Position numbers and translations under genes: made by a program
DNA from: Candidatus Bathyarchaeota archaeon
GTDB taxonomy: Archaea; Thermoproteota; Bathyarchaeia; TCS64
Direction: 5' to 3'
NCBI GenBank assembly: GCA_018652685.1
Contig: JABIBQ010000013.1
Span: 1-56,761 of the forward strand
DNA length: 56,761 bases
Shown here: in pieces, positions 1-56,761 of the stretch
Layout: the number at the start of each line of letters is the position of its first letter
Numbering within the stretch: the stretch's first letter is position 1
Notes under the pieces: model-generated
Database searches by the model: none
Told to the model about the DNA's origin: nothing
The model's input: the letters and a program-made list of their open reading frames with translations, nothing else

Positions 1-417
1 GGTTGCCCCCACAGCGCCATGAATCAGTGCTTGATCCCGTTGCTCCACGCCGAAACGAACCCTTTCCGATGCCCTCCTGATGAGGACGAACAGGTTGTAC
101 TCTGAAACTGTGAGATCGGTGGAGGGGAATTCTCCCCACTTCAACCTCTTTTCAATGGATTTGATGAAAGCTACTCCTTTTGAGCTTAGGGTGACCCCGG
201 GCCGAGAGATCTCAATCAGAGTCTCGTCTGATAGACGGGATAGAATAGTACGAACCGTGCCCTCCCCTACCCTGAGGGTCTCGGCCAACTGCTTGCGCCC
301 GATCCGGTTCTCCTTTAACAAGCTCACAGCGTACAGCAGGTGGGCGGCTGTAAAGTCGGGGGTCCTCCCCGGTGCCGTTTTGCCCGCCATCCGCTGTAGA
401 ATTTGAACCTGTTCCAT
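1..417 (-). CDS. DUF4443-type winged-helix regulator, C-terminus cut by window edge
   Basis: An open frame starts with ATG at 417 and runs off the left edge (139 codons visible). Residues about 20-75 read as a winged helix-turn-helix (HLLYAVSLLKENRIGRKQLA, then GEGTVRTILSRL), followed by a beta wing and the stretch RFGVEQRDQALIHGAVGAT, which fits the archaeal DUF4443 family of transcriptional regulators. It probably binds DNA and senses a small molecule through the missing C-terminal part. It lies 9 bases downstream of the DUF4430 gene on the same strand, so it may regulate the adjoining transporter genes. The ligand is unknown. The overlapping plus-strand frame at 80-406 is a shadow. Confidence 0.72.
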   Translation of the reverse strand, partial: MEQVQILQRMAGKTAPGRTPDFTAAHLLYAVSLLKENRIGRKQLAETLRVGEGTVRTILSRLSDETLIEISRPGVTLSSKGVAFIKSIEKRLKWGEFPSTDLTVSEYNLFVLIRRASERVRFGVEQRDQALIHGAVGAT

Positions 418-426
418 ATCTTTCAC

Positions 427-870
427 TCACTCGAAGGAGGTATAAGTCCAACTAAGGATGTCGCCGTCGTGCACGATCCACTGGTCCGCGCCCACAGGGC
501 CCGTCTGCCAGCCCTCGTCGTAGTAGTCCCACAGCCAGAAGCTGTTTGCCTCACCTCCGACACCGTCAATGGAGTTCAAGAAGACACCCCACTCAGAGCT
601 CTGGAGTTCTATTTCAGAGATCATACCTGTTGCGTTCAGGAAGTTTGTTCCCAATGGTACGCGGGTATCATTAAACCACGTGACTGTTTCATCCCCGAAA
701 TTAACCCTGATGCTGATAACGACCGTGTTGTCTTCAAGCTCCTCCAGGAGAAGTTCGTACTCGTGCTCTACCGACTGAAGTTGTCCGTTGTACTGGATTG
801 CGAGCACCCCCGCTAGAATAGTTGTGCAAAGCAGTGCCGCTGCTGCAAGTTTGTATGTCTGTTCACTCAT
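427..870 (-). CDS. membrane-anchored DUF4430 (transcobalamin C-terminal-like) protein
   Basis: This 147-residue protein has one N-terminal hydrophobic helix (about residues 8-26) and an extracellular domain. The C-terminal half has the DUF4430 layout: a WGVFLNSIDG stretch, an aromatic-rich segment FWLWDYYDEGW, and a closing DGDILSWTY strand. DUF4430 is related to the C-terminal domain of transcobalamin and often occurs with ECF vitamin transporters. Its ATG overlaps the stop of the upstream ECF S-component gene by four bases, so translation is probably coupled and the two proteins probably act together. A role as extracellular cobalamin or other vitamin binder is inference from family and context; no ligand residue can be proven here. 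Confidence 0.75.
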   Translation of the reverse strand: MSEQTYKLAAAALLCTTILAGVLAIQYNGQLQSVEHEYELLLEELEDNTVVISIRVNFGDETVTWFNDTRVPLGTNFLNATGMISEIELQSSEWGVFLNSIDGVGGEANSFWLWDYYDEGWQTGPVGADQWIVHDGDILSWTYTSFE

Positions 871-1418
871 TCACCTAACACCTTTTTTATTGAACTTGAT
901 AATGGTTTGAACCCTAATCCGAAGAACAGGGTATTGCTCAGGACATGTGCCAACATGAATGGGATACCTGTCATCAGCCCCACAGAGATGGGGATTCCGA
1001 CAGTGTAGGCTGAGATTATATTCGTGAATATATCATAGACAAAGGTCAGTGTGAATCCCATCACTGCGGCCCATGGGTCAACTCCATACCCCGATGGCCT
1101 GGGACCCTTCCCATACAAGCCACCAGCTACCCCGTACACAGCCTCCCCAAGCATGGTCGCTCCGAGAATGGGCAAGCTGAACCCGAAGGGATTGATGGTG
1201 CCATACACAAGCCAGACCATTATGCCTGTTGATGCACCCATGGTTGGTCCCATGATGAAGCCCGCCGTAAAGACTATCAAGTCCATGAATTTTACGTTGG
1301 CAACCCCGATGAGCAGAAAGTTAGAGGCTATGGCTGCCGCTGAAAGGAGGGCTACCATGGCGATCTTCCTTGGATCTGTCCTTGAGGTGTTCAAGATATC
1401 ATTGGATGGATCATCCAA
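867..1418 (-). CDS. ECF transporter S component (substrate-binding membrane subunit)
   Basis: A 183-residue membrane protein with about five or six hydrophobic segments (residues about 20-42, 45-65, 70-100, 118-140, 145-165). The glycine-rich pattern around FMDLIVFTAGFIMGPTMGA and the LGEAVYG segment are typical of energy-coupling-factor S components, which bind a vitamin or metal and dock on a shared ATPase/EcfT module encoded elsewhere. It heads a compact unit with the DUF4430 and DUF4443 genes. The partner suggests a corrinoid or another vitamin, but the substrate is not readable from the sequence. No EcfA or EcfT gene is in the window. Confidence 0.78.
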   Translation of the reverse strand: MDDPSNDILNTSRTDPRKIAMVALLSAAAIASNFLLIGVANVKFMDLIVFTAGFIMGPTMGASTGIMVWLVYGTINPFGFSLPILGATMLGEAVYGVAGGLYGKGPRPSGYGVDPWAAVMGFTLTFVYDIFTNIISAYTVGIPISVGLMTGIPFMLAHVLSNTLFFGLGFKPLSSSIKKVLGE

Positions 1419-1473
1419 CCATTAAAGTCTTCGATCCAAATCGTCAATAAACACGCCGCCCGAGTAATGTGAT

Positions 1474-1872
1474 ATGATCCAGTACTATGACGCCCCTGAT
1501 ATCAAGAAGAAGATCGAGATCATAGTAGACGTGCTCAAATTCGACCACGTGAACCTCGAAAACATACGTTACATCAGGAGCAGGGGGAGCAAGGCAAAGA
1601 GGACCATCGCTAGGGTCCACGGCCTCGGGAGGATCTGGCAACAATCACTGGATATGGAGCCTACATACGTCATAGAGGTGATACACGAGATTTTCGATTT
1701 CTACCCTCCAGAGGCACAGGACCGCACTCTCATTCACGAGATCATGCACATCCCCCACACGGCGAAAGGCGGCTTCAGACACCACAAGAACTACGTAACA
1801 TCGGCTAACGTGGATACCTGGCACAAACGTTACAAACAGCGTTACAAGGAGCTGGGCCTGGACAAACTATAA
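1474..1872 (+). CDS. putative zinc metallopeptidase (HEIMH motif)
   Basis: The 132-residue protein has a textbook HExxH zinc site, His88-Glu89-Ile-Met-His92, followed by a Gly-Gly-Phe-Arg-His-His stretch at 99-104 that can give a third ligand. Size and layout match the short archaeal 'putative metallopeptidase' family (COG4900-like). No signal peptide is visible, so it is probably cytoplasmic. It stands 25 bases ahead of a ubiquitin-like gene on the same strand and close to a JAMM peptidase, which raises the possibility of a joint role in protein modification or turnover. Its substrate is unknown. The antisense frame at 1444-1644 is a shadow. Confidence 0.7.
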   Translation: MIQYYDAPDIKKKIEIIVDVLKFDHVNLENIRYIRSRGSKAKRTIARVHGLGRIWQQSLDMEPTYVIEVIHEIFDFYPPEAQDRTLIHEIMHIPHTAKGGFRHHKNYVTSANVDTWHKRYKQRYKELGLDKL

Positions 1873-1897
1873 GAAAAGCCACTCATCTTGAGGAAAT

Positions 1898-2098
1898 GTG
1901 TACCCGAAACCGATGAAACTCAAGGTGGAGTCAGCCTCTACGCTTCGAGAGTTCATTTCAAGTCTTGGGGAGGACACCCTGTACGCCTTTGACAGGAGAG
2001 TTGTTGGGGTCGCTGTAAACAACAAGAAGCTGTGGGACTCGGCGAAGCTGAAGCCGGGGGACACGGTTGTGATTTTCCCGATTATTGTAGGTGGCTAA
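1898..2098 (+). CDS. MoaD/ThiS-like ubiquitin-fold protein ending in Gly-Gly (SAMP-like)
   Basis: A 66-residue protein with a beta-grasp profile: an N-terminal strand (MKLKVESASTLREFI), a middle strand with VVGVAVNNKKL, and the terminal segment LKPGDTVVIFPIIVGG. The C-terminal Gly-Gly is the mark of MoaD, ThiS, Urm1 and archaeal SAMP proteins, which are adenylated by an E1-like enzyme and then carry sulfur or are conjugated to lysines. The GTG at 1898 is preferred because GAGG lies four bases upstream; an ATG at 1913 would give a 61-residue protein and is also plausible. Its stop overlaps the stop of the convergent JAMM peptidase gene, a natural partner for removing such modifiers. Molybdopterin versus conjugation role cannot be settled here. 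Confidence 0.78.
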   Translation: MYPKPMKLKVESASTLREFISSLGEDTLYAFDRRVVGVAVNNKKLWDSAKLKPGDTVVIFPIIVGG

Positions 2099-2469
2099 TT
2101 GGATTTGACCTGAACAGGTATTGACTTTCCCTGTTTTGTGTAGGCAGCGACGTTATCCATCGAGTAAGGTGGGCCGATGATCAACATTATTCGGCCGTAG
2201 AAACTGTGCAAGTCCCTGGTCGAGGGATTCAGGTTCCCGCTGGGATGGCTGTGTGCCGTCCCGAGTATGCTGAAATCCATGGGAAGCATGTGGGCAGGGA
2301 AGCTGGCGGACCTCTTTGAGCCAAAGCCGAAGGGTGGGATCAGGTACTCAGTTATGTGATATTCGTCTCCAGATCGTTTGCCCCTAAGTAGAACGATTAC
2401 CTCGTTTGGGTGGTTGTCCTCGGCGAGGGCTTTCATCCCCTTGAAGACCTCCTTGTCGATCCGGATCAT
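2095..2469 (-). CDS. JAMM/MPN+ metalloprotease (Mov34-like deubiquitinase/desampylase type)
   Basis: The 124-residue protein is a single JAB1/MPN+ domain. The zinc site is complete: Glu23 in the NEVIVLL strand, then His73-Ser-His75 and, after exactly ten residues, Asp86 (H-x-H-x10-D), with the serine of the usual H-S-H-P-S motif. Archaeal members such as HvJAMM1 cleave SAMP proteins from targets and related bacterial enzymes trim MoaD/ThiS-like proteins. The gene is convergent with the Gly-Gly ubiquitin-like gene and they overlap by four bases at their ends. I infer that it processes or removes that modifier. Confidence 0.85.
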   Translation of the reverse strand: MIRIDKEVFKGMKALAEDNHPNEVIVLLRGKRSGDEYHITEYLIPPFGFGSKRSASFPAHMLPMDFSILGTAHSHPSGNLNPSTRDLHSFYGRIMLIIGPPYSMDNVAAYTKQGKSIPVQVKSN

Positions 2470-2873
2470 CTCCTCACTAGGATTACCCTGTGGATATAAC
2501 CGTTTACAGGAGGCATGGATGCCCCCCGTTCCCTGTCGATGGTTCTGGGGTTATTCAGCGATTTCAATCATATTTATGGTCATGAATTGATAGTTTTATA
2601 TTAATTAAGTCAGCTTCACTGAATCATTTTTAACATTTATAGTGTCTTAATATCGCGTCATTGACTCCGCGACAACACAATTAATAACATGGATTACTGT
2701 TCGATATCACCGGTATAGACCGATAAGGTATATCACCGTTCCACAAGAAAAGCACGGAGACAGGACTGATGGACCCTAAAACGATCTCATTCATAGCAAA
2801 CTGGCTGATTCTAATGGCACCACTTCTGAAGTGGTGGGTAAAGACAGCTATCCTGCAGAAATAAGCGGGTTTG
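2470..2873. other. 404-base intergenic stretch
   Basis: No convincing gene. The part nearest 2470 should hold the promoter of the JAMM gene. A small hairpin GGCAT-GG-ATGCC lies near 2510, and 2590-2650 is very AT-rich. An open frame on the minus strand at 2681-2881 has no family features and is treated as chance. Confidence 0.4.
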
Positions 2874-3446
2874 TTAGCCAACCCTAGGCTTGCAGATTAC
2901 TTCCAGCACCTTTGTGTCGAAGAACCTGTGCGTGTTACTAGGCAACAAGACCGTTGCTGAGTCCGCTCCACCACCGCTTCCACCTATGGCGATTACAGGC
3001 TCTCCTGCCTTTATTAAACCGGCATCGCAAGCCATACAGCTGATCTCAAGGCATACCTTGACTCCCTGGCTGAACAGCCTGAGGACATTGGCGATTATCT
3101 CATCAACCTGGATGGGACCGAACCTCTGCTTCACTGCCCTGCCGAGGCCGCCGAATGCATGGAGATGGTAGAATATCTTGGCACCGTTTGCCTCCATCTT
3201 CTCCTTGTTCTCGTCAACCATTCTGTGAACGTTTGGCTCGGTGAACCCCATCATGCCGGCTGACACGACAAGGTTGTACCCTTTGAATATCTCTGAGGCC
3301 AGCACGCCGGCGTAGCCCGTGTATGATGCGATTATAATATCCTTGATACCTAGTTCGTCGGCTCTCTTCTTTGCCAGCTTCAAGGTTTCTTCTGTATAGT
3401 CTTTGCCTTTTCCATCAAAATAGACGGACTCTATCGTGTGACTCAT
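2874..3446 (-). CDS. pyruvate kinase alpha/beta (C-terminal) domain-like protein
   Basis: A stand-alone 190-residue protein resembling the C-terminal alpha/beta domain of pyruvate kinase, found as a separate protein in many archaea. Visible features are the TEETLKLAKKRADELGI helix, an IIIASYTGYAG strand-turn typical of the fold, and a glycine-rich IAIGGSGGGADSATVL loop near residues 150-168. It lacks the catalytic TIM barrel, so it is not a pyruvate kinase; in pyruvate kinase this domain holds allosteric sites. It follows subunit C of the ATP synthase by 33 bases on the same strand and may be co-transcribed, though no functional link is known. Actual role unknown. Confidence 0.62.
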   Translation of the reverse strand: MSHTIESVYFDGKGKDYTEETLKLAKKRADELGIKDIIIASYTGYAGVLASEIFKGYNLVVSAGMMGFTEPNVHRMVDENKEKMEANGAKIFYHLHAFGGLGRAVKQRFGPIQVDEIIANVLRLFSQGVKVCLEISCMACDAGLIKAGEPVIAIGGSGGGADSATVLLPSNTHRFFDTKVLEVICKPRVG

Positions 3447-3479
3447 GAGAAATAATATGTGGATAAAAGGTAAAAAGGG

Positions 3480-4505
3480 TTAGTTCCACGGGATGACGAT
3501 GTACTTGAGCAGGTCCTCGCTTCCGAGTCCCTGAGCTTTGCCCCATGACAGACCGACAAGGTTGTCCTTCTCGATCTCGCTGTATACGAGGAAAGCCAGT
3601 ATAACGTTGAAGCCGAACTGGTCGCCTGCACGTGCGGCTGTTGCCGCCTCGTACTTGCCCTTCCTGAGCATCGCCCTGACTAGAGCGATATCGCCTGTCT
3701 TGATGGGCGCGAGAACCTCGTTGTAAGGTTTCTTCAGTTCATCAATGGCCTTTCCAAGGTCATCGGTCTCGATGACATTTTTTAGGTCGGCCTTTTCGAT
3801 ACCGTAGGTGACGGGGAAGACTTCGTCAAGGTTGACGTTTTCCTTGCCCCTCCTCTTGATGGCGATGAGGACGTTTTCTACGTCTGTCTCATACTTTACC
3901 AGGCTGTTGACGATGTGTCTGTCCTTTGCGGGCAGTTTCTCGGTTAGCCTCAGTATGTTCCTCGCGTAGATATAGTTCAGCTCAAGCTCCATTGGCCAGA
4001 TCGCGTCGTATTCCTTGTAGAGATCGAGTTTACCGATCAGTGACTCATATGCTCCTCCGTTGAGCTTCCTTACAAGCACCTCAAGGCTCTCTGACGATAC
4101 CAGATCATCGTAATCCTTGATGAGGTATGGGTCAATGGGTATCAGTGACTCCTTTATCATCTCTTCACTGCTATCGGTGAACTTGCCCCTGAGAATACGC
4201 TTGAGGTTCAATACCTCAAACCTGAAATCAAAGTAGGCTCGCAGGAACTCGCCCATCTTGCTGGGCGTGATCCTCACAATCTCCCCGATCCTCTCGATGA
4301 ACTTTTTTGTGAAGTTTTTCTCAAGGTCAAGCGAGACTTTCTCGTTTAGCTCTACCTCGAACTCGCCGTAGGATGTCTCTTTGAGCCTGTTTAGGAACTC
4401 GGTGACATCTGGTGCGTCCGCCAGCTGCTTCATCTGATCCATGTCTAGCAGATCGTTGATCCTTGCATGTGTCCTTAGAACCACGTACCCGGTTCCTAGA
4501 TTCAT
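3480..4505 (-). CDS. atpC: A-type ATP synthase subunit C
   Basis: 341 residues, the normal length for the archaeal subunit C (Vma6/d-like), the funnel that joins the central stalk D-F to the membrane ring of K subunits. Typical features are the N-terminal GYVVLRTHARINDLL, the all-helical three-fold repeat, and YIYARNILRL in the middle. It ends the cluster and overlaps subunit D by four bases. The presence of C means that a normal V/A-type rotor is made, although the ring and the stator subunit I are not encoded here. Confidence 0.88.
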   Translation of the reverse strand: MNLGTGYVVLRTHARINDLLDMDQMKQLADAPDVTEFLNRLKETSYGEFEVELNEKVSLDLEKNFTKKFIERIGEIVRITPSKMGEFLRAYFDFRFEVLNLKRILRGKFTDSSEEMIKESLIPIDPYLIKDYDDLVSSESLEVLVRKLNGGAYESLIGKLDLYKEYDAIWPMELELNYIYARNILRLTEKLPAKDRHIVNSLVKYETDVENVLIAIKRRGKENVNLDEVFPVTYGIEKADLKNVIETDDLGKAIDELKKPYNEVLAPIKTGDIALVRAMLRKGKYEAATAARAGDQFGFNVILAFLVYSEIEKDNLVGLSWGKAQGLGSEDLLKYIVIPWN

Positions 4506-5119
4506 TTTTGCGATGACTTGATCCCTCCGATTAGCTTCATCCTGACTAGCTCCTCCATTGACTCCTGGTCGAGCTTGTCCTCGATGAACTTGATAATGTA
4601 CCTCATGTCGGGTAAGACCATGTTCTCCAGTGCGTTGACCTTCCTGCTGGTTGTTCCCAGCTCGTCGGCGATACGCTCTACCCTCTCTTCAAACTCCGCG
4701 AGTTTGATGAGCTCCTCGATGATCTCGAAAACCTTGTCGGACGCGTGAGATAGAGTGATGTCTAGCTCCGCTGTTACCTCAGGCTTGCCTTTGATCCTTA
4801 CGGTTGGGTAGACTACGCCCATAACGCTCCTTGGAAGAACCTCCAGGTCTAGGCTGTTCTTGATGCTCCGTGTCTGGCTCTGTACTTCCGTGGGTCCTAA
4901 ACTCAAATAGGCCGCAGTCAGGGCGCTGTAGGCTTCCTCTAGGTTTCCTAGGAGGAGTCCTCTTCTACCTTTGAGGACGTCGAGGGATTCTGTCAGCTCT
5001 TTTGCGAGTTGGTCCCGCTTGAGTTTGAGGAACTCGGTTCCCCTCTCTACGGTCACTATCCTTCTCTTTGTCTCCATGAGGTAGCCCTTTGTGGGCTTGA
5101 CGCCGGATGTAGCAGACAT
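4502..5119 (-). CDS. atpD: A-type ATP synthase subunit D (central stalk)
   Basis: 205 residues. The N-terminus (KPTKGYLMETKRRIVTVERG) and the long antiparallel coiled coil are characteristic of subunit D, the rotor axle inside the A3B3 head; the middle carries the conserved short region around residues 60-110 and the C-terminal helix resumes with ERVERIADELGTTSRKVNAL. The gene follows B after two bases and overlaps C by four, so these are translated together. A large antisense-like frame at 4965-5423 is a shadow. Confidence 0.9.
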   Translation of the reverse strand: MSATSGVKPTKGYLMETKRRIVTVERGTEFLKLKRDQLAKELTESLDVLKGRRGLLLGNLEEAYSALTAAYLSLGPTEVQSQTRSIKNSLDLEVLPRSVMGVVYPTVRIKGKPEVTAELDITLSHASDKVFEIIEELIKLAEFEERVERIADELGTTSRKVNALENMVLPDMRYIIKFIEDKLDQESMEELVRMKLIGGIKSSQK

Positions 5120-5121
5120 TG

Positions 5122-6504
5122 TTATGCTTCACTCTTGTGCGCTGGGTGGTACTTTTCGATGTACTCTTCACGTATCCTGATGATGTCGTCCTCAGGCAGG
5201 TCTGAGAGAATGTCCCATGCGATAGCAAGTGTCTGCTCGATGGTCCTGTTCTCGTAGATACCCTGGCTGATGAACTCCTTCTCGAACCTGTCCGCGAACC
5301 TGAGCCACTGGCGCTCCCTCTCTGAGAGGCCGACGGCTCCGACGATCCTGACGAGCCCTCTGGCCCGCTGTCCCTCAGCGTAAGCCATGTAGAGCTGGTT
5401 TGATACGTCCTGGTGGTCTTCACGGGTGGTCTCCTCGCCGATACCGTCTTTCATGAGCCTGCTGAGGCTTGGTAGGACGTTCATTGGCGGGTAGAGTCCA
5501 CGGAGGGCAAGCTCACGCTGGAGCAGGATCTGTCCCTCTGTGATGTACCCTGTTAGGTCTGGGATAGGGTGCGTGATGTCGCCTGCAGGCATTGAGAGGA
5601 TAGGCATCAATGTGACTGATCCCTCGCTTCCCTTGATACGGCCTGCTCTCTCGTAGATAGTAGCGAGGTCGCTGTACAGGTAGCCTGGGTAGCCCTTCCT
5701 TGTTGGAATTTCCTCCCTGGCGATGCTGATGGCCCTTAGGGCTTCTGCGTAGTTGGTCATGTCAGTTAGGATGACCAGCACGTGCATGCCAAGGTCGAAT
5801 GCCAGGTACTCCGCGACTGTCTGCGCGATACGTGGGGTGACGATACGCTCGATTGGCGGGTCGTCCGCCAGGTTGAGGATCATGACGCTCTTGTTCAGCG
5901 CGCCCGTCTTCTCGAACTCTGTCCTGAAATACGCGGCTTCCTCGTTCTTGATGCCCATGGCACCGAAGACGATGGCGAAGTCGCTCTCTGAGCCTGGGAT
6001 AGTTGCCTGTCTTGCGATCTGAGCAGCTAGCTCGTTGTGGGCTAGGCCTGACTCGCTGAAGATTGGCAGTTTCTGGCCCCTGACCAGGCTGGTCATGCCG
6101 TCGATACCACTCATACCTGTCTGGATGAACTCCTTTGGTACCTCACGGGCGGCTGGGTTGATGACGCCTCCGTTGACGTCCCTCTTCTCCTTGCCGATGA
6201 TCTGTGGCATGCCGTCAATTGGCTGGAAGCTTCCGCTGAAGACTCTTCCAATGAGGTCCTCTGATACGGGTATCCTGAGGACATCCCCGCTGAAGGTGAC
6301 CGTCGTGTTCAGGTTTAGCCCCGCTGTGTCTCCGAAGCACTGGATCATTGCCCAGTCCTTGCTTACGTCGAGGACGCTTCCCTGGACGATCTCCCCGTTG
6401 GGTCTCTCGATGTATACGATCTCGTCGAAGGCGATATCCGTGGTGTTTTGAACCATTAGGATTGGGCCTTTGATCTCTGTTGTAGTCTTGTATACTATGC
6501 TCAT
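5122..6504 (-). CDS. atpB: A-type ATP synthase subunit B (regulatory nucleotide-binding subunit)
   Basis: 460 residues, standard length. It shows the V/A-type B signature: beta-barrel N-terminus, then [35 protein letters not shown], and the stretch [18 protein letters not shown] close to the nucleotide site. As expected for the non-catalytic subunit, the P-loop lysine is replaced (SESGLAHNE in place of GxxGxGKT). With subunit A it forms the A3B3 head that couples ATP synthesis or hydrolysis to ion flow. It overlaps A by four bases and is followed closely by D. Confidence 0.95.
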
Positions 6505-8273
6505 GCGTTTTCCCCCTCGTAGTGTTTGGCCAGTGCATCTATCTCGTTCATCATCTGGGTATGAGCTGCGTCAATAGGATCGGTTCCTTCCCTCTCCTTG
6601 AGCCTCATGATTTCCCTGATTACGTCGAGTTCACGCACCTGGTCGATTGGGATTCCCGTCTCGATCAGTGGCCTGACTGTGTTGTAAAAGTCTGTGAACA
6701 GCTTCAGTAGCTTAACCTGCTTCTCTGGTGCACAGTAGCGGTCGATATCGTGGAACGCGCTCTGGACCAGGAATCCCTCCCTGAGCATCTCTGCTACAAG
6801 TAGGATTAGCCTCTGGTCGTCCGGGAGTGACTTCTCTCCGATGATACGGGCCGTCTCCTCGACCTCTGCCGCCTCCTCAAGTATCCTGAGTGCCTGGCCT
6901 CGTGTGGGCTCCCATGTTGGGTCTAGCTCGCCCCACCACGCCGCCGCGACTCCTAGGTACCTGCTAAAGCTCTGCAGCCAGTTGATTGCAGGGAAGTGCC
7001 TACGGTAGGCTAGCTGGCTGTCAAGTGCCCAGAATGTTCCGATGAACCTTAGGGTGGTGGTTGTGACTGGCTCCGAGTAGTCTCCGCCTGGAGGTGATAC
7101 CGCTCCCAGTAGGGTGAGGCTTCCGATCCTCTCCTCTGTTGCCGGTACCTGTACCCTGCCTGATCGCTCGTATAGGCTTGCGATCCTGTCTGCGAGGTAC
7201 GCGGGGTATCCTGCCTCTGCGGGGATTTCCTCTAGACGTCCTGAGATGTCCCTGAGGGCCTCTGCCCACCTGCTTGTCGAGTCTGCCATCAGGCTGACGT
7301 CGTAACCCATGTCCCTATAGTACTCGCCAATTGTGATACCCATGTAGATACTGGCCTCACGGGCGGATACAGCCATGTTTGATACGTTTGCTACGATGAT
7401 AGTCCTCTCGATGAGTTTCTTGCCCGTCCTCGGGTCCTCGATCTCTGGGAACTGCTCGACTACGTCCGCCATCTCGTTGCCGCGCTCTCCGCAGCCGATG
7501 TAGACGATGATGTCTGCATCGCTCCACTTTGCGATCTGCTGTAGTGTAACCGTTTTACCTGTTCCGAATCCGCCTGGGACGGCTGATGCGCCTCCCTTTG
7601 CGCATGGGAAGAAGGTGTCGATAACCCTCTGGCCTGTGATGAGTGGCTGCGATAGCGCGAGCCTCTTCTTGATTGGCCTGCCTGACCTTACCGGCCAGGT
7701 CTGCATCATCTTGAGGTCAACGTCTCCGTTGGCGGTCTCCAGGACACCGACTGTGTCCAGAACCGTGTATTCACCTGCGTTGATGCTCTTGATGGTTCCC
7801 TCCTGGTTTGGCGGGACCATGATCCTGTGTACGAAGGTCTCGGTCTCCTGAACGCTTCCGATAAAGTCCCCTGAGGAAACTTTGTCGCCTACCTTTGCAG
7901 TTGGCTCAAATTTCCAGACCTTCTCCCGGTTCAGCGGCGGGATGTTTGCCCCTCTGCTGATGAATGGTCCGGTTAGATCCCATAGCTCGGTCTCTGACCT
8001 GGCTACCCCGTCAATGATCTGACCCATCAGACCTGGGCCCAGCTCCGCGACAAGGGGTGTACCGATGTCGATAACTGGCTCACCGGGCTTTAGGCCGGAT
8101 GTTGACTCGTAGCACTGGATGTAGGCCGTTCCTTCGCTTAGTCTGACGATCTCGCCCATGAGCTTAAGGTCGCCGACTTCGATTAGGTCGCCCATTTTTG
8201 GCTGGTCATCGAATTTTCCGATGATTAGCGAACCATTGATTCTCTCGATTGTTCCTGCTAGTCTCTCTGCCAT
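6501..8273 (-). CDS. atpA: A-type ATP synthase catalytic subunit A
   Basis: 590 residues, full length. The P-loop GGFGTGKT is at about residues 232-239, followed by [20 protein letters not shown], and the conserved stretches [15 protein letters not shown] and [13 protein letters not shown], which carry catalytic and arginine-finger-region residues. The roughly 80-residue 'non-homologous region' that distinguishes A-type from F-type beta subunits is present before the P-loop. The loop reads GGFGTGKT where many homologues have PFGSGKT, a mild change. Gene starts one base after the E stop and overlaps B by four. Confidence 0.96.
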
Positions 8274-8274
8274 C

Positions 8275-8877
8275 TTAGATCACTCCCAGTTTCTCTGCTA
8301 CCTCTGAGGTTAGGCCTTCATTTGCCGCATTGAGCCTTGCATCAAGGGTGCTTGTGATTGTTTTTGTTCCCTCAAGGTTGACTATCTTCACGCCTCCCAC
8401 GATATCCTCGGGGGAGGTCTCGATCTTGATTTTGACACCTACCGCCAGCTGCTCCATGTTGGATTTCAGGTACTTGGCGTCCTTCGCGTTGGCGTAGACG
8501 ATGCAGTCCTCGTTTAGAGTGGATATTGATTCGGCTGCCATCTTGATGAGGTACCCGTTGTACTCCGTGCCCACCACTGCGGCCTTGACCGCATCAGCTG
8601 CCTTCTTGAAGACTTTTTCGATGACCTCGATCCTTGCCTCCATGACTATCCTTCGGCCCTGGAGCTGTGCGCTTCCGACGACCCTGTCGTGGACTGCCCT
8701 GAGCTCTCCGCCGATGACGTTTACGATTGCCTCGTCTGTCATAGCCTCGATCCGCTTCTTCTCGGCCTTTGCGTTCTTTGCAATCTTTGCCGCCTTGGCC
8801 TTGGCGTCCTCGATGATCTTGTTTCGCTGCGCGATGGTCCTGTCGATTAGCTGGTTCTCCACGGTCTCCTGACTCAT
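8275..8877 (-). CDS. atpE: A-type ATP synthase subunit E (peripheral stalk)
   Basis: 200 residues: a charged N-terminal coiled coil rich in Ala, Lys and Glu (KIIEDAKAKAAKIAKNAKAE) and a globular C-terminal half with VGGVKIVNLEGTKTITSTLD and the terminal LDARLNAANEGL, the standard E pattern. E pairs with H/G to make the peripheral stalks that hold the head against the membrane. It overlaps subunit H by four bases and precedes A directly. Encoding H and E side by side fits their 1:1 coiled-coil complex. Confidence 0.9.
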   Translation of the reverse strand: MSQETVENQLIDRTIAQRNKIIEDAKAKAAKIAKNAKAEKKRIEAMTDEAIVNVIGGELRAVHDRVVGSAQLQGRRIVMEARIEVIEKVFKKAADAVKAAVVGTEYNGYLIKMAAESISTLNEDCIVYANAKDAKYLKSNMEQLAVGVKIKIETSPEDIVGGVKIVNLEGTKTITSTLDARLNAANEGLTSEVAEKLGVI

Positions 8878-9206
8878 TGTGGTAGAACCTCCTTTAGCAC
8901 GTAATCGACTGCCTCCTTGATCTTGTCATCGGAGGTGTTCTTGATTCCCTCGGCCCTGTTCTCATAGTCCTTCGTGACCTTCTTAGCCTCCTTAGCGGCC
9001 TCCGCCTCGGATTCAGCCAGGTACTCATCCAGACCTGTCCTTCGCTGGGCGTTGAGCCTCTTGCTCTCGGCTTCAGTGGTCGCCTCAGCTATGGATGTCT
9101 CTGACTCTTTCTGGGCCTCGGAAACGATTCCTTTTGCCTCTGCCTCGGCCTTCTCGATGAGTGCCTTGAGTCTCTCGCCCAGGCTGAGGATGTTTTTCAT
9201 TTCCAT
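8874..9206 (-). CDS. ahaH: A-type ATP synthase subunit H (peripheral stalk partner of E)
   Basis: 110 residues, almost entirely one charged helix: heptads rich in Ala, Glu and Lys from residue 10 to the end, with the typical GERLKALIEKAEAEAKGIV opening. It belongs to the H/G group of peripheral-stalk proteins that wrap around E. The length agrees with archaeal H (about 100-110). It follows F closely and overlaps E by four bases. Identification rests on composition and position as much as on sequence signature. Confidence 0.8.
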   Translation of the reverse strand: MEMKNILSLGERLKALIEKAEAEAKGIVSEAQKESETSIAEATTEAESKRLNAQRRTGLDEYLAESEAEAAKEAKKVTKDYENRAEGIKNTSDDKIKEAVDYVLKEVLPQ

Positions 9207-9210
9207 TTTA

Positions 9211-9525
9211 TTATAACTCCAACTTTGTCCCTATTGCCAGTGAGACCACTGCCTGTAGCTCCTCCATCCTCATCCCGGTCTCCATTGTGAGGCCGGGGAT
9301 CAGGGCGAAGAAAGGTGTGATCTCGCCCCTTCTCATGACTTCCTCTCTGACCGGCCTGGTGGCCGATGTGTATTCCTCGGGCACTATGATTAGCTTGTAA
9401 TCCTCCCGGGTAATCTTGTTGAGGGTGTCTACTACGGTCTCTTCATCGAATGCCTCGTAGCCTCTGGCTCCTATGAGCTGGAAGCACGTGACGAAAGCTG
9501 AGGGACCTATGACAGCTATGCTCAT
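9211..9525 (-). CDS. atpF: A-type ATP synthase subunit F (central stalk)
   Basis: About 104 residues. MSIAVIGPSAFVTCFQLIGA matches the subunit F start (family form roughly IAVIG-D-FVTGFRLAG), then YKLIIVPEEYTSATRPV. F binds D in the rotor. I prefer the ATG at 9525 because homologues begin here and because a TATA-like box at 9547-9557 places transcription start close to it; an ATG at 9546 would add seven residues and sits almost inside that box. F opens the cluster here, whereas in many methanogens it sits between C and A. Confidence 0.88.
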   Translation of the reverse strand: MSIAVIGPSAFVTCFQLIGARGYEAFDEETVVDTLNKITREDYKLIIVPEEYTSATRPVREEVMRRGEITPFFALIPGLTMETGMRMEELQAVVSLAIGTKLEL

Positions 9526-9546
9526 TTCGTAAAGCCCTCGGCTCAT

Positions 9547-9557
9547 TTTATTAAAAA
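9547..9557 (-). promoter_or_regulatory. TATA-like box of the ATP synthase operon
   Basis: Read on the minus strand the bases are TTTTTAATAAA-like, about 22-32 bases before the ATG at 9525, the usual archaeal TATA distance for a leaderless or very short-leader message. Confidence 0.4.
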
Positions 9558-9594
9558 GACTTGCGGAGGACCCCGTTTTCAGTATATACTATCA

Positions 9595-9602
9595 GCGCGC
9601 GC
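9595..9602. repeat. intergenic GCGCGCGC octamer, copy 1
   Basis: An exact eight-base alternating GC run in the AT-rich spacer between the ATP synthase operon and the DUF4091 gene. Same octamer recurs at four other gene boundaries in the window. Function unknown. Confidence 0.6.
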
Positions 9603-9712
9603 TTGGTTGTGAGGCCTGAAGAAATTAATCAGGTGTTCTTCTTGTGAGTTAACAACATTGACTGAAAAACCAAGTCATACTATCATAAGAATGAATGGAA
9701 TAGGGTGTAGTT

Positions 9713-12421
9713 TCATCTCTCTTTCCACCAAATATAGAATAATATTAGAGTCAAACCAATAATGACAGATGTACTCGGAAAACTTGGAATTCCGCTCTCA
9801 TTTATTGATTCTTCCGTTTTTTGTTCGAGGAATACGGTCAAGGTCAGGTTTTCATCTAGAGTTATTCCTCCGGATACAGTTGTAGATTCGTATCCGGTTT
9901 TAATTATTATAAATGTATAACTTCCTGCAGGTAGTTCGTCGAACATTACCTCACCATCGAATCCAGTGAATGCGTTGAAAGTGGATTCACCAGCCGGTTG
10001 ATTTGTAGAGGAGATTGTAGCATCATTGATCGGTGAGCCATCGGCGTCAAAAACAAGTATCGAGATTCTTCCTAGTTCCTCTGTTAAGGTCTCGTTTTCA
10101 TTTGTATCATCGTCCATTTCTTCATCGTCATTTTCTTCTGGTTCGGGCTCTGGTTCAGGTACAGTTTCGGGTTTCTCGATTTGTTCCCTTGGGTTTGTTC
10201 CAGCTAGATACTCTTGGAGATTGGTGACTCCGTCTTTATCGGCATCTGATGCTGCATCACCATCATAAAGATGATTGAAATGATTCTCGAACTCCCAGAC
10301 ATCTAGTATTTCGTCATTGTCATCATCAGGGTCATCACGATCATCCAAGCCGTCACCATCTGTATCGATAACACCGTTCTCGATAATATCTGCAAGCTCT
10401 TTTCTAGCTGCTTCCCAGAGATCTGGATCGTTAGACCAACTTACATCTGAGTAAACCCAGGAATCGTCCCAATCGGTTCCCTCACCAGCGCATCCAACCT
10501 CCCAGAGTACCACAGGTATCAACTCTTCCACTATCTCATTTACACGTTCAGGATCAATCTCAGCAGCTAGTGTAAGGTAATCATGGTCTTGGATACCTCG
10601 ACGCCACTGTTTAAGTCGTAGTGAGGCGAAAGGGACGGTCACGTTGTAGCTATCTGCTGGATAACGTGTGTCGGTTCCAGGATACATTAGTACCCCGTCT
10701 CCGTTGAAGTAGTTCCATCCAGTCTTTCCTAATTGTTCATCGTCTCTGTTATAGCTGCCATAGACTTGCGCGGTCTGGAATAGGTTCGTATGGCCCTCCC
10801 CTCCTTGATAGTTGTGGTAATAGTCCGCAGCCCAGTAAAACCATCTTTCAATATCCATCTTATACTGAGTCCAGGCGATAACGCGAGGGGAGATACCGTC
10901 ATCTTCGGTAGCAAAAGTTCCGGTACCGGGACGCTGGCCGTTATACATCCAGAACTTTTTATCAGGCATCGAGGTGATGGTATCGTACGCTTCTTGCCAT
11001 GGCTTATTACACCAGTAACCACCTGCTGAGGTAGGTATGTCAAGGGAGGGTGTAAGCTCTAGTGAGTGTGTCAAGCGGATTGTCGCCATTGACGGCATTT
11101 TCTTTCCTGACCCAGGATTACTATCCATCCAACTTGCCCACTTTTCTAAAAGTGGATAGTCATCTGTTTCATCGATTAAATAGAGGAAGTACTCAGTTGG
11201 TGTCCCAAGGTCTTGGTTCTCGAACCAATCGACCCATTCCGTAGTGTTACTCCACATATCCTCCTTTGTTCCATCTTCCCATCGAAAACTTCCATAGGTA
11301 CTAATGGAGAATACATTACTGCCTATTCCCATTCCGATTCCCTCATAACCTTCTTCCGGTGTGAATAAACTGCCTGAAAGCCAAGGTAACCTTGGCCACA
11401 TCATCACCTCGACGGGTGTCTCCAGCGACTCGTCGTACTCATTTCCTTCTATCAAGGAAACTTTATGCCTGTGAGCAAGTTGATGATAGCTGTTTGTAAC
11501 CTCAATGGAACGTAACATGTCTTTTGTATACTCGTAATCCCATTCATAGACACCAGGCCACTCATCCCCAAGGTAGCGAAAGTTGATGTCTTCGTGACCT
11601 ATCCAGATCATCGTCTTCGCAGTAGGGATGTCCGGGAGCATAAAGTCACGTACGTCTAAAGTTATCGGTATTTCGTGAACTGTTTCGCCATCTACAAGTA
11701 CAGTGACGGTTCCACTATACTCTCCGGATGGTGAAGTTTTTGGAATATAGATGTCTCCCCATATTGACTGGCTAGTGTCAGAGATTATGGTAAATGGAGA
11801 TTCGAGTTCTAGGGGGACAGCGATTTCTGGGTAGTATTTGTCGTGATCAGGACGGTCCTCCCAAGTACCAATCCCCTCGAATGGTCCAATATCACCTACG
11901 GACACACCGTTATACGGAAGCTGGAAACGATCTGGAATATGCCTTTGATCATAATTATAACCTGCAAAGGCAAGGTCAGTGGAAAGCCCCTCGATCTTCA
12001 GGTATCTCACGTAGAAGAGCTCAATATTCCTCCCCACAAAGTTGCTCACGTCTTCTCCTGATGCTGTGCGACTTGTTATCGATGCCCCATTAGGTCCATC
12101 GAGTCTGTTAAACTGCACTTCTACATCGTCTACATCTGATCCCGGAGCTTCAAGGATGAGATTGAAGGCCACAACCTCGTTTCTTGCCCCGAATATTGAT
12201 ATTGCTTCTCCATCCCATACTGAGTTCAATACGGCGGAGGAATCTGAACTTGCGCGCAAATCATCCTGAGTGACTTTATCTCCACCATCATTAGCCCATA
12301 CAACAATCTCGGATTCTAATTGTCCCAATACACGTGTATTTGGTTCAAAGCAAGTTATGCACAGTGCAAAAACTACTAGTAAGCATATTATCCGTCGATA
12401 CGATACACCAGTTTTATTCAT
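9713..12421 (-). CDS. secreted DUF4091 (glycoside-hydrolase-like) protein with calcium repeats and sorting-like membrane tail
   Basis: 902 residues. An N-terminal signal helix (residues about 8-28) is followed by a beta-rich domain, then a region resembling the DUF4091 catalytic domain of GH123-like glycoside hydrolases (about 260-650; YLIDETDDYPLLEKWASWM and LRLKQWRRGIQDHDYLTLAA are typical, the latter the usual closing motif). Then come Asp-rich thrombospondin-type/dockerin-like calcium loops (DTDGDGLDDRDDPDDDND, about 685-705), a Glu-Pro linker (about 750-765), a carboxypeptidase-regulatory-like beta sandwich (about 780-860), and a tail GIPSFP + hydrophobic helix + KER at 877-902. It is probably an outer-surface enzyme acting on glycans; substrate unknown. 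Confidence 0.8.
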   Translation of the reverse strand: MNKTGVSYRRIICLLVVFALCITCFEPNTRVLGQLESEIVVWANDGGDKVTQDDLRASSDSSAVLNSVWDGEAISIFGARNEVVAFNLILEAPGSDVDDVEVQFNRLDGPNGASITSRTASGEDVSNFVGRNIELFYVRYLKIEGLSTDLAFAGYNYDQRHIPDRFQLPYNGVSVGDIGPFEGIGTWEDRPDHDKYYPEIAVPLELESPFTIISDTSQSIWGDIYIPKTSPSGEYSGTVTVLVDGETVHEIPITLDVRDFMLPDIPTAKTMIWIGHEDINFRYLGDEWPGVYEWDYEYTKDMLRSIEVTNSYHQLAHRHKVSLIEGNEYDESLETPVEVMMWPRLPWLSGSLFTPEEGYEGIGMGIGSNVFSISTYGSFRWEDGTKEDMWSNTTEWVDWFENQDLGTPTEYFLYLIDETDDYPLLEKWASWMDSNPGSGKKMPSMATIRLTHSLELTPSLDIPTSAGGYWCNKPWQEAYDTITSMPDKKFWMYNGQRPGTGTFATEDDGISPRVIAWTQYKMDIERWFYWAADYYHNYQGGEGHTNLFQTAQVYGSYNRDDEQLGKTGWNYFNGDGVLMYPGTDTRYPADSYNVTVPFASLRLKQWRRGIQDHDYLTLAAEIDPERVNEIVEELIPVVLWEVGCAGEGTDWDDSWVYSDVSWSNDPDLWEAARKELADIIENGVIDTDGDGLDDRDDPDDDNDEILDVWEFENHFNHLYDGDAASDADKDGVTNLQEYLAGTNPREQIEKPETVPEPEPEPEENDDEEMDDDTNENETLTEELGRISILVFDADGSPINDATISSTNQPAGESTFNAFTGFDGEVMFDELPAGSYTFIIIKTGYESTTVSGGITLDENLTLTVFLEQKTEESINESGIPSFPSTSVIIGLTLILFYIWWKER

Positions 12422-12659
12422 GTTTAGCCCTCACTGAAGAATAATGCTTCACATTATCATATCGTAAAGCCAATTTAACATTTTCATTAAACTGTGCGTC
12501 CGCAGGAAAGGCCCTGCGCCTGAATACAGGGATATATTTTTGATAAGAAACGAGTAAAAGTGCTATGAATTAATATTAGCTATGGTTTAGAGCTTGGAAA
12601 CGAGCGTGTTTGCGATGTGTTTATCCCGCTCCCCGTTTATCATACTGATTGATTAGCAT
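12422..12659. other. divergent intergenic region
   Basis: About 240 bases between the DUF4091 gene and the zinc-ribbon gene, which point away from each other. AT-rich stretches (around 12530-12590) probably hold both promoters. No RNA gene recognised. Confidence 0.35.
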
Positions 12660-12899
12660 ATGTCCAGTCCTGTCAATGTAAAATGCGATAACCCCGCCTG
12701 CGGGAAGCTGAACCCGGTTTTCGGGGAAGTCTTTCCAGGCAGGGAGTACACGTGTGTTTTCTGTGGTCAACTGTTCAAAGCCCAGCCAAGGTCCGGTGTC
12801 GAGGTGACTGGTAAGAGCAAGCAGGCGCGCGGGAAAAAGGCTCCTAGACAGAAGGAAAGTAAGCCCCAGAACAGAAACCTGAACAAGCCTCTTCTGTAG
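12660..12899 (+). CDS. small zinc-ribbon protein with basic tail
   Basis: 79 residues. Four cysteines, Cys9-x4-Cys14 and Cys32-x2-Cys35 (CDNPAC and CVFCG), form a zinc ribbon. The tail from residue 50 is strongly basic and polar (KSKQARGKKAPRQKESKPQN), probably disordered and possibly nucleic-acid binding. No family name can be given. The gene stands alone, with a GCGCGC element in the spacer 37 bases downstream. The antisense frame 12767-12991 is a shadow. Confidence 0.6.
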   Translation: MSSPVNVKCDNPACGKLNPVFGEVFPGREYTCVFCGQLFKAQPRSGVEVTGKSKQARGKKAPRQKESKPQNRNLNKPLL

Positions 12900-13011
12900 G
12901 TTACATAAAAAAGGGGAAACTTCCCTAGAATCAATGCGCGCACGTGATAAAAATTGTTTTTTACTCTAAATTTATTTATCTCCATCTCCAAAACTAGTTG
13001 GAGTTCATCTC

Positions 13012-13737
13012 ATGAGTATTGTCAAAAAAGCAGCCTACGGTATCGTAGGAATATTACTAATCATCGTCTTGGTACTCGGATATCTAGGTTTCGTACCTAT
13101 TCTTTCAGGGTTGATGGGTGCTAACTCGCCCAGAGACCTCGGTATCTCATACACCCAAGAAGACATTGACAGCGCAAATGGCAAACTCGGTGTCACTTAT
13201 GTCGCGCTTCCACCCAGCACACCTGACGCTAATAGCGTAATCATGGAAGGATTCCATCCAATCAATGTTGTTCTAGGTGACAATGAATTAACCGCCCTGT
13301 TCAACGACCACGCCGATAATTGGGGTAACTACCCGATGTCAGATATACAGGTCAGGTTCAACCCGGAGGGCGATATCGAGCTTTCGGGAGTAATAGAGAC
13401 CGGCCACCTCAAGGGTTTCGCTGACAGCAAGGGGTACGACGAGGAAACAAGAAGAGAGGTGAGGCCATACCTCAATTTTGTGATGACCAAGCCAGCGGTC
13501 TACCTCAAGGGAGACTTGGATGTAATCAATGGTGTCGTAACGGCTGACCTCCAACAGGTTCAGATTGGCCGACTTTCAATAAGCTCCGGTCAGTTAGACC
13601 TCATTGAGGACGCTCTGGAATACTACACTCAGCATGTCGTTGATGCTCCGAACGTTGAAATTTCATATTTCAACTCCGGAAACGGTGGATGCGACGTACA
13701 GGCAATAGTGCCCAGCAGGGTATCCTTCGCTCCATGA
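13012..13737 (+). CDS. signal-anchored protein of unknown function
   Basis: 241 residues with a clear N-terminal membrane helix (about residues 8-32, GIVGILLIIVLVLGYLGFV) and a beta-rich extracellular part. I see no catalytic motif. The pattern of alternating strands (DIQVRFNPEGDIELSGVIET, VYLKGDLDVINGVVTADLQQ) with LSISSGQLDLIEDALEYY resembles lipid-binding or lipoprotein-like beta sheets, but that is only an impression. An AT-rich TTTATTTAT box lies about 40 bases before the ATG, consistent with its own promoter. Its neighbours give no hint of function. Confidence 0.7.
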   Translation: MSIVKKAAYGIVGILLIIVLVLGYLGFVPILSGLMGANSPRDLGISYTQEDIDSANGKLGVTYVALPPSTPDANSVIMEGFHPINVVLGDNELTALFNDHADNWGNYPMSDIQVRFNPEGDIELSGVIETGHLKGFADSKGYDEETRREVRPYLNFVMTKPAVYLKGDLDVINGVVTADLQQVQIGRLSISSGQLDLIEDALEYYTQHVVDAPNVEISYFNSGNGGCDVQAIVPSRVSFAP

Positions 13738-13829
13738 TAGGAAAAGTAGGAGTCAGGGGTCTCTCTGAATCCATCCGCTACGCTTTTACTTGAAATGCGA
13801 TACCTATCTAGAAACTCGGGGACTGATTA

Positions 13830-14160
13830 TTGGATTCATTTATTGAGGGATTGAAAAATCTAGAGGCGCACGCGACCCCAGAGATCTGGGTGGGGTGTCC
13901 ACTGAACGTAACAGGGATACAAAAGAGCCCACCATCTTCATCTATGACGGGTACAGGGGAGGGAGTGGGTTATCTGAGAAGCTACACAGCCTTCTTCCTG
14001 AGCTACTGGTCACCACTTTGAACCTGATTGAAGGATGTAAATGTGAGAAGGGCTGCCCTTCATGCATATATTCCTCCAAGTGTGGGAATAACAATGAGCC
14101 ACTTGACAAACAGACTGCGATCATGTTGCTCAAGGAACTGATTCGCCTGCTTCCACCCAC
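13830..14160 (+). pseudogene. decayed C-terminal fragment of a DUF1998/MrfA-like helicase
   Basis: Two frames together carry the end of a DEAD/DEAH helicase with the DUF1998 zinc domain. The first frame (from 13830) reads LDSFIEGLKNLEAHA; around 13869-13885 the homology passes to another frame reading DPRDLGGVST, then PTIFIYDGYRGGSGLSEKLH, and the four-cysteine zinc cluster CKCEKGCPSCIYSSKCGNNN, ending near TAIMLLKELI. The family normally has about a dozen residues between the two parts, so there is a small deletion as well as a frameshift. An in-frame stop at 13824 and the absence of any helicase motor domain upstream show it is a relic. The open frame from 13895 alone might still be expressed as a zinc-binding peptide, but I consider that unlikely. 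Confidence 0.7.
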
Positions 14161-14223
14161 CTATTATTTTGTGATATTTATAGTTACCATTCACAAATCT
14201 ACAGGTTTCCGTACAATTGTAGA

Positions 14224-14526
14224 CTACTTTGTCTTCTGTCTGAGCTTGAGGCTTATCCTCAGGGATGGTCCGCCGATCCTCTGGCCGTAGATGTCCTCGA
14301 CTACCGGCCCAGATACCTCAGTTGTGGACTGGATGAGGTACCTTGTGCTCGGTTTTTCTGGTTTCTCGTCGTTCTCGATTATGAGGTATTTTTTTCCCTG
14401 GAGTTTTCTTGTGTAGTAATCGCTCACCTGGACCACGAGGTGGGTCTTTGTCTTGCTGATCAAGTCCTCGTAGACTTTGTCTGATACTTTCTGGTGGGCA
14501 TTGGCTCCTGCCATGAAATATAACAC
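14224..14526 (-). CDS. small hypothetical protein
   Basis: 100 residues, or 96 if translation starts at the second methionine (MAGANAHQKVSD). It is charged and soluble, with strands such as THLVVQVSDYYTRKLQGKKY and a region RYLIQSTTEVSGPVVEDIYG, which could be a small beta-barrel, but I recognise no family. The overlap with the helicase relic on the opposite strand supports the view that the relic is not translated to its end. Real gene status is supported by acidic/basic balance and normal codon choice only. Confidence 0.5.
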   Translation of the reverse strand: MLYFMAGANAHQKVSDKVYEDLISKTKTHLVVQVSDYYTRKLQGKKYLIIENDEKPEKPSTRYLIQSTTEVSGPVVEDIYGQRIGGPSLRISLKLRQKTK

Positions 14527-14604
14527 GGGCTCTGCTATTTGTGATTTAATACGGCACCCGCACCTGGGAACCAGAAATAAAAGTATTGAAAGGAAAAAAG
14601 GGGT

Positions 14605-15192
14605 TTAGACTAGGTCGCAGGCTTCTGGGGGCATCCAGTGGGCGTCCTTACCATCCCACTTGACGTTGCACCCGAGAGGGTTTGTCAGCGGGGTCGTGAT
14701 TGGCTTGCCTGATACATGCTCCTCGAGGGCGTTCTCAAGGTCGTTGACCGTCATCTTATCGGTCTCCCTTGGGTTGTCAACCGCCCTGCCGGTGTAGACC
14801 AGTTTCCTGTCAGCGTTGAACACGTAAAAGTGTGGTGTCCTCATGGCTCCGTAGGCCACGGCTATCTCTTGGGACTCGTCTCTCAGGTATGTCCACGGGA
14901 ACTTGTGCTCCTCCATGCGCTTGACCATGTGTTCGAAGCTGTCGGTGGCGTTTGTTGCGACGCTGTTGCTGTTGATGCCAACGAACTTTACGCCCTTACC
15001 GGCGTATTTCTCAACGGTCTTCCTTGTGACCTCGTCGCTGCCCACGACGTATGGGCAGTGGTTGCAGGTGAAGAAGACAACTAGTGTCTCCTCTGAAAAG
15101 TCTGATAGCTTGTATGTCTTGCCGTCTGTGGCTGGAAGCTCAAAGTCTGGAGCTTTCTCGCCTAGTTGAATTGTGAATGACATGGGGTTCAC
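14605..15192 (-). CDS. thioredoxin-fold protein (AhpC/TSA-Redoxin-like) with CNHC motif
   Basis: 195 residues of the 'thioredoxin family protein' type common in bacteria and archaea: opening [20 protein letters not shown], then [10 protein letters not shown] with Cys43-x-x-Cys46, the cis-proline region [16 protein letters not shown], and the C-terminal [13 protein letters not shown]. Family members are probable thiol-disulfide oxidoreductases or peroxidase-like proteins; the exact substrate is not established. It has no signal peptide, so it acts in the cytoplasm. Translation might begin at the fourth residue (second Met). It stands alone on the minus strand. Confidence 0.85.
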
Positions 15193-15283
15193 TGCCAGAT
15201 GGGTGTTAATATATGATGCTCTAAGGCAATGAAAAAGGGTGAAAGTCCGCGCTTGTGGGTCTTTGAACCGATTATATTATTGA

Positions 15284-15556
15284 CTAATCTGTGATTTTTC
15301 TGAGTTCCCATACTGTTCCTTTCTTTGAAATACAATGGATTCGAAAAACGGTTTTATCGTCAGACTCCCATGAAGGGACTCCAAGTGCTGTGTATCCTGC
15401 ATATTGTCTTGCAGGATCTTGGATTCCACTACAGAGGCCTTTCACATAATCTTGGACATACTCGATTGTGTACGAATCTCCAATTTCGTGTTCACATACA
15501 CCATTTTTTTCTATACAAGTGATTTGTACTTTGGTCTCCCAAAAGTTTTCAGTCAT
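15284..15556 (-). CDS. TIGR04076-like small protein
   Basis: 90 residues. The order KVQITCIEKNGVCEHEIGDS, then GLCSGIQDPARQYAGYTALG and a closing strand TVFRIHCISKKG, agrees with the small TIGR04076 family (a repeating beta layout with conserved Cys, His and Gly). Cysteines at about 14, 20, 42 and 75 could bind a metal. Biochemical function of the family is unknown. The similarity is partial and judged by eye. Confidence 0.5.
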   Translation of the reverse strand: MTENFWETKVQITCIEKNGVCEHEIGDSYTIEYVQDYVKGLCSGIQDPARQYAGYTALGVPSWESDDKTVFRIHCISKKGTVWELRKITD

Positions 15557-15600
15557 AACAGTTCAGACTATTAATCCTTAATATAAGTCTAAAGAAACCT

Positions 15601-15720
15601 ACTTGGGAATCAGTGGAATGATGTTGATTCCCACTGGGACGAATCGATTATTGTATTGGGAGGAGCGAAAGCTTGCGTAAAGCAAGTCTCGTGACGGACA
15701 GGCGCCCAGTAATAGAACAA
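15601..15720. ncRNA. highly structured noncoding stretch, possible RNA gene or leader
   Basis: A 120-base spacer with dense inverted repeats: a perfect 8-bp pair GGGAATCA (15605-15612) with TGATTCCC (15625-15632); a 5-bp stem CTTGC/GCAAG (15672-15686) with loop GTAAA; a competing AGC-GAAA-GCT hairpin (about 15664-15673); and an outer pairing of GTATTGGG (15653-15660) with CCCAGTAAT (15705-15712). It is GC-richer than usual for spacers here. It could be a leader of the 15284-15556 gene, a transcript end of the LarA-like gene, or a remnant of a mobile-element end with guide-RNA-like folds. No Rfam family recognised. Confidence 0.4.
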
Positions 15721-15725
15721 ATTGA

Positions 15726-16985
15726 CTATCTTGTGAGGTAACCCAGAACGTCGAACTGTGGTTCGCGAAGCTCCTCCAGAACCTCTAGACGAGTTTGCAG
15801 TTTAGGGTTATTCTCAAGCTCCTTGACCAGTGCCTCTGAGATGTAGACTGTCTCAAGTTCCTGTGTGTTCTTGACGCGAATTACCCTTGCGTCCCTGGGG
15901 TTGACAGGTCCACTGATTCTGATGGCAGTCGCGATGGCGTCTCTGTCGTTGGGTAGGAATGGTGGTATCTTGCCTGTTTCCCCGCTTCCCTGTGTCAGGC
16001 AGTTGACGTATGTCTGGTGGTGGTCGATCTTGTCGAAGGCACGCCTCGTGGTAACATCTGCCAGCCCCAACCCTATGGCGTTGCCGTGGGTTTCATGGGT
16101 GAGGTCGAGGACGGCTATCTTCTTGACACGGGATGCTCTTGGGTCGTGCTCGTTCTCCATCCAGAACTTGCCCGTGACGTTGGTGTCCATTCCCACGCCG
16201 CTGATGTTCTTCCCTATTTCATCAACGACAAGCACATCAACGTCTTTGAATGGTAACCTTGGTAGCATCTCCTTGGCGGTCTCTAGTAACTCCTTCTCCC
16301 TGGCATAGAACTTGTCAGGGTGGAGCACGTGGACTGACGCCGTTCCGTGGTACGCGTTCTCGATGACCGCCAGCCCCATGACGACGTTTGTCTTCTCGAT
16401 TATCAGCTTCCCCGCCTCAGGTAGAATCCTGTGGTAGCCGTCGTACCTGTGCCAATGGATCATTTCAGCCCCTTTCTGATTGCCCAGACCGATGGCAAGC
16501 ATCTTCAGCAGTCCACTTTCTATCTCGCCCTTGAAATCGGTGTGGGGCTTTATCCTCCCTACGGGGAAAATACCGTCGGCATCAATGGCAGTCTTGCTCA
16601 GGAATATCTCAACCCCTCCGTCCAGCTCACCAATCATACGGACCTCCATACTGGAGACGAAAGGTGCACCCACTGATTCCTCGGTGATGCCCATGCCGTT
16701 GAGTAGTTCCACCTGGCCCTCGGGCGTTGAGCCCCCGTGACTCCCCATGGCCGGGACAATGAAAGGCTCCGCCCCCACAGCCTTTAGCTCCTCGACGACG
16801 GTTCTAAGAATCAAGGCGATGTTGGCGATACCTCTGCTCCCAGCCGTGACAGCTATCCTCTGGCCGGGTTTGACCCGTTCCGAGAGTTTCTTCTCCTTGA
16901 GTTGCGCCCTGATCTCTCCTGAGACATCTTCGACGGTGGGCTGGTTGAATATTTGACGGGCTTTTGCCATTCGCGGTAGCTGCAT
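15726..16985 (-). CDS. LarA-like lactate racemase-domain protein (DUF2088 N-terminus)
   Basis: 419 residues with the LarA layout: AVTAGSRGIAN in the first strand-loop, MGSHGGSTPEGQ with a conserved His, and FPVGRIKPHTDFKGEIESG, which in LarA carries the residues around the nickel-pincer nucleotide and the His pair of the active site. LarA racemases need the LarB/C/E cofactor pathway, not visible in the window. The family also includes racemases or epimerases of other 2-hydroxyacids, so the substrate is left open. A perfect palindrome sits just upstream (16996-17010). No signal peptide. Confidence 0.75.
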   Translation of the reverse strand: MQLPRMAKARQIFNQPTVEDVSGEIRAQLKEKKLSERVKPGQRIAVTAGSRGIANIALILRTVVEELKAVGAEPFIVPAMGSHGGSTPEGQVELLNGMGITEESVGAPFVSSMEVRMIGELDGGVEIFLSKTAIDADGIFPVGRIKPHTDFKGEIESGLLKMLAIGLGNQKGAEMIHWHRYDGYHRILPEAGKLIIEKTNVVMGLAVIENAYHGTASVHVLHPDKFYAREKELLETAKEMLPRLPFKDVDVLVVDEIGKNISGVGMDTNVTGKFWMENEHDPRASRVKKIAVLDLTHETHGNAIGLGLADVTTRRAFDKIDHHQTYVNCLTQGSGETGKIPPFLPNDRDAIATAIRISGPVNPRDARVIRVKNTQELETVYISEALVKELENNPKLQTRLEVLEELREPQFDVLGYLTR

Positions 16986-16995
16986 GGGTTAACGT

Positions 16996-17010
16996 AGCGG
17001 TCTGACCGCT
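16996..17010. promoter_or_regulatory. palindromic operator-like site upstream of the LarA-like gene
   Basis: AGCGGTC-T-GACCGCT: perfect 7-base arms around one central base, 11-25 bases before the start codon of the LarA-like gene and about 85 before the divergent gene at 17093. The form is that of a dimeric repressor site; a tight RNA hairpin is the alternative. Confidence 0.4.
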
Positions 17011-17092
17011 TATTGTTTTCTAGCGTGTAGGCACGTTGAGTTCTACCAAGTAATATTATATGCTTTATTAGCCCCAGTTTCAATGGAAAGGC

Positions 17093-17353
17093 ATGAGAAA
17101 GACGGTGTATCAATCTGCTGTAGCGTTGCTCGCGTTGGCTGCACTGATTAACGGAAGGCTTGTTAGCTTCCCCGATAACGTCCACACGTTGCATGGGTTA
17201 CCACTCAACTGGGGGGTCCACCAGTTGGTTACTATCGTGGGGCCGGTTGATTCATGGATGGTAAACCTGGTCAATCTCACACTGGACTTGGTATTTTGGT
17301 TTGGGCTTGTGTTGTTGACCCCAATTATCGTTGATCGGTTTATCTCAGAATAA
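17093..17353 (+). CDS. small two-helix membrane protein
   Basis: 86 residues with two hydrophobic segments (about 6-24 and 58-80) around a polar loop LHGLPLNWGVHQLVTIVGPV. No family recognised. GGAAAGG lies directly before the ATG and an AT box (17051-17060) about 35 bases upstream, so it has plausible expression signals. Convergent with the hydrogenase maturation protease gene, 21 bases between them. Confidence 0.55.
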   Translation: MRKTVYQSAVALLALAALINGRLVSFPDNVHTLHGLPLNWGVHQLVTIVGPVDSWMVNLVNLTLDLVFWFGLVLLTPIIVDRFISE

Positions 17354-17374
17354 CGCACGTTTTTTTGTGCCGAG

Positions 17375-17857
17375 TTACTCAGAGAGCTCCTGGAACAGGG
17401 TATCAGCGATAGAAATCGCTGCGTTCTCGATCTCAGGGCTCATTGGTTGGTAGAATTCTATGGTCTTGGGTTGTACCCCCAGCAATAACACTCGCACCCC
17501 GGCGCTTCTCTCTACATACTTGATGAAAATAGTCAACGGGAGGCTGTGGGTGGATACAGCATGCCCGTCTATTTGGCCGCCAAGGATGAGTCTCGTCTCA
17601 CCCACATGTCCCCTGAAGTTGGCGGCATCGATGAGCAGGACATGAGTTGGCTCGTATTTCACAACTTTACCTACGTATGATTCTGGAACGGTTTCGGCGT
17701 TGATGAGCAACACGTTTTCGATATGCCTTTCCTCAAGTAGCTCGATGACCCTAGGCCCTACCCCGTCATCAGCCCTCAAGGGATTGCCCACTCCTACCAG
17801 AGCCACCCGTTTCAGGTTCTCACCGAGGTACTCCCTTAGGCCATCATGAAGTGACAT
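17375..17857 (-). CDS. hydrogenase maturation protease (HycI/HyaD family)
   Basis: 160 residues. The N-terminal motif GNPLRADDGVG (24-34) and the LLINAETVPE segment with Glu55, followed by VLLIDAANFRG and the STHSLPL motif near 97-103, match the peptidases that clip the C-terminus of the large subunit of [NiFe]-hydrogenase after nickel insertion. The acidic residue of the first motif, the middle acidic residue and the His bind nickel in this family. No hydrogenase structural genes are in the window, so the target lies elsewhere. Its presence implies that the organism makes at least one [NiFe]-hydrogenase. Confidence 0.85.
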   Translation of the reverse strand: MSLHDGLREYLGENLKRVALVGVGNPLRADDGVGPRVIELLEERHIENVLLINAETVPESYVGKVVKYEPTHVLLIDAANFRGHVGETRLILGGQIDGHAVSTHSLPLTIFIKYVERSAGVRVLLLGVQPKTIEFYQPMSPEIENAAISIADTLFQELSE

Positions 17858-17903
17858 TACGGTGAGTTGTAGGGCTGATAAGTAAAAAGTGTTTGAGAGA
17901 AAA

Positions 17904-18860
17904 TTAGAGCTGGGACGCGACCTCGTCCTTGAACTTGGCCAGCATCTCGATGTTGGACGGGATGTCCGCGAATGGCTTGACGTTGATGACGCTCATTGTC
18001 ATGCCAAGATCCATTGCCTTCCTCCACTTTTCGATGAGAACCTCGGGTGTTCCCACAAAGTCATTCTCGGAGATGGATTTTGCGTCCTTTCCGTCTGCCT
18101 TCTGTTTCTGCAGGTAGGAGTCGTACGCCTTCTGGGTGTCGAATAGCCAGACGCTGGGAGCGAAGCCGTGGATGAAGACATCGTCTATGGTCTTGCCATA
18201 TTTTTCGATGGCTGTGTGGTAGATGCCCATTATGCGCTCGATGTTGGCTAGGTTACCGCTACTGTTGATGCCGTCGGCGTACTTGGCTGCGATTCGGATA
18301 ATCCTTGGCTGCCTTGCGCCTACGCTGATCTTCATGTGTTTGGTGACTGGCCTCGGGACGTTTATGGCCTCCTTGAGTTTCCAGTATCTGCCCTCGTAGC
18401 TGAACACGGGGTTGTCGAACATGCCTCTCATGATCTGGACGGCCTCCTTGAGTCTTGTAACTCGCTGTGCTGCGCTTGGCATTCCTCGGCCTTTCTCCAT
18501 GAGGTCATATCCAAGGTACTCCTGCTCTGCCCATCCCGCGCCCAGGATAAGCTCGAACCTGCCTTTGGTCATGACGTCAAGGGCTGTTGCTGATTTTGCC
18601 AGGTAAGCCGGGTTCCTGACGCTGTTGAAAAGTGTGATGTGGCCCACTTTGATCTTGCTCGTGTGGACGCCTAGTGCTGTAATGGCCGTCCATGCCTCTA
18701 GGTAGGGCTCCTTCCCGCCATCGGCGAAGCCGTTCACGTGATCGTTCAGAAAGACGCCGTAATAGTCAAGCTCCTCCGCGCCGAGGGATAACTCCAACAT
18801 CTTGTCGTAGGTGACCGCTCCGCGGATGAAAACTCCGAAATCCATGGGGGATACCTTCAT
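17904..18860 (-). CDS. LLM-class flavin/F420-dependent oxidoreductase
   Basis: 318 residues with the luciferase-like TIM-barrel pattern: DFGVFIRGAVTYDKMLELSL at the start, YYGVFLNDHV, KIKVGHITLFNSVRNPAYLA, GRFELILGAGWAEQEY and the KISVGARQPRIIRIAAKYAD strand. In archaea such proteins usually use F420 (as methylene-H4MPT reductase does) or FMN. The substrate cannot be told from the sequence. Start at 18860 is taken; a second Met at residue 6 is possible. Single gene, separated from the hydrogenase protease by about 45 bases on the same strand. Confidence 0.85.
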   Translation of the reverse strand: MKVSPMDFGVFIRGAVTYDKMLELSLGAEELDYYGVFLNDHVNGFADGGKEPYLEAWTAITALGVHTSKIKVGHITLFNSVRNPAYLAKSATALDVMTKGRFELILGAGWAEQEYLGYDLMEKGRGMPSAAQRVTRLKEAVQIMRGMFDNPVFSYEGRYWKLKEAINVPRPVTKHMKISVGARQPRIIRIAAKYADGINSSGNLANIERIMGIYHTAIEKYGKTIDDVFIHGFAPSVWLFDTQKAYDSYLQKQKADGKDAKSISENDFVGTPEVLIEKWRKAMDLGMTMSVINVKPFADIPSNIEMLAKFKDEVASQL

Positions 18861-18948
18861 TCATGGTTTTTAAACCAAATGATTGTCGTCTCCGGAAAAT
18901 GGGCAAGCTTAAACACGGGCATCGTACGTTAGGCTAATTTGTTATAGC

Positions 18949-20196
18949 ATGACTGACAAGCCGCCTATCAATACACGATTATTCTATGGCTGGGTAATGG
19001 TTGCCCTAGCGGGTTTTACCCTATTCTTCAGCGGACCCGGCCAGACCTTTGGCGTTAGCATGTTTATTGATAGTTATATCAACGATTTTGGGTGGACCAG
19101 GAGCACGGTTTCCGGAATGTACAGTACGGGTACTTTCATGGCAGGTATTGTTATGGGCGTGGTGGGAGGGCTTTTTGACAGATATGGCCACCGGAAGATG
19201 GGTACGGTCGTTGCAATTCTTTTTGGGTTTGCGTTATTGTTTATGAGTACTGTTAGTTCGGTTCCGATGCTTCTTGTTGGGTTCTTTCTCATTAGGTTAC
19301 TTGGTCAAGGCAGTATGAGTCTGATAGGGACTACCTTGGTGCCTCAGTGGTTCATAACGAAGAGGGGTAGGGCGGTTAGCATTGTTAGCGTTTTTGGGGC
19401 TTTGGGGATGGCTATTATGCCTCCGGTTAATTCGTGGCTAATCGAGAATTATGGCTGGCAAACGGGGTGGAGGTTCTGGGCGGTTGTGATGTGGGTGGTG
19501 GTGGCGCCTACTGTATATTTCTTTATCAGGACACGTCCAGAGGATGTTGGGCTTTCTCCTGACAATGAGGTACATATTCCGACGGAGGGAGGTATTGGAA
19601 TTGTAGAGGAGGTCTCTTGGACATTAAAGGAAGCGTTACGTACTCGTGCGTTCTGGATGATTCTTTACTCTGTAGTTGTTCCTTCAGCTATTATTACGGG
19701 GTGTGTTTTTCACCAGATCAGCATTTTGGGGCAGGCTGGGTTGACGCCAGGGAGTATAGCGCTGATTAGTGGAGCAACGAGTTTCGTTAGACTGCCACTG
19801 GTTTTGGTGGCTGGGCAGTTGGCAGACAGAATTCAGTTAAAATATCTGCTTGCCGTGAGTCAGGCCGTCCTGTTCGTGATGTTAATTGCTCTTTATTTAG
19901 CGAACTCTGTTCCTTTGGTTATAGTCTATGGGGTACTCATGGGGACTCAGATGGCTTTGCAGGGGCTTATTATGGGTGTGATCTGGCCAGATTACTATGG
20001 TAGGAAGCACCTCAGCACCATCAGGGGCATAACGATGATGGCCGGTGTGATTGGGTCCGCCTTGGGGCCTCTACCCTTCGGTTTCGCATACGATGTTTTC
20101 GGGGGGTACACGGAAGTGGTGATTGTCTCGATGTTATTCCCTATAGTTGGAACTGCATTAGCGCTTTTAGCCAAGAAGCCAGTAAAAATGGCTTAG
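18949..20196 (+). CDS. major facilitator superfamily transporter (oxalate/formate antiporter-like group)
   Basis: 415 residues, about twelve membrane helices. The cytoplasmic loop after helix 2 carries GGLFDRYGHRKMG, the MFS signature (G-x3-D-R-x-G-x-R/K). The N-terminus (FYGWVMVALAGFTLFFSGPGQTFG) is typical of the OFA/monocarboxylate branch, with RGRAVSIVSVFGALG in the middle. A carboxylate substrate is a reasonable guess but not shown. It ends in a four-base overlap with the convergent nitroreductase gene. Confidence 0.87.
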   Translation: MTDKPPINTRLFYGWVMVALAGFTLFFSGPGQTFGVSMFIDSYINDFGWTRSTVSGMYSTGTFMAGIVMGVVGGLFDRYGHRKMGTVVAILFGFALLFMSTVSSVPMLLVGFFLIRLLGQGSMSLIGTTLVPQWFITKRGRAVSIVSVFGALGMAIMPPVNSWLIENYGWQTGWRFWAVVMWVVVAPTVYFFIRTRPEDVGLSPDNEVHIPTEGGIGIVEEVSWTLKEALRTRAFWMILYSVVVPSAIITGCVFHQISILGQAGLTPGSIALISGATSFVRLPLVLVAGQLADRIQLKYLLAVSQAVLFVMLIALYLANSVPLVIVYGVLMGTQMALQGLIMGVIWPDYYGRKHLSTIRGITMMAGVIGSALGPLPFGFAYDVFGGYTEVVIVSMLFPIVGTALALLAKKPVKMA

Positions 20197-20750
20197 ACCC
20201 ACTTCACTGAAGGGGCCTTTTTGGGTGGCGGGTCTGGGAACTTGTCAGCGTACCCTAGGATCACTGGACCGAATATCTTCTCTTTCTCCTTGAGATCAAG
20301 AGCTTTTACGATCTCGGGGTTGTCCAGTACCTGTGCGCCGAAGTAGAGGTAACAGCTTCCCAGCCCGAGGGAGTGGGCTGCTAGCATCATGTTCTCCGTG
20401 ACGAGGGCGCAGTCGATGGCTTTGGTCCCGATGACGAATACCACACATGGGGCCTCGTAGTAGACTGGATCCTTCATCTCGCCATAGTGCTTGACGGTCT
20501 CGAAATGTTCTGGGTTGTTCTTCTTGATGTTATCAAAGAACCGTTTCCAGTTGGCGTACGCCGTATTGTAGAGCTTGCCTCGCATTTCGGTGTCTGTGAC
20601 TACTACGAACCGCCAAGACTGGCTGTTGTTGCCGGCTGGTGCGTAGTTACCTGCCTCGATTACTTTCTCGATTAACTCCTTGGGAACCGGTGTGTTCTTG
20701 TAGCTGCGGACTGACCGTCTGGTCTTGATGTTCTTTAAAACTGGGTTCAT
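20193..20750 (-). CDS. nitroreductase family FMN protein
   Basis: 185 residues. The opening IKTRRSVRSYKNTPVPKELI and the AGNYAPAGNNSQSWRFVVV stretch are diagnostic for FMN-binding nitroreductases, and the C-terminal part has the helix with LAAHSLGLGSCYL and ILGYADKFPDPPPKK. Such enzymes use NAD(P)H or F420 to reduce quinones, nitro compounds or flavin-linked substrates. Physiological substrate unknown. Lies 53 bases downstream of the MobA-like gene on the same strand and may be co-transcribed. Confidence 0.88.
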   Translation of the reverse strand: MNPVLKNIKTRRSVRSYKNTPVPKELIEKVIEAGNYAPAGNNSQSWRFVVVTDTEMRGKLYNTAYANWKRFFDNIKKNNPEHFETVKHYGEMKDPVYYEAPCVVFVIGTKAIDCALVTENMMLAAHSLGLGSCYLYFGAQVLDNPEIVKALDLKEKEKIFGPVILGYADKFPDPPPKKAPSVKWV

Positions 20751-20803
20751 GCCATGTATTGATCGGTTATCGGATAAGAAACCTACTGATGCGCACGCAA
20801 GGC

Positions 20804-21415
20804 TTAATCTTTGATTATTCTCATTGCCTCGTCGTATCTTTCCATGGTATCCAGATCGAAGAAGCTTCTGAGCTCGGGATCTATTATCTTCAATCTTTCA
20901 ACTAGGATGCGTGCAACGGATGGCAATGTCTCAAGCACTTTCCGTAGCCTCAGATCACCATCGTTTCTCAGTTGAACGGCTCTCCTCTTTCCTACTTCAA
21001 CGTTGTAGACGGCGGGCAATGGCTCGATCCAGCCGTCTGGTTTTATGAGTAACGTGCCGTTGAGCTCAAAGGAGAGAAGGAAAAGGATGTCCACGAGCTC
21101 GCTGTTGATGAAGGGCATATCGCAGGCGGCGACGACAGCGTAGTCCCCCTTCGCGTGTGTCAAACCAGTGATCAAGCCAATCATGGGTGATCCATCATCG
21201 TAAAGGTCAGGGACAACCATAACATCGTCCTCCACGGCGTTTCTGTAATGTTGAATCCTCTCCTTGGAGCCCACAACCACAATTATTTCATCAACTATTG
21301 GCCTGAGGCTTTCAACCACATAGCGGATGAGGGGCTTCCCGTTCAGGTCTATCAAGCCCTTGTCCGTTCCTATCCGCTTTGATTCGCCGCCGGCGAGGAT
21401 TATCCCAGTTCTCAT
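20804..21415 (-). CDS. mobA: molybdenum cofactor guanylyltransferase (MobA-like)
   Basis: 203 residues. The nucleotidyltransferase signature LAGGESKRIGTDKG is at 7-20, followed by GKPLIRYVVESLRPIVDEII, a DLYDDGSPMIGLITGL loop and VVAACDMPFINSEL, the metal-binding aspartate strand. The closest family is MobA, which joins GMP to molybdopterin to make the guanine dinucleotide cofactor (Mo or W). Related NTP-transferases for sugars or coenzyme F420-type chemistry are alternatives. Together with the nearby MoaD-like protein this hints at molybdopterin enzymes in the cell. Confidence 0.8.
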   Translation of the reverse strand: MRTGIILAGGESKRIGTDKGLIDLNGKPLIRYVVESLRPIVDEIIVVVGSKERIQHYRNAVEDDVMVVPDLYDDGSPMIGLITGLTHAKGDYAVVAACDMPFINSELVDILFLLSFELNGTLLIKPDGWIEPLPAVYNVEVGKRRAVQLRNDGDLRLRKVLETLPSVARILVERLKIIDPELRSFFDLDTMERYDEAMRIIKD

Positions 21416-21686
21416 GTTGCCCCTCTTGATTTCTTGACAGAATAACTCATCTGACGCCCTTTTTAACGGCTTCCGATTTTAAATTTGGAATCTGAGGTAT
21501 GTGTCTAATATTTCATCCATTTTGGATTTGTTATTTCGTATAAATGAGAGGGGTTGTATTATTCAGTGTTGTACACAGCCAAATCGTGCACGCTCGCATA
21601 AAAAGATGGAAAATCCACAAAAGCGCATTATTCTTGTACATGGCGCTAACTTAATTACCGCAGTATCATAATAGGTTTGAATCCTA

Positions 21687-24302
21687 ATGAGAGCGGTCAT
21701 TATCTTAACAAGTATAATACTTGTCACAGCCGTTGTTGGTGTTAGTCTAGGAATAGTAGACCTCGATAATCTAGTCAACAATCCTTCTGAAGAAATGAGA
21801 AATATTGGTATTTCAATTGAAGAATTTCTGAGTCCAAAAATCACAACTGGTGATGGCAACGATAATTCTACTTCATCAAACACAGGTACCTCTGGAGGAG
21901 ATCAGTCCTCAAATACGGGGACCTCCAATGATGATGATTCAACTACCAACAATGATTCTCAAGCGGACCCAGTTTGGGAGACTGTGAGCTGTCCAGAGGT
22001 ACTGCCACTCGCACCAGGCTACGAAGACAAAGTTGAAACCGGCTGGGTGAAAATGGAATATCCAATAAACGAGGAATGGCCTTATGAAAACTATAAACTC
22101 GTAATGGGAGAGGGTGAACTCTTTGCCCTCGGAAACAACGGAGGTTTAATGAGACTTGACTCCGGTTTCTGGAACAGACTTGACGCAAATACAACTCAAA
22201 GCTTATCGAGTATGATGTCAGGTACATGGCCCTCTTATTTTGTTGGAAATTATGGTACGATTCGGTCCTATAGTCCGGTAACAAGTAAAATCGAGAACTT
22301 GGAGACTCCATGGGATTCCTATGATGTATATGATCGTCCTAATCTGTACGCGGCTTGGGGAAGCAATCATGAAAACTTTTGGGTACTTGGAGATGGTGTG
22401 ATGTACAACTATGCACCTCTTTCTCCAAGTGATCCGAATTATAATGCATCGGATCCCGGTCCAAAGTGGCAATATCATGAATCTCCTGTTTCACCATGGA
22501 GTTCTAGAGGGCCATATGATCGATACATAAGTGATGTTTGGGTCAATAATGATGATAGCGTTTTTGCACTCATTGGCAATCCGGGCGGAGGACAATATGT
22601 AACAGAATGGGATGGGAGTGAATGGGGTGAAGGAAAATCAATTCCTACAACCAGTCTTGTCCGGGATATCTGGGGTTTCAGTCATGACAATATTTTTGCT
22701 GTGGGGGTCGCAGCAGGTATTTGGCATTATGATGGAGTGGAGTGGACAGATTTTGAGAACCTAGGCCTTGATAGATGGAACAGCTACTCAAGCATCTGGG
22801 GGACGAGCATGAGTGACCTCTGGTGCGTAGGAGATTATGGTTCTACGTCAAGTCCTTTAATGCATTGGGATGGAACATATTGGTCAGGTCATACCGTTCC
22901 TGATGAGGACTATGCCGGATTATACTCCATTGTAGGATTTAGCCAAAACATAGCGGATGTTTACGTTTCAGGAGATTATGGTTATATCCTTCATTATATT
23001 CCTCCAACTGCAGGAGATACCAGTCCTAGCGACTTGACTGGAATTCAAGAGACTTGGGGCCATTATTTCTATGATTCATTTTCTGACGATTCGCATATCT
23101 ACTATTGTGGAATTGAAGAGAACAGCGCATTTTTAGGTCGCTATAGTCAAGCATCTGGTTTGCAAGAGTTTTCGTTGAACACTGAATTGGAAATTGGGGC
23201 TTTCTTCAGTGTAACTGTGAAGGACAGAATGGTCTACGCTACGGGAAGACTGCTAGAAGGAGGATTATTAGTCGTAAAATATAACCTCGACACTGGGCAG
23301 ACAACAACCTTTTCAGATGTGATAGAAGGGTCAAACTTGTTCCCTGACGAAATTATTGTAGATGATGAGGGAATGATCTATATTGCAGGGAAAACTGATA
23401 CAGATATTGAGGATCAGGCTAACGCTGGGTTTTCGGTCCAGCCAGATGAATCATACAACTACAAACCGTACGCCTTTGATGCTTTCCTAATTAAGTATAA
23501 TCCACAGGGGGAGAGGCAATGGGTCAGGATGTGGGGAAATCCGGATACGCCTAAACCTTTCAGTAGTTATAGTGGTGAAAGTGTCACTGGAATATTCATC
23601 GACGACCAAGGTATGATTGTAGTAACTGGTGATACTGATACGGGGAATTCATTTACTGTTGATTCTCATAATGGCGAAATTGGCTTGAATTTGAGTAACA
23701 TGGGAGATGAAATTCTTGGAGGTTACTGGTATTGGATGTCTTTTGATTCGGATGGAACTATAGCATCCTCTAATGGTTGGACTTCTGGAGGTAGATGGAA
23801 TATTATGGGATATTCTGATATGAGTAGTGACGGAAATCTCTACTTGGTTGGTACTAGTGATTATCGTGGGATTATCGCGGGTCAGCAAGGTACTCTGGAT
23901 CAAAATCAAGTTATTATCAAACTTGATCAGGAATACGCCATTGAATGGCTTAGGTACCTTTCTCTTGGAAGAGCTGGAGTGTCTGATTGTGCCGTTGATG
24001 ATGAGGGAGTGTATATTGTAGGTTCCACGTGGTCTTCTGTTGGTGGGCAAAACCATTATGGTTATAGCGATATGTACATAACACATCTTAGACAGGATGG
24101 GTTGATACTAGGGTCTGAGACTCTCGGTGGTTCAGATTCGGATTATCCAAATCTAATTGAGTTAAGTCCAAGTGGAACTCCTGTCGTGTGGGGATCAACA
24201 TACAGCTCTGAGTTATTGGGTGGTAAAGAGGGCCCCTCGTTTATTCTTTGGGAGGTTGGTGCTATGATGATAGATCAATACGCAGAGTGCAGATTACCCT
24301 AA
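21687..24302 (+). CDS. large secreted beta-propeller protein
   Basis: 871 residues: an N-terminal hydrophobic signal/anchor (about 3-24), then a low-complexity Ser/Thr/Asn/Asp linker (about 55-95) that is probably glycosylated, then two propeller-like regions. The first (about 130-430) has repeats of the form WGxSxDNIFAVG...IWHYDGVEW; the second (about 440-860) has SBBP-like repeats with YIAGKTDT, DAFLIKYNPQGERQWVRMWG and related strings. No enzyme motif and no C-terminal membrane helix are seen, so attachment would be through the N-terminus. Role probably adhesion or surface-layer structure; not proven. Confidence 0.72.
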   Translation: MRAVIILTSIILVTAVVGVSLGIVDLDNLVNNPSEEMRNIGISIEEFLSPKITTGDGNDNSTSSNTGTSGGDQSSNTGTSNDDDSTTNNDSQADPVWETVSCPEVLPLAPGYEDKVETGWVKMEYPINEEWPYENYKLVMGEGELFALGNNGGLMRLDSGFWNRLDANTTQSLSSMMSGTWPSYFVGNYGTIRSYSPVTSKIENLETPWDSYDVYDRPNLYAAWGSNHENFWVLGDGVMYNYAPLSPSDPNYNASDPGPKWQYHESPVSPWSSRGPYDRYISDVWVNNDDSVFALIGNPGGGQYVTEWDGSEWGEGKSIPTTSLVRDIWGFSHDNIFAVGVAAGIWHYDGVEWTDFENLGLDRWNSYSSIWGTSMSDLWCVGDYGSTSSPLMHWDGTYWSGHTVPDEDYAGLYSIVGFSQNIADVYVSGDYGYILHYIPPTAGDTSPSDLTGIQETWGHYFYDSFSDDSHIYYCGIEENSAFLGRYSQASGLQEFSLNTELEIGAFFSVTVKDRMVYATGRLLEGGLLVVKYNLDTGQTTTFSDVIEGSNLFPDEIIVDDEGMIYIAGKTDTDIEDQANAGFSVQPDESYNYKPYAFDAFLIKYNPQGERQWVRMWGNPDTPKPFSSYSGESVTGIFIDDQGMIVVTGDTDTGNSFTVDSHNGEIGLNLSNMGDEILGGYWYWMSFDSDGTIASSNGWTSGGRWNIMGYSDMSSDGNLYLVGTSDYRGIIAGQQGTLDQNQVIIKLDQEYAIEWLRYLSLGRAGVSDCAVDDEGVYIVGSTWSSVGGQNHYGYSDMYITHLRQDGLILGSETLGGSDSDYPNLIELSPSGTPVVWGSTYSSELLGGKEGPSFILWEVGAMMIDQYAECRLP

Positions 24303-24485
24303 TCTTTTATTATTACAACTCAGCCTACCAAACATTTTATTACTTTTTTCGTTGACTCCCCGCATTGTGTCGTTAGAATAGAGTCTAATTAATCTGCACC
24401 GCTCGTGTTTTCTGATTTCCTGTTCTGCGCTACCGAGAAAGTGATGATCGTATATTTGCAGAAAATAGTGAGAAATGAATACATA

Positions 24486-24495
24486 CGCGCGCGCG
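24486..24495. repeat. intergenic CG alternating run (contains GCGCGCGC), copy 2
   Basis: Ten bases of alternating C and G in the AT-rich spacer (24303-24525) between two convergent genes. The rest of that spacer shows no gene. Same motif as at 9595. Confidence 0.6.
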
Positions 24496-24525
24496 GAATA
24501 TTTGCCAATATATTAGGTAGTGCAG

Positions 24526-26082
24526 TTATGCAAACCGTATTAATATATCAAAAAACTTTGTGAACAGAGGGGCCAATGGGCCAAAGCTCCTGCTCATTCG
24601 CCTGAGGAATTGGTAGTCTTTCAGGGTCAGGGCTTTTGTCAAGATGAGCCCGAGGAGATACATTGTGACGGAGATGGTTCCACCTAGGACAAGTTCAATC
24701 CAGACGTTAACATGGAGAGTGGTAGTTAACCAGTAAATGACGGGGTATATTGTTCCCGAGATTGCCAGGTTTTTTACCAGGAACTTCCAGTCGATATCAA
24801 AGTTGAACAGTCTGCGGATGATCGTCAGGTTGTAAATAGAGTTCACAAAGTTTCCCATGAACATGATCGCTAGCAAACCAGGGACGCCGTACCTGGGGAT
24901 AATCAGGAAGGATAGTGGGGTCACGACTATGAACCGTAGTATCGTTGATTTCAGGGTGTAGCTGGCTTTTTTCTGGCTGTTCAGCAAAGGTGCGTTACAT
25001 ACCGAGCCAGTTCCAATTACTACGGATAATAGCATATAATAGCGTAGGAAATGCGGAGCTAGTGGGTATTTTGTGCCAAACAAGGCGGTTATGATCGGGT
25101 CAGCCATGGCCATGATCATAACGACTATGGGATACGCGAATAGGGTTGAGTATTTTACGGCGTTTCTGTATAGGAATCGCAGGTCAGTCAAGTTGTTTTC
25201 TAGTTTTGAGAACAGGGGGAATATGGTTGTCCCGATTGGTAGTGTTACGAAACTAAGTAGAACTGAAAAGTAGATTGCAGCAGCATAGTTTCCTACAACG
25301 GTATCTGAGACGGAGGTCCCGAGGATTGTTATGAAAAGTTGGGGGATTATTCCGTTTAATAGGTTCGTTAGGTATATGGGGAATCCAAATACTAGGATCA
25401 TTTTCAGGGCATCAATATGAGTGAAATCGTTTGTTGCAGGAGCTTCGTTTCGCCTTAATACTAGGATGAAGCCTAACCCAAGCGTTCCGCTTAGCAGGAC
25501 GGGTGTGAAATGCCCAAAGATAGCTCCGAGTACGCCAAACCCGAGATAGATAAGAATGGGGGAGGAGACGCTCTTGAGAAAAGAGTATATGATGTTGAGA
25601 ATACTTCTCAACTTCATGCGCTCATAGCCGACGGTTATCCCCATGGATAGAGTCATCAGAGAGGTCCCGATGATCCCTAATGAGAGATACTGGATGAAGA
25701 CAGCTTGTTCGGGTTGATTATAGACCTGATTTGCGATGAAGCCAGATAGGGAGTAGACGATAAATGTTGCTAGACCGCTGGAAATTAGGGAAAGAAATAC
25801 TCCAGTTTCAATTAATACACGTATCTGGTCGTTTTTACCCTCGAAACGATACTGTGAGATATACTTGATCATGGAGGGGCGGATGCCCAGTCCTATTACC
25901 AAGGAGGCCATGCTAACTATGGATTGGGCTAAGTTGAACTGTCCGAAACTCTGGGCACCGAGCAGGTTGGCAACTAGGAGCATCCCGATGGCCAGTACTA
26001 CGGTGGATGAGACCTGACCAAGGAGGAGTATCAAGCTTCCTCGTGTAGTCTGATTTACTAGGTCATTCAAGTTCTCGCCCAT
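24526..26082 (-). CDS. polysaccharide flippase (Wzx/MATE-type, MOP superfamily)
   Basis: 518 residues with about fourteen membrane helices. The opening NQTTRGSLILLLGQVSSTVV and the FGQFNLAQSIVSMASLVIGL segment are typical of oligosaccharide/lipid-linked glycan flippases. It should move lipid-linked sugars across the membrane for surface glycan or glycoprotein assembly. It is monocistronic here, but the glycosyltransferase, LicD and methyltransferase genes from 42 kb onwards could supply its substrate. Overall codon composition is that of the core regions, not the AT-rich island. Confidence 0.82.
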   Translation of the reverse strand: MGENLNDLVNQTTRGSLILLLGQVSSTVVLAIGMLLVANLLGAQSFGQFNLAQSIVSMASLVIGLGIRPSMIKYISQYRFEGKNDQIRVLIETGVFLSLISSGLATFIVYSLSGFIANQVYNQPEQAVFIQYLSLGIIGTSLMTLSMGITVGYERMKLRSILNIIYSFLKSVSSPILIYLGFGVLGAIFGHFTPVLLSGTLGLGFILVLRRNEAPATNDFTHIDALKMILVFGFPIYLTNLLNGIIPQLFITILGTSVSDTVVGNYAAAIYFSVLLSFVTLPIGTTIFPLFSKLENNLTDLRFLYRNAVKYSTLFAYPIVVMIMAMADPIITALFGTKYPLAPHFLRYYMLLSVVIGTGSVCNAPLLNSQKKASYTLKSTILRFIVVTPLSFLIIPRYGVPGLLAIMFMGNFVNSIYNLTIIRRLFNFDIDWKFLVKNLAISGTIYPVIYWLTTTLHVNVWIELVLGGTISVTMYLLGLILTKALTLKDYQFLRRMSRSFGPLAPLFTKFFDILIRFA

Positions 26083-26230
26083 GATAGGAATCTCCGGTTA
26101 CTGAGGATATTATCTGTCCTACGTGGAGTTAAATGCGTATCCCTAAGTTTCGGTTTTTGTTTGTAGGTGAAATGATTTTATGTATGTCCCTGTTATCTTC
26201 ATATGTTGAGAGTAACTTGGGGGAGTTTAT

Positions 26231-27337
26231 TTGACCACATCATCAGAAGTAATTCATTGCCCGAACTGTAAAGAAGACGTACCAAGGACCCTTTACTGCC
26301 TAAACTGCGGATACCCGCTATACAAGCTTGAACAGGAAGAGAAGGTAGAGGATCAAGCTGAGGAGCCAGTAACCGAAACGGAGCCGGAGGTCAAGGTCGA
26401 TATGAGTGTCGAGTATGAACCTCCACAGGAAACGTTCATGGTTGAGGAGCCCGAACCAGAGGTTGAACCAGCGCCTGAACCAGAACCGGAGGTTGAGATC
26501 GAGGTAGAAGAGGAACCAGAAGCCATTTGGGAGCAGGCACCTGAAGAGAAGCCTGCGGAAACCTCGGAACCTGATTACGAACCAGAGATAGAAGAGGACC
26601 CTGAAACGATTTGGGAGCCAGAGCCGGAACCAGAAGCAGAGGTAGAGTCTGAGACGGTCAGTGAGCTCGAAGAGGAGCCAGAGACGGTCTTTGAGCCAGA
26701 ACCGACTCACGAGCCAGTAATTGACCCCGAAATTGAACAAGAAGTAATAACGAAAGAGGAGAGAGAAGAATACATGATGGATGAAATAATGATGGAGTAT
26801 GCGCCAGATCCCCTCTCGAAAGAGGTAATGGATAACTTGGCGAAGAACATCACACTGAAAGTCAGGCTGGTACGCCTGCTGAGAGACAACTCCGTGAAGG
26901 AGGAGACCTTCAGGAAGCTATTCGACAACTATGTCGATCAGGGCAGACTATGGGTTAGCAGGAGAGACGATACCATTACCCGACTAAAGTCTGACTTGGA
27001 GCGAATGGAGACCGAATTTGTTGCTGCAAGGAAGGATTTCGAGCTCCTTGAGATCAGAAAGAACATCGGGGACGCCGGAGAGGACGAATATGGGGTCAAA
27101 GCACCTGCATTCAAATGGGACATCGAGCACTTGGACACCGAAATAAAGAGCTGTAAAGGCGGGATCCAGTACATGATCAACCTAAAGTCTCTTGTTCCAG
27201 GGGAAGAAGTGGCTGAGCTTGAGAGCCTAGGTCAAGCTGATTATTCGAGCCTGGACAACATCGAGGACGTTACCTCTGATACTATCGCGAGGATGAAGGA
27301 GTCCCTCGCAGAAGCCCTGAACACAATTCAGGGCTAG
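26231..27337 (+). CDS. zinc-ribbon, Glu/Pro-repeat, coiled-coil protein (possibly CdvA-like C-terminus)
   Basis: 368 residues in three parts. Residues 10-30 are a CPNC...CLNCG zinc ribbon. Residues about 35-175 are an acidic region of imperfect EPEPEPE/EIEE repeats, surely disordered. Residues about 185-360 are helical with [20 protein letters not shown] and a following coiled coil, a pattern faintly like the coiled-coil domain of the archaeal division protein CdvA; I cannot confirm that. A strong GGGGGAG site six bases before the TTG at 26231 fixes the start. It overlaps by four bases the end of the convergent membrane protein gene. Probably a cytoplasmic scaffold. Confidence 0.7.
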
Positions 27338-28041
27338 AACTCTTTCTCCTCACTTTTTAAAAAAAGCCAGATAGAGAGCAGTAATAATGCCACACCGGGC
27401 ACACCAAACAGCATATAGCCGAACGAAATATCCCCGAGTATGAGCAACAATGCAGAGTTCAGTGGGCCACTGAGCACGTACAACAAAGACGCCCCCATTA
27501 CAGATCCTATCGCAAGGAGCACGCTCAACTGGGTCTGTTTCATGAAAACTGAGTCGAGTTGCAATTCGTTTACGCCTCTTTGCTTCAGACTCTCAAGGTC
27601 CTCTCGACTCCTTGAGATAAAGTAGAGCGAAAGATATCCTAGGAGCATAACGGTTCCACTGAAGAAGACGTATGAAGGATTTCTAGTAGGCACTAGTATC
27701 TGGGACTTTTTAATCAGGTTCATCCAGTTCAGCCCCGAGTGGCTCAGTACCTCCGGGGTGAGTAAGAGCAAGTTGATCTGATAGATATCTATGATGTCCT
27801 CGGGCTTACCCATGATGTAATCATAAACGATGACCAGAGCCACGATTAACGTCACCACCGCCGGGATAACAAGTGATACCTGCGAGGACGAGATGGTCAT
27901 GATACCGAATAGACGAAGGAGTTGACCTAGTCCACTAGCTATCGTGTGGTACAGCGACGAGCTCAGGAAACTGTTGACCGCCAGGTAGCTGCCCAGTATT
28001 GTCACCCCGGCCTCGTATGCCCGAACCACGTTCTTATTCAT
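27334..28041 (-). CDS. polytopic membrane protein of the MoxR-DUF58 operon
   Basis: 235 residues with about five hydrophobic segments (roughly 10-30, 52-75, 122-142, 170-192, 205-228). No family motif is seen. It overlaps the DUF58 gene by four bases (ATGA type), so it is translationally coupled to it. MoxR-DUF58 operons generally contain such membrane proteins, which are thought to be the targets or anchors of the AAA ATPase system. Function otherwise unknown. Confidence 0.7.
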
Positions 28042-29369
28042 CGCCGTTTCACCTGTGACAGTAGCACATCTGTTATTGTGGATTCGGAGGGGTTCCAGTT
28101 GACAGTGGTAATACCCAGCTGCCTGAATGCCGCCATCTGGGAGGTTTCCCTGTGTTCAAGTAGTTCAGCGGCGGTTCTGTCCCCTGGTTTGTTGATGGAC
28201 AGGCTGTAGCCAGAGACATTGATGAGCATAACGTTGGATAGTCCCCTGCTCCTTCTGCTATATTTCCTGAAATCCGTGATTCCTTTGGTGATCTCGTCTT
28301 TGTTCTTTTCGTGGACCCTGGTCACTACGACGAACAGGGGGTTTGTTCCGTATATGTGACGCTTCATCTGGTTCACGGCGTCGCTGAGGGAGCTGTTTGA
28401 GGCCTTTAGCTCGGTGCTCATGAGCGTTCTATGTATCTTGAATTGCTGCACCCTTCCAATTTCTGGGAACAGGAAAAGGTTCTCGCGTGAACTACGATTC
28501 TTGAGACTCTGCAGGCCGCTGTTGAAGAGGCATAGCCCAACCATGCACTGGCGGCTGAGATAGTACTCAGATAGGCCTAGCGTGGCCTGAACAGCGTACT
28601 CGAAGCTGTTTTTCAGGCTGGTACCTAGACCCAAGGAGGTTGATGTGTCCAGGAGGATGAATACCATTCGTTTCCCTTCTCGCTCGTACTCGTTTATCAC
28701 TGGCCTGCCGTGCATTCCCTTCCTGGCGGTTGCCTTCCAGTTGATCTGCCTATAGGAATCGCCGTGGGAGTACTCTCTGAGTTCCTTGAAGCTGGTTGTT
28801 GGCACTCCTATCTTGATCCTTGACTCCGCGGGCATCGGTATCTGGGAGAGAAGTTTCTGATTCCTCACCCTTCTGGCTGTCAGGATTCTTGGCTTCACTA
28901 TTAGCTCGGTGACCTCATCGAATTGCCCTAGTCTAGTTGGCTCAAGACCCAGTGAATGACATATTTCCCAGCGCGGGGCGCGTATCTGGTAGACCCCACG
29001 TTTCGTGCATTTGATCTTATATGACATCTGGATGACGCTGTTTTTCCGGTCAACCCAGAAGGTCTGGATATTGTTGCCCTCCAGTAATTCAAAGTGGGGA
29101 GGGATATCGCCACCCAGAGTCACGTTCCCGCTTCCAGCCTCGAATTCTACCCTGTAATCAAGGACCAGCTCGTCATCAACGTTCACTATGATGGATTCTG
29201 GGAGAGACTGGAGCATTGGTTCACTGGGCCCTTGGATGTTTGTGGAGACAATGGTAAAGATCAGTGGGATAAGTCCCAATCCAAGGAGAACGCTGTTACC
29301 CATTACCATGCCCGTTAGTATAAAGCCGAGGGCAGTGAGCGCGAGCTTCAGGGGGTCTCCTGTCAGCAA
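28038..29369 (-). CDS. DUF58 (von Willebrand A-like) membrane protein
   Basis: 443 residues. Two N-terminal membrane helices (about 6-40) precede a beta domain, the diagnostic DUF58 stretch FKELREYSHGDSYRQINWKA (about 190-210) and a VWA-like site FILLDTSTSLG (about 236-246) with the D-x-S-x-S metal motif. DUF58 proteins work with MoxR-type AAA ATPases; the pair is believed to act in assembly or metal insertion of other proteins, often with transglutaminase-like partners. It lies between MoxR (5 bases upstream) and a membrane protein. Confidence 0.9.
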   Translation of the reverse strand: MLTGDPLKLALTALGFILTGMVMGNSVLLGLGLIPLIFTIVSTNIQGPSEPMLQSLPESIIVNVDDELVLDYRVEFEAGSGNVTLGGDIPPHFELLEGNNIQTFWVDRKNSVIQMSYKIKCTKRGVYQIRAPRWEICHSLGLEPTRLGQFDEVTELIVKPRILTARRVRNQKLLSQIPMPAESRIKIGVPTTSFKELREYSHGDSYRQINWKATARKGMHGRPVINEYEREGKRMVFILLDTSTSLGLGTSLKNSFEYAVQATLGLSEYYLSRQCMVGLCLFNSGLQSLKNRSSRENLFLFPEIGRVQQFKIHRTLMSTELKASNSSLSDAVNQMKRHIYGTNPLFVVVTRVHEKNKDEITKGITDFRKYSRRSRGLSNVMLINVSGYSLSINKPGDRTAAELLEHRETSQMAAFRQLGITTVNWNPSESTITDVLLSQVKRR

Positions 29370-29374
29370 TTTGG

Positions 29375-30349
29375 TTACCTTCGTATGCTCTCTTTAGGGG
29401 CCTCTATCTGTTCAAGGATTTCCTCGACTATTCCTTGGGGCGTGATTTTGTCCTCAAGGGCGTACTCAAGCTTCATAATGATCCTGTGGGCGAGTGCGTT
29501 GACAGCGAAGAGTTTCACATCGTCTGGGATAACATAGTCCCTGCCGTTGAGTACGGCGTTTGCCTTTGATACTTTGTAGAGGCTCAGTCCTCCTCTGGGA
29601 CTTGCACCCACATCGACGTAGGGGCTCTCGCGGGTGGCTCTCACAATTCGTGAGATGTAGAGGTAAATCTGGTCGTCAACGTAGACGTCCTGTTCCACCA
29701 TCTCTTGGAGTTTCCTGAATCCACTGGTGGTGGTAACGCTCTGGACCTTTTCTGTTGGGTCGTCCTGGCCCCATTCCGACCGACGCTTCATAATGTTTGC
29801 CTCCAGTTCCTCCGTTGGGACGTACCCAGTTGATAGCTTTATGAGGAACCTGTCCAGCTGCGCCTCTGGAAGTGGGTAGGTTCCCTCCAACTCGATGGGG
29901 TTCTGAGTGGCGATGACAAAGAAAGGCTGTTCAAGAATGTGGGTTTCACCCTCTATCGTGACTTGCCGTTCCTCCATGCACTCCAGTAGGGCGGATTGTA
30001 CCTTCGGTGGTGACCGGTTGATCTCGTCAGCTAGCAGGATGTGTGTGAAGACGGGTCCCTTTTCAAGGCTGAACTCCCCCGTGTTCATCCTCCAGACCCT
30101 CGTTCCAGTGATATCAGCGGGCATCAGATCTGGTGTAAATTGCACCCGCCCCCAATCGCACCCTGTTGTCTTGGCGAATATTTTCGCTAGGAGGGTCTTT
30201 CCAAGACCTGGGTTGTCCTCAAACAAGATGTGTCCGTTTGCGAGGGCCGCTGCCAATACCTTCATCAACAGTCTCCTGTCGCCTACAAAGTACTGCTGGA
30301 TCGTGTCGAGGATCTGGTCAGTGATCTCCTTAACTTGATTGAGTTGCAT
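29375..30349 (-). CDS. MoxR-type AAA+ ATPase
   Basis: 324 residues. Walker A is EDNPGLGKT (44-52), Walker B HILLADEINR (about 103-112), followed by PPKVQSALLECMEERQVTIE, the sensor-1 strand FFVIATQNPIELEGTYPLPE and the AQLDRF segment. These are all standard for MoxR ATPases, chaperone-like enzymes for maturation of partner complexes. First gene of an operon with DUF58 and a membrane protein; a transglutaminase protein and a further membrane protein encoded at 34.6-39.5 kb on the same strand are probable partners. Confidence 0.95.
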   Translation of the reverse strand: MQLNQVKEITDQILDTIQQYFVGDRRLLMKVLAAALANGHILFEDNPGLGKTLLAKIFAKTTGCDWGRVQFTPDLMPADITGTRVWRMNTGEFSLEKGPVFTHILLADEINRSPPKVQSALLECMEERQVTIEGETHILEQPFFVIATQNPIELEGTYPLPEAQLDRFLIKLSTGYVPTEELEANIMKRRSEWGQDDPTEKVQSVTTTSGFRKLQEMVEQDVYVDDQIYLYISRIVRATRESPYVDVGASPRGGLSLYKVSKANAVLNGRDYVIPDDVKLFAVNALAHRIIMKLEYALEDKITPQGIVEEILEQIEAPKESIRR

Positions 30350-30883
30350 GGTTGGATCTCTTGATGTGTCTTTAGGTCAACGGGTTTTAACTGTATGGTG
30401 GGTTGTACTGGTTTTTTCGTTCATCTTCATACATTTTCAGTTTGAGTATCGAAGTTGAATTCGAGATAGTAAACGAGCAATATAGGATGGACACAATACG
30501 TTATTCGTTACAATCAACCCCTTCATTTTGTGATTATTTTTACTGATTTGTGGAACATGTGTATTCATTCTAAAAGTTCTATTCATGAAATGCATTAAAT
30601 TATACATAAAATGAGGGTTAGGAATAGAGAATCATCCTACATTTTCTTCATTGTTTTGTTTATTCTGGTATATTCTTCAATATAGTAAGAATAATGGATT
30701 ATCCAAATAGTACGTAACCATTATAACCTTCACTCTACCAGTAGTGGTTATAGAAACGGTAGCCACTACGTATGGGGTAGCTGAAGGGGGGGGGAAATAC
30801 TATTTGCTCAAATCAGTTGTCCGCACGCATCAATTACGGGCGAAAAGCTCCCTGTTTGTGGCTTACCATGGAAGTGTAGAAAA
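30350..30883. other. 534-base divergent spacer with a hairpin before nrdD
   Basis: Very AT-rich from 30420 to 30720. The only clear structure is a hairpin GTAGTGGT (30741-30748) with GCCACTAC (30762-30769), eight pairs including one G-U, about 115 bases before nrdD, followed by a run of nine G near 30787-30795. It may be a leader structure or a regulator site for the reductase operon. No gene and no known riboswitch recognised. Confidence 0.45.
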
Positions 30884-33004
30884 GTGAGATATGTAAGAAA
30901 GCGCGACGGCAAATTGGCCGAATTTGATAATTCGAGGATTGAGAACGCCATTGGGAAAGCTGCGAGGGCAGTGGGCGAAGGAAACGAGGAGATGGCGGCA
31001 GGAGTTACCCATCTAGTGATGGGGAAGCTTCTCGACAGGTTTGGGGATGACGGATGTCCCACGGTCGAGGAGATCCAGGACATTGTAGAGGAGACCATAA
31101 TCATGGCAGGATTTGCCAGGACTGCCAAGGCATACATCCTCTACAGGCAAAAGCAGATTGAGCTAAGGGAGCTGGCTGCTGGGCTTAGCTCAGATGACAT
31201 GATCGAAAGGTACCTGATGCTCGACGATTGGAAGATCAAGGAAAACAGCAACATGAGCTACAGCCTCCAGGGGCTCAACAACTACATATCAAGCAATGTG
31301 ATTTCCCGTTACTGGACAAACAGGATATACCCCCAGAACATTAGGGAGGCACACACCAGCGGGGCAATGCACATTCACGACCTAGCGGTTCTCGGCCCTT
31401 ATTGCGTGGGCTGGGACCTGCCTGACCTCTTGTTATCAGGTTTCAAGGGAGTAGAGGGCAAGATATCAAGCAAGCCCGCGAAGCACTTTAGGACAGCGTT
31501 AGGTCAGATAGTGAACTTTTTCTACACCCTTCAGGGAGAGGCTGCAGGAGCACAGGCGTTCAGCAACTTTGACACCTATCTCGCTCCTTTCATAAAGTAT
31601 GATAACCTCTCACAGGACGACGTCAATCAGGCGTTCCAGGAATTCCTGTTCAACATAAATGTCCCTACGAGGGTAGGGTTCCAGACTCCCTTCACAAACG
31701 TGACTATGGATATGAACGTGCCCAAGTTCCTCAGGAACGAGCCTGTGGTGCTCGGAGGAAAGTTCCATAATGACGACTACGGGGACTTCCAGGACGAGCT
31801 TGACATGTTCAACATTGGATTCGCCAATGCCATGAATGAGGGTGATGCCAATGGTAGAGTGTTCACGTTCCCAATTGCGACCTACAGTATCACCGATGAC
31901 TTTGACTGGGACTCACCTGTCTCTCAGAAGATCTTCGAGATGACCGCCAAGTATGGGACGCCCTATTTCAGCAACTTCCTGAACAGCGACATGAGTCCAG
32001 AGGACGTCAGGAGTATGTGCTGTAGGCTCAGGATTGACAACAGGGAGCTACGGAAAAGGGGAGGAGGGCTATTTGGTGCTAACCCACTTACGGGCAGCAT
32101 CGGAGTAGTTACACTGAATCTGCCACGTATCGGCTACACTGTGAAATCGGAGGACGCGTTCATGGAGCGGGTCTACGAACTGATGGATCTAAGCAAGGAT
32201 AGCCTTGAGATCAAGAGGAAGACCGTGGAGAAGCTGAGCGAGAACGGCCTGTACCCGTACAGCGCGTTCTACCTCAGGAACGTCAAAGAGGCATTCGGCT
32301 CCTACTGGAAGAATCATTTCAGCACCGTAGGGTTACTGGGTATGAACGAGGCCATAGTGAACCTCATGGGCTCAAACATCAACACACCGGAGGGGCTAGC
32401 TTTCGCAGAGAGGGTCCTCAAGGGTATGAGGGACAGGCTCAGCGACTACCAGGAGGAGACTGGAAACATCTACAACTTGGAGGCGACGCCCGCAGAGGGA
32501 ACCAGCTACAGGCTAGCAAGGATGGACAAGCAGAGATATGGCAGCATCAAGGTGGCCAACGAGGACAAGCTACGTCCAGGTGTGGAGCCCTTCTACACCA
32601 ACAGCAGCCATATGTCGGTAGACGAGTCATCGGATCTGTTTGATGTCCTGGAGCACCAGAACAACCTACAGCCACTGTACACAGGTGGGACCGTGTTCCA
32701 CACGTTCCTTGGCGAGAGGCTACACTCATGGAAGGCTGCGGCTAACTTGATCAAGAAGATGGCTGAGAACACCAACATGCCATACTTTACGCTGACCCCA
32801 ACGTTCAGCGTCTGCCCAACACATGGCTACATCACGGGAGAGGCATTTACATGCCCCACCTGTGCGTCAGAGTGCGAGGTATACAGTAGGGTGGTCGGGT
32901 ACATGAGGCCAGTGAAGCAGTGGAACGACGGGAAGCAGGCGGAGTTCAGTATTAGGTCGACCTTCGACGCGGCCGCGCCCGTCATTGAAGGGTATGACGA
33001 TTGA
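30884..33004 (+). CDS. nrdD: anaerobic (class III) ribonucleoside-triphosphate reductase
   Basis: 706 residues. An ATP-cone (about 1-90, MRYVRKRDGKLAEFDNSRIE) precedes the glycyl-radical domain with SGAMHIHDL, GGGLFGANPLTGSIGVVTLN and the zinc site near the end (CPTHG, then CPTC-x2-EC, about 645-665). The radical glycine is in VVGYMRP at about 672. It converts NTPs to dNTPs under anoxic conditions after activation by NrdG. A GTG at 30884 is used; no in-frame ATG lies close upstream. The stop overlaps the nrdG start by four bases. Presence indicates anaerobic growth. Confidence 0.95.
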   Translation: MRYVRKRDGKLAEFDNSRIENAIGKAARAVGEGNEEMAAGVTHLVMGKLLDRFGDDGCPTVEEIQDIVEETIIMAGFARTAKAYILYRQKQIELRELAAGLSSDDMIERYLMLDDWKIKENSNMSYSLQGLNNYISSNVISRYWTNRIYPQNIREAHTSGAMHIHDLAVLGPYCVGWDLPDLLLSGFKGVEGKISSKPAKHFRTALGQIVNFFYTLQGEAAGAQAFSNFDTYLAPFIKYDNLSQDDVNQAFQEFLFNINVPTRVGFQTPFTNVTMDMNVPKFLRNEPVVLGGKFHNDDYGDFQDELDMFNIGFANAMNEGDANGRVFTFPIATYSITDDFDWDSPVSQKIFEMTAKYGTPYFSNFLNSDMSPEDVRSMCCRLRIDNRELRKRGGGLFGANPLTGSIGVVTLNLPRIGYTVKSEDAFMERVYELMDLSKDSLEIKRKTVEKLSENGLYPYSAFYLRNVKEAFGSYWKNHFSTVGLLGMNEAIVNLMGSNINTPEGLAFAERVLKGMRDRLSDYQEETGNIYNLEATPAEGTSYRLARMDKQRYGSIKVANEDKLRPGVEPFYTNSSHMSVDESSDLFDVLEHQNNLQPLYTGGTVFHTFLGERLHSWKAAANLIKKMAENTNMPYFTLTPTFSVCPTHGYITGEAFTCPTCASECEVYSRVVGYMRPVKQWNDGKQAEFSIRSTFDAAAPVIEGYDD

Positions 33005-33678
33005 GGTTCGCAGGCTTCCAGAAGACTAGCCTCATAGACTACCCGGACAGGGTAGCTTCGGTTCTTTTTTCTGCAGGTTGTAACCTCAGGTGTCCGTATT
33101 GTCATAACGGTGACCTGGTGGAGGGTTACACGGGTCCATTTCATGAGGAAGTGGAAATCATCGAGATTCTTCTCAGTCGGAAACGTTACATTGATTCCGT
33201 CGTGGTATCGGGTGGGGAGCCTACCATGGACCCTGGGCTTCCAGCTTTCCTGGAAAAACTGAGAGAGCTTGGTTTCAACGTCAAGCTTGATACAAACGGG
33301 CTTAAACCGGACGCGTTGAGGGAGTGTCTTCCTTATCTGAGCTACGTCGCCATGGATGTCAAGACCTCAATTGAGAACTATCCTTCGCTTGGAACAGGGG
33401 ACACGTCCCAGATCTCTGAGAGCATCAAAATAATCATGGAAAGCGGGTTGGACTACGAGTTTCGCTGCACGGCTGTCCCAGGGATTGTTGAACTGGAGTC
33501 TGTCCGTAAAATGGGTGAGATGGTGCGCGGGGCAGAGATATTTGTGTTCCAACAGTACAAACCAGAGAAAACGCTGGATCCAACGTACAACGATATCATT
33601 CCTCACACGGAGGAGCAGATTAGGGAGTTCGCTGCGATCATGGAGAATTACGTCGAAAAAGTTCTGCTCCGAGTATAG
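33001..33678 (+). CDS. nrdG: anaerobic ribonucleotide reductase-activating radical-SAM protein
   Basis: 225 residues. Radical SAM cluster motif Cys27-x3-Cys31-x2-Cys34 (CNLRCPYC) and the SAM-binding GGEP motif in VVVSGGEPTMDPG identify the family; the opening AGFQKTSLIDYPDRVASVLF is typical of the archaeal NrdG-type/pyruvate-formate-lyase-activating group. It generates the glycyl radical on NrdD. Starts with TTG overlapping the nrdD stop, so the two are coupled. Confidence 0.93.
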   Translation: MRFAGFQKTSLIDYPDRVASVLFSAGCNLRCPYCHNGDLVEGYTGPFHEEVEIIEILLSRKRYIDSVVVSGGEPTMDPGLPAFLEKLRELGFNVKLDTNGLKPDALRECLPYLSYVAMDVKTSIENYPSLGTGDTSQISESIKIIMESGLDYEFRCTAVPGIVELESVRKMGEMVRGAEIFVFQQYKPEKTLDPTYNDIIPHTEEQIREFAAIMENYVEKVLLRV

Positions 33679-33720
33679 TAGCAAGGATATTCTTTTCTGT
33701 TGAGGCGTCAAGCCTTTATT

Positions 33721-34581
33721 ATGATTAGAAAACAGTTTTTTGGGTCAACAGGGCACAAGAGTAGCGCTACGTTATTCGGGGCTGCGGCTCTAGGTAATGT
33801 TACACAAGAGACTGCAGACGATGTGCTCAAGCTTCTGTTGGAACATGGTGTAAATCACATTGATACTGCCGCTAGTTACGGGGATAGTGAGCTGAGAATC
33901 GGTCCTTGGATGGAGGATCATAGGGACAAGTTTTTCCTTGCTACAAAGACTGGTGAGCGAACTTACTCTGCAGGTAAAAAAGAGTTCAGTAACTCGCTGG
34001 AGAGACTTCAGGTGAAAAATGTTGACTTGTTACAGCTTCATAACTTGGTTCATCCAGATGATTGGGACATGGCTATGGGTGCTGATGGGGTTTTGAGGGC
34101 GGCGGTCGAGGCGAGGGATCAGGGGTTATTGAAGTATATTGGGGTAACAGGGCATGGTTTGTTAGCTCCTACGATGCACAAGAGGAGCTTGGAACGGTTC
34201 GAGTTTGACTCGGTGCTGATGCCGTGGAATTACACTCTTTATATGAACACCAAGTATAGGCGGGATTTCGAGGAACTGGTAGGTATTTGCGTTGACAAGG
34301 GCGTGGCTGTGCAGACTATTAAATCGGTAACTAGAGGCCCCTGGGCGGAGAAACCAAGGACCAGAGGTACATGGTACGAGCCTCTGGAGGCTCAGGAGGA
34401 TCTTGATCTCGTGGTCTCTTGGATTATTGGGCAAGAAGGGATATTTCTGAACACAGCGGGTGATGTGAATATACTCCCAAGAATTCTTGATGCGGCCCGT
34501 CGGCATAGGGGGCGTCCCTCTGATTCACAGATGAAAGGGCTTGTAAAGGCAAGACGGATGACCAATCTCTTCGTTTCTTAA
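33721..34581 (+). CDS. aldo/keto reductase
   Basis: About 286 residues from ATG 33721 (a TTG at 33700 would add seven). A TIM-barrel reductase: the tetrad is visible as Asp and Tyr in [12 protein letters not shown], Lys in FLATKTGER and His in LLQLHNL. It is close to the archaeal/bacterial group annotated as 'aldo/keto reductase', which lacks the usual C-terminal ferredoxin domain here. Substrate unknown. It follows nrdG by 42 bases, so it may be co-transcribed, and converges with the membrane-protein gene, overlapping it by four bases. Confidence 0.85.
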
Positions 34582-35777
34582 CTAGAAACAGTGGGGTCGA
34601 TACGGATCAACGAGAGAACGGTGTCCACTATCTGTTTCCTTCTCTGTTTGTCAAAACGTTTGTGTTGGGCTATCTGCCATGGGAATCCGATCCTCGGTGG
34701 TTTTGTGTCCTGATGGCCAATCAAGAGTCCGTTTATTTGGCTCACTTGATTCAAAGCCATTCCTGATTCGGTTAAGAGTACTGTTAGATGGGTGACGAGG
34801 TCATCCCTCAGACTATTATCAATGAATCCCTCGATTAACCTGGAGAGTAGCTCTAGCTGGGGGTCGCTGATGGTCTCTACTTGCTGGAAGTGTTTCCTCC
34901 ATGTTCCTGTCACGTCCTCGATAACTAGTGCGGTCTCCGCGTAACTCTTCAAGTTCTGGTAGCCGAGGTAGAATGTTCCGCATATTAGGAGCCATTCTGC
35001 TATCGTGATGAACTGAGGGTTGATGCCCGAGTACTTGAATAGGAAGTTTCGTACGAAGAAAATATAGAAAAAGAATGCAAAGTTAAGGAACATCACCTTT
35101 GAAATGTTCTCTCCGACGGTTTTACTCATGAATCGAAGGTAGCTATTTGGGTGGTTTGCACCAAGTCCGGTCAGGGTAAAGGCGCTGGTCAAAACCGTGC
35201 TTAATATGATTATATAATTGATTGGCTCGGCCAGTCCGGATTGGAGGATGGAGGTAAGCGAATCGGATAGCATAGTGCTTAGTGTAGCTGCTATGTTTGG
35301 GTACATGGCGAGCCATGTGTTGCTGCTTATGTATCCAACGAATAGGATGTAGATGCTTGTGATTATGGGCTCAAAGAGTTGATTGATGTCATTGAGGATT
35401 TCGATGACCAAGTTGTGGAGTACCGACAGTAGTGAGGTGTATATTAGGAACTCTGTGATGGGTCTTAGCCATAAAGGGAATGTAGACCAGTTGGAAAGTA
35501 GGTAAAGGAATCCGGTGATGCTTATGGTTCTGAGCCCGTTGGCAAGTGGAGTTATGATCTCTCCTACGAGAAGTTTCTCGATAACTAGTGCGATGTATCT
35601 GAAGACTAGAAGGACTGTTAGAGGCAGTCCAAGGAATGTCAGGTTTACTTGTTGGTCTATGCCTAGGAACGTGAGGGGTATGGTTGTGTGTTGGAGAACT
35701 AGGAACCAGACTGTGAGCAGGATGGATACCAAGTAGGCTATACTTGGGACTGCTAACTCCTTAACCGTCTTTTCCAT
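34578..35777 (-). CDS. polytopic membrane protein next to the transglutaminase gene
   Basis: 399 residues with about eight hydrophobic segments in the first 300 residues (e.g. [35 protein letters not shown]) and a soluble C-terminal part. No family recognised. Its start lies inside the end of the transglutaminase gene (17-base overlap), so it is translated with it. By analogy with bacterial MoxR-DUF58-transglutaminase clusters, it may anchor or assist the large surface protein. Confidence 0.72.
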
Positions 35778-38700
35778 CTATTGCCTCCTTGTATGTTCTC
35801 ATTGCCTTGAAGAACCGTGTGTATTGTTCGCGGTTGACTTCGTGTAGGCTATAGTTTGCTTCCTCGAATATGAACACGAGTTCCCGTAGTGGCTCGTGGC
35901 TGAGTTCTGGGGTTTCGTTACTGAGGTACAAATACAGTTCTCTGGCTGTGTAGTTGTCCTGGATTGATTGGAATCTTTCCCTAGCCTCCTGGAACCGGTT
36001 ATTGAATAGGCGGATGATCTCATCTCTGTATTCCACTATCTTGATGTCCAGATTTGTTCTGAGGCCTTCTTCTTCATGGAGAAGTTTCAATCTATGAATT
36101 CCTTTAACTACAAAGGTCTGGGTGTAGGTTATTTTGCCATTTGAGTCAGTCTTGGCGGATGTTAGCTCTGTCTCGTTGAGGAGGAGTGTGAGTGTTTCTC
36201 CGGTTGACGGTGTTTTCTCTTCATTGAGCATCAATCCATGGATAGTTATTGACTCGTTTATTCCCCATACGGCTGGTAGATCGGACTCGATGTTGGGAAG
36301 AATGATTCTTAACCGGTCTGATTGGACTTGGTTTACTAGCTCAATGTCCTCGATTTCGATCTTGTGGCTTTTCCTTTGATTCAAATAGTAGAATAGCCCG
36401 GCTAAGCCGCCTATCAGAAGTACTACAGCCGTTAGTTGGATTATTGGAAACTTGGTGTTTTTGATGACTGTTATTGATTTGTTTGCTGAGGAGGATAACA
36501 TGTATCCTTGACCAGGGTAGGATGCTTTCACGTTAATCGAGCCGGTTTTATCGGGGAGAGGTATCTTGATAACGGCTTTTCCATCTGAGTCGGTTACGGC
36601 AGTCTCTGTGAAGGTCTGGTTCTGGATGCTATATGAGAATTCTATTGGACTCTCTCCGAGAGGCTTCCTTGTGTCGTCGCTGAGGGAGACGGTGATATCA
36701 GTCTTTGTTCCGACTTGTCCCGAGTCTTGGGTCTGCATCGTTAGAGTGGTTCGTGCCTTGACTATCGCGTATGTTTCCAATGTCTCGTGATTACTTTGGA
36801 CTTCAAAAAGGAGAGGGGCCGTGCCCAATTCTGTGGAGTTTGATAGTGTCCTTTCGATGTAGAACTCTCCATATTCGTTGGATACGGAGACGGTGTGTTC
36901 GCCGAGAAGAGTCATTGATATGGACTCAGAGGACCCCGGTATGTCTTCGGCTCTTACTTGACCGCGTATGGTTGACCTTTCGCCTCTTACTAGTACGGTT
37001 TCTGGGGGTATGGCTATTTGTAATGGAATTGATCTTATTGTTACGGAGTTTTCTGCTCCATAGGTGTATTGGATTCCCTCCCAGCTGAGTGTTATGTTCA
37101 CGTTTCCGGGGTCTGATACAGTGTAGAATGTTATCTTACCTGATTCATCTGTTATCAGGGTATATTCTCCGTCGCCTATGGCTATGATACATAGTGCGTC
37201 GGTGATGGTTTGGTTGGTTTTGTTATCGACGAGTGTGGCGTTTACGGAGTACTGTCGCCCAGAAATGACTTTTTCAGGTGCTTTTATGATGAAATTGGTC
37301 TCACTGAATGCGGTAAGGGGTGGATCGCTCCAGGAGTCCATGTAGGTGTTATCACCGATGGTGTGGGCATCCACCATGTATTCGCCGTTTGGGAGGTTTG
37401 TGGGGAAAATACATGTGATGTTAAACTGTCCGTTTGTTACGATACCTTGACCGGATAGAACACCGGATTCGTCCTTGTCCCGTTTCAGGTAGATGAGAAC
37501 GTCTAGCCCTTCTACGCCTATTGCGTTCTCGTCAACAACAGTGCCTGTGACTGTGAACTCGCCTCCGACGGTGACTGTTGCATCTTGGTGGGTTATGTTT
37601 GTGAATGTGGGGGTTTTGCCTGTTGTTTTATTGATTTGTGGGCTCGTTGTGGGAGTGGCGTCGAATAGGAGCCAGCCTAAGTCATCAAATAGGACCTCGG
37701 TGTATGCGTGTGCTTGGAATGGGCTGACGTCTTGTACCTCGACATCGGGGTTCACCAAGTAGCCTGTGACTAGTCGGGATGGGATGTTTATTGATCTCGT
37801 CATCATGGTTAATGCGGATGCAAAATCGGTGCATATCCCGCCTTGCTCATGTAAAAGGAACCAAATTATTTGGTCCATATCCTCTGGAGCTGAGGCGGCG
37901 GTCAGGTTGTACGTGTATTCAGTTCTGAGGTATTCGGCAATGGCGTCGATTTTCGAGTAGTCGGATGATTTGTCTGCTGTTATCTGGGTTGTTAGGGTTT
38001 GTAGTTGGTCTTTGAGTGTTTCTTCTATCTGGAGATATGGGGTGGTTGTTTGGACTGTGGTGGTTTCAAGCGTCTTCTGTGATAATGTGTATTCGATACT
38101 GCTTATCTTGTAGGAGGTGGATATGGGAGCTTCCGATAGGAAGAGCTTGAAATCAGGATAATATGAGACATTTGCGTCAAGTTCTAGTTGGGTTGGGTTC
38201 TGAGGTCCTGGTATATAGCCTGTAATGGTTGATGATGGATCGATGATATAGCTATAACCGGTACTGGTTTCGTATTCTGTATGGGTCTCCTCTATCATTT
38301 GTCCCGTGTACTCTATTGGCAAGCTGACTGGCTGGTACCATGACCCGTTGTAGTACTCGCAAGTGCCGTCTCGGAGGTACTGTGAGCCGGTTTTCCCATA
38401 GATGCTGAATAATCGTTCTTGGGTGATGTTGAGGCGGGCATCTGGGTAAGTGAAGTTGAGGTTCACAAACATGTCTTCTATGTTAGTGAGGTTGAGTTCG
38501 GGTATCTCATTGATCATGTCTTGAATCTGGGCGCCTGGAGTTGCATCGAAGATTAGCCAGCCCAGATCATTGAAGGGGATCTCGGTGAAAGCGTGGCTCT
38601 GGATAGGATATACTAGCTGCTGGTCTGCGAGGGGATCTATGTAGTATCCTCCGACGAGTCTTGCGCTTATTCCTAGGCTTCTTGATAGCATCACTAGGGC

Positions 38701-39534
38701 GGTGTTGAAGTGGCTACATACTCCTTGGCCTGACTCGTATAGGAAGTATTCAAGGGGGTCTGTTCCGGGTGGTGGTTCTGGGCAGCTGAGGTTGTACTCG
38801 TAATAGTTTTCGAGGTATTGTTCAAGTGCAATGATGGATTCGTAGTCTGTGGTGCTGTCCTGGGTTATTGCCTCGGCCAGGGCTTTGATATCTGATTCTA
38901 GGTAGTCAGGGATGTCCAGATACTGAGGGATTAGTTCGACGCTTGAGGCGTTCATCATTGCCTCGCTGAAATTATATAGAATGTACTCGATTTCGTATGA
39001 TTCTGGTACGTTTTGTACCTGGAATATCTGGGAGTCCTCGAAGAACCGGGCAGGGTCGCTCAGGTTAATGAGGAGAGGGTTTTGAGGGGTCGGCAGGTAC
39101 CCGCCCGTGTCTGTGAACGGTTTTATTGTTATAGTGTTTTGATCAAACTCGGTCCAGAGATCAATATCAAAGTCGAGAGACTCACCGTCGTATGACACGG
39201 AATTAGTGAGTGCGGTATCCCATATCCCGTTGAAATAGTCATCGTATGTTTGGAGTCTGAGGTATTCGGTGTTTGTTTTGCCAAGTATCTCTAGTAGTGG
39301 TTCTGGGTCGAGGTTGCCCAAGTCGATGTCGGGTAAATCTAGGCTGGTTTGATCAGGGTTTGTTGGGATATCAAAGTCGGGAAGATCTAGGGAGAGGTTG
39401 AAATCAGGTCTGGGTAGTTCGCTTAGGCTGGGCACTTCGTCGAGTGTTTGTATGCTATAATTGATTAGGAATACACCGAGTAGCGTACAGGCAAGGATCA
39501 GTATGGTCTGTCTTTGCCTGTTCATGTTTCTCAA
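35761..39534 (-). CDS. giant membrane protein with two tandem transglutaminase domains
   Basis: 1257 residues: N-terminal membrane helix (about 8-27); first transglutaminase core about 215-340 with Cys in GVCSHF (about 270), His in SHAFTEI and Asp in IFDATPG; second core about 520-640 with GICTDF (about 567), AHAYTE and LFDATPT; then four or more Ig-like/big domains (650-1020) including VVDENAIGVEGLDVLIYLKR; a second helix about 1030-1050; and a cytoplasmic C-terminal DUF4129-like helical part. Both triads look complete. It is probably an extracellular protease or crosslinking enzyme. The topology puts both catalytic domains and the beta domains outside. The adjacent genes with MoxR-DUF58 suggest a shared assembly. 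Confidence 0.85.
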   Translation of the reverse strand: MRNMNRQRQTILILACTLLGVFLINYSIQTLDEVPSLSELPRPDFNLSLDLPDFDIPTNPDQTSLDLPDIDLGNLDPEPLLEILGKTNTEYLRLQTYDDYFNGIWDTALTNSVSYDGESLDFDIDLWTEFDQNTITIKPFTDTGGYLPTPQNPLLINLSDPARFFEDSQIFQVQNVPESYEIEYILYNFSEAMMNASSVELIPQYLDIPDYLESDIKALAEAITQDSTTDYESIIALEQYLENYYEYNLSCPEPPPGTDPLEYFLYESGQGVCSHFNTALVMLSRSLGISARLVGGYYIDPLADQQLVYPIQSHAFTEIPFNDLGWLIFDATPGAQIQDMINEIPELNLTNIEDMFVNLNFTYPDARLNITQERLFSIYGKTGSQYLRDGTCEYYNGSWYQPVSLPIEYTGQMIEETHTEYETSTGYSYIIDPSSTITGYIPGPQNPTQLELDANVSYYPDFKLFLSEAPISTSYKISSIEYTLSQKTLETTTVQTTTPYLQIEETLKDQLQTLTTQITADKSSDYSKIDAIAEYLRTEYTYNLTAASAPEDMDQIIWFLLHEQGGICTDFASALTMMTRSINIPSRLVTGYLVNPDVEVQDVSPFQAHAYTEVLFDDLGWLLFDATPTTSPQINKTTGKTPTFTNITHQDATVTVGGEFTVTGTVVDENAIGVEGLDVLIYLKRDKDESGVLSGQGIVTNGQFNITCIFPTNLPNGEYMVDAHTIGDNTYMDSWSDPPLTAFSETNFIIKAPEKVISGRQYSVNATLVDNKTNQTITDALCIIAIGDGEYTLITDESGKITFYTVSDPGNVNITLSWEGIQYTYGAENSVTIRSIPLQIAIPPETVLVRGERSTIRGQVRAEDIPGSSESISMTLLGEHTVSVSNEYGEFYIERTLSNSTELGTAPLLFEVQSNHETLETYAIVKARTTLTMQTQDSGQVGTKTDITVSLSDDTRKPLGESPIEFSYSIQNQTFTETAVTDSDGKAVIKIPLPDKTGSINVKASYPGQGYMLSSSANKSITVIKNTKFPIIQLTAVVLLIGGLAGLFYYLNQRKSHKIEIEDIELVNQVQSDRLRIILPNIESDLPAVWGINESITIHGLMLNEEKTPSTGETLTLLLNETELTSAKTDSNGKITYTQTFVVKGIHRLKLLHEEEGLRTNLDIKIVEYRDEIIRLFNNRFQEARERFQSIQDNYTARELYLYLSNETPELSHEPLRELVFIFEEANYSLHEVNREQYTRFFKAMRTYKEAIDGKDG

Positions 39535-39692
39535 ACTCTGAGTTTGGAGTTGGTGGATAAAAGGGTTCTAGAAATGGGATTCATTTTCGAGGAGAGGTAT
39601 TTGTCTGATTCAGTTTTTCGCTGTGGTTGTCTGGGCCTTTATTCGGTTAGTACTGAGAGTAATCCGTTTGGTGGTAGCGCGGGCATAATTTC

Positions 39693-39700
39693 ATATAATA
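39693..39700 (+). promoter_or_regulatory. TATA-like box of the SAH hydrolase gene
   Basis: ATATAATA about 30 bases before the TTG start at 39729, the normal archaeal spacing for a leaderless message. No Shine-Dalgarno sequence is seen before that start. Confidence 0.5.
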
Positions 39701-39728
39701 GAGATGAGTTTTGATTCGGTGATCTATT

Positions 39729-40982
39729 TTGAGTTATAAGGTTAAGGATATTGGGTTAGCTGATCAAGGAGAGCTAAACATCAGCTGGGCAGAAGACCAC
39801 ATGCCAGTACTAGGTATAATCAAACAAAGATTCGAAAAAGAAAAACCGCTGAAAGGAGTAACAATCGCGGCGAGCCTACACTGCACAAAAGAAACAAGCG
39901 TACTCATCAAAGTACTGCAAGCAGGAGGAGCAACAGTAGCACTCGCAGGCAGCAACCCGTTAACCACCCAGGACGACGTCGTAGCCGCCTTGGCAAAGTC
40001 CGGTACAAACGTGTACGCGTGGAGAGGACAGACCAAGGAAGAGTACTATGAGTGTATCAACAGCGTCTTGGACTACAAACCAGACCTAACCATAGACGAC
40101 GGATGTGACCTAGTAAGCACAATACATAACGAGAGAAAGGAGCTTCTAAAGGGGCTTCGAGCGGGTAGTGAAGAGACTACTACAGGCGTCATCCGGCTAA
40201 GAGCCATGGAAGCAGATGGCGCCCTCAAGTGTCCGATGGTGGCTGTGAATGATACTCCAACCAAGAACATGTTCGATAATAGATACGGGTCAGGGCAGAG
40301 CACCATAGACGGCGTGATAAGAGCCACTGGAGGCATGTTACTTGCTGGTAAGAACTTTGTCATGAGCGGATACGGATGGTGTGGCCAGGGAATCGCAAGA
40401 AGAGCCTCAGGCATGGGCGCAAGAGTGATTGTCACTGAGGTAGACCCAGTCAAGGCGCTAGAGGCGGCGATGGAAGGTTACCGAGTGATGAACATGGAAG
40501 AAGCAGCCAAGATTGGTGATATATTCGTCACAAGCACCGGCTGCAAGCATGTTATCGATAAGCATCATCTTGAGGTTATGAAGAACGGGGCAGTTGTTGC
40601 GAACAGCGGCCACTTCAACGTAGAGATCAATATCCCAGCCCTCGAGGAAATATCTGATAAGAAGATCCGGGTACGACGTGATGTTGACGAATACCAAACA
40701 AAAGACGGCAGGAAACTATACTTGCTTTCAGAAGGTAGGTTAGTAAACCTGGCGGCGGCTGATGGGTCAGCGTGTGAAGTCATGGATATGAGTTTTGCGA
40801 ACCATGCATTGGTTGCTGAGTGGCTTGTGAAGAATGATCTTGAGACGAAGGTGTATGATGTGCCTGGTGAGATTGATCACATGATTGCTTCGTTGAAGCT
40901 TGAAGCCATGGGTTTCGGACTGGATAAACTGACTCCTGAACAGGATAAGTATCTGAATAGCTGGGACGAGGGCACAGTCTAA
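39729..40982 (+). CDS. ahcY: adenosylhomocysteinase (SAH hydrolase)
   Basis: 417 residues, normal archaeal length. It shows [16 protein letters not shown], the substrate stretch [25 protein letters not shown], the NAD-binding loop [21 protein letters not shown] (residues about 211-230), and the conserved end with [11 protein letters not shown]. It splits S-adenosylhomocysteine into homocysteine and adenosine after methylation reactions. Starts with TTG, no Shine-Dalgarno. The next gene, 31 bases on, is a PfkB kinase that could salvage the adenosine; that link is inference. Confidence 0.95.
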
Positions 40983-41013
40983 CCCCGATCATTCATTATT
41001 GGGAGTTTGAGAT

Positions 41014-41910
41014 TTGTTGATCGTTTGTACAGGAACTATAGGTGTGGATATCACTCACACCCCCACCAGCAAGGGTTATCGGACTCTAGGAGGGTCAGGA
41101 GTATATTTTGCTATTAGTGCGAGTCACTTTGGGCCTACTGGGCTTGTTAGTATTATGGGAACAGATTTGACACTGGCTCAGGAAGGTTTGCTTAGGACTC
41201 GGTTGGACTGCGAGGGGGTAGAACAAGCAGACGGACAAACGTTCCATTATGTATCCGAGCTTGATGAAACGCTTACCTTGCGGACTCCGGTGTTGACTGA
41301 GTTAAACACGTATGGGGATTGGACCCCTAAGGTTCCTGAGAGCTACAAAGGCATGAAACTCAACTTTATTGGTAACGTACATCCGGTTCATCAGTTAAGT
41401 ATTCTTGATCAGTTGGGTCATCCTGAGTTTACGGTTATTGACACGATTAAACTCTGGATGGATACGGCTATGACGGAGTTATTGGATGTTATCTCTAAAG
41501 TGAAAGGAGTCATAGTAAATGACATCGAGATAAGACGACTAGCTGGAGAGCCTAATCTGATCAAAGCGGCTCAAAGGTTACTTGAGATGGGTCCAGACTT
41601 TGTGGTTGTTAAACGGGGTGAGCATGGGGCTACTTTGTTCACGGAGGAGCTCATTTTTCCGTCTAATGCTTATCCGGTTGTGGATGTTGTTGATCCTACT
41701 GGGGCAGGTGATGCTTTTGCTGGGGGGTTCTTTGGACATCTTTCGAGAGTCGATGAGGTATCGGATCAAACAATGAAGGAAGCGGTACTGTATGGGAATG
41801 TTTTGGGGTCTTTTGCGATTGAAGGCTATGGAATTGAGAAGCTGGAAACGCTCACGTTGGAGATAATTGAAGAAAGATTCCAGAATTATATTGAATTAAC
41901 AACTATCTAA
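41014..41910 (+). CDS. PfkB family carbohydrate/nucleoside kinase
   Basis: 298 residues. The ribokinase/PfkB C-terminal signature is VDPTGAGDAFAGGFFGHL (anion hole and catalytic Asp), and the N-terminus has the G-G loop TLGGSGVYFAISASHFG. TTG start at 41014, with GGAG eight bases upstream, chosen over inner codons. Position just after ahcY suggests adenosine or a related nucleoside as substrate, but PfkB members also act on sugars; identity is not proven by residues visible here. Confidence 0.82.
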   Translation: MLIVCTGTIGVDITHTPTSKGYRTLGGSGVYFAISASHFGPTGLVSIMGTDLTLAQEGLLRTRLDCEGVEQADGQTFHYVSELDETLTLRTPVLTELNTYGDWTPKVPESYKGMKLNFIGNVHPVHQLSILDQLGHPEFTVIDTIKLWMDTAMTELLDVISKVKGVIVNDIEIRRLAGEPNLIKAAQRLLEMGPDFVVVKRGEHGATLFTEELIFPSNAYPVVDVVDPTGAGDAFAGGFFGHLSRVDEVSDQTMKEAVLYGNVLGSFAIEGYGIEKLETLTLEIIEERFQNYIELTTI

Positions 41911-41999
41911 TATGCGGGCATTCGCTGAGAATCATCCTTTATCCTTCTACACCCACTTTTTCATAACGTTTTTGTATCGAGATATTTCAACAGGTATCT

Positions 42000-42515
42000 A
42001 TGAACAAACAATTCAAAACATTATTACTAGTTATATTCACAATAGGGATTTTTTCAATTCCAGCTATCGCCCAAGTTGCACCAGAAGAGGCATATGCGAT
42101 TGTCACAAAGGTTGATGCGCCAACGACGGTTGCTCCTGGAGCTACCTTTGAGGTCATTGTCACGATCGAGGCTAATCTCCCGGACGAGACATACGTGGAG
42201 GTTGGCATATACGACCCCGAATCATACGAGACGATGATCGATTACCAGGACGAGATATCCGGGTACGATGAGGCCTCCTATTCGTTTGAGCTGGAGGCTT
42301 TGGACGTCTTGGGTGACTTTGTGATGAACGCGGATGTCTTCTTCGAAATCGATGGGGAGTTATTGTTCACGGAAGGAAGCGAGATAATCGTCACAGTTTC
42401 TGTTCAGGAGGATGGTGGCGGTTCAGGGATACCGGGGTATCCTCTTATTGCACTCGTCTTTGGTCTTGGTCTAACTGCATTGATGTTGCAGAACACAAAG
42501 AAAACAATTATCTAA
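42000..42515 (+). CDS. small secreted protein with sorting-like C-terminal tail
   Basis: 171 residues: signal peptide (about 5-25, ending near IPAIAQ), an Ig-like beta domain (about 27-130; FEVIVTIEANLPDETYVEVG), a Gly-rich hinge, and a tail GIPGYP at 143-148 followed by a hydrophobic helix and KKTII. This tail mirrors the GIPSFP + helix + KER tail of the DUF4091 protein. I infer a shared C-terminal anchoring or processing signal of the archaeosortase type. Function of the domain unknown. Confidence 0.72.
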   Translation: MNKQFKTLLLVIFTIGIFSIPAIAQVAPEEAYAIVTKVDAPTTVAPGATFEVIVTIEANLPDETYVEVGIYDPESYETMIDYQDEISGYDEASYSFELEALDVLGDFVMNADVFFEIDGELLFTEGSEIIVTVSVQEDGGGSGIPGYPLIALVFGLGLTALMLQNTKKTII

Positions 42516-42527
42516 CCCATTTTTCTC

Positions 42528-43451
42528 TCATTTCTGCGCGCGCTGATGAGGCGTTCTAATTTTAATATACAGGATTCCTCGGTCAGAGTGTTTCTCTAGA
42601 ATGCAATATTCTAGATTCTGTTTTTGTATTATTGTTTCAAGTTTATCTAGATTATTATGATACTCTAAAATTATTTCCTGAATATTTGTTTTCTTTAACT
42701 CAATATTATTTAATACATCAAATTCACAACCCTCACAATCCATCTTAAGAACCTCAATTTCAGGACTCAAGGTTACAGCGTCAATCCATGAGCCTTTACC
42801 CTCTTCTGAATAGGATGTCTTTGATGCCCCTGACCATTCCTCGACATTAGTTATGTAAACTTGCCCAGGTTTTGCTTGTACAGCAACATTATAGGGATAG
42901 ATCATGTGTTCAAGATTATTGAGTGCAATATTTTCAACCATTAAATCATATTGTTTCTTTTGAGGTTCATAGGAATACACCTTTTTAGCTCCTTTTTTCG
43001 CGAAATATATCGCGGTATCACCTAATGAAGCACCTACATCACCAACAATTTTCCCTTGTACGTTTAATTTAGCATATTCATTATCAAAGAATGTCTGAAA
43101 AATGTGGCTATAAGAGGACAAATCGTTAGGGTCGATCTTAAAAATGAAATCATCTTTAAAACTAACCTGGTTTTCCTCAAAACTACATCCGACATTGACA
43201 AGTTTCAGAATAAAATAATGAACGCTCACTTCATGCGGAACAGTTCTATATAAAATAAGTCTATACGAGTTTTTATATCTAATTTCGATACCGCTTTTCA
43301 TGTTAACAAAATATAATAAAACTTCAACCCAGTTTTCAACGTAATACATGTTGAATAAAAGAAAACGAAGATGATTGAAAACACGATATTTCAAGCCGAC
43401 GAACATATGTGGATATAATATAATAGACATAAAGGATTTTTTACGGATCAA
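42528..43451 (-). CDS. FkbM family SAM-dependent methyltransferase
   Basis: 307 residues. Motif I is VGDVGASLGDTAIYFA (about 130-145), followed by KKVYSYEPQKKQYDLMVENI, and motif with EVLKMDCEGCEFDVL near 235-250; these are standard for FkbM enzymes, which methylate hydroxyl groups of glycans or small metabolites. Its composition is strongly AT-rich and it opens the surface island at 42-56 kb, so a surface-sugar substrate is likely. It converges with the small secreted protein gene (12 bases), and its last codons run through a GCGCGCGC octamer. Confidence 0.85.
   Translation of the reverse strand: MIRKKSFMSIILYPHMFVGLKYRVFNHLRFLLFNMYYVENWVEVLLYFVNMKSGIEIRYKNSYRLILYRTVPHEVSVHYFILKLVNVGCSFEENQVSFKDDFIFKIDPNDLSSYSHIFQTFFDNEYAKLNVQGKIVGDVGASLGDTAIYFAKKGAKKVYSYEPQKKQYDLMVENIALNNLEHMIYPYNVAVQAKPGQVYITNVEEWSGASKTSYSEEGKGSWIDAVTLSPEIEVLKMDCEGCEFDVLNNIELKKTNIQEIILEYHNNLDKLETIIQKQNLEYCILEKHSDRGILYIKIRTPHQRAQK
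42536..42543. repeat. GCGCGCGC octamer, copy 3
   Basis: Exact octamer just before the stop of the FkbM gene (minus strand), where the Gln-Arg-Ala-Gln codons near the protein end contain it, twelve to twenty bases from the end of the convergent gene. Confidence 0.55.
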
Positions 43452-43516
43452 GAGCTATGTATCTAGCGCGTGTTGAGTTTCGTGCTCATTAAATACATGA
43501 AAAGTATCGTAGAAGC

Positions 43517-44635
43517 ATGGAAGCTCGTGTGTATAAAAGTGGGGAAGAAGAAGCCATTGTTGAGCTTCTTGATGTTGTCTTTAGAGGATGGCCCAAATAT
43601 GATTTAACGGGAGACGCAGTTGATTTTTGGTGTTGGAAATATCAAGACTCTCCAACTCCATCTATGGTTCTAGTAATCGAAGAAGAGGGAAAACTTGTTT
43701 CTTCTTATCATTCTTGGAGACAAAAAGTTTGGGTTCAGGGAAAAACATGGGTCTTTGAATCAGGAATGGATTTTACTGTTCATCCAGAATACAGACGAAG
43801 AGGATTATCATTAAAAATCTCACAATTGGCGCGAGAAATTGGACAAAAAGAAAAAATCCCGGTAAATAACACAGTAACGGAGCAACCAATTATCCTCCAC
43901 GGGCACAATAAGAACGAAGCTGTACATCTTTTCCCAAAAAAACTTGTAAATATGGCCAGGATCAACGATATAAGTGAACAATTACGTGTGATGCCCGTAA
44001 AGAATGGATGGATCATAAACATTGGATATCGAACACTGGACATATTGAATAGTGCAGTAAATATGTTTAAACCAAAACCAAATATTGGGAAAATAACAAC
44101 TCGTCTTGTAACTGCGTTTCCAGAGTCAATAAACGATTATTGGAACATAATAAAAATAGACCTCGATTATTCACTCGAAATCAGCCAAGAGTATCTAAAC
44201 TGGAGGTATTGTGACTCAAGAATAGGTGGATATCAAGTTCATGTTGCTGAAGAAAATGGTCAACCAGTTGGTTACGTTGTTACGCGAATCAATAAAAAAT
44301 ATCCGGAGTATCCTATTGGATACATTGTAGAACTCTCATATCTTCCAAATAGAACTGAAATCGGATACAAACTTCTGGAAACAGCGTTACCATACCTATG
44401 TGACGTAAATGTTGTGAATTTTTTAACAATAGAAAATCATCCCGATATAGAGTTACTAAAAATGTTCGGATACCATAACAGTCGAATAAACATTCACTCG
44501 TATTACGAGAACTATATTCCACCAGACCCACTTGAACCACTAAATAATAGTCATCCAAATAAGATACATCTCTCTTGGGGGGACTATGATATATTGCCAG
44601 TAAAAATGCCAAAAAAATCAGAAACAATTTCTTAA
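43517..44635 (+). CDS. GNAT-superfamily acetyltransferase-like protein (full-length)
   Basis: 372 residues. The acetyl-CoA-binding motif A is seen in FTVHPEYRRRGLSLKISQLA (about 90-110; R-x-x-G-x pattern) after the typical strands VYKSGEEEAIVELLDVV and VLVIEEEGKLVSSYHSW. The C-terminal half is a second GNAT-like fold. The tail HLSWGDYDILPV and the stretch NSRINIH recur in the truncated relative at 56.3-56.7 kb. A role in acylating a surface glycan or lipid is inference. AT-rich. Confidence 0.75.
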   Translation: MEARVYKSGEEEAIVELLDVVFRGWPKYDLTGDAVDFWCWKYQDSPTPSMVLVIEEEGKLVSSYHSWRQKVWVQGKTWVFESGMDFTVHPEYRRRGLSLKISQLAREIGQKEKIPVNNTVTEQPIILHGHNKNEAVHLFPKKLVNMARINDISEQLRVMPVKNGWIINIGYRTLDILNSAVNMFKPKPNIGKITTRLVTAFPESINDYWNIIKIDLDYSLEISQEYLNWRYCDSRIGGYQVHVAEENGQPVGYVVTRINKKYPEYPIGYIVELSYLPNRTEIGYKLLETALPYLCDVNVVNFLTIENHPDIELLKMFGYHNSRINIHSYYENYIPPDPLEPLNNSHPNKIHLSWGDYDILPVKMPKKSETIS

Positions 44636-44770
44636 CCTAGGCGCGGGCAACTTGTAGTATTCAAGTACGCTTGTTTCTTGATCATTCAACTAGTATGTTT
44701 AATACCATTTAGTCGAACGTGAGGGATTGCTTGTTATTGGTAACATATTGTAACTTACACAGTTGTAAAT

Positions 44771-44780
44771 ATATAATAAT
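44771..44780 (+). promoter_or_regulatory. TATA box of coiled-coil gene 1
   Basis: ATATAATAAT followed by TGAAATC. The same sequence stands at exactly the same distance (31 bases from its end to the ATG) before the paralogue at 51052, so the promoter was duplicated and kept. Supports ATG 44811 as start rather than the GTG at 44781. Confidence 0.55.
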
Positions 44781-44810
44781 GTGAAATCCAACGTTCTATT
44801 AGTGAACACT

Positions 44811-45341
44811 ATGATAAAAAACAAGAAGGCGCTGGGTTTTCTATTAATTTTTTCCCTAATGGCATCAGGTTATTTAATTGAATCAGCTCTAGGCGTAGGT
44901 ACACCAGGTTGGCTTCAAAGAATCTGGGATCGTATAAGCCAGATAACTATTGAAATGGGGATTCTTCAAAATCAAAATGAAGTTCTTGACCAACGGATAG
45001 CAGAACTCGAAGCTTCTGGAGGATCAGATGTACCAGATACTATGTTTTGGGAATTGACAATGCAGAGTCCTTCAGACCCTACATTTGTAAATATTGAGGT
45101 TGATCTTGAAGGATACAAAACGGTGCAAATATCTTATGGAGTGTATACAAGTGATTCTTGGTTTTTAGTACAATGGCTTTCTGACTCAGGGATGCCGATT
45201 GGTCCAAGTGTAGTAGCTGGGCACGATCTTTTCGAATCGGATGCTATATCGACTCCGGTTATGAGCAATACATTGAACATATATGTTGATAGAAACATTG
45301 ATTCCGAATTAGTCTCAGTTATGATTTACGCCACAAAATAA
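44811..45341 (+). CDS. secreted coiled-coil protein 1 with unique C-terminal domain
   Basis: About 176 residues from ATG 44811 (GTG 44781 would add ten). After a signal helix comes GTPGWLQRIWDRISQI and the coiled coil GILQNQNEVLDQRIAELEAS, then a beta-rich C-terminal domain of about 100 residues (MFWELTMQSPSD...VQWLSDSG). The N-terminal half is almost the same as in the protein at 51.1-51.7 kb, while the C-terminal domains are unrelated. The layout (short stalk, variable head) is that of a trimeric fibre or binding protein. Probably extracellular; function unknown. Confidence 0.72.
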   Translation: MIKNKKALGFLLIFSLMASGYLIESALGVGTPGWLQRIWDRISQITIEMGILQNQNEVLDQRIAELEASGGSDVPDTMFWELTMQSPSDPTFVNIEVDLEGYKTVQISYGVYTSDSWFLVQWLSDSGMPIGPSVVAGHDLFESDAISTPVMSNTLNIYVDRNIDSELVSVMIYATK

Positions 45342-45348
45342 CCACCTC

Positions 45349-45399
45349 ACTTCTTCCCTCTATTATCCAGTAGTTCTAGACGAGGGCTAGGGAGGAAGT
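45349..45399 (+). terminator. hairpin after coiled-coil gene 1
   Basis: ACTTCTTCCCT (45349-45359) pairs with AGGGAGGAAGT (45389-45399): eleven pairs, one of them G-U, starting eight bases after the stop codon. No T-run follows, so it may be an RNA-stabilising or processing element rather than a terminator. The rest of the spacer to 45628 shows only an AT box before the glycosyltransferase. Confidence 0.4.
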
Positions 45400-45628
45400 A
45401 CTTAGCGATGAGCTAGGTACCAAAGTCGGGTGCGTTTAATCCATTCTTATCTCATCACTTCATAATATCAACGGTGCTCAGCGTATATTCTCAAATGCCA
45501 CCAATTAAGGTGAGAAAATGTAGAGTTTATCCTTCTTTTGATTAGGTGTAAAACTGTAATCCTAGTATTCATCAGGGTCTAAGGTATGAAATAATAAAAT
45601 ATAGTCGCGCCCGATCATTTTAAAACGA

Positions 45629-46825
45629 ATGTCTCGAATTAAATTAGTCGCACCCAACTTGAGAATTTTACATATTAATGATACACTTGAGTCCAGAGGT
45701 GGTGCAGAAGCATACATGTTTAACCTAGGTTCAGTTCAAACAGAAGAGGGCCATAGTGTTGACTATTATGGAATCAGCATTGAAAGGTCACATGTTAAAA
45801 GATTGAGAATATTAACGAGAATATACAATCCATTTTCATTCTATGGAATAATAAACAAAATAAGGAAATTCAATCCAGATATTATTCATTGCCACATGAT
45901 TTCTATGGCAGTCTCTCCTTCAGTACTTCACGCAGCAAAATTAATGGGAATACCGATAGCTATGACTGTTCATGACTATCAGTATATTTGTCCAAACAGA
46001 TTTTTCATATACTCCGATAATCAACCATGCAAGCATGGTTTCAATCACAAATGTATTACAACAGATTGCTGGCCAAAAGATCAGGATGCAAGATACTTTA
46101 TATTAAATATATATCATGTATTAAAAACCATAGTTCATCGATGGGGAATAAAAAACACGGTTGATGTTTTTTTCGCTCCTTCAAAAAGTCTGGCGTATTG
46201 GTTAAAAAAGGATCTAAAAATTGAAGCAGTTTTAACTCCGTTATTTTCGGATTTAGAAGGAATTAATCCCTCTAATATAGAAAAAAACAATAAAATAGTG
46301 TATATGGGAAGGATGGACATCGAAAAAGGAATCGAATATCTTTTTGAAGCTATGAAAATAGTAGAGATAGAGGTTCCAGAAGTTCAGTTAATTATGATTG
46401 GAAAGGGAGAATTGCTCGAACATTACAAAAGTTTGGTTTCCGATATGGGATTGGGAGAAATTATCGATTTTAAAGGATTTATAAAGAGGGAAGAACTGAT
46501 TGAAACAGTAATGTCCGCAGAGATGGTGGTGATTCCATCGTTTGGGGCAGAGATGTTTGGTTTAGTAGGTTTAGAAGCTAGTTTATTACAAAGACCATTG
46601 GTTTTGAGTGATAATTTTGGTCTATCTGAGAGAGTCGATGAATTAAAAGTTGGATTATTATTTGAATCAGGTAATAGTGAAGATCTGGCAAAGAAGATAT
46701 TAGAACTTTTACAAAACTTTGAGTTGGTAAAAGAACTTTCGGAGAATACGAAAGATATAGCTGCACATTACTCAAAAAATAAACATTATGAATTGATACT
46801 TAGCGAATATAACAACATCATTTAG
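45629..46825 (+). CDS. GT4-family glycosyltransferase
   Basis: 398 residues with a GT-B fold: LHINDTLESRGGAEAYMFNL at the start (donor/acceptor loop), PIAMTVHDYQYICPN, and the C-terminal half with YMGRMDIEKGIEYLFEA (about 228-243) and the E-x7-E motif in PSFGAEMFGLVGLEAS (about 300-316). Retaining enzyme that probably adds a sugar from a nucleotide donor onto a lipid-linked or surface glycan. Very AT-rich. Its start is preceded by an AT box about 27 bases upstream and no Shine-Dalgarno, so it is likely leaderless. Confidence 0.9.
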   Translation: MSRIKLVAPNLRILHINDTLESRGGAEAYMFNLGSVQTEEGHSVDYYGISIERSHVKRLRILTRIYNPFSFYGIINKIRKFNPDIIHCHMISMAVSPSVLHAAKLMGIPIAMTVHDYQYICPNRFFIYSDNQPCKHGFNHKCITTDCWPKDQDARYFILNIYHVLKTIVHRWGIKNTVDVFFAPSKSLAYWLKKDLKIEAVLTPLFSDLEGINPSNIEKNNKIVYMGRMDIEKGIEYLFEAMKIVEIEVPEVQLIMIGKGELLEHYKSLVSDMGLGEIIDFKGFIKREELIETVMSAEMVVIPSFGAEMFGLVGLEASLLQRPLVLSDNFGLSERVDELKVGLLFESGNSEDLAKKILELLQNFELVKELSENTKDIAAHYSKNKHYELILSEYNNII

Positions 46826-46885
46826 GATTTTTTTTTAATACAAATAGTTTACGTGTGCGCATGTAAAGGTGAGAAATTGTTGAGT

Positions 46886-47347
46886 TTATCCTTTTTTAGG
46901 TTTAGCGTGACTCTGTTTTCTTTTAGCCATTATTTGTTCTATGAGATATGTTGTGCTTATTCCCTCCACATACGGAGTAATCATCGCTTCTCCACCAACA
47001 GATTCGATGTACTCAACAGGTCGCGGATCAACCTTGTCATTGCCATGGAAATAATACTTTAGATTGTATCCCTCAGAGACAAGTTGACGCATAACATCTG
47101 ATGGGTTCCAGCTAAGGGAATCTCGTACTTCATCCACATATCTAATTGACCTAACTACTTCTTTTCTTTTCTCAAAAGGAATAAAGGACTCTCTCTTGTT
47201 TTCCGCTACCAATTTATCATTTGGTACCTCGATAACCAAGTAGTCGCACATAGATTTGCAGTTTTTCAGAAACTCTACATGCCCCCAGTGGAGTATGTCT
47301 GCGACCATGTCTGCGTATCCTACTCTGGCTTTTTTTGGGTCAGTCAA
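46886..47347 (-). CDS. ethanolamine-phosphate-cytidylyltransferase-like nucleotidyltransferase, copy 1
   Basis: 153 residues. Nucleotidyltransferase motifs: HWGH (20-23), RYVDEV (69-74), FHGND (100-104) and EGISTTYL (128-135). The last two match eukaryotic PCYT2-type enzymes (HGND and GVSTT), which form CDP-ethanolamine from CTP and phosphoethanolamine. About 85 percent identical by eye to copy 2 at 50.5 kb. Position 40 is Glu where copy 2 and the family have Gly (VIGVD), and 42 is Pro where copy 2 has Asp, so this copy may be altered or weaker. TTG start. The upstream ~55 bases are also duplicated. Confidence 0.82.
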   Translation of the reverse strand: MTDPKKARVGYADMVADILHWGHVEFLKNCKSMCDYLVIEVPNDKLVAENKRESFIPFEKRKEVVRSIRYVDEVRDSLSWNPSDVMRQLVSEGYNLKYYFHGNDKVDPRPVEYIESVGGEAMITPYVEGISTTYLIEQIMAKRKQSHAKPKKG

Positions 47348-47497
47348 TTATTATCGAGAATATATTTCATAAACTCAATTATTAATTATACATATCAACG
47401 CGCGATTTATGATTTTTTGAACAAGGACCCTCTTAGAGCTTAGATAAATCTTCAGCATATTACCGAGTCTTGTTTATTTGGTAATTGGAAAAAAGGG

Positions 47498-49378
47498 TTA
47501 CTCGTATATTGCTACTATGGTCTCATCTGCAACAATCTTCCTCCAATACCAAAGCCTCGTTGACAAGACATTCCCCTCATCATCAGTCCAATGCAGGAAA
47601 CTGTACACCTCACCACCCACCCATTTCCTTGTAGTTGGCGTAAACCGGTGCCAACCAGCACTCAAAGACAAGTCAACTGGATTTGAGTACCAAACATCAT
47701 CTACACGAACACCACACTCGATGGGGTTCTCGTTCAAAGCTGCTTCAATGTGAACCACAGGATTATCCAAGAGAGTTAATGAAACTGTTCTATCACGGAC
47801 AACCCAAACCCACTTACATCTAGACTGGTAGCCCTCAAGTTCCACATTTAATACATGAACTCCATCAGGGACCCCTGGTACGGTGAGTTCTCCATTTATG
47901 TCAGATAATCCAACAGGTTCTCCATCCAGAGTTACCGTAACTTCAAACAGGGGTAGCTCTGAGATATCTAGTATGGTCAGGGATATTGTGCTGGTTCTTG
48001 GCGTATAAACCGTGTAAAGTGATGAGGTTTCTTGGATGTTTTTCCAGTATACTCTGTTTGTGTTGATGTTTGTTCCTTCTTGGTTTTCCCAGTGACTGAA
48101 CTGATAGACTGTTGATTCTATTTTTATTGCTCCATCTGCTGCAAATCGATGCCATCCAGGTTCTAGATCGACGCTAAATTGTGTGCTCTGCCATGTTCCG
48201 TCGACAGAAATAGAGACACCCTCAACAACCTCAACACCCAAACGCGCACCAAACTGAAAGCTTAATGGCGCGCTCTTAAAACTGTAAACCTTGCCATCAA
48301 ATGATCCTATGTAGACCTTACCATCTGCCACAGCAGGAGAAGACTCTATAGTGCCTCCGGTGGTGTATTCCCAGTTCTTTGCTCCTGTTTCCGCGTCCAG
48401 ACAGTAGACTTTTTTGTCATTTGATCCTATGTAGACCATATCGCCTACTACAGCTGGAGAAGAAACTGTACCGCTTCCGGTTGTGTATTCCCAGTTTAAT
48501 GCTCCGGTAGTCGCGTCCAGACAGTAGACCTTGCCATCATATGATCCTATGTAGACGCTATTACCCATAACGGCAGGAGAAGAAACTACCACGCTCCCGG
48601 CTGTGTATTCCCAGTTTTTTGCTCCTGTTTCTGCGTCCAGACAGTAGACTTTGTAGTCATCTGATCCGATGTAGACTTTACCATTTGCCACAGCAGGAGA
48701 AGAATATACTGGGCTCCCAGTTTGATATTCCCAGTTTAATGCTCCGGTAGCCGCATCCAAACAGTAGACCTTGCCATCAATTGATCCTATGTAGACCATA
48801 CCACCTACCACAGCAGGAGAAGAATATACTATGCCCCCGGTTGTGTATTCCCAGTTCTTTGCTCCGGTATCCGCGTCCAAACTGTAGACCTTGTGGTTAT
48901 ATGATCCTATGTAGACCATACCACCTACCACAGCAGGAGAAGAACCTACATAAGATCCGGTATCATATTCCCAGTTCTTTGCTCCTGTTTCCGCGTCCAG
49001 ACAATAGACATTGTTGTCATTTGATCCTATGTAGACCATACCACCTACCACAGCAGGAGAAGAATACGCCAAACTCCCAGTTTGATATTCCCAGTTCATT
49101 GCTCCGGTAGCCGCATCCAAACAGTAGACCTTGCCATTATTTGATCCTATGTAGACCATACCACCTACCACAGCAGGAGAAGAATGTACCACGCCCCCGG
49201 TTGTGTATTCCCAGTTCAATACGCCTAGTATAGGTGCACTTGCAACCGTGGTTCCTGTGTGTTCTAGATCAGCGCGGAACATAGGCCAATCCTGTGCAAA
49301 TGCTCCAATTGATACAGTAGATAATGCAAACATTAGCGCTAATAATAACACTACTAACCTTGATTTCCTATCCAACAT
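47498..49378 (-). CDS. secreted PQQ-type eight-blade propeller protein with shared C-terminal module
   Basis: 626 residues. Signal peptide (1-28, ending AFAQ), then eight repeats of 40 residues (about 40-370) of the form SSPAVVGGMVYIGSNNG...VYCLDAATG: PQQ-like propeller blades without any visible cofactor-binding enzyme signature. Residues about 375-626 are the module shared with the 1110-residue protein: an InlB-repeat-like domain (DGTWQSTQFSVDLEPGWHRF), a PEGA/carboxypeptidase-regulatory-like domain (STISLTILD...VTVTLDGEPVGLSDINGE) and a second InlB-like copy ending VAIYE. No membrane tail, so it is attached by other means or released. Confidence 0.82.
   Translation of the reverse strand: MLDRKSRLVVLLLALMFALSTVSIGAFAQDWPMFRADLEHTGTTVASAPILGVLNWEYTTGGVVHSSPAVVGGMVYIGSNNGKVYCLDAATGAMNWEYQTGSLAYSSPAVVGGMVYIGSNDNNVYCLDAETGAKNWEYDTGSYVGSSPAVVGGMVYIGSYNHKVYSLDADTGAKNWEYTTGGIVYSSPAVVGGMVYIGSIDGKVYCLDAATGALNWEYQTGSPVYSSPAVANGKVYIGSDDYKVYCLDAETGAKNWEYTAGSVVVSSPAVMGNSVYIGSYDGKVYCLDATTGALNWEYTTGSGTVSSPAVVGDMVYIGSNDKKVYCLDAETGAKNWEYTTGGTIESSPAVADGKVYIGSFDGKVYSFKSAPLSFQFGARLGVEVVEGVSISVDGTWQSTQFSVDLEPGWHRFAADGAIKIESTVYQFSHWENQEGTNINTNRVYWKNIQETSSLYTVYTPRTSTISLTILDISELPLFEVTVTLDGEPVGLSDINGELTVPGVPDGVHVLNVELEGYQSRCKWVWVVRDRTVSLTLLDNPVVHIEAALNENPIECGVRVDDVWYSNPVDLSLSAGWHRFTPTTRKWVGGEVYSFLHWTDDEGNVLSTRLWYWRKIVADETIVAIYE
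47501..48255 (-). repeat. duplicated 755-base segment coding for the C-terminal module, copy 1
   Basis: Aligns without net length change to 51826-52580. Long stretches are identical, for example the coding of VYSFLHW and NINTNRVYW. The two copies belong to proteins with unrelated repeat types. Confidence 0.75.
48301..49215 (-). repeat. 120-base tandem repeats coding for propeller blades
   Basis: The coding DNA repeats with a 120-base period; the phrase TGATCCTATGTAGACC recurs at about 48423, 48783, 48903, 49023 and 49143, usually followed by CACCTACCACAGCAGGAGA. The copies around 48780-49160 are nearly identical at DNA level, which suggests recent expansion or gene conversion. Confidence 0.75.
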
Positions 49379-49461
49379 TGACCATCACTTCATTATATCT
49401 GTTAGTGGTAATATAATAATTGGTGAATAATATCGTCAACGTGATTCCCCGGAATAACCAA

Positions 49462-49469
49462 GCGCGCGC
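49462..49469. repeat. intergenic GCGCGCGC octamer, copy 4
   Basis: Exact octamer in the divergent spacer between the PQQ propeller gene and the LicD gene. Shorter variants CGCGCG at 47400-47405 and CGCGCGC at 50965-50971 lie upstream of the two cytidylyltransferase genes. Confidence 0.6.
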
Positions 49470-49537
49470 TGAGTTGATAATCTAGAATTGATGCTATTAC
49501 AAGAATAAAAAAAGGAGTTAAAATTTATATCACAATT

Positions 49538-50413
49538 TTGGTTAATGCTACTGGTCTTACTACTACGGAGATTCAAGGATTGCTTACCAATTCAAAGCTA
49601 AAAAAACTTCAGGAGATTGAACTTTTCATACTTAAAGATATAATCAAAATATGTGAAAAGTTCAATATTGAATATTTTATGACTTGTGGTAGTGTATTGG
49701 GGGCAGTTCGGCATGGTGGTTTCATTCCGTGGGATGACGATACGGATATTGGCATGACCAGAGATAACTATGATAAATTCCTTTCAATAGCGATATCTGA
49801 ATTGGATGAAAACTTGTTTTTACAAAACATATATACTGATTCCGACTCTCCATATTGTTACACAAAAATACGGAGGAATAATACAAAATTAATAGTATAC
49901 AAGGTGAGAAATATTAATTGTCATCAAGGTATTTTCGTAGACATAGTTCCATTTGATAAAACCCCGGATGATTTTATATTAAGAAAAATACACATTGCTA
50001 AAACAAGATTATATGGCATTCTACATTATGCTAAACAAAATCTAGATTATGATAGAAGATCAGGTACCTTGGAAGTTAATTGTAGATACATATTACATAG
50101 ATTTCGTCAATATATTGTAAAGCCTATACCGAAGAGATTATTGTTTAATCTATTGGATAAAGAAAGGCGACGTTACAATAATAAATCTATCAAATCAGAG
50201 TCATATATTTCATTTGATCATCCAATAGTTAACAAAGACCATATATTTCCAGTTAAAAAAATAAAATTCGAAGACATATATGCAAATGTTCCAAACAATT
50301 GTGATGCGTATTTAACAATTTTATACGGTGATTATATGACCCCGCCACCTCCAAATAAAAGACAAGCACATAACATGATAATAGTGGACGTAGATGTGAC
50401 ACGCGCCTCGTAA
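49538..50413 (+). CDS. LicD family phosphotransferase
   Basis: 291 residues. The LicD/fukutin-type nucleotidyltransferase motif is at 51-72, FMTCGSVLGAVRHGGFIPWD then DDTDIGM, with the metal-binding Asp cluster. LicD enzymes transfer phosphocholine or similar groups from CDP donors to sugars; a cytidylyltransferase lies next to it. The TTG at 49538 is a weak start: GGAG is 21 bases upstream and an AT box is only 8 bases before it, so a TTG at 49580 is an alternative. Very AT-rich codon use marks the island. Confidence 0.85.
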   Translation: MVNATGLTTTEIQGLLTNSKLKKLQEIELFILKDIIKICEKFNIEYFMTCGSVLGAVRHGGFIPWDDDTDIGMTRDNYDKFLSIAISELDENLFLQNIYTDSDSPYCYTKIRRNNTKLIVYKVRNINCHQGIFVDIVPFDKTPDDFILRKIHIAKTRLYGILHYAKQNLDYDRRSGTLEVNCRYILHRFRQYIVKPIPKRLLFNLLDKERRRYNNKSIKSESYISFDHPIVNKDHIFPVKKIKFEDIYANVPNNCDAYLTILYGDYMTPPPPNKRQAHNMIIVDVDVTRAS

Positions 50414-50465
50414 TGGTAAATGAACTAAGCTACCTGATGTCCAATCACAAGAACAGAGTTGGAAA

Positions 50466-50912
50466 TTATCTCACGTTTTGTTTTCCCCGATCCACGATCA
50501 ACCCAGTGAGATAGGTTGTGCTTATTCCCTCCACATACGGAGTAATCCTAGCCTCTCCACCAACAGATTCAATATACTCAACCGCTCGCGGATCAACCTT
50601 GTCATCGCCATGGAAATAATATTTCAGATTATATCCCTCAGAGACAAGCTGACTCATTAAAACAGCAGGGTTCCAACTAATGGAATCTCGTACTTCATCC
50701 ACATATCTAATTGACCCAACTACCATCTTCCTTTTCTCAAACGAAATAAAGGACCCCCTCTTGTTTTCCGCTACCAATTTATCATTATCTACCCCTATAA
50801 CCAGATAATCGCACATTGATTTGCAGTTTTTCAGAAACTCCACATGCCCCCAGTGGAGTATGTCTGCGACCATATCGGCGTATCCTACTATGGCGTTTTT
50901 TGGGTCAGTCAA
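50466..50912 (-). CDS. ethanolamine-phosphate-cytidylyltransferase-like nucleotidyltransferase, copy 2
   Basis: 148 residues. HWGH (20-23), the family stretch CDYLVIGVDND (about 34-44) with intact Gly and Asp, GSFISFEKRKMVV resembling the eukaryotic loop, FHGDD (100-104) and EGISTTYL (128-135). It is the better-preserved member of the pair. It should make a CDP-linked alcohol or phosphoalcohol for the LicD enzyme encoded 50 bases away and convergent with it. TTG start inferred because the first strand (IVGYADMV) is needed for the Rossmann fold. Confidence 0.84.
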   Translation of the reverse strand: MTDPKNAIVGYADMVADILHWGHVEFLKNCKSMCDYLVIGVDNDKLVAENKRGSFISFEKRKMVVGSIRYVDEVRDSISWNPAVLMSQLVSEGYNLKYYFHGDDKVDPRAVEYIESVGGEARITPYVEGISTTYLTGLIVDRGKQNVR

Positions 50913-51011
50913 TCATTATCGAGAATATATCTCATAAACTCAATTATTAATTAATACATATCAACGCGCGCTTATTTTATTTTACATACTGTAAAATATC
51001 TATTTGAAAAA

Positions 51012-51021
51012 ATATAATAAT
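51012..51021 (+). promoter_or_regulatory. TATA box of coiled-coil gene 2
   Basis: ATATAATAAT then TATGAAATC, the same sequence and the same 31-base distance to the ATG as for coiled-coil gene 1. Confidence 0.55.
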
Positions 51022-51051
51022 ATGAAATCTATTAGAGGATTAGTGATTATT

Positions 51052-51708
51052 ATGATAAAGCCCAAGAAATTATTTGGTCTGTTATTACTTGTTTCTTTGA
51101 TCGCATCAGTTTACTTGGTTGACTCAGCCCAAGGAGGAAGTACGCCAAGTTGGCTCCAAAGAATCTGGAAACGTATTGGACAGATACGCATGAATATGGG
51201 AATTCTTCAAAATCAAAACGAGGTTCTTGAAGAGAGAATCACTGAACTTGAACTCGTTGACGATCAAAACCAGGCTCTTGAACAACGGATAACAGATTTA
51301 GAAGCTGCTGGATCGAGTGGTGACTTCGACCAAAGAGTAAGTGATCTTGAATGGCGAGCTGACAACATTGAAGACGATGTGCTGGATTTGGTGTATCAGA
51401 TCAGTAGTGGACCTGATTATGATAGCGGATGGATGTCTGGATATACGGGTGAGGGAAGTTGGTCTTTGTCCTTCTATCACGATTTGTATACAACGAATGT
51501 CTATTTCATATTATTAGGATGGGATTCATCTGGGTCTATTCACCAGATCAACTACCCGGGTGAAGATGGTGGTCCCTGGAGTGCTGTTGGGGCATACATA
51601 CACAGTGTGGAATCAACTCAAGGACAGATTAAGATATATAACTACGAAGAAGGAACGAATTCACCATATGTAAACGTCCGAGTGCTAATGTGGTCGCTTG
51701 ATGAATAA
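51052..51708 (+). CDS. secreted coiled-coil protein 2 with unique C-terminal domain
   Basis: About 218 residues from ATG 51052 (TTG 51004 would add sixteen). Signal helix, then TPSWLQRIWKRIGQIRMNMG and a longer coiled coil than in protein 1 (RITELELVDDQNQALEQRI, RVSDLEWRADNIEDDVLDLV), then a beta-rich C-terminal domain of about 80 residues (GEGSWSLSFYHDLYTTNVYF...). The head has no relation to that of protein 1. Probably an oligomeric extracellular fibre. It stands between the cytidylyltransferase (divergent) and the large propeller gene (convergent). Confidence 0.72.
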   Translation: MIKPKKLFGLLLLVSLIASVYLVDSAQGGSTPSWLQRIWKRIGQIRMNMGILQNQNEVLEERITELELVDDQNQALEQRITDLEAAGSSGDFDQRVSDLEWRADNIEDDVLDLVYQISSGPDYDSGWMSGYTGEGSWSLSFYHDLYTTNVYFILLGWDSSGSIHQINYPGEDGGPWSAVGAYIHSVESTQGQIKIYNYEEGTNSPYVNVRVLMWSLDE

Positions 51709-51805
51709 CCAGATCGTGCTTACCAGAGTTCCGATTAATTATTGGAATTCCATTGGCAAAGACTCTAAGAAATCCATCCTTGCATTTATCGACCTGTATA
51801 AAAAA

Positions 51806-51813
51806 GCGCGCGC
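51806..51813. repeat. intergenic GCGCGCGC octamer, copy 5
   Basis: Exact octamer ten bases from the end of the large propeller gene, between it and coiled-coil gene 2 (convergent). Confidence 0.6.
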
Positions 51814-51822
51814 CAGAGTCAT

Positions 51823-54800
51823 TCACCCGTATATTGCTACTATGGTCTCATCGGCAACAATCTTCCTCCAATACCACAACCTCGTCGACAAGATATTCCC
51901 CTCAGTATCAGCCCAATGCAAGAAACTGTACACCTCACCACCCACCCATTTCCTAGTCGTAGGAGTAAACCGGTGCCAACCCACATCCAACGACGCATCC
52001 ACAGGGTTAGAGTACCAATCATCATCCACACGAACACTACACACAGTAGAAGTCTCTCCTATTACCGCTTCTATGTGAACCACAGGATTATCCAAGAGAG
52101 TTAACGACACGGCTCTATCACGGACAACCCAAACCCACTTAGTTCTCAACCTATGGGCCCCATCATCCACCGTGAAAACATGAACCCCATCAAGGACACC
52201 GGGTATGGTGAGTTCTCCATTTACGTCAGATAGGCCAACAGGTTCTCCATCCAGAGTTACCGCTACTTCAAACAGTGGAAGCTCTGAGTCATCTAGTATG
52301 GTCAAGGATATTGTGCTGGTTCTCTGTGTATAAACTGCGTAAAGTGATGCTGATTCTTGGATGTTTCTCCAGTATACTCTGTTTGTGTTGATGTTGGTTC
52401 CTTCTTGGTTTTCCCAGTGGCTGAATGTATAGATTGTGGAGTCTATTTTTATTGCGCCATCGGCAGCGATTCGATGCCATCCAGGATCCAGATCAACACT
52501 GAACTGAGTAGTTTCCCATGTTCCGTCTACTGAAATATAGACACCATCAACAACCTCACCTTCCACACGCGCACCCAGTTGAATACTTGGGTATGGGTTT
52601 AATGAAAATGCATCAGAGGGACTTGTATGACCTGTTTCAACAGATTTTATCCAAATAACATAATCTCCTGCAATTACGCTTGGAATTGAAATGTCAAGGC
52701 TATAACTGCCGTCTGAAGAGGCTGTAACAGATGATATAAGTCCTGATTCTCCATTCCATGAATCTATTGGACTCCAGTACACCTCAACAGAGGTATCGGG
52801 AACTATCTCACTGAGCCCTCCACTGACCACGATAACGTCTTCAGGCCAGCCACTTGTTGAAGATAAACTGGGAGATCTTATCTGGTAGAGTTCACTTTGG
52901 TCAATCTTTACTAGGTAAGCGTCGTAGTCACCGTTTCCAAACGACCTAGTTCGACCAACAACAAGTAATCCCCCATCTGAGAGAGCGGTAAACGCTCTTG
53001 CCTCGTCTCGGTTGGTTTCGCCATAAGTCAACTCTAACAATTGGTTTCCATAAGGGTCCGTCTTTACTACGTAAATATCATGTTGGCCAGCTCCGTATGA
53101 AAGAGTGTAGCCTGTTAACAGATAGTTTCCTTGGCTGTCCTCAATAAGGTCGTACCCGTATTCTGATCCGGTCCCTCCGTACGTGTTTTCCCAGACAAGG
53201 GCTCCGTTTGCATTGGTTTTCACGAGGTAAAAATCATGACCGTTTACGCCTTTTCGTCCTCCGATCACGTAGCCTCCTTCGTCCAACTCAATTATTGAGT
53301 CCCCCCAATCTGAATATGATCCTCCAAAAGTAGTACTCCAGACAATGTTTCCTAAGGAATCTGTTTTTATTAAGTAAGCATCGTAGCTGCCAGCACCAAA
53401 AGAGTAAGTTGAGCCAACAATGGCGAACCCTCCGTCACTTGTCTCGATTACATCTTCTCCGGCATCATCGTTTGTTCCTCCATACGTTTGTTCCCAGAGA
53501 AGAGTACCGTCCTCATCAACGCCGACTAGGAAGACTTCATACCCGTTTACATCATCCGTACGATACCCCGTTATGACGTATCCACCTGTACTCACTTCGG
53601 TAACAGAATAGCTCCAATGGGACTCGCTTCCATAGGTATAGGTCCACAATACTTCTCCGTCCGTATTGGTTTTAATCAAGTATACACTAGGGCTTCCTAC
53701 TCCGAAGCTCATTGTGTACCCTGAGATGAGATACGAACCATCACTTGTCTCAATTACCGAGTACCCACGGTCCTCATCAATTCCTCCATAGTTCTTTTCC
53801 CATTTCACATTCAAATTAGAGTCAGTTTTGACAAGATAGACGTCATATCCTTGGGCCGGTGAAAAAGTTGTGAATCCAGCAAACAAGAAATCTCCATCGG
53901 ATAACTCTATCACGGACTCGGCGAAATCTCCACCAGTGCCACCAATATTAGCAGCGCTATCTCCTGGAGTTTCGGGTACTTCATCTGGAACAAATGCTTC
54001 GATTAATAACAAGTAGAAATCATTGCTCCCAGCGCCAACCGAGTCAGTGTATCCTGTAACCAGATAGCCGCCGTTACCTAGTTCAGATACTGAGTGCGCA
54101 TAATCGTCTGCAACTCCGCCATATGTTGTACTCCAGATCAGATTTCCATCGATATCGGTTTGACCAAGATAGATGTCGCTTCCTGTTGGAGATTCATAGG
54201 TGTCAGAGGTACCTGCGATTAGGTATCCTTCGTTTTCGAGTTCTATTACGGAGTATCCTACAACTGATTCAACTCCTCCGTATGTGTTTTGCCAGAGGAT
54301 ATCTCCATTTTCATTGGTATTGATAAGGAATGCGTCCCAGTTTTCGTTGCCCATCTTTAATCCAGTGATAAGATAACTGCCTTGGCTAGTCTCGATGACT
54401 GAATATCCCCAATCATAACTGGGGCCTCCATATGTTCTCCCCCAGATCAAGTCTCCGTTTTGGTCGGTTTTTAGGAGGTACACGTCCCCGGGGAATGGGT
54501 TAGCCTGACCTACGACAAGGTAGCCTCCCTCACTGAGTTCTATTACCTCCCACCCTTGCTCGGATTCAATGGTACCATAAGTTTGAGTCCAAACGGTATT
54601 CCCATCAGCATCAGTCTTGATTAAATAGACATCACTATCTCCTGCACCAAAGGACCCGGTTTGACCTGTTACAAGATATCCTCCATCACTCAACTCAATT
54701 ACATCATAGCCTCTGTCCCAACTACCTCCTCCGAATGTTTTCTCCCAGACAACCTCTCCATATATATCGGTTTTTATGAGGTAAACATCAGCTCCACCAG

Positions 54801-55155
54801 CTCCAAACGACTCTGTATAACCAGTTATAATGTAGCCTCCGGTACTTGCTTCGATTACAGCTCGCCCGTAATCGTTGTTTCCGCCTCCAATGGTTTGTTC
54901 CCAAATCATTACCCCCTCATTTGTCGTTTTAATGAGGTACACATCATTGAAGGTGCCAGTTCCCGTGGCAACGTACCCAGTCATGAGAATATTGCCATCA
55001 TTGAGCTCAATACCTGAATATGCTCTTTCGTCAGTGGCATACCCATAAGTTTCATCCCAGAGCAAGTCTCCCCCTGTGGTAGCTGCAAACACTATTGTCA
55101 CTTGGAAACATAGAAGAACAATTAAGGTGACTCTGAGGACACTCCGAGCTTCCAT
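51823..55155 (-). CDS. secreted double seven-blade propeller protein with shared C-terminal module
   Basis: 1110 residues. Signal peptide (about 8-25), then fourteen repeats of about 50-57 residues, such as SVIELSDGGYLVTGYTDSFG + DVYLIKTDADGN + VWEKTYGG; after seven comes a proline-rich linker (EVPETPGDSAANI) and seven more, so two seven-bladed propellers of SBBP type are likely (about 27-760). Then an Ig-like domain (about 770-855) and, from about 858, the same InlB-PEGA-InlB module as in the 626-residue protein, ending VAIYG. No membrane anchor. Probably a surface adhesin or S-layer-associated protein. Confidence 0.83.
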   Translation of the reverse strand: MEARSVLRVTLIVLLCFQVTIVFAATTGGDLLWDETYGYATDERAYSGIELNDGNILMTGYVATGTGTFNDVYLIKTTNEGVMIWEQTIGGGNNDYGRAVIEASTGGYIITGYTESFGAGGADVYLIKTDIYGEVVWEKTFGGGSWDRGYDVIELSDGGYLVTGQTGSFGAGDSDVYLIKTDADGNTVWTQTYGTIESEQGWEVIELSEGGYLVVGQANPFPGDVYLLKTDQNGDLIWGRTYGGPSYDWGYSVIETSQGSYLITGLKMGNENWDAFLINTNENGDILWQNTYGGVESVVGYSVIELENEGYLIAGTSDTYESPTGSDIYLGQTDIDGNLIWSTTYGGVADDYAHSVSELGNGGYLVTGYTDSVGAGSNDFYLLLIEAFVPDEVPETPGDSAANIGGTGGDFAESVIELSDGDFLFAGFTTFSPAQGYDVYLVKTDSNLNVKWEKNYGGIDEDRGYSVIETSDGSYLISGYTMSFGVGSPSVYLIKTNTDGEVLWTYTYGSESHWSYSVTEVSTGGYVITGYRTDDVNGYEVFLVGVDEDGTLLWEQTYGGTNDDAGEDVIETSDGGFAIVGSTYSFGAGSYDAYLIKTDSLGNIVWSTTFGGSYSDWGDSIIELDEGGYVIGGRKGVNGHDFYLVKTNANGALVWENTYGGTGSEYGYDLIEDSQGNYLLTGYTLSYGAGQHDIYVVKTDPYGNQLLELTYGETNRDEARAFTALSDGGLLVVGRTRSFGNGDYDAYLVKIDQSELYQIRSPSLSSTSGWPEDVIVVSGGLSEIVPDTSVEVYWSPIDSWNGESGLISSVTASSDGSYSLDISIPSVIAGDYVIWIKSVETGHTSPSDAFSLNPYPSIQLGARVEGEVVDGVYISVDGTWETTQFSVDLDPGWHRIAADGAIKIDSTIYTFSHWENQEGTNINTNRVYWRNIQESASLYAVYTQRTSTISLTILDDSELPLFEVAVTLDGEPVGLSDVNGELTIPGVLDGVHVFTVDDGAHRLRTKWVWVVRDRAVSLTLLDNPVVHIEAVIGETSTVCSVRVDDDWYSNPVDASLDVGWHRFTPTTRKWVGGEVYSFLHWADTEGNILSTRLWYWRKIVADETIVAIYG
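51826..52580 (-). repeat. duplicated 755-base segment coding for the C-terminal module, copy 2
   Basis: Second copy of the module DNA described at 47501-48255; equal length, high identity judged by eye. Confidence 0.75.
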
Positions 55156-55309
55156 AATATCACTTTCGAGTATGTTGTTTATAAGAGGACGTTTTTATCG
55201 TTCATTTTCGTGTGCTGGTTGATGCTCTTACTTGTTTCGTTCGGGTTTCTACTACCTCGTTGGTTTCTTTTACTTGTACTAGTTCTGTTTTTCTGATAAT
55301 TACTTGTTT

Positions 55310-56314
55310 TTAGTTTGGTTTTATCTTTGATACAAAACGCAACATGTCCCACACAAGGTTTCCGGTTTGCCAGCAATAGATAGGGTAATCTGTTCCACCA
55401 AAGCTTTTCTTAAATCGATATAATCCGTTGGATATATCTGCGGGGGATCCACCAACATCTAAATATGAAAAACCGTGTTCTTTGGTGTATTCTAAGAGTT
55501 TTCGGAATAAATTATTTGAGTGTTTAGAATATTGGTGGATGTCAGGTATCCCGCCTGCTACTGCTCTAATCATATTGTTTGGTTCATCGATTATTACGAG
55601 GTATCCTCCAATGGTTACTTCGTTTTCTTCTACTGTAAACAATTTGGCTTTGTCGGGAAATTGGTGTGCTATTTCCTGAATAAAGCCAGGTTGAAGTGGA
55701 CGTGCTCCGTGTCTGGATAAAACTTTGGCATATGATATGTTGAAACGGTTAATGTTATCAGGTTCAATAGAGAGTTCGGTTACTTTTCCGCTGTCAGCGT
55801 TTTTTATTTCTCTTCTTCTGTTTTTACTCATTCGACCGAGGACTTGTTTCCACGTCCCTGTTAAATTATAAACTGTATCAACATTATTGATAGTTAAGTA
55901 ATATCTTTGCTCTGAAAGGAGTTTATTGAGTGAAAGATGACTATGATTTATGCTCAGAATTCTATGACTTATGATTGTTCCTCGGAGAAGAGATTTTATT
56001 TTTCGAGAGATTTTATTTAGAGTTTTCTCTTTATCGTGAAGAAGAAGTGGCCCCCCAGATCCAGGTCGATTACTATCAAGACGCTTGAATGGGGTTCCTC
56101 GTATTGAGGATATGAAGCAGGGTAGTGCTCCGATTATAACGCCATCTTTTTCAACGATGACATGTCTTCCTTGGAGTTGTTCCCCTTCTTGAAGGGCTTT
56201 TACCCATCCATATGTATTGTATATCGTGTAATCAGGAACTTGTTCGACGAACCCGTTCCACTTGTTTTTCCCTAGATCATCAAGGTCATTAATTATGTAT
56301 ATCTCTGATGTCAT
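55310..56314 (-). CDS. FemAB-like aminoacyl/acyl transferase (tandem GNAT fold)
   Basis: 334 residues. YNTYGWVKALQEGEQLQGRH, the SKNRRREIKNA stretch (in FemAB and BioF2-like enzymes RR-x2-K), FSYLDVGGSPADISNGLYRF and the FKKSFGGTDYPIY end (yrFKrsFGG pattern) identify the peptidoglycan-bridge/BioF2-like acyltransferase group. In bacteria they add amino acids from tRNA to lipid II; in an archaeon a surface-glycan or lipid substrate is more likely. The gene follows the GNAT remnant at 56324-56665 after about 10 bases, suggesting one transcription unit. No peptidoglycan gene is present in the window. Confidence 0.8.
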   Translation of the reverse strand: MTSEIYIINDLDDLGKNKWNGFVEQVPDYTIYNTYGWVKALQEGEQLQGRHVIVEKDGVIIGALPCFISSIRGTPFKRLDSNRPGSGGPLLLHDKEKTLNKISRKIKSLLRGTIISHRILSINHSHLSLNKLLSEQRYYLTINNVDTVYNLTGTWKQVLGRMSKNRRREIKNADSGKVTELSIEPDNINRFNISYAKVLSRHGARPLQPGFIQEIAHQFPDKAKLFTVEENEVTIGGYLVIIDEPNNMIRAVAGGIPDIHQYSKHSNNLFRKLLEYTKEHGFSYLDVGGSPADISNGLYRFKKSFGGTDYPIYCWQTGNLVWDMLRFVSKIKPN

Positions 56315-56323
56315 TGGTGTTCC

Positions 56324-56665
56324 TCAGGTTTTGGAGACTGCTAGAGGTAGGCTATCGTGGTCACCCCAAGTAAAGTGGAGTCTTTCAGCGCTTGTCTTTG
56401 ATATTGCTTTGATAACATCTTCGCCGTATGGGTGGTAGAATATGTGTATGTTTATTCGGCTATCGAGGAACCCGTTTTGTTTTAGAGCGTCTTCGTGTCG
56501 GCTTCCTTTCACCATTAAACAGTTTACTGTGTTAATTTGTTGATTATTGAAGTATTCTACTGCTTTGTTGACTAAGGTATATGGGAGGTCTGGTTCTTCT
56601 GGGTTTGTTAATAGATCGTACGTGTTTAGCTCGTCAATAAATTTATAAACTAAGTATAAACATGT
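56324..56665 (-). pseudogene. C-terminal remnant of a GNAT-type gene related to 43517-44635
   Basis: The open frame runs 114 codons from an in-frame stop at 56666-56668 to the TGA at 56324. Reading FIDELNTYDLL, PYTLVNKAVEYFN, NCLMVKGSRH, DSRINIHIFYHPY, HFTWGDHDSLPL, it matches the last third of the 372-residue GNAT protein (NSRINIH, HLSWGDYDILPV). The rest of the protein is missing, and no start codon precedes the conserved part, the first Met being at 56515. It is therefore probably a truncated relic. Confidence 0.6.
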
Positions 56666-56674
56666 TTAAACAAT

Positions 56675-56761
56675 ATGGAAGAGTTAACACTAACGAACCG
56701 AAAACTAATCCTCACCACAGACATCGAAGACATAATCAGAAAAAAAGCAGTCCCCATCGGA
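56675..56761 (+). CDS. start of an unidentified gene, cut by window edge
   Basis: ATG at 56675 opens a frame without stops to the end (29 codons, MEELTLTNRKLILTTDIEDI...). An AT box (TATAAAC, 56644-56650) lies about 25-30 bases upstream. Too short to name. Confidence 0.4.
   Translation, partial: MEELTLTNRKLILTTDIEDIIRKKAVPIG

Follow-up and report, generated by a model that had tools for sequence, protein, structure and literature searches.

In Haloferax volcanii, HvJAMM1 removes the ubiquitin-like protein (Ubl) SAMP1 from MoaE (PMC4443979), and in Thermus thermophilus a JAMM homologue affects conjugates of TtuB (review PMC3980101). According to PMC4895103, AfJAMM clusters with HvJAMM2 and neither enzyme is active as an isolated protein, which suggests that partner proteins may be needed. 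Comparable activities come together in eukaryotes, where Wss1 both cuts Top1 and acts on SUMO conjugates (PMC6945406) and SPRTN is controlled through the attachment and removal of mono-ubiquitin (PMC11088880). Makarova and Koonin (PMC2948915) reported that linkage of archaeal Jab genes to Ubl genes is rare. The arrangement described here is therefore at least unusual, and a conserved Ubl-JAMM neighbourhood that also includes a gene for a probable SprT-like protease is a concrete archaeal candidate for a dedicated modifier-protease pair. No description of this three-gene group was found in the literature searched.

The window, that is, the whole stretch of 56,761 nucleotides that was analysed, is one entire contig (C88) of a Bathyarchaeota MAG with a genome of 2.38 Mb. 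Three genes at 1474-2469 encode a zincin metallopeptidase, a Ubl and a JAMM peptidase (Table 1). The original prediction placed these genes and their key residues correctly: the Gly-Gly tail, the Glu23/His73/His75/Asp86 site and the four-base overlap of the Ubl and JAMM genes (2095-2098, stop codon on stop codon) were all confirmed, the families are assigned by Pfam matches that exceed the curated cut-offs for all three proteins, and the active sites are invariant in relatives. As the JAMM gene is on the opposite strand, it lies outside any single operon with the zincin and Ubl genes. Elsewhere in the window, a stand-alone pyruvate-kinase alpha/beta-domain (PF02887) protein is encoded at 2874-3446, just 3' of an ATP synthase-like gene row, and G+C falls from ~0.47 to 0.36-0.41 across the 10 kb from 42000 to 52000, a stretch that may have come from foreign DNA as an island or from faulty binning, the contamination of the genome being 8.7%. 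The window yielded no tRNA, and no specific family of the defence and phage libraries was matched.

Table 1. Features of the zincin-Ubl-JAMM locus (positions in the window).
Feature	Position	Strand	Remarks
ECF transporter S component-like neighbour	867..1418	-	PF12822 E=2e-5, below cut-off; divergent from zincin
Zincin metallopeptidase, SprT-like/PF18894	1474..1872	+	132 aa; Pfam E=1.2e-16
HEIMH zinc-binding motif, zincin residues 88-92	1735..1749	+	invariant H88, E89, H92
H104 of zincin, probable third ligand	1783-1785	+	invariant in 22 and 29 homologues
Ubl, ThiS/MoaD/SAMP-type	1898..2098	+	66 aa, GTG start; PF02597 ThiS E=4.9e-9
Gly-Gly codons, Ubl C-terminus	2090..2095	+	direct reading; invariant in 21 relatives
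JAMM/Prok-JAB metalloisopeptidase, AfJAMM type	2095..2469	-	124 aa; PF14464 Prok-JAB E=1.7e-10
JAMM motif H73-S-H75-x7-S83-x2-D86	2212..2253	-	invariant in 24 homologues
Glu23 of JAMM	2401-2403	-	invariant in 24 homologues

The zincin belongs to PF18894 (61.4 bits against a cut-off of 23.7, HExxH intact), as do all 29 members of the zincin set, and residues H88, E89, H92 and H104 are invariant in both homologue sets examined (22 and 29 proteins). Identity is 55-74% inside the window's family, and homologues occur throughout the phylum. The match to the SprT-like family PF10263 falls below its cut-off (14.4 against 25.6 bits), with a faint SprT-like Pfam match in 8 of the 29 zincins (best E 4.7e-4). 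The AlphaFold (AF2) model is confident (pLDDT 91), and its first PDB matches are human SPRTN (6mdx/6mdw) followed by the archaeal selecase of Methanocaldococcus, all with weak E-values; the match to 6mdx is itself weak (prob 0.93, E 0.048, TM 0.42), and there were no PDB matches at E<=0.001. A literature search for PF18894 returned one unrelated prophage paper. The zincin may be a SprT-like protease for protein-DNA adducts, a role suggested by its fold and gene context.

The Ubl begins with a conserved Met-(Tyr/Phe)-Pro and ends in the Gly-Gly that is invariant among its relatives, all of which (21/21) also match PF02597. Its AF2 model is a beta-grasp (pLDDT 86) resembling MoaD (2q5w_D, prob 1.00), TtuB (5ztb_D, prob 0.99) and SAMP1, with probabilities of 0.96-1.00 and E-values of 0.06 or worse, as is to be expected for a protein of 66 residues. 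The Pfam match, beta-grasp model and terminal Gly-Gly together place it in the ThiS/MoaD/SAMP fold. It is one of six ThiS-type proteins encoded in the genome, of which one adjoins the sole MoaE (contig C46), two adjoin E1 genes, one of these being also next to a PALP enzyme, and two lie beside aldehyde ferredoxin oxidoreductase-like genes identified by sequence reading rather than by profile. The other five have 19-22 of 66 residues in common with the window Ubl, whose family forms one clade apart from them (support 0.88). An assignment of the window Ubl as the MoaD of molybdopterin synthase was rejected, as it scores 26.2 bits against a cut-off of 66.15 for TIGR01682 and the MoaE gene adjoins that of another MoaD; the separation from molybdopterin MoaD on which the original prediction depended is thus upheld. 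That prediction also noted that no E1-like gene was in view, which holds within the window but not for the genome, where two ThiF/E1 genes are present on other contigs. Attachment of the Ubl to lysines via E1, as a SAMP-like modifier, is a predicted conjugation. No E1 was seen in 7 of the 25 Ubl genomes, including G008, G012 and G030 at 94% completeness. On contig C9 (L131:6985-9593) the PALP enzyme, Ubl and E1 genes form one row without a JAMM gene, like bacterial cysteine-synthase/MoaD/E1 operons. On contig C95 a second MoaD-like Ubl gene lies near a topoisomerase IB gene and beside an aldehyde ferredoxin oxidoreductase-like gene (sequence reading). Because the pairing with the oxidoreductase-like gene is kept in genus g1, the proximity to topoisomerase IB was taken to be incidental.

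The JAMM protein, whose gene is the genome's single Prok-JAB member, carries a complete JAMM/MPN+ zinc site, in which S74 is invariant along with E23, H73, H75, S83 and D86. The complete peptidase described in the original prediction therefore stands, but the protein is more like AfJAMM (1r5x/1oi0, E=2e-13; next chain 2kks, 0.006) than the proven desampylase HvJAMM1. A candidate assignment to the HvJAMM1 type was rejected, because NCBIfam desamp_Halo (NF041370) requires 130 bits and the window protein scores 18.8. The JAMM may act on the window Ubl as a deconjugase.

Conservation of the neighbourhood in related genomes had been named beforehand as a test, and the neighbourhood recurs across two genera, in 11 genomes altogether. 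In all 11 the zincin and Ubl genes are adjacent and co-oriented. The gap between matched coding ends is 28 bases in the window's genus (six genomes) and 34-51 bases in genus g2 (five genomes), and the Ubl copies in these pairs are 52-80% identical to that of the window. This tight two-gene unit suggests co-transcription. The JAMM gene converges at 1-15 bases in 7 of the 11; in the remaining four, all of the window's genus, an ORF of ~199 residues without a Pfam match separates it from the Ubl gene. This intervening ORF (L094:4721-5320; also L093, L095 and L096) probably encodes a membrane protein. On the upstream side an ECF-like transporter gene (family F2, which adjoins the zincin gene in f1 loci) and other genes are conserved, and on the side beyond the JAMM gene the order is shuffled among related loci. 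The zincin-Ubl-JAMM arrangement is real and inherited, and the retained zincin-Ubl pair is not a product of chance. Four genomes of other genera (G010, G011, G018 and G020) have zincin and JAMM genes within ~3 kb and no Ubl gene there, so the zincin-JAMM linkage probably predates the place of the Ubl between them. No Ubl remnant was found beside the zincin gene in f1 loci that lack an adjacent Ubl gene.

Of 101 related genomes, 53 carry the JAMM, 43 the zincin and 30 the Ubl at E<=0.01; the weakest of the Ubl matches are generic MoaD-like proteins, and we adopted a count of 25 in the order. Strong matches to the Ubl profile are confined to the window's own family and family f3, the others being generic MoaD-like. 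Four genomes (G016, G028-G030) have the Ubl with neither JAMM nor zincin, four others (G009, G012, G017, G021) have it with JAMM only, and both JAMM and zincin are widespread without a window-type Ubl; in a sample of 300 Thermoproteota genomes, 133 have the zincin (PF18894). Within the order, presence of the Ubl is correlated neither with the zincin (p=0.38) nor with the JAMM (p=0.17). Co-occurrence of zincin and JAMM (p=6e-6 raw) is not significant when stratified by family (p=0.10). Since each of the three is found without the others, the group is not a closed system; it is a lineage-specific assembly. In f3 and genus g6 (L120, L121, L122, L125, L126) the Ubl gene is divergent from a gene for an Mrr-like nuclease/HTH protein (PF04471), and the genomes with this pairing have no zincin. 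The nuclease neighbourhood is possibly the older context of the Ubl.

The zincin has another strong context. Outside the window's family, topoisomerase IB is encoded directly 3' of the zincin gene and co-oriented with it, typically at ~140 bases, in 43 of the 61 loci where a zincin was called (62 were named, L159-L220); one example was identified by Pfam (PF02919, PF01028, PF14370), and the rest either cluster with it by sequence or are fragments that could be assigned from their sequence. In these loci (e.g. L160:6001-8196) DUF167 and release-factor-like genes often come next after the pair. The adjacency occurs, in the sampled genomes, in one Bathyarchaeia family, f8 (assigned by position). 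Across the Bathyarchaeia, all 43 zincin genomes have topoisomerase IB and none of the 27 genomes without topoisomerase IB has a zincin (p=2e-8; family-stratified z=4.7), an association inflated by genome incompleteness; when only the 54 good genomes are counted (zincin in 25, topoisomerase IB in 45), p is ~0.002, a hand estimate from tallies. There is no association phylum-wide (p=0.41), and across 40 phylum-wide loci no zincin neighbour is conserved beyond within-family synteny. In three f27 loci a gene for an OB-fold SSB-like protein, identified by sequence reading, precedes the zincin gene.

The reading that we tentatively prefer, while holding it to be doubtful, combines analogy to the eukaryotic enzymes with gene context: a SprT-like protease acquired a SAMP-like Ubl in two Bathyarchaeota genera, with the JAMM as deconjugase. 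The ancestral task of the zincin would be proteolysis of protein adducts on DNA. In the two genera its gene would have gained a co-transcribed gene for a SAMP/MoaD/TtuB-like Ubl, which here meets the single Prok-JAB/JAMM gene of the genome tail to tail. Of the two ThiF-type E1s encoded elsewhere, one would adenylate the Ubl at its Gly-Gly, and the Ubl would be joined to lysines of the zincin itself or of DNA-bound substrates. Conjugated Ubl might then recruit or restrain the zincin, as ubiquitin does with SPRTN and SUMO with Wss1, until the JAMM takes it off again. The identities of the genes, their intact active sites, the conserved zincin-Ubl unit and the presence of E1 and JAMM genes in the genome are established and fit this scheme, in which co-transcription, conjugation, target, the role at DNA adducts and the action of the JAMM on this Ubl are all putative. 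Also in its favour are the zincin-JAMM linkage in genomes with no Ubl gene there, the faint SprT-like and SPRTN matches of the zincin, its topoisomerase IB and SSB-like contexts, the distinctness of the Ubl from MoaD and from the Ubls beside E1 genes, and the precedents of Wss1, SPRTN and HvJAMM1. Against it stand the absence of a correlation of the Ubl with zincin or JAMM within the order, the Mrr-like nuclease context of the Ubl in f3 and g6, the absence of a phylum-wide link to topoisomerase IB and the confinement of that adjacency to f8 in the sampled genomes, the weak fold matches, the loss of significance of zincin-JAMM co-occurrence on stratification, the Ubl genomes in which no E1 was seen and the AfJAMM/HvJAMM2 type of the JAMM, which is reported to be inactive by itself.

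About as likely, and likewise short of even probability, is a chance linkage in a lineage-specific gene order with no common function. The Ubl would then be a usual sulfur carrier of the TtuB/SAMP2 type for tRNA 2-thiolation, whose gene was placed behind the zincin gene once, in the ancestor of the two genera, and then kept. A single insertion event would account for all 11 genomes, TtuB and MoaD are among the fold matches, and the Ubl gene is found at different genomic sites in other genera, occurs in f3 without zincin and JAMM, and shows no significant co-occurrence with either within the order. It is less easily reconciled with the zincin-Ubl unit, which has stayed tight (28-51 bases) over the whole range of Ubl divergence while the genes beyond the JAMM were shuffled, or with retention of the JAMM gene on the far side despite its opposite strand.

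The original prediction proposed a minimal modifier system in which the HExxH protein is an undescribed third member; as weighed here, such a system would be self-contained and that member a second Ubl-specific peptidase or isopeptidase. The 11 conserved neighbourhoods favour this, and the title of a study cited in PMC6945406 names yeast Wss1 a SUMO-dependent isopeptidase. However, the parts occur without each other, in four genomes an extra ORF separates the JAMM gene from the Ubl gene, and the HExxH protein is a zincin found in far more of the Thermoproteota than the strong Ubl matches, which are limited to two families, its strongest other context being topoisomerase IB and not a Ubl; we consider such a system improbable, and the interpretation as a whole is partly supported. 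Still more improbable is sulfur assimilation of the CysO/Mec type, with the JAMM liberating cysteine, or some different product, from a Ubl and the zincin as a bystander. Bacterial ThiS/MoaD-JAB-cysteine synthase operons are known (Iyer 2006, PMC1779556), and the cysteine-synthase-like PALP-Ubl-E1 row on C9 lacks a JAMM of its own, the window JAMM being the sole Prok-JAB gene. But the window Ubl is in a separate clade from the PALP-linked one, its neighbours (ECF S component-like, zincin and PK_C proteins) include no sulfur gene, and the JAMM matches AfJAMM far better than 2kks.

Returning to the protease-modifier reading that we prefer, the arrangement is a hint, short of proof, that a DNA-repair protease is under a primitive form of ubiquitin-assisted control. 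It is unlikely that the system is a forerunner in archaea of ubiquitin/SUMO-assisted DNA-protein-crosslink repair, in which a SPRTN-like zincin would act on trapped topoisomerase IB, with a dedicated small modifier encoded on the shared transcript and a JAMM to reset it. The link between PF18894 and topoisomerase IB also offers a testable function for a widespread archaeal protein family and, if it holds, would date ubiquitin-assisted removal of trapped topoisomerases to before eukaryotes.

Among known systems, MoaD-MoaE molybdopterin synthase has the same beta-grasp fold and Gly-Gly end as the window Ubl, but the dedicated MoaD of this genome is a distinct gene beside its only MoaE. Unlike CysO/Mec, the window Ubl and JAMM have no neighbouring cysteine synthase, the PALP enzyme being encoded on a different contig, together with a separate Ubl and an E1. 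The Thermus thermophilus TtuB-TtuC-JAMM system has a Ubl of similar size (~65 residues) which the predicted fold matches, although the window Ubl has no adjoining thiolation enzyme gene. As in the SAMP-UbaA-HvJAMM system of Haloferax volcanii, there is a small MoaD/ThiS-fold Gly-Gly modifier, a ThiF-type E1 in the genome and a full-motif JAMM; in contrast to that system, the JAMM is AfJAMM-like and not of the proven HvJAMM1 type, and the Ubl gene is coupled to a gene for a SprT-like zincin. This zincin differs from SPRTN, Wss1 and SprT in belonging to PF18894, not PF10263, and at 132 residues is too short for separate DNA-, ubiquitin- or SUMO-binding modules, but it resembles them in its HExxH with a downstream His, in having SPRTN as its first, weak PDB matches, in its faint SprT-like Pfam match and in its topoisomerase IB neighbour in f8.
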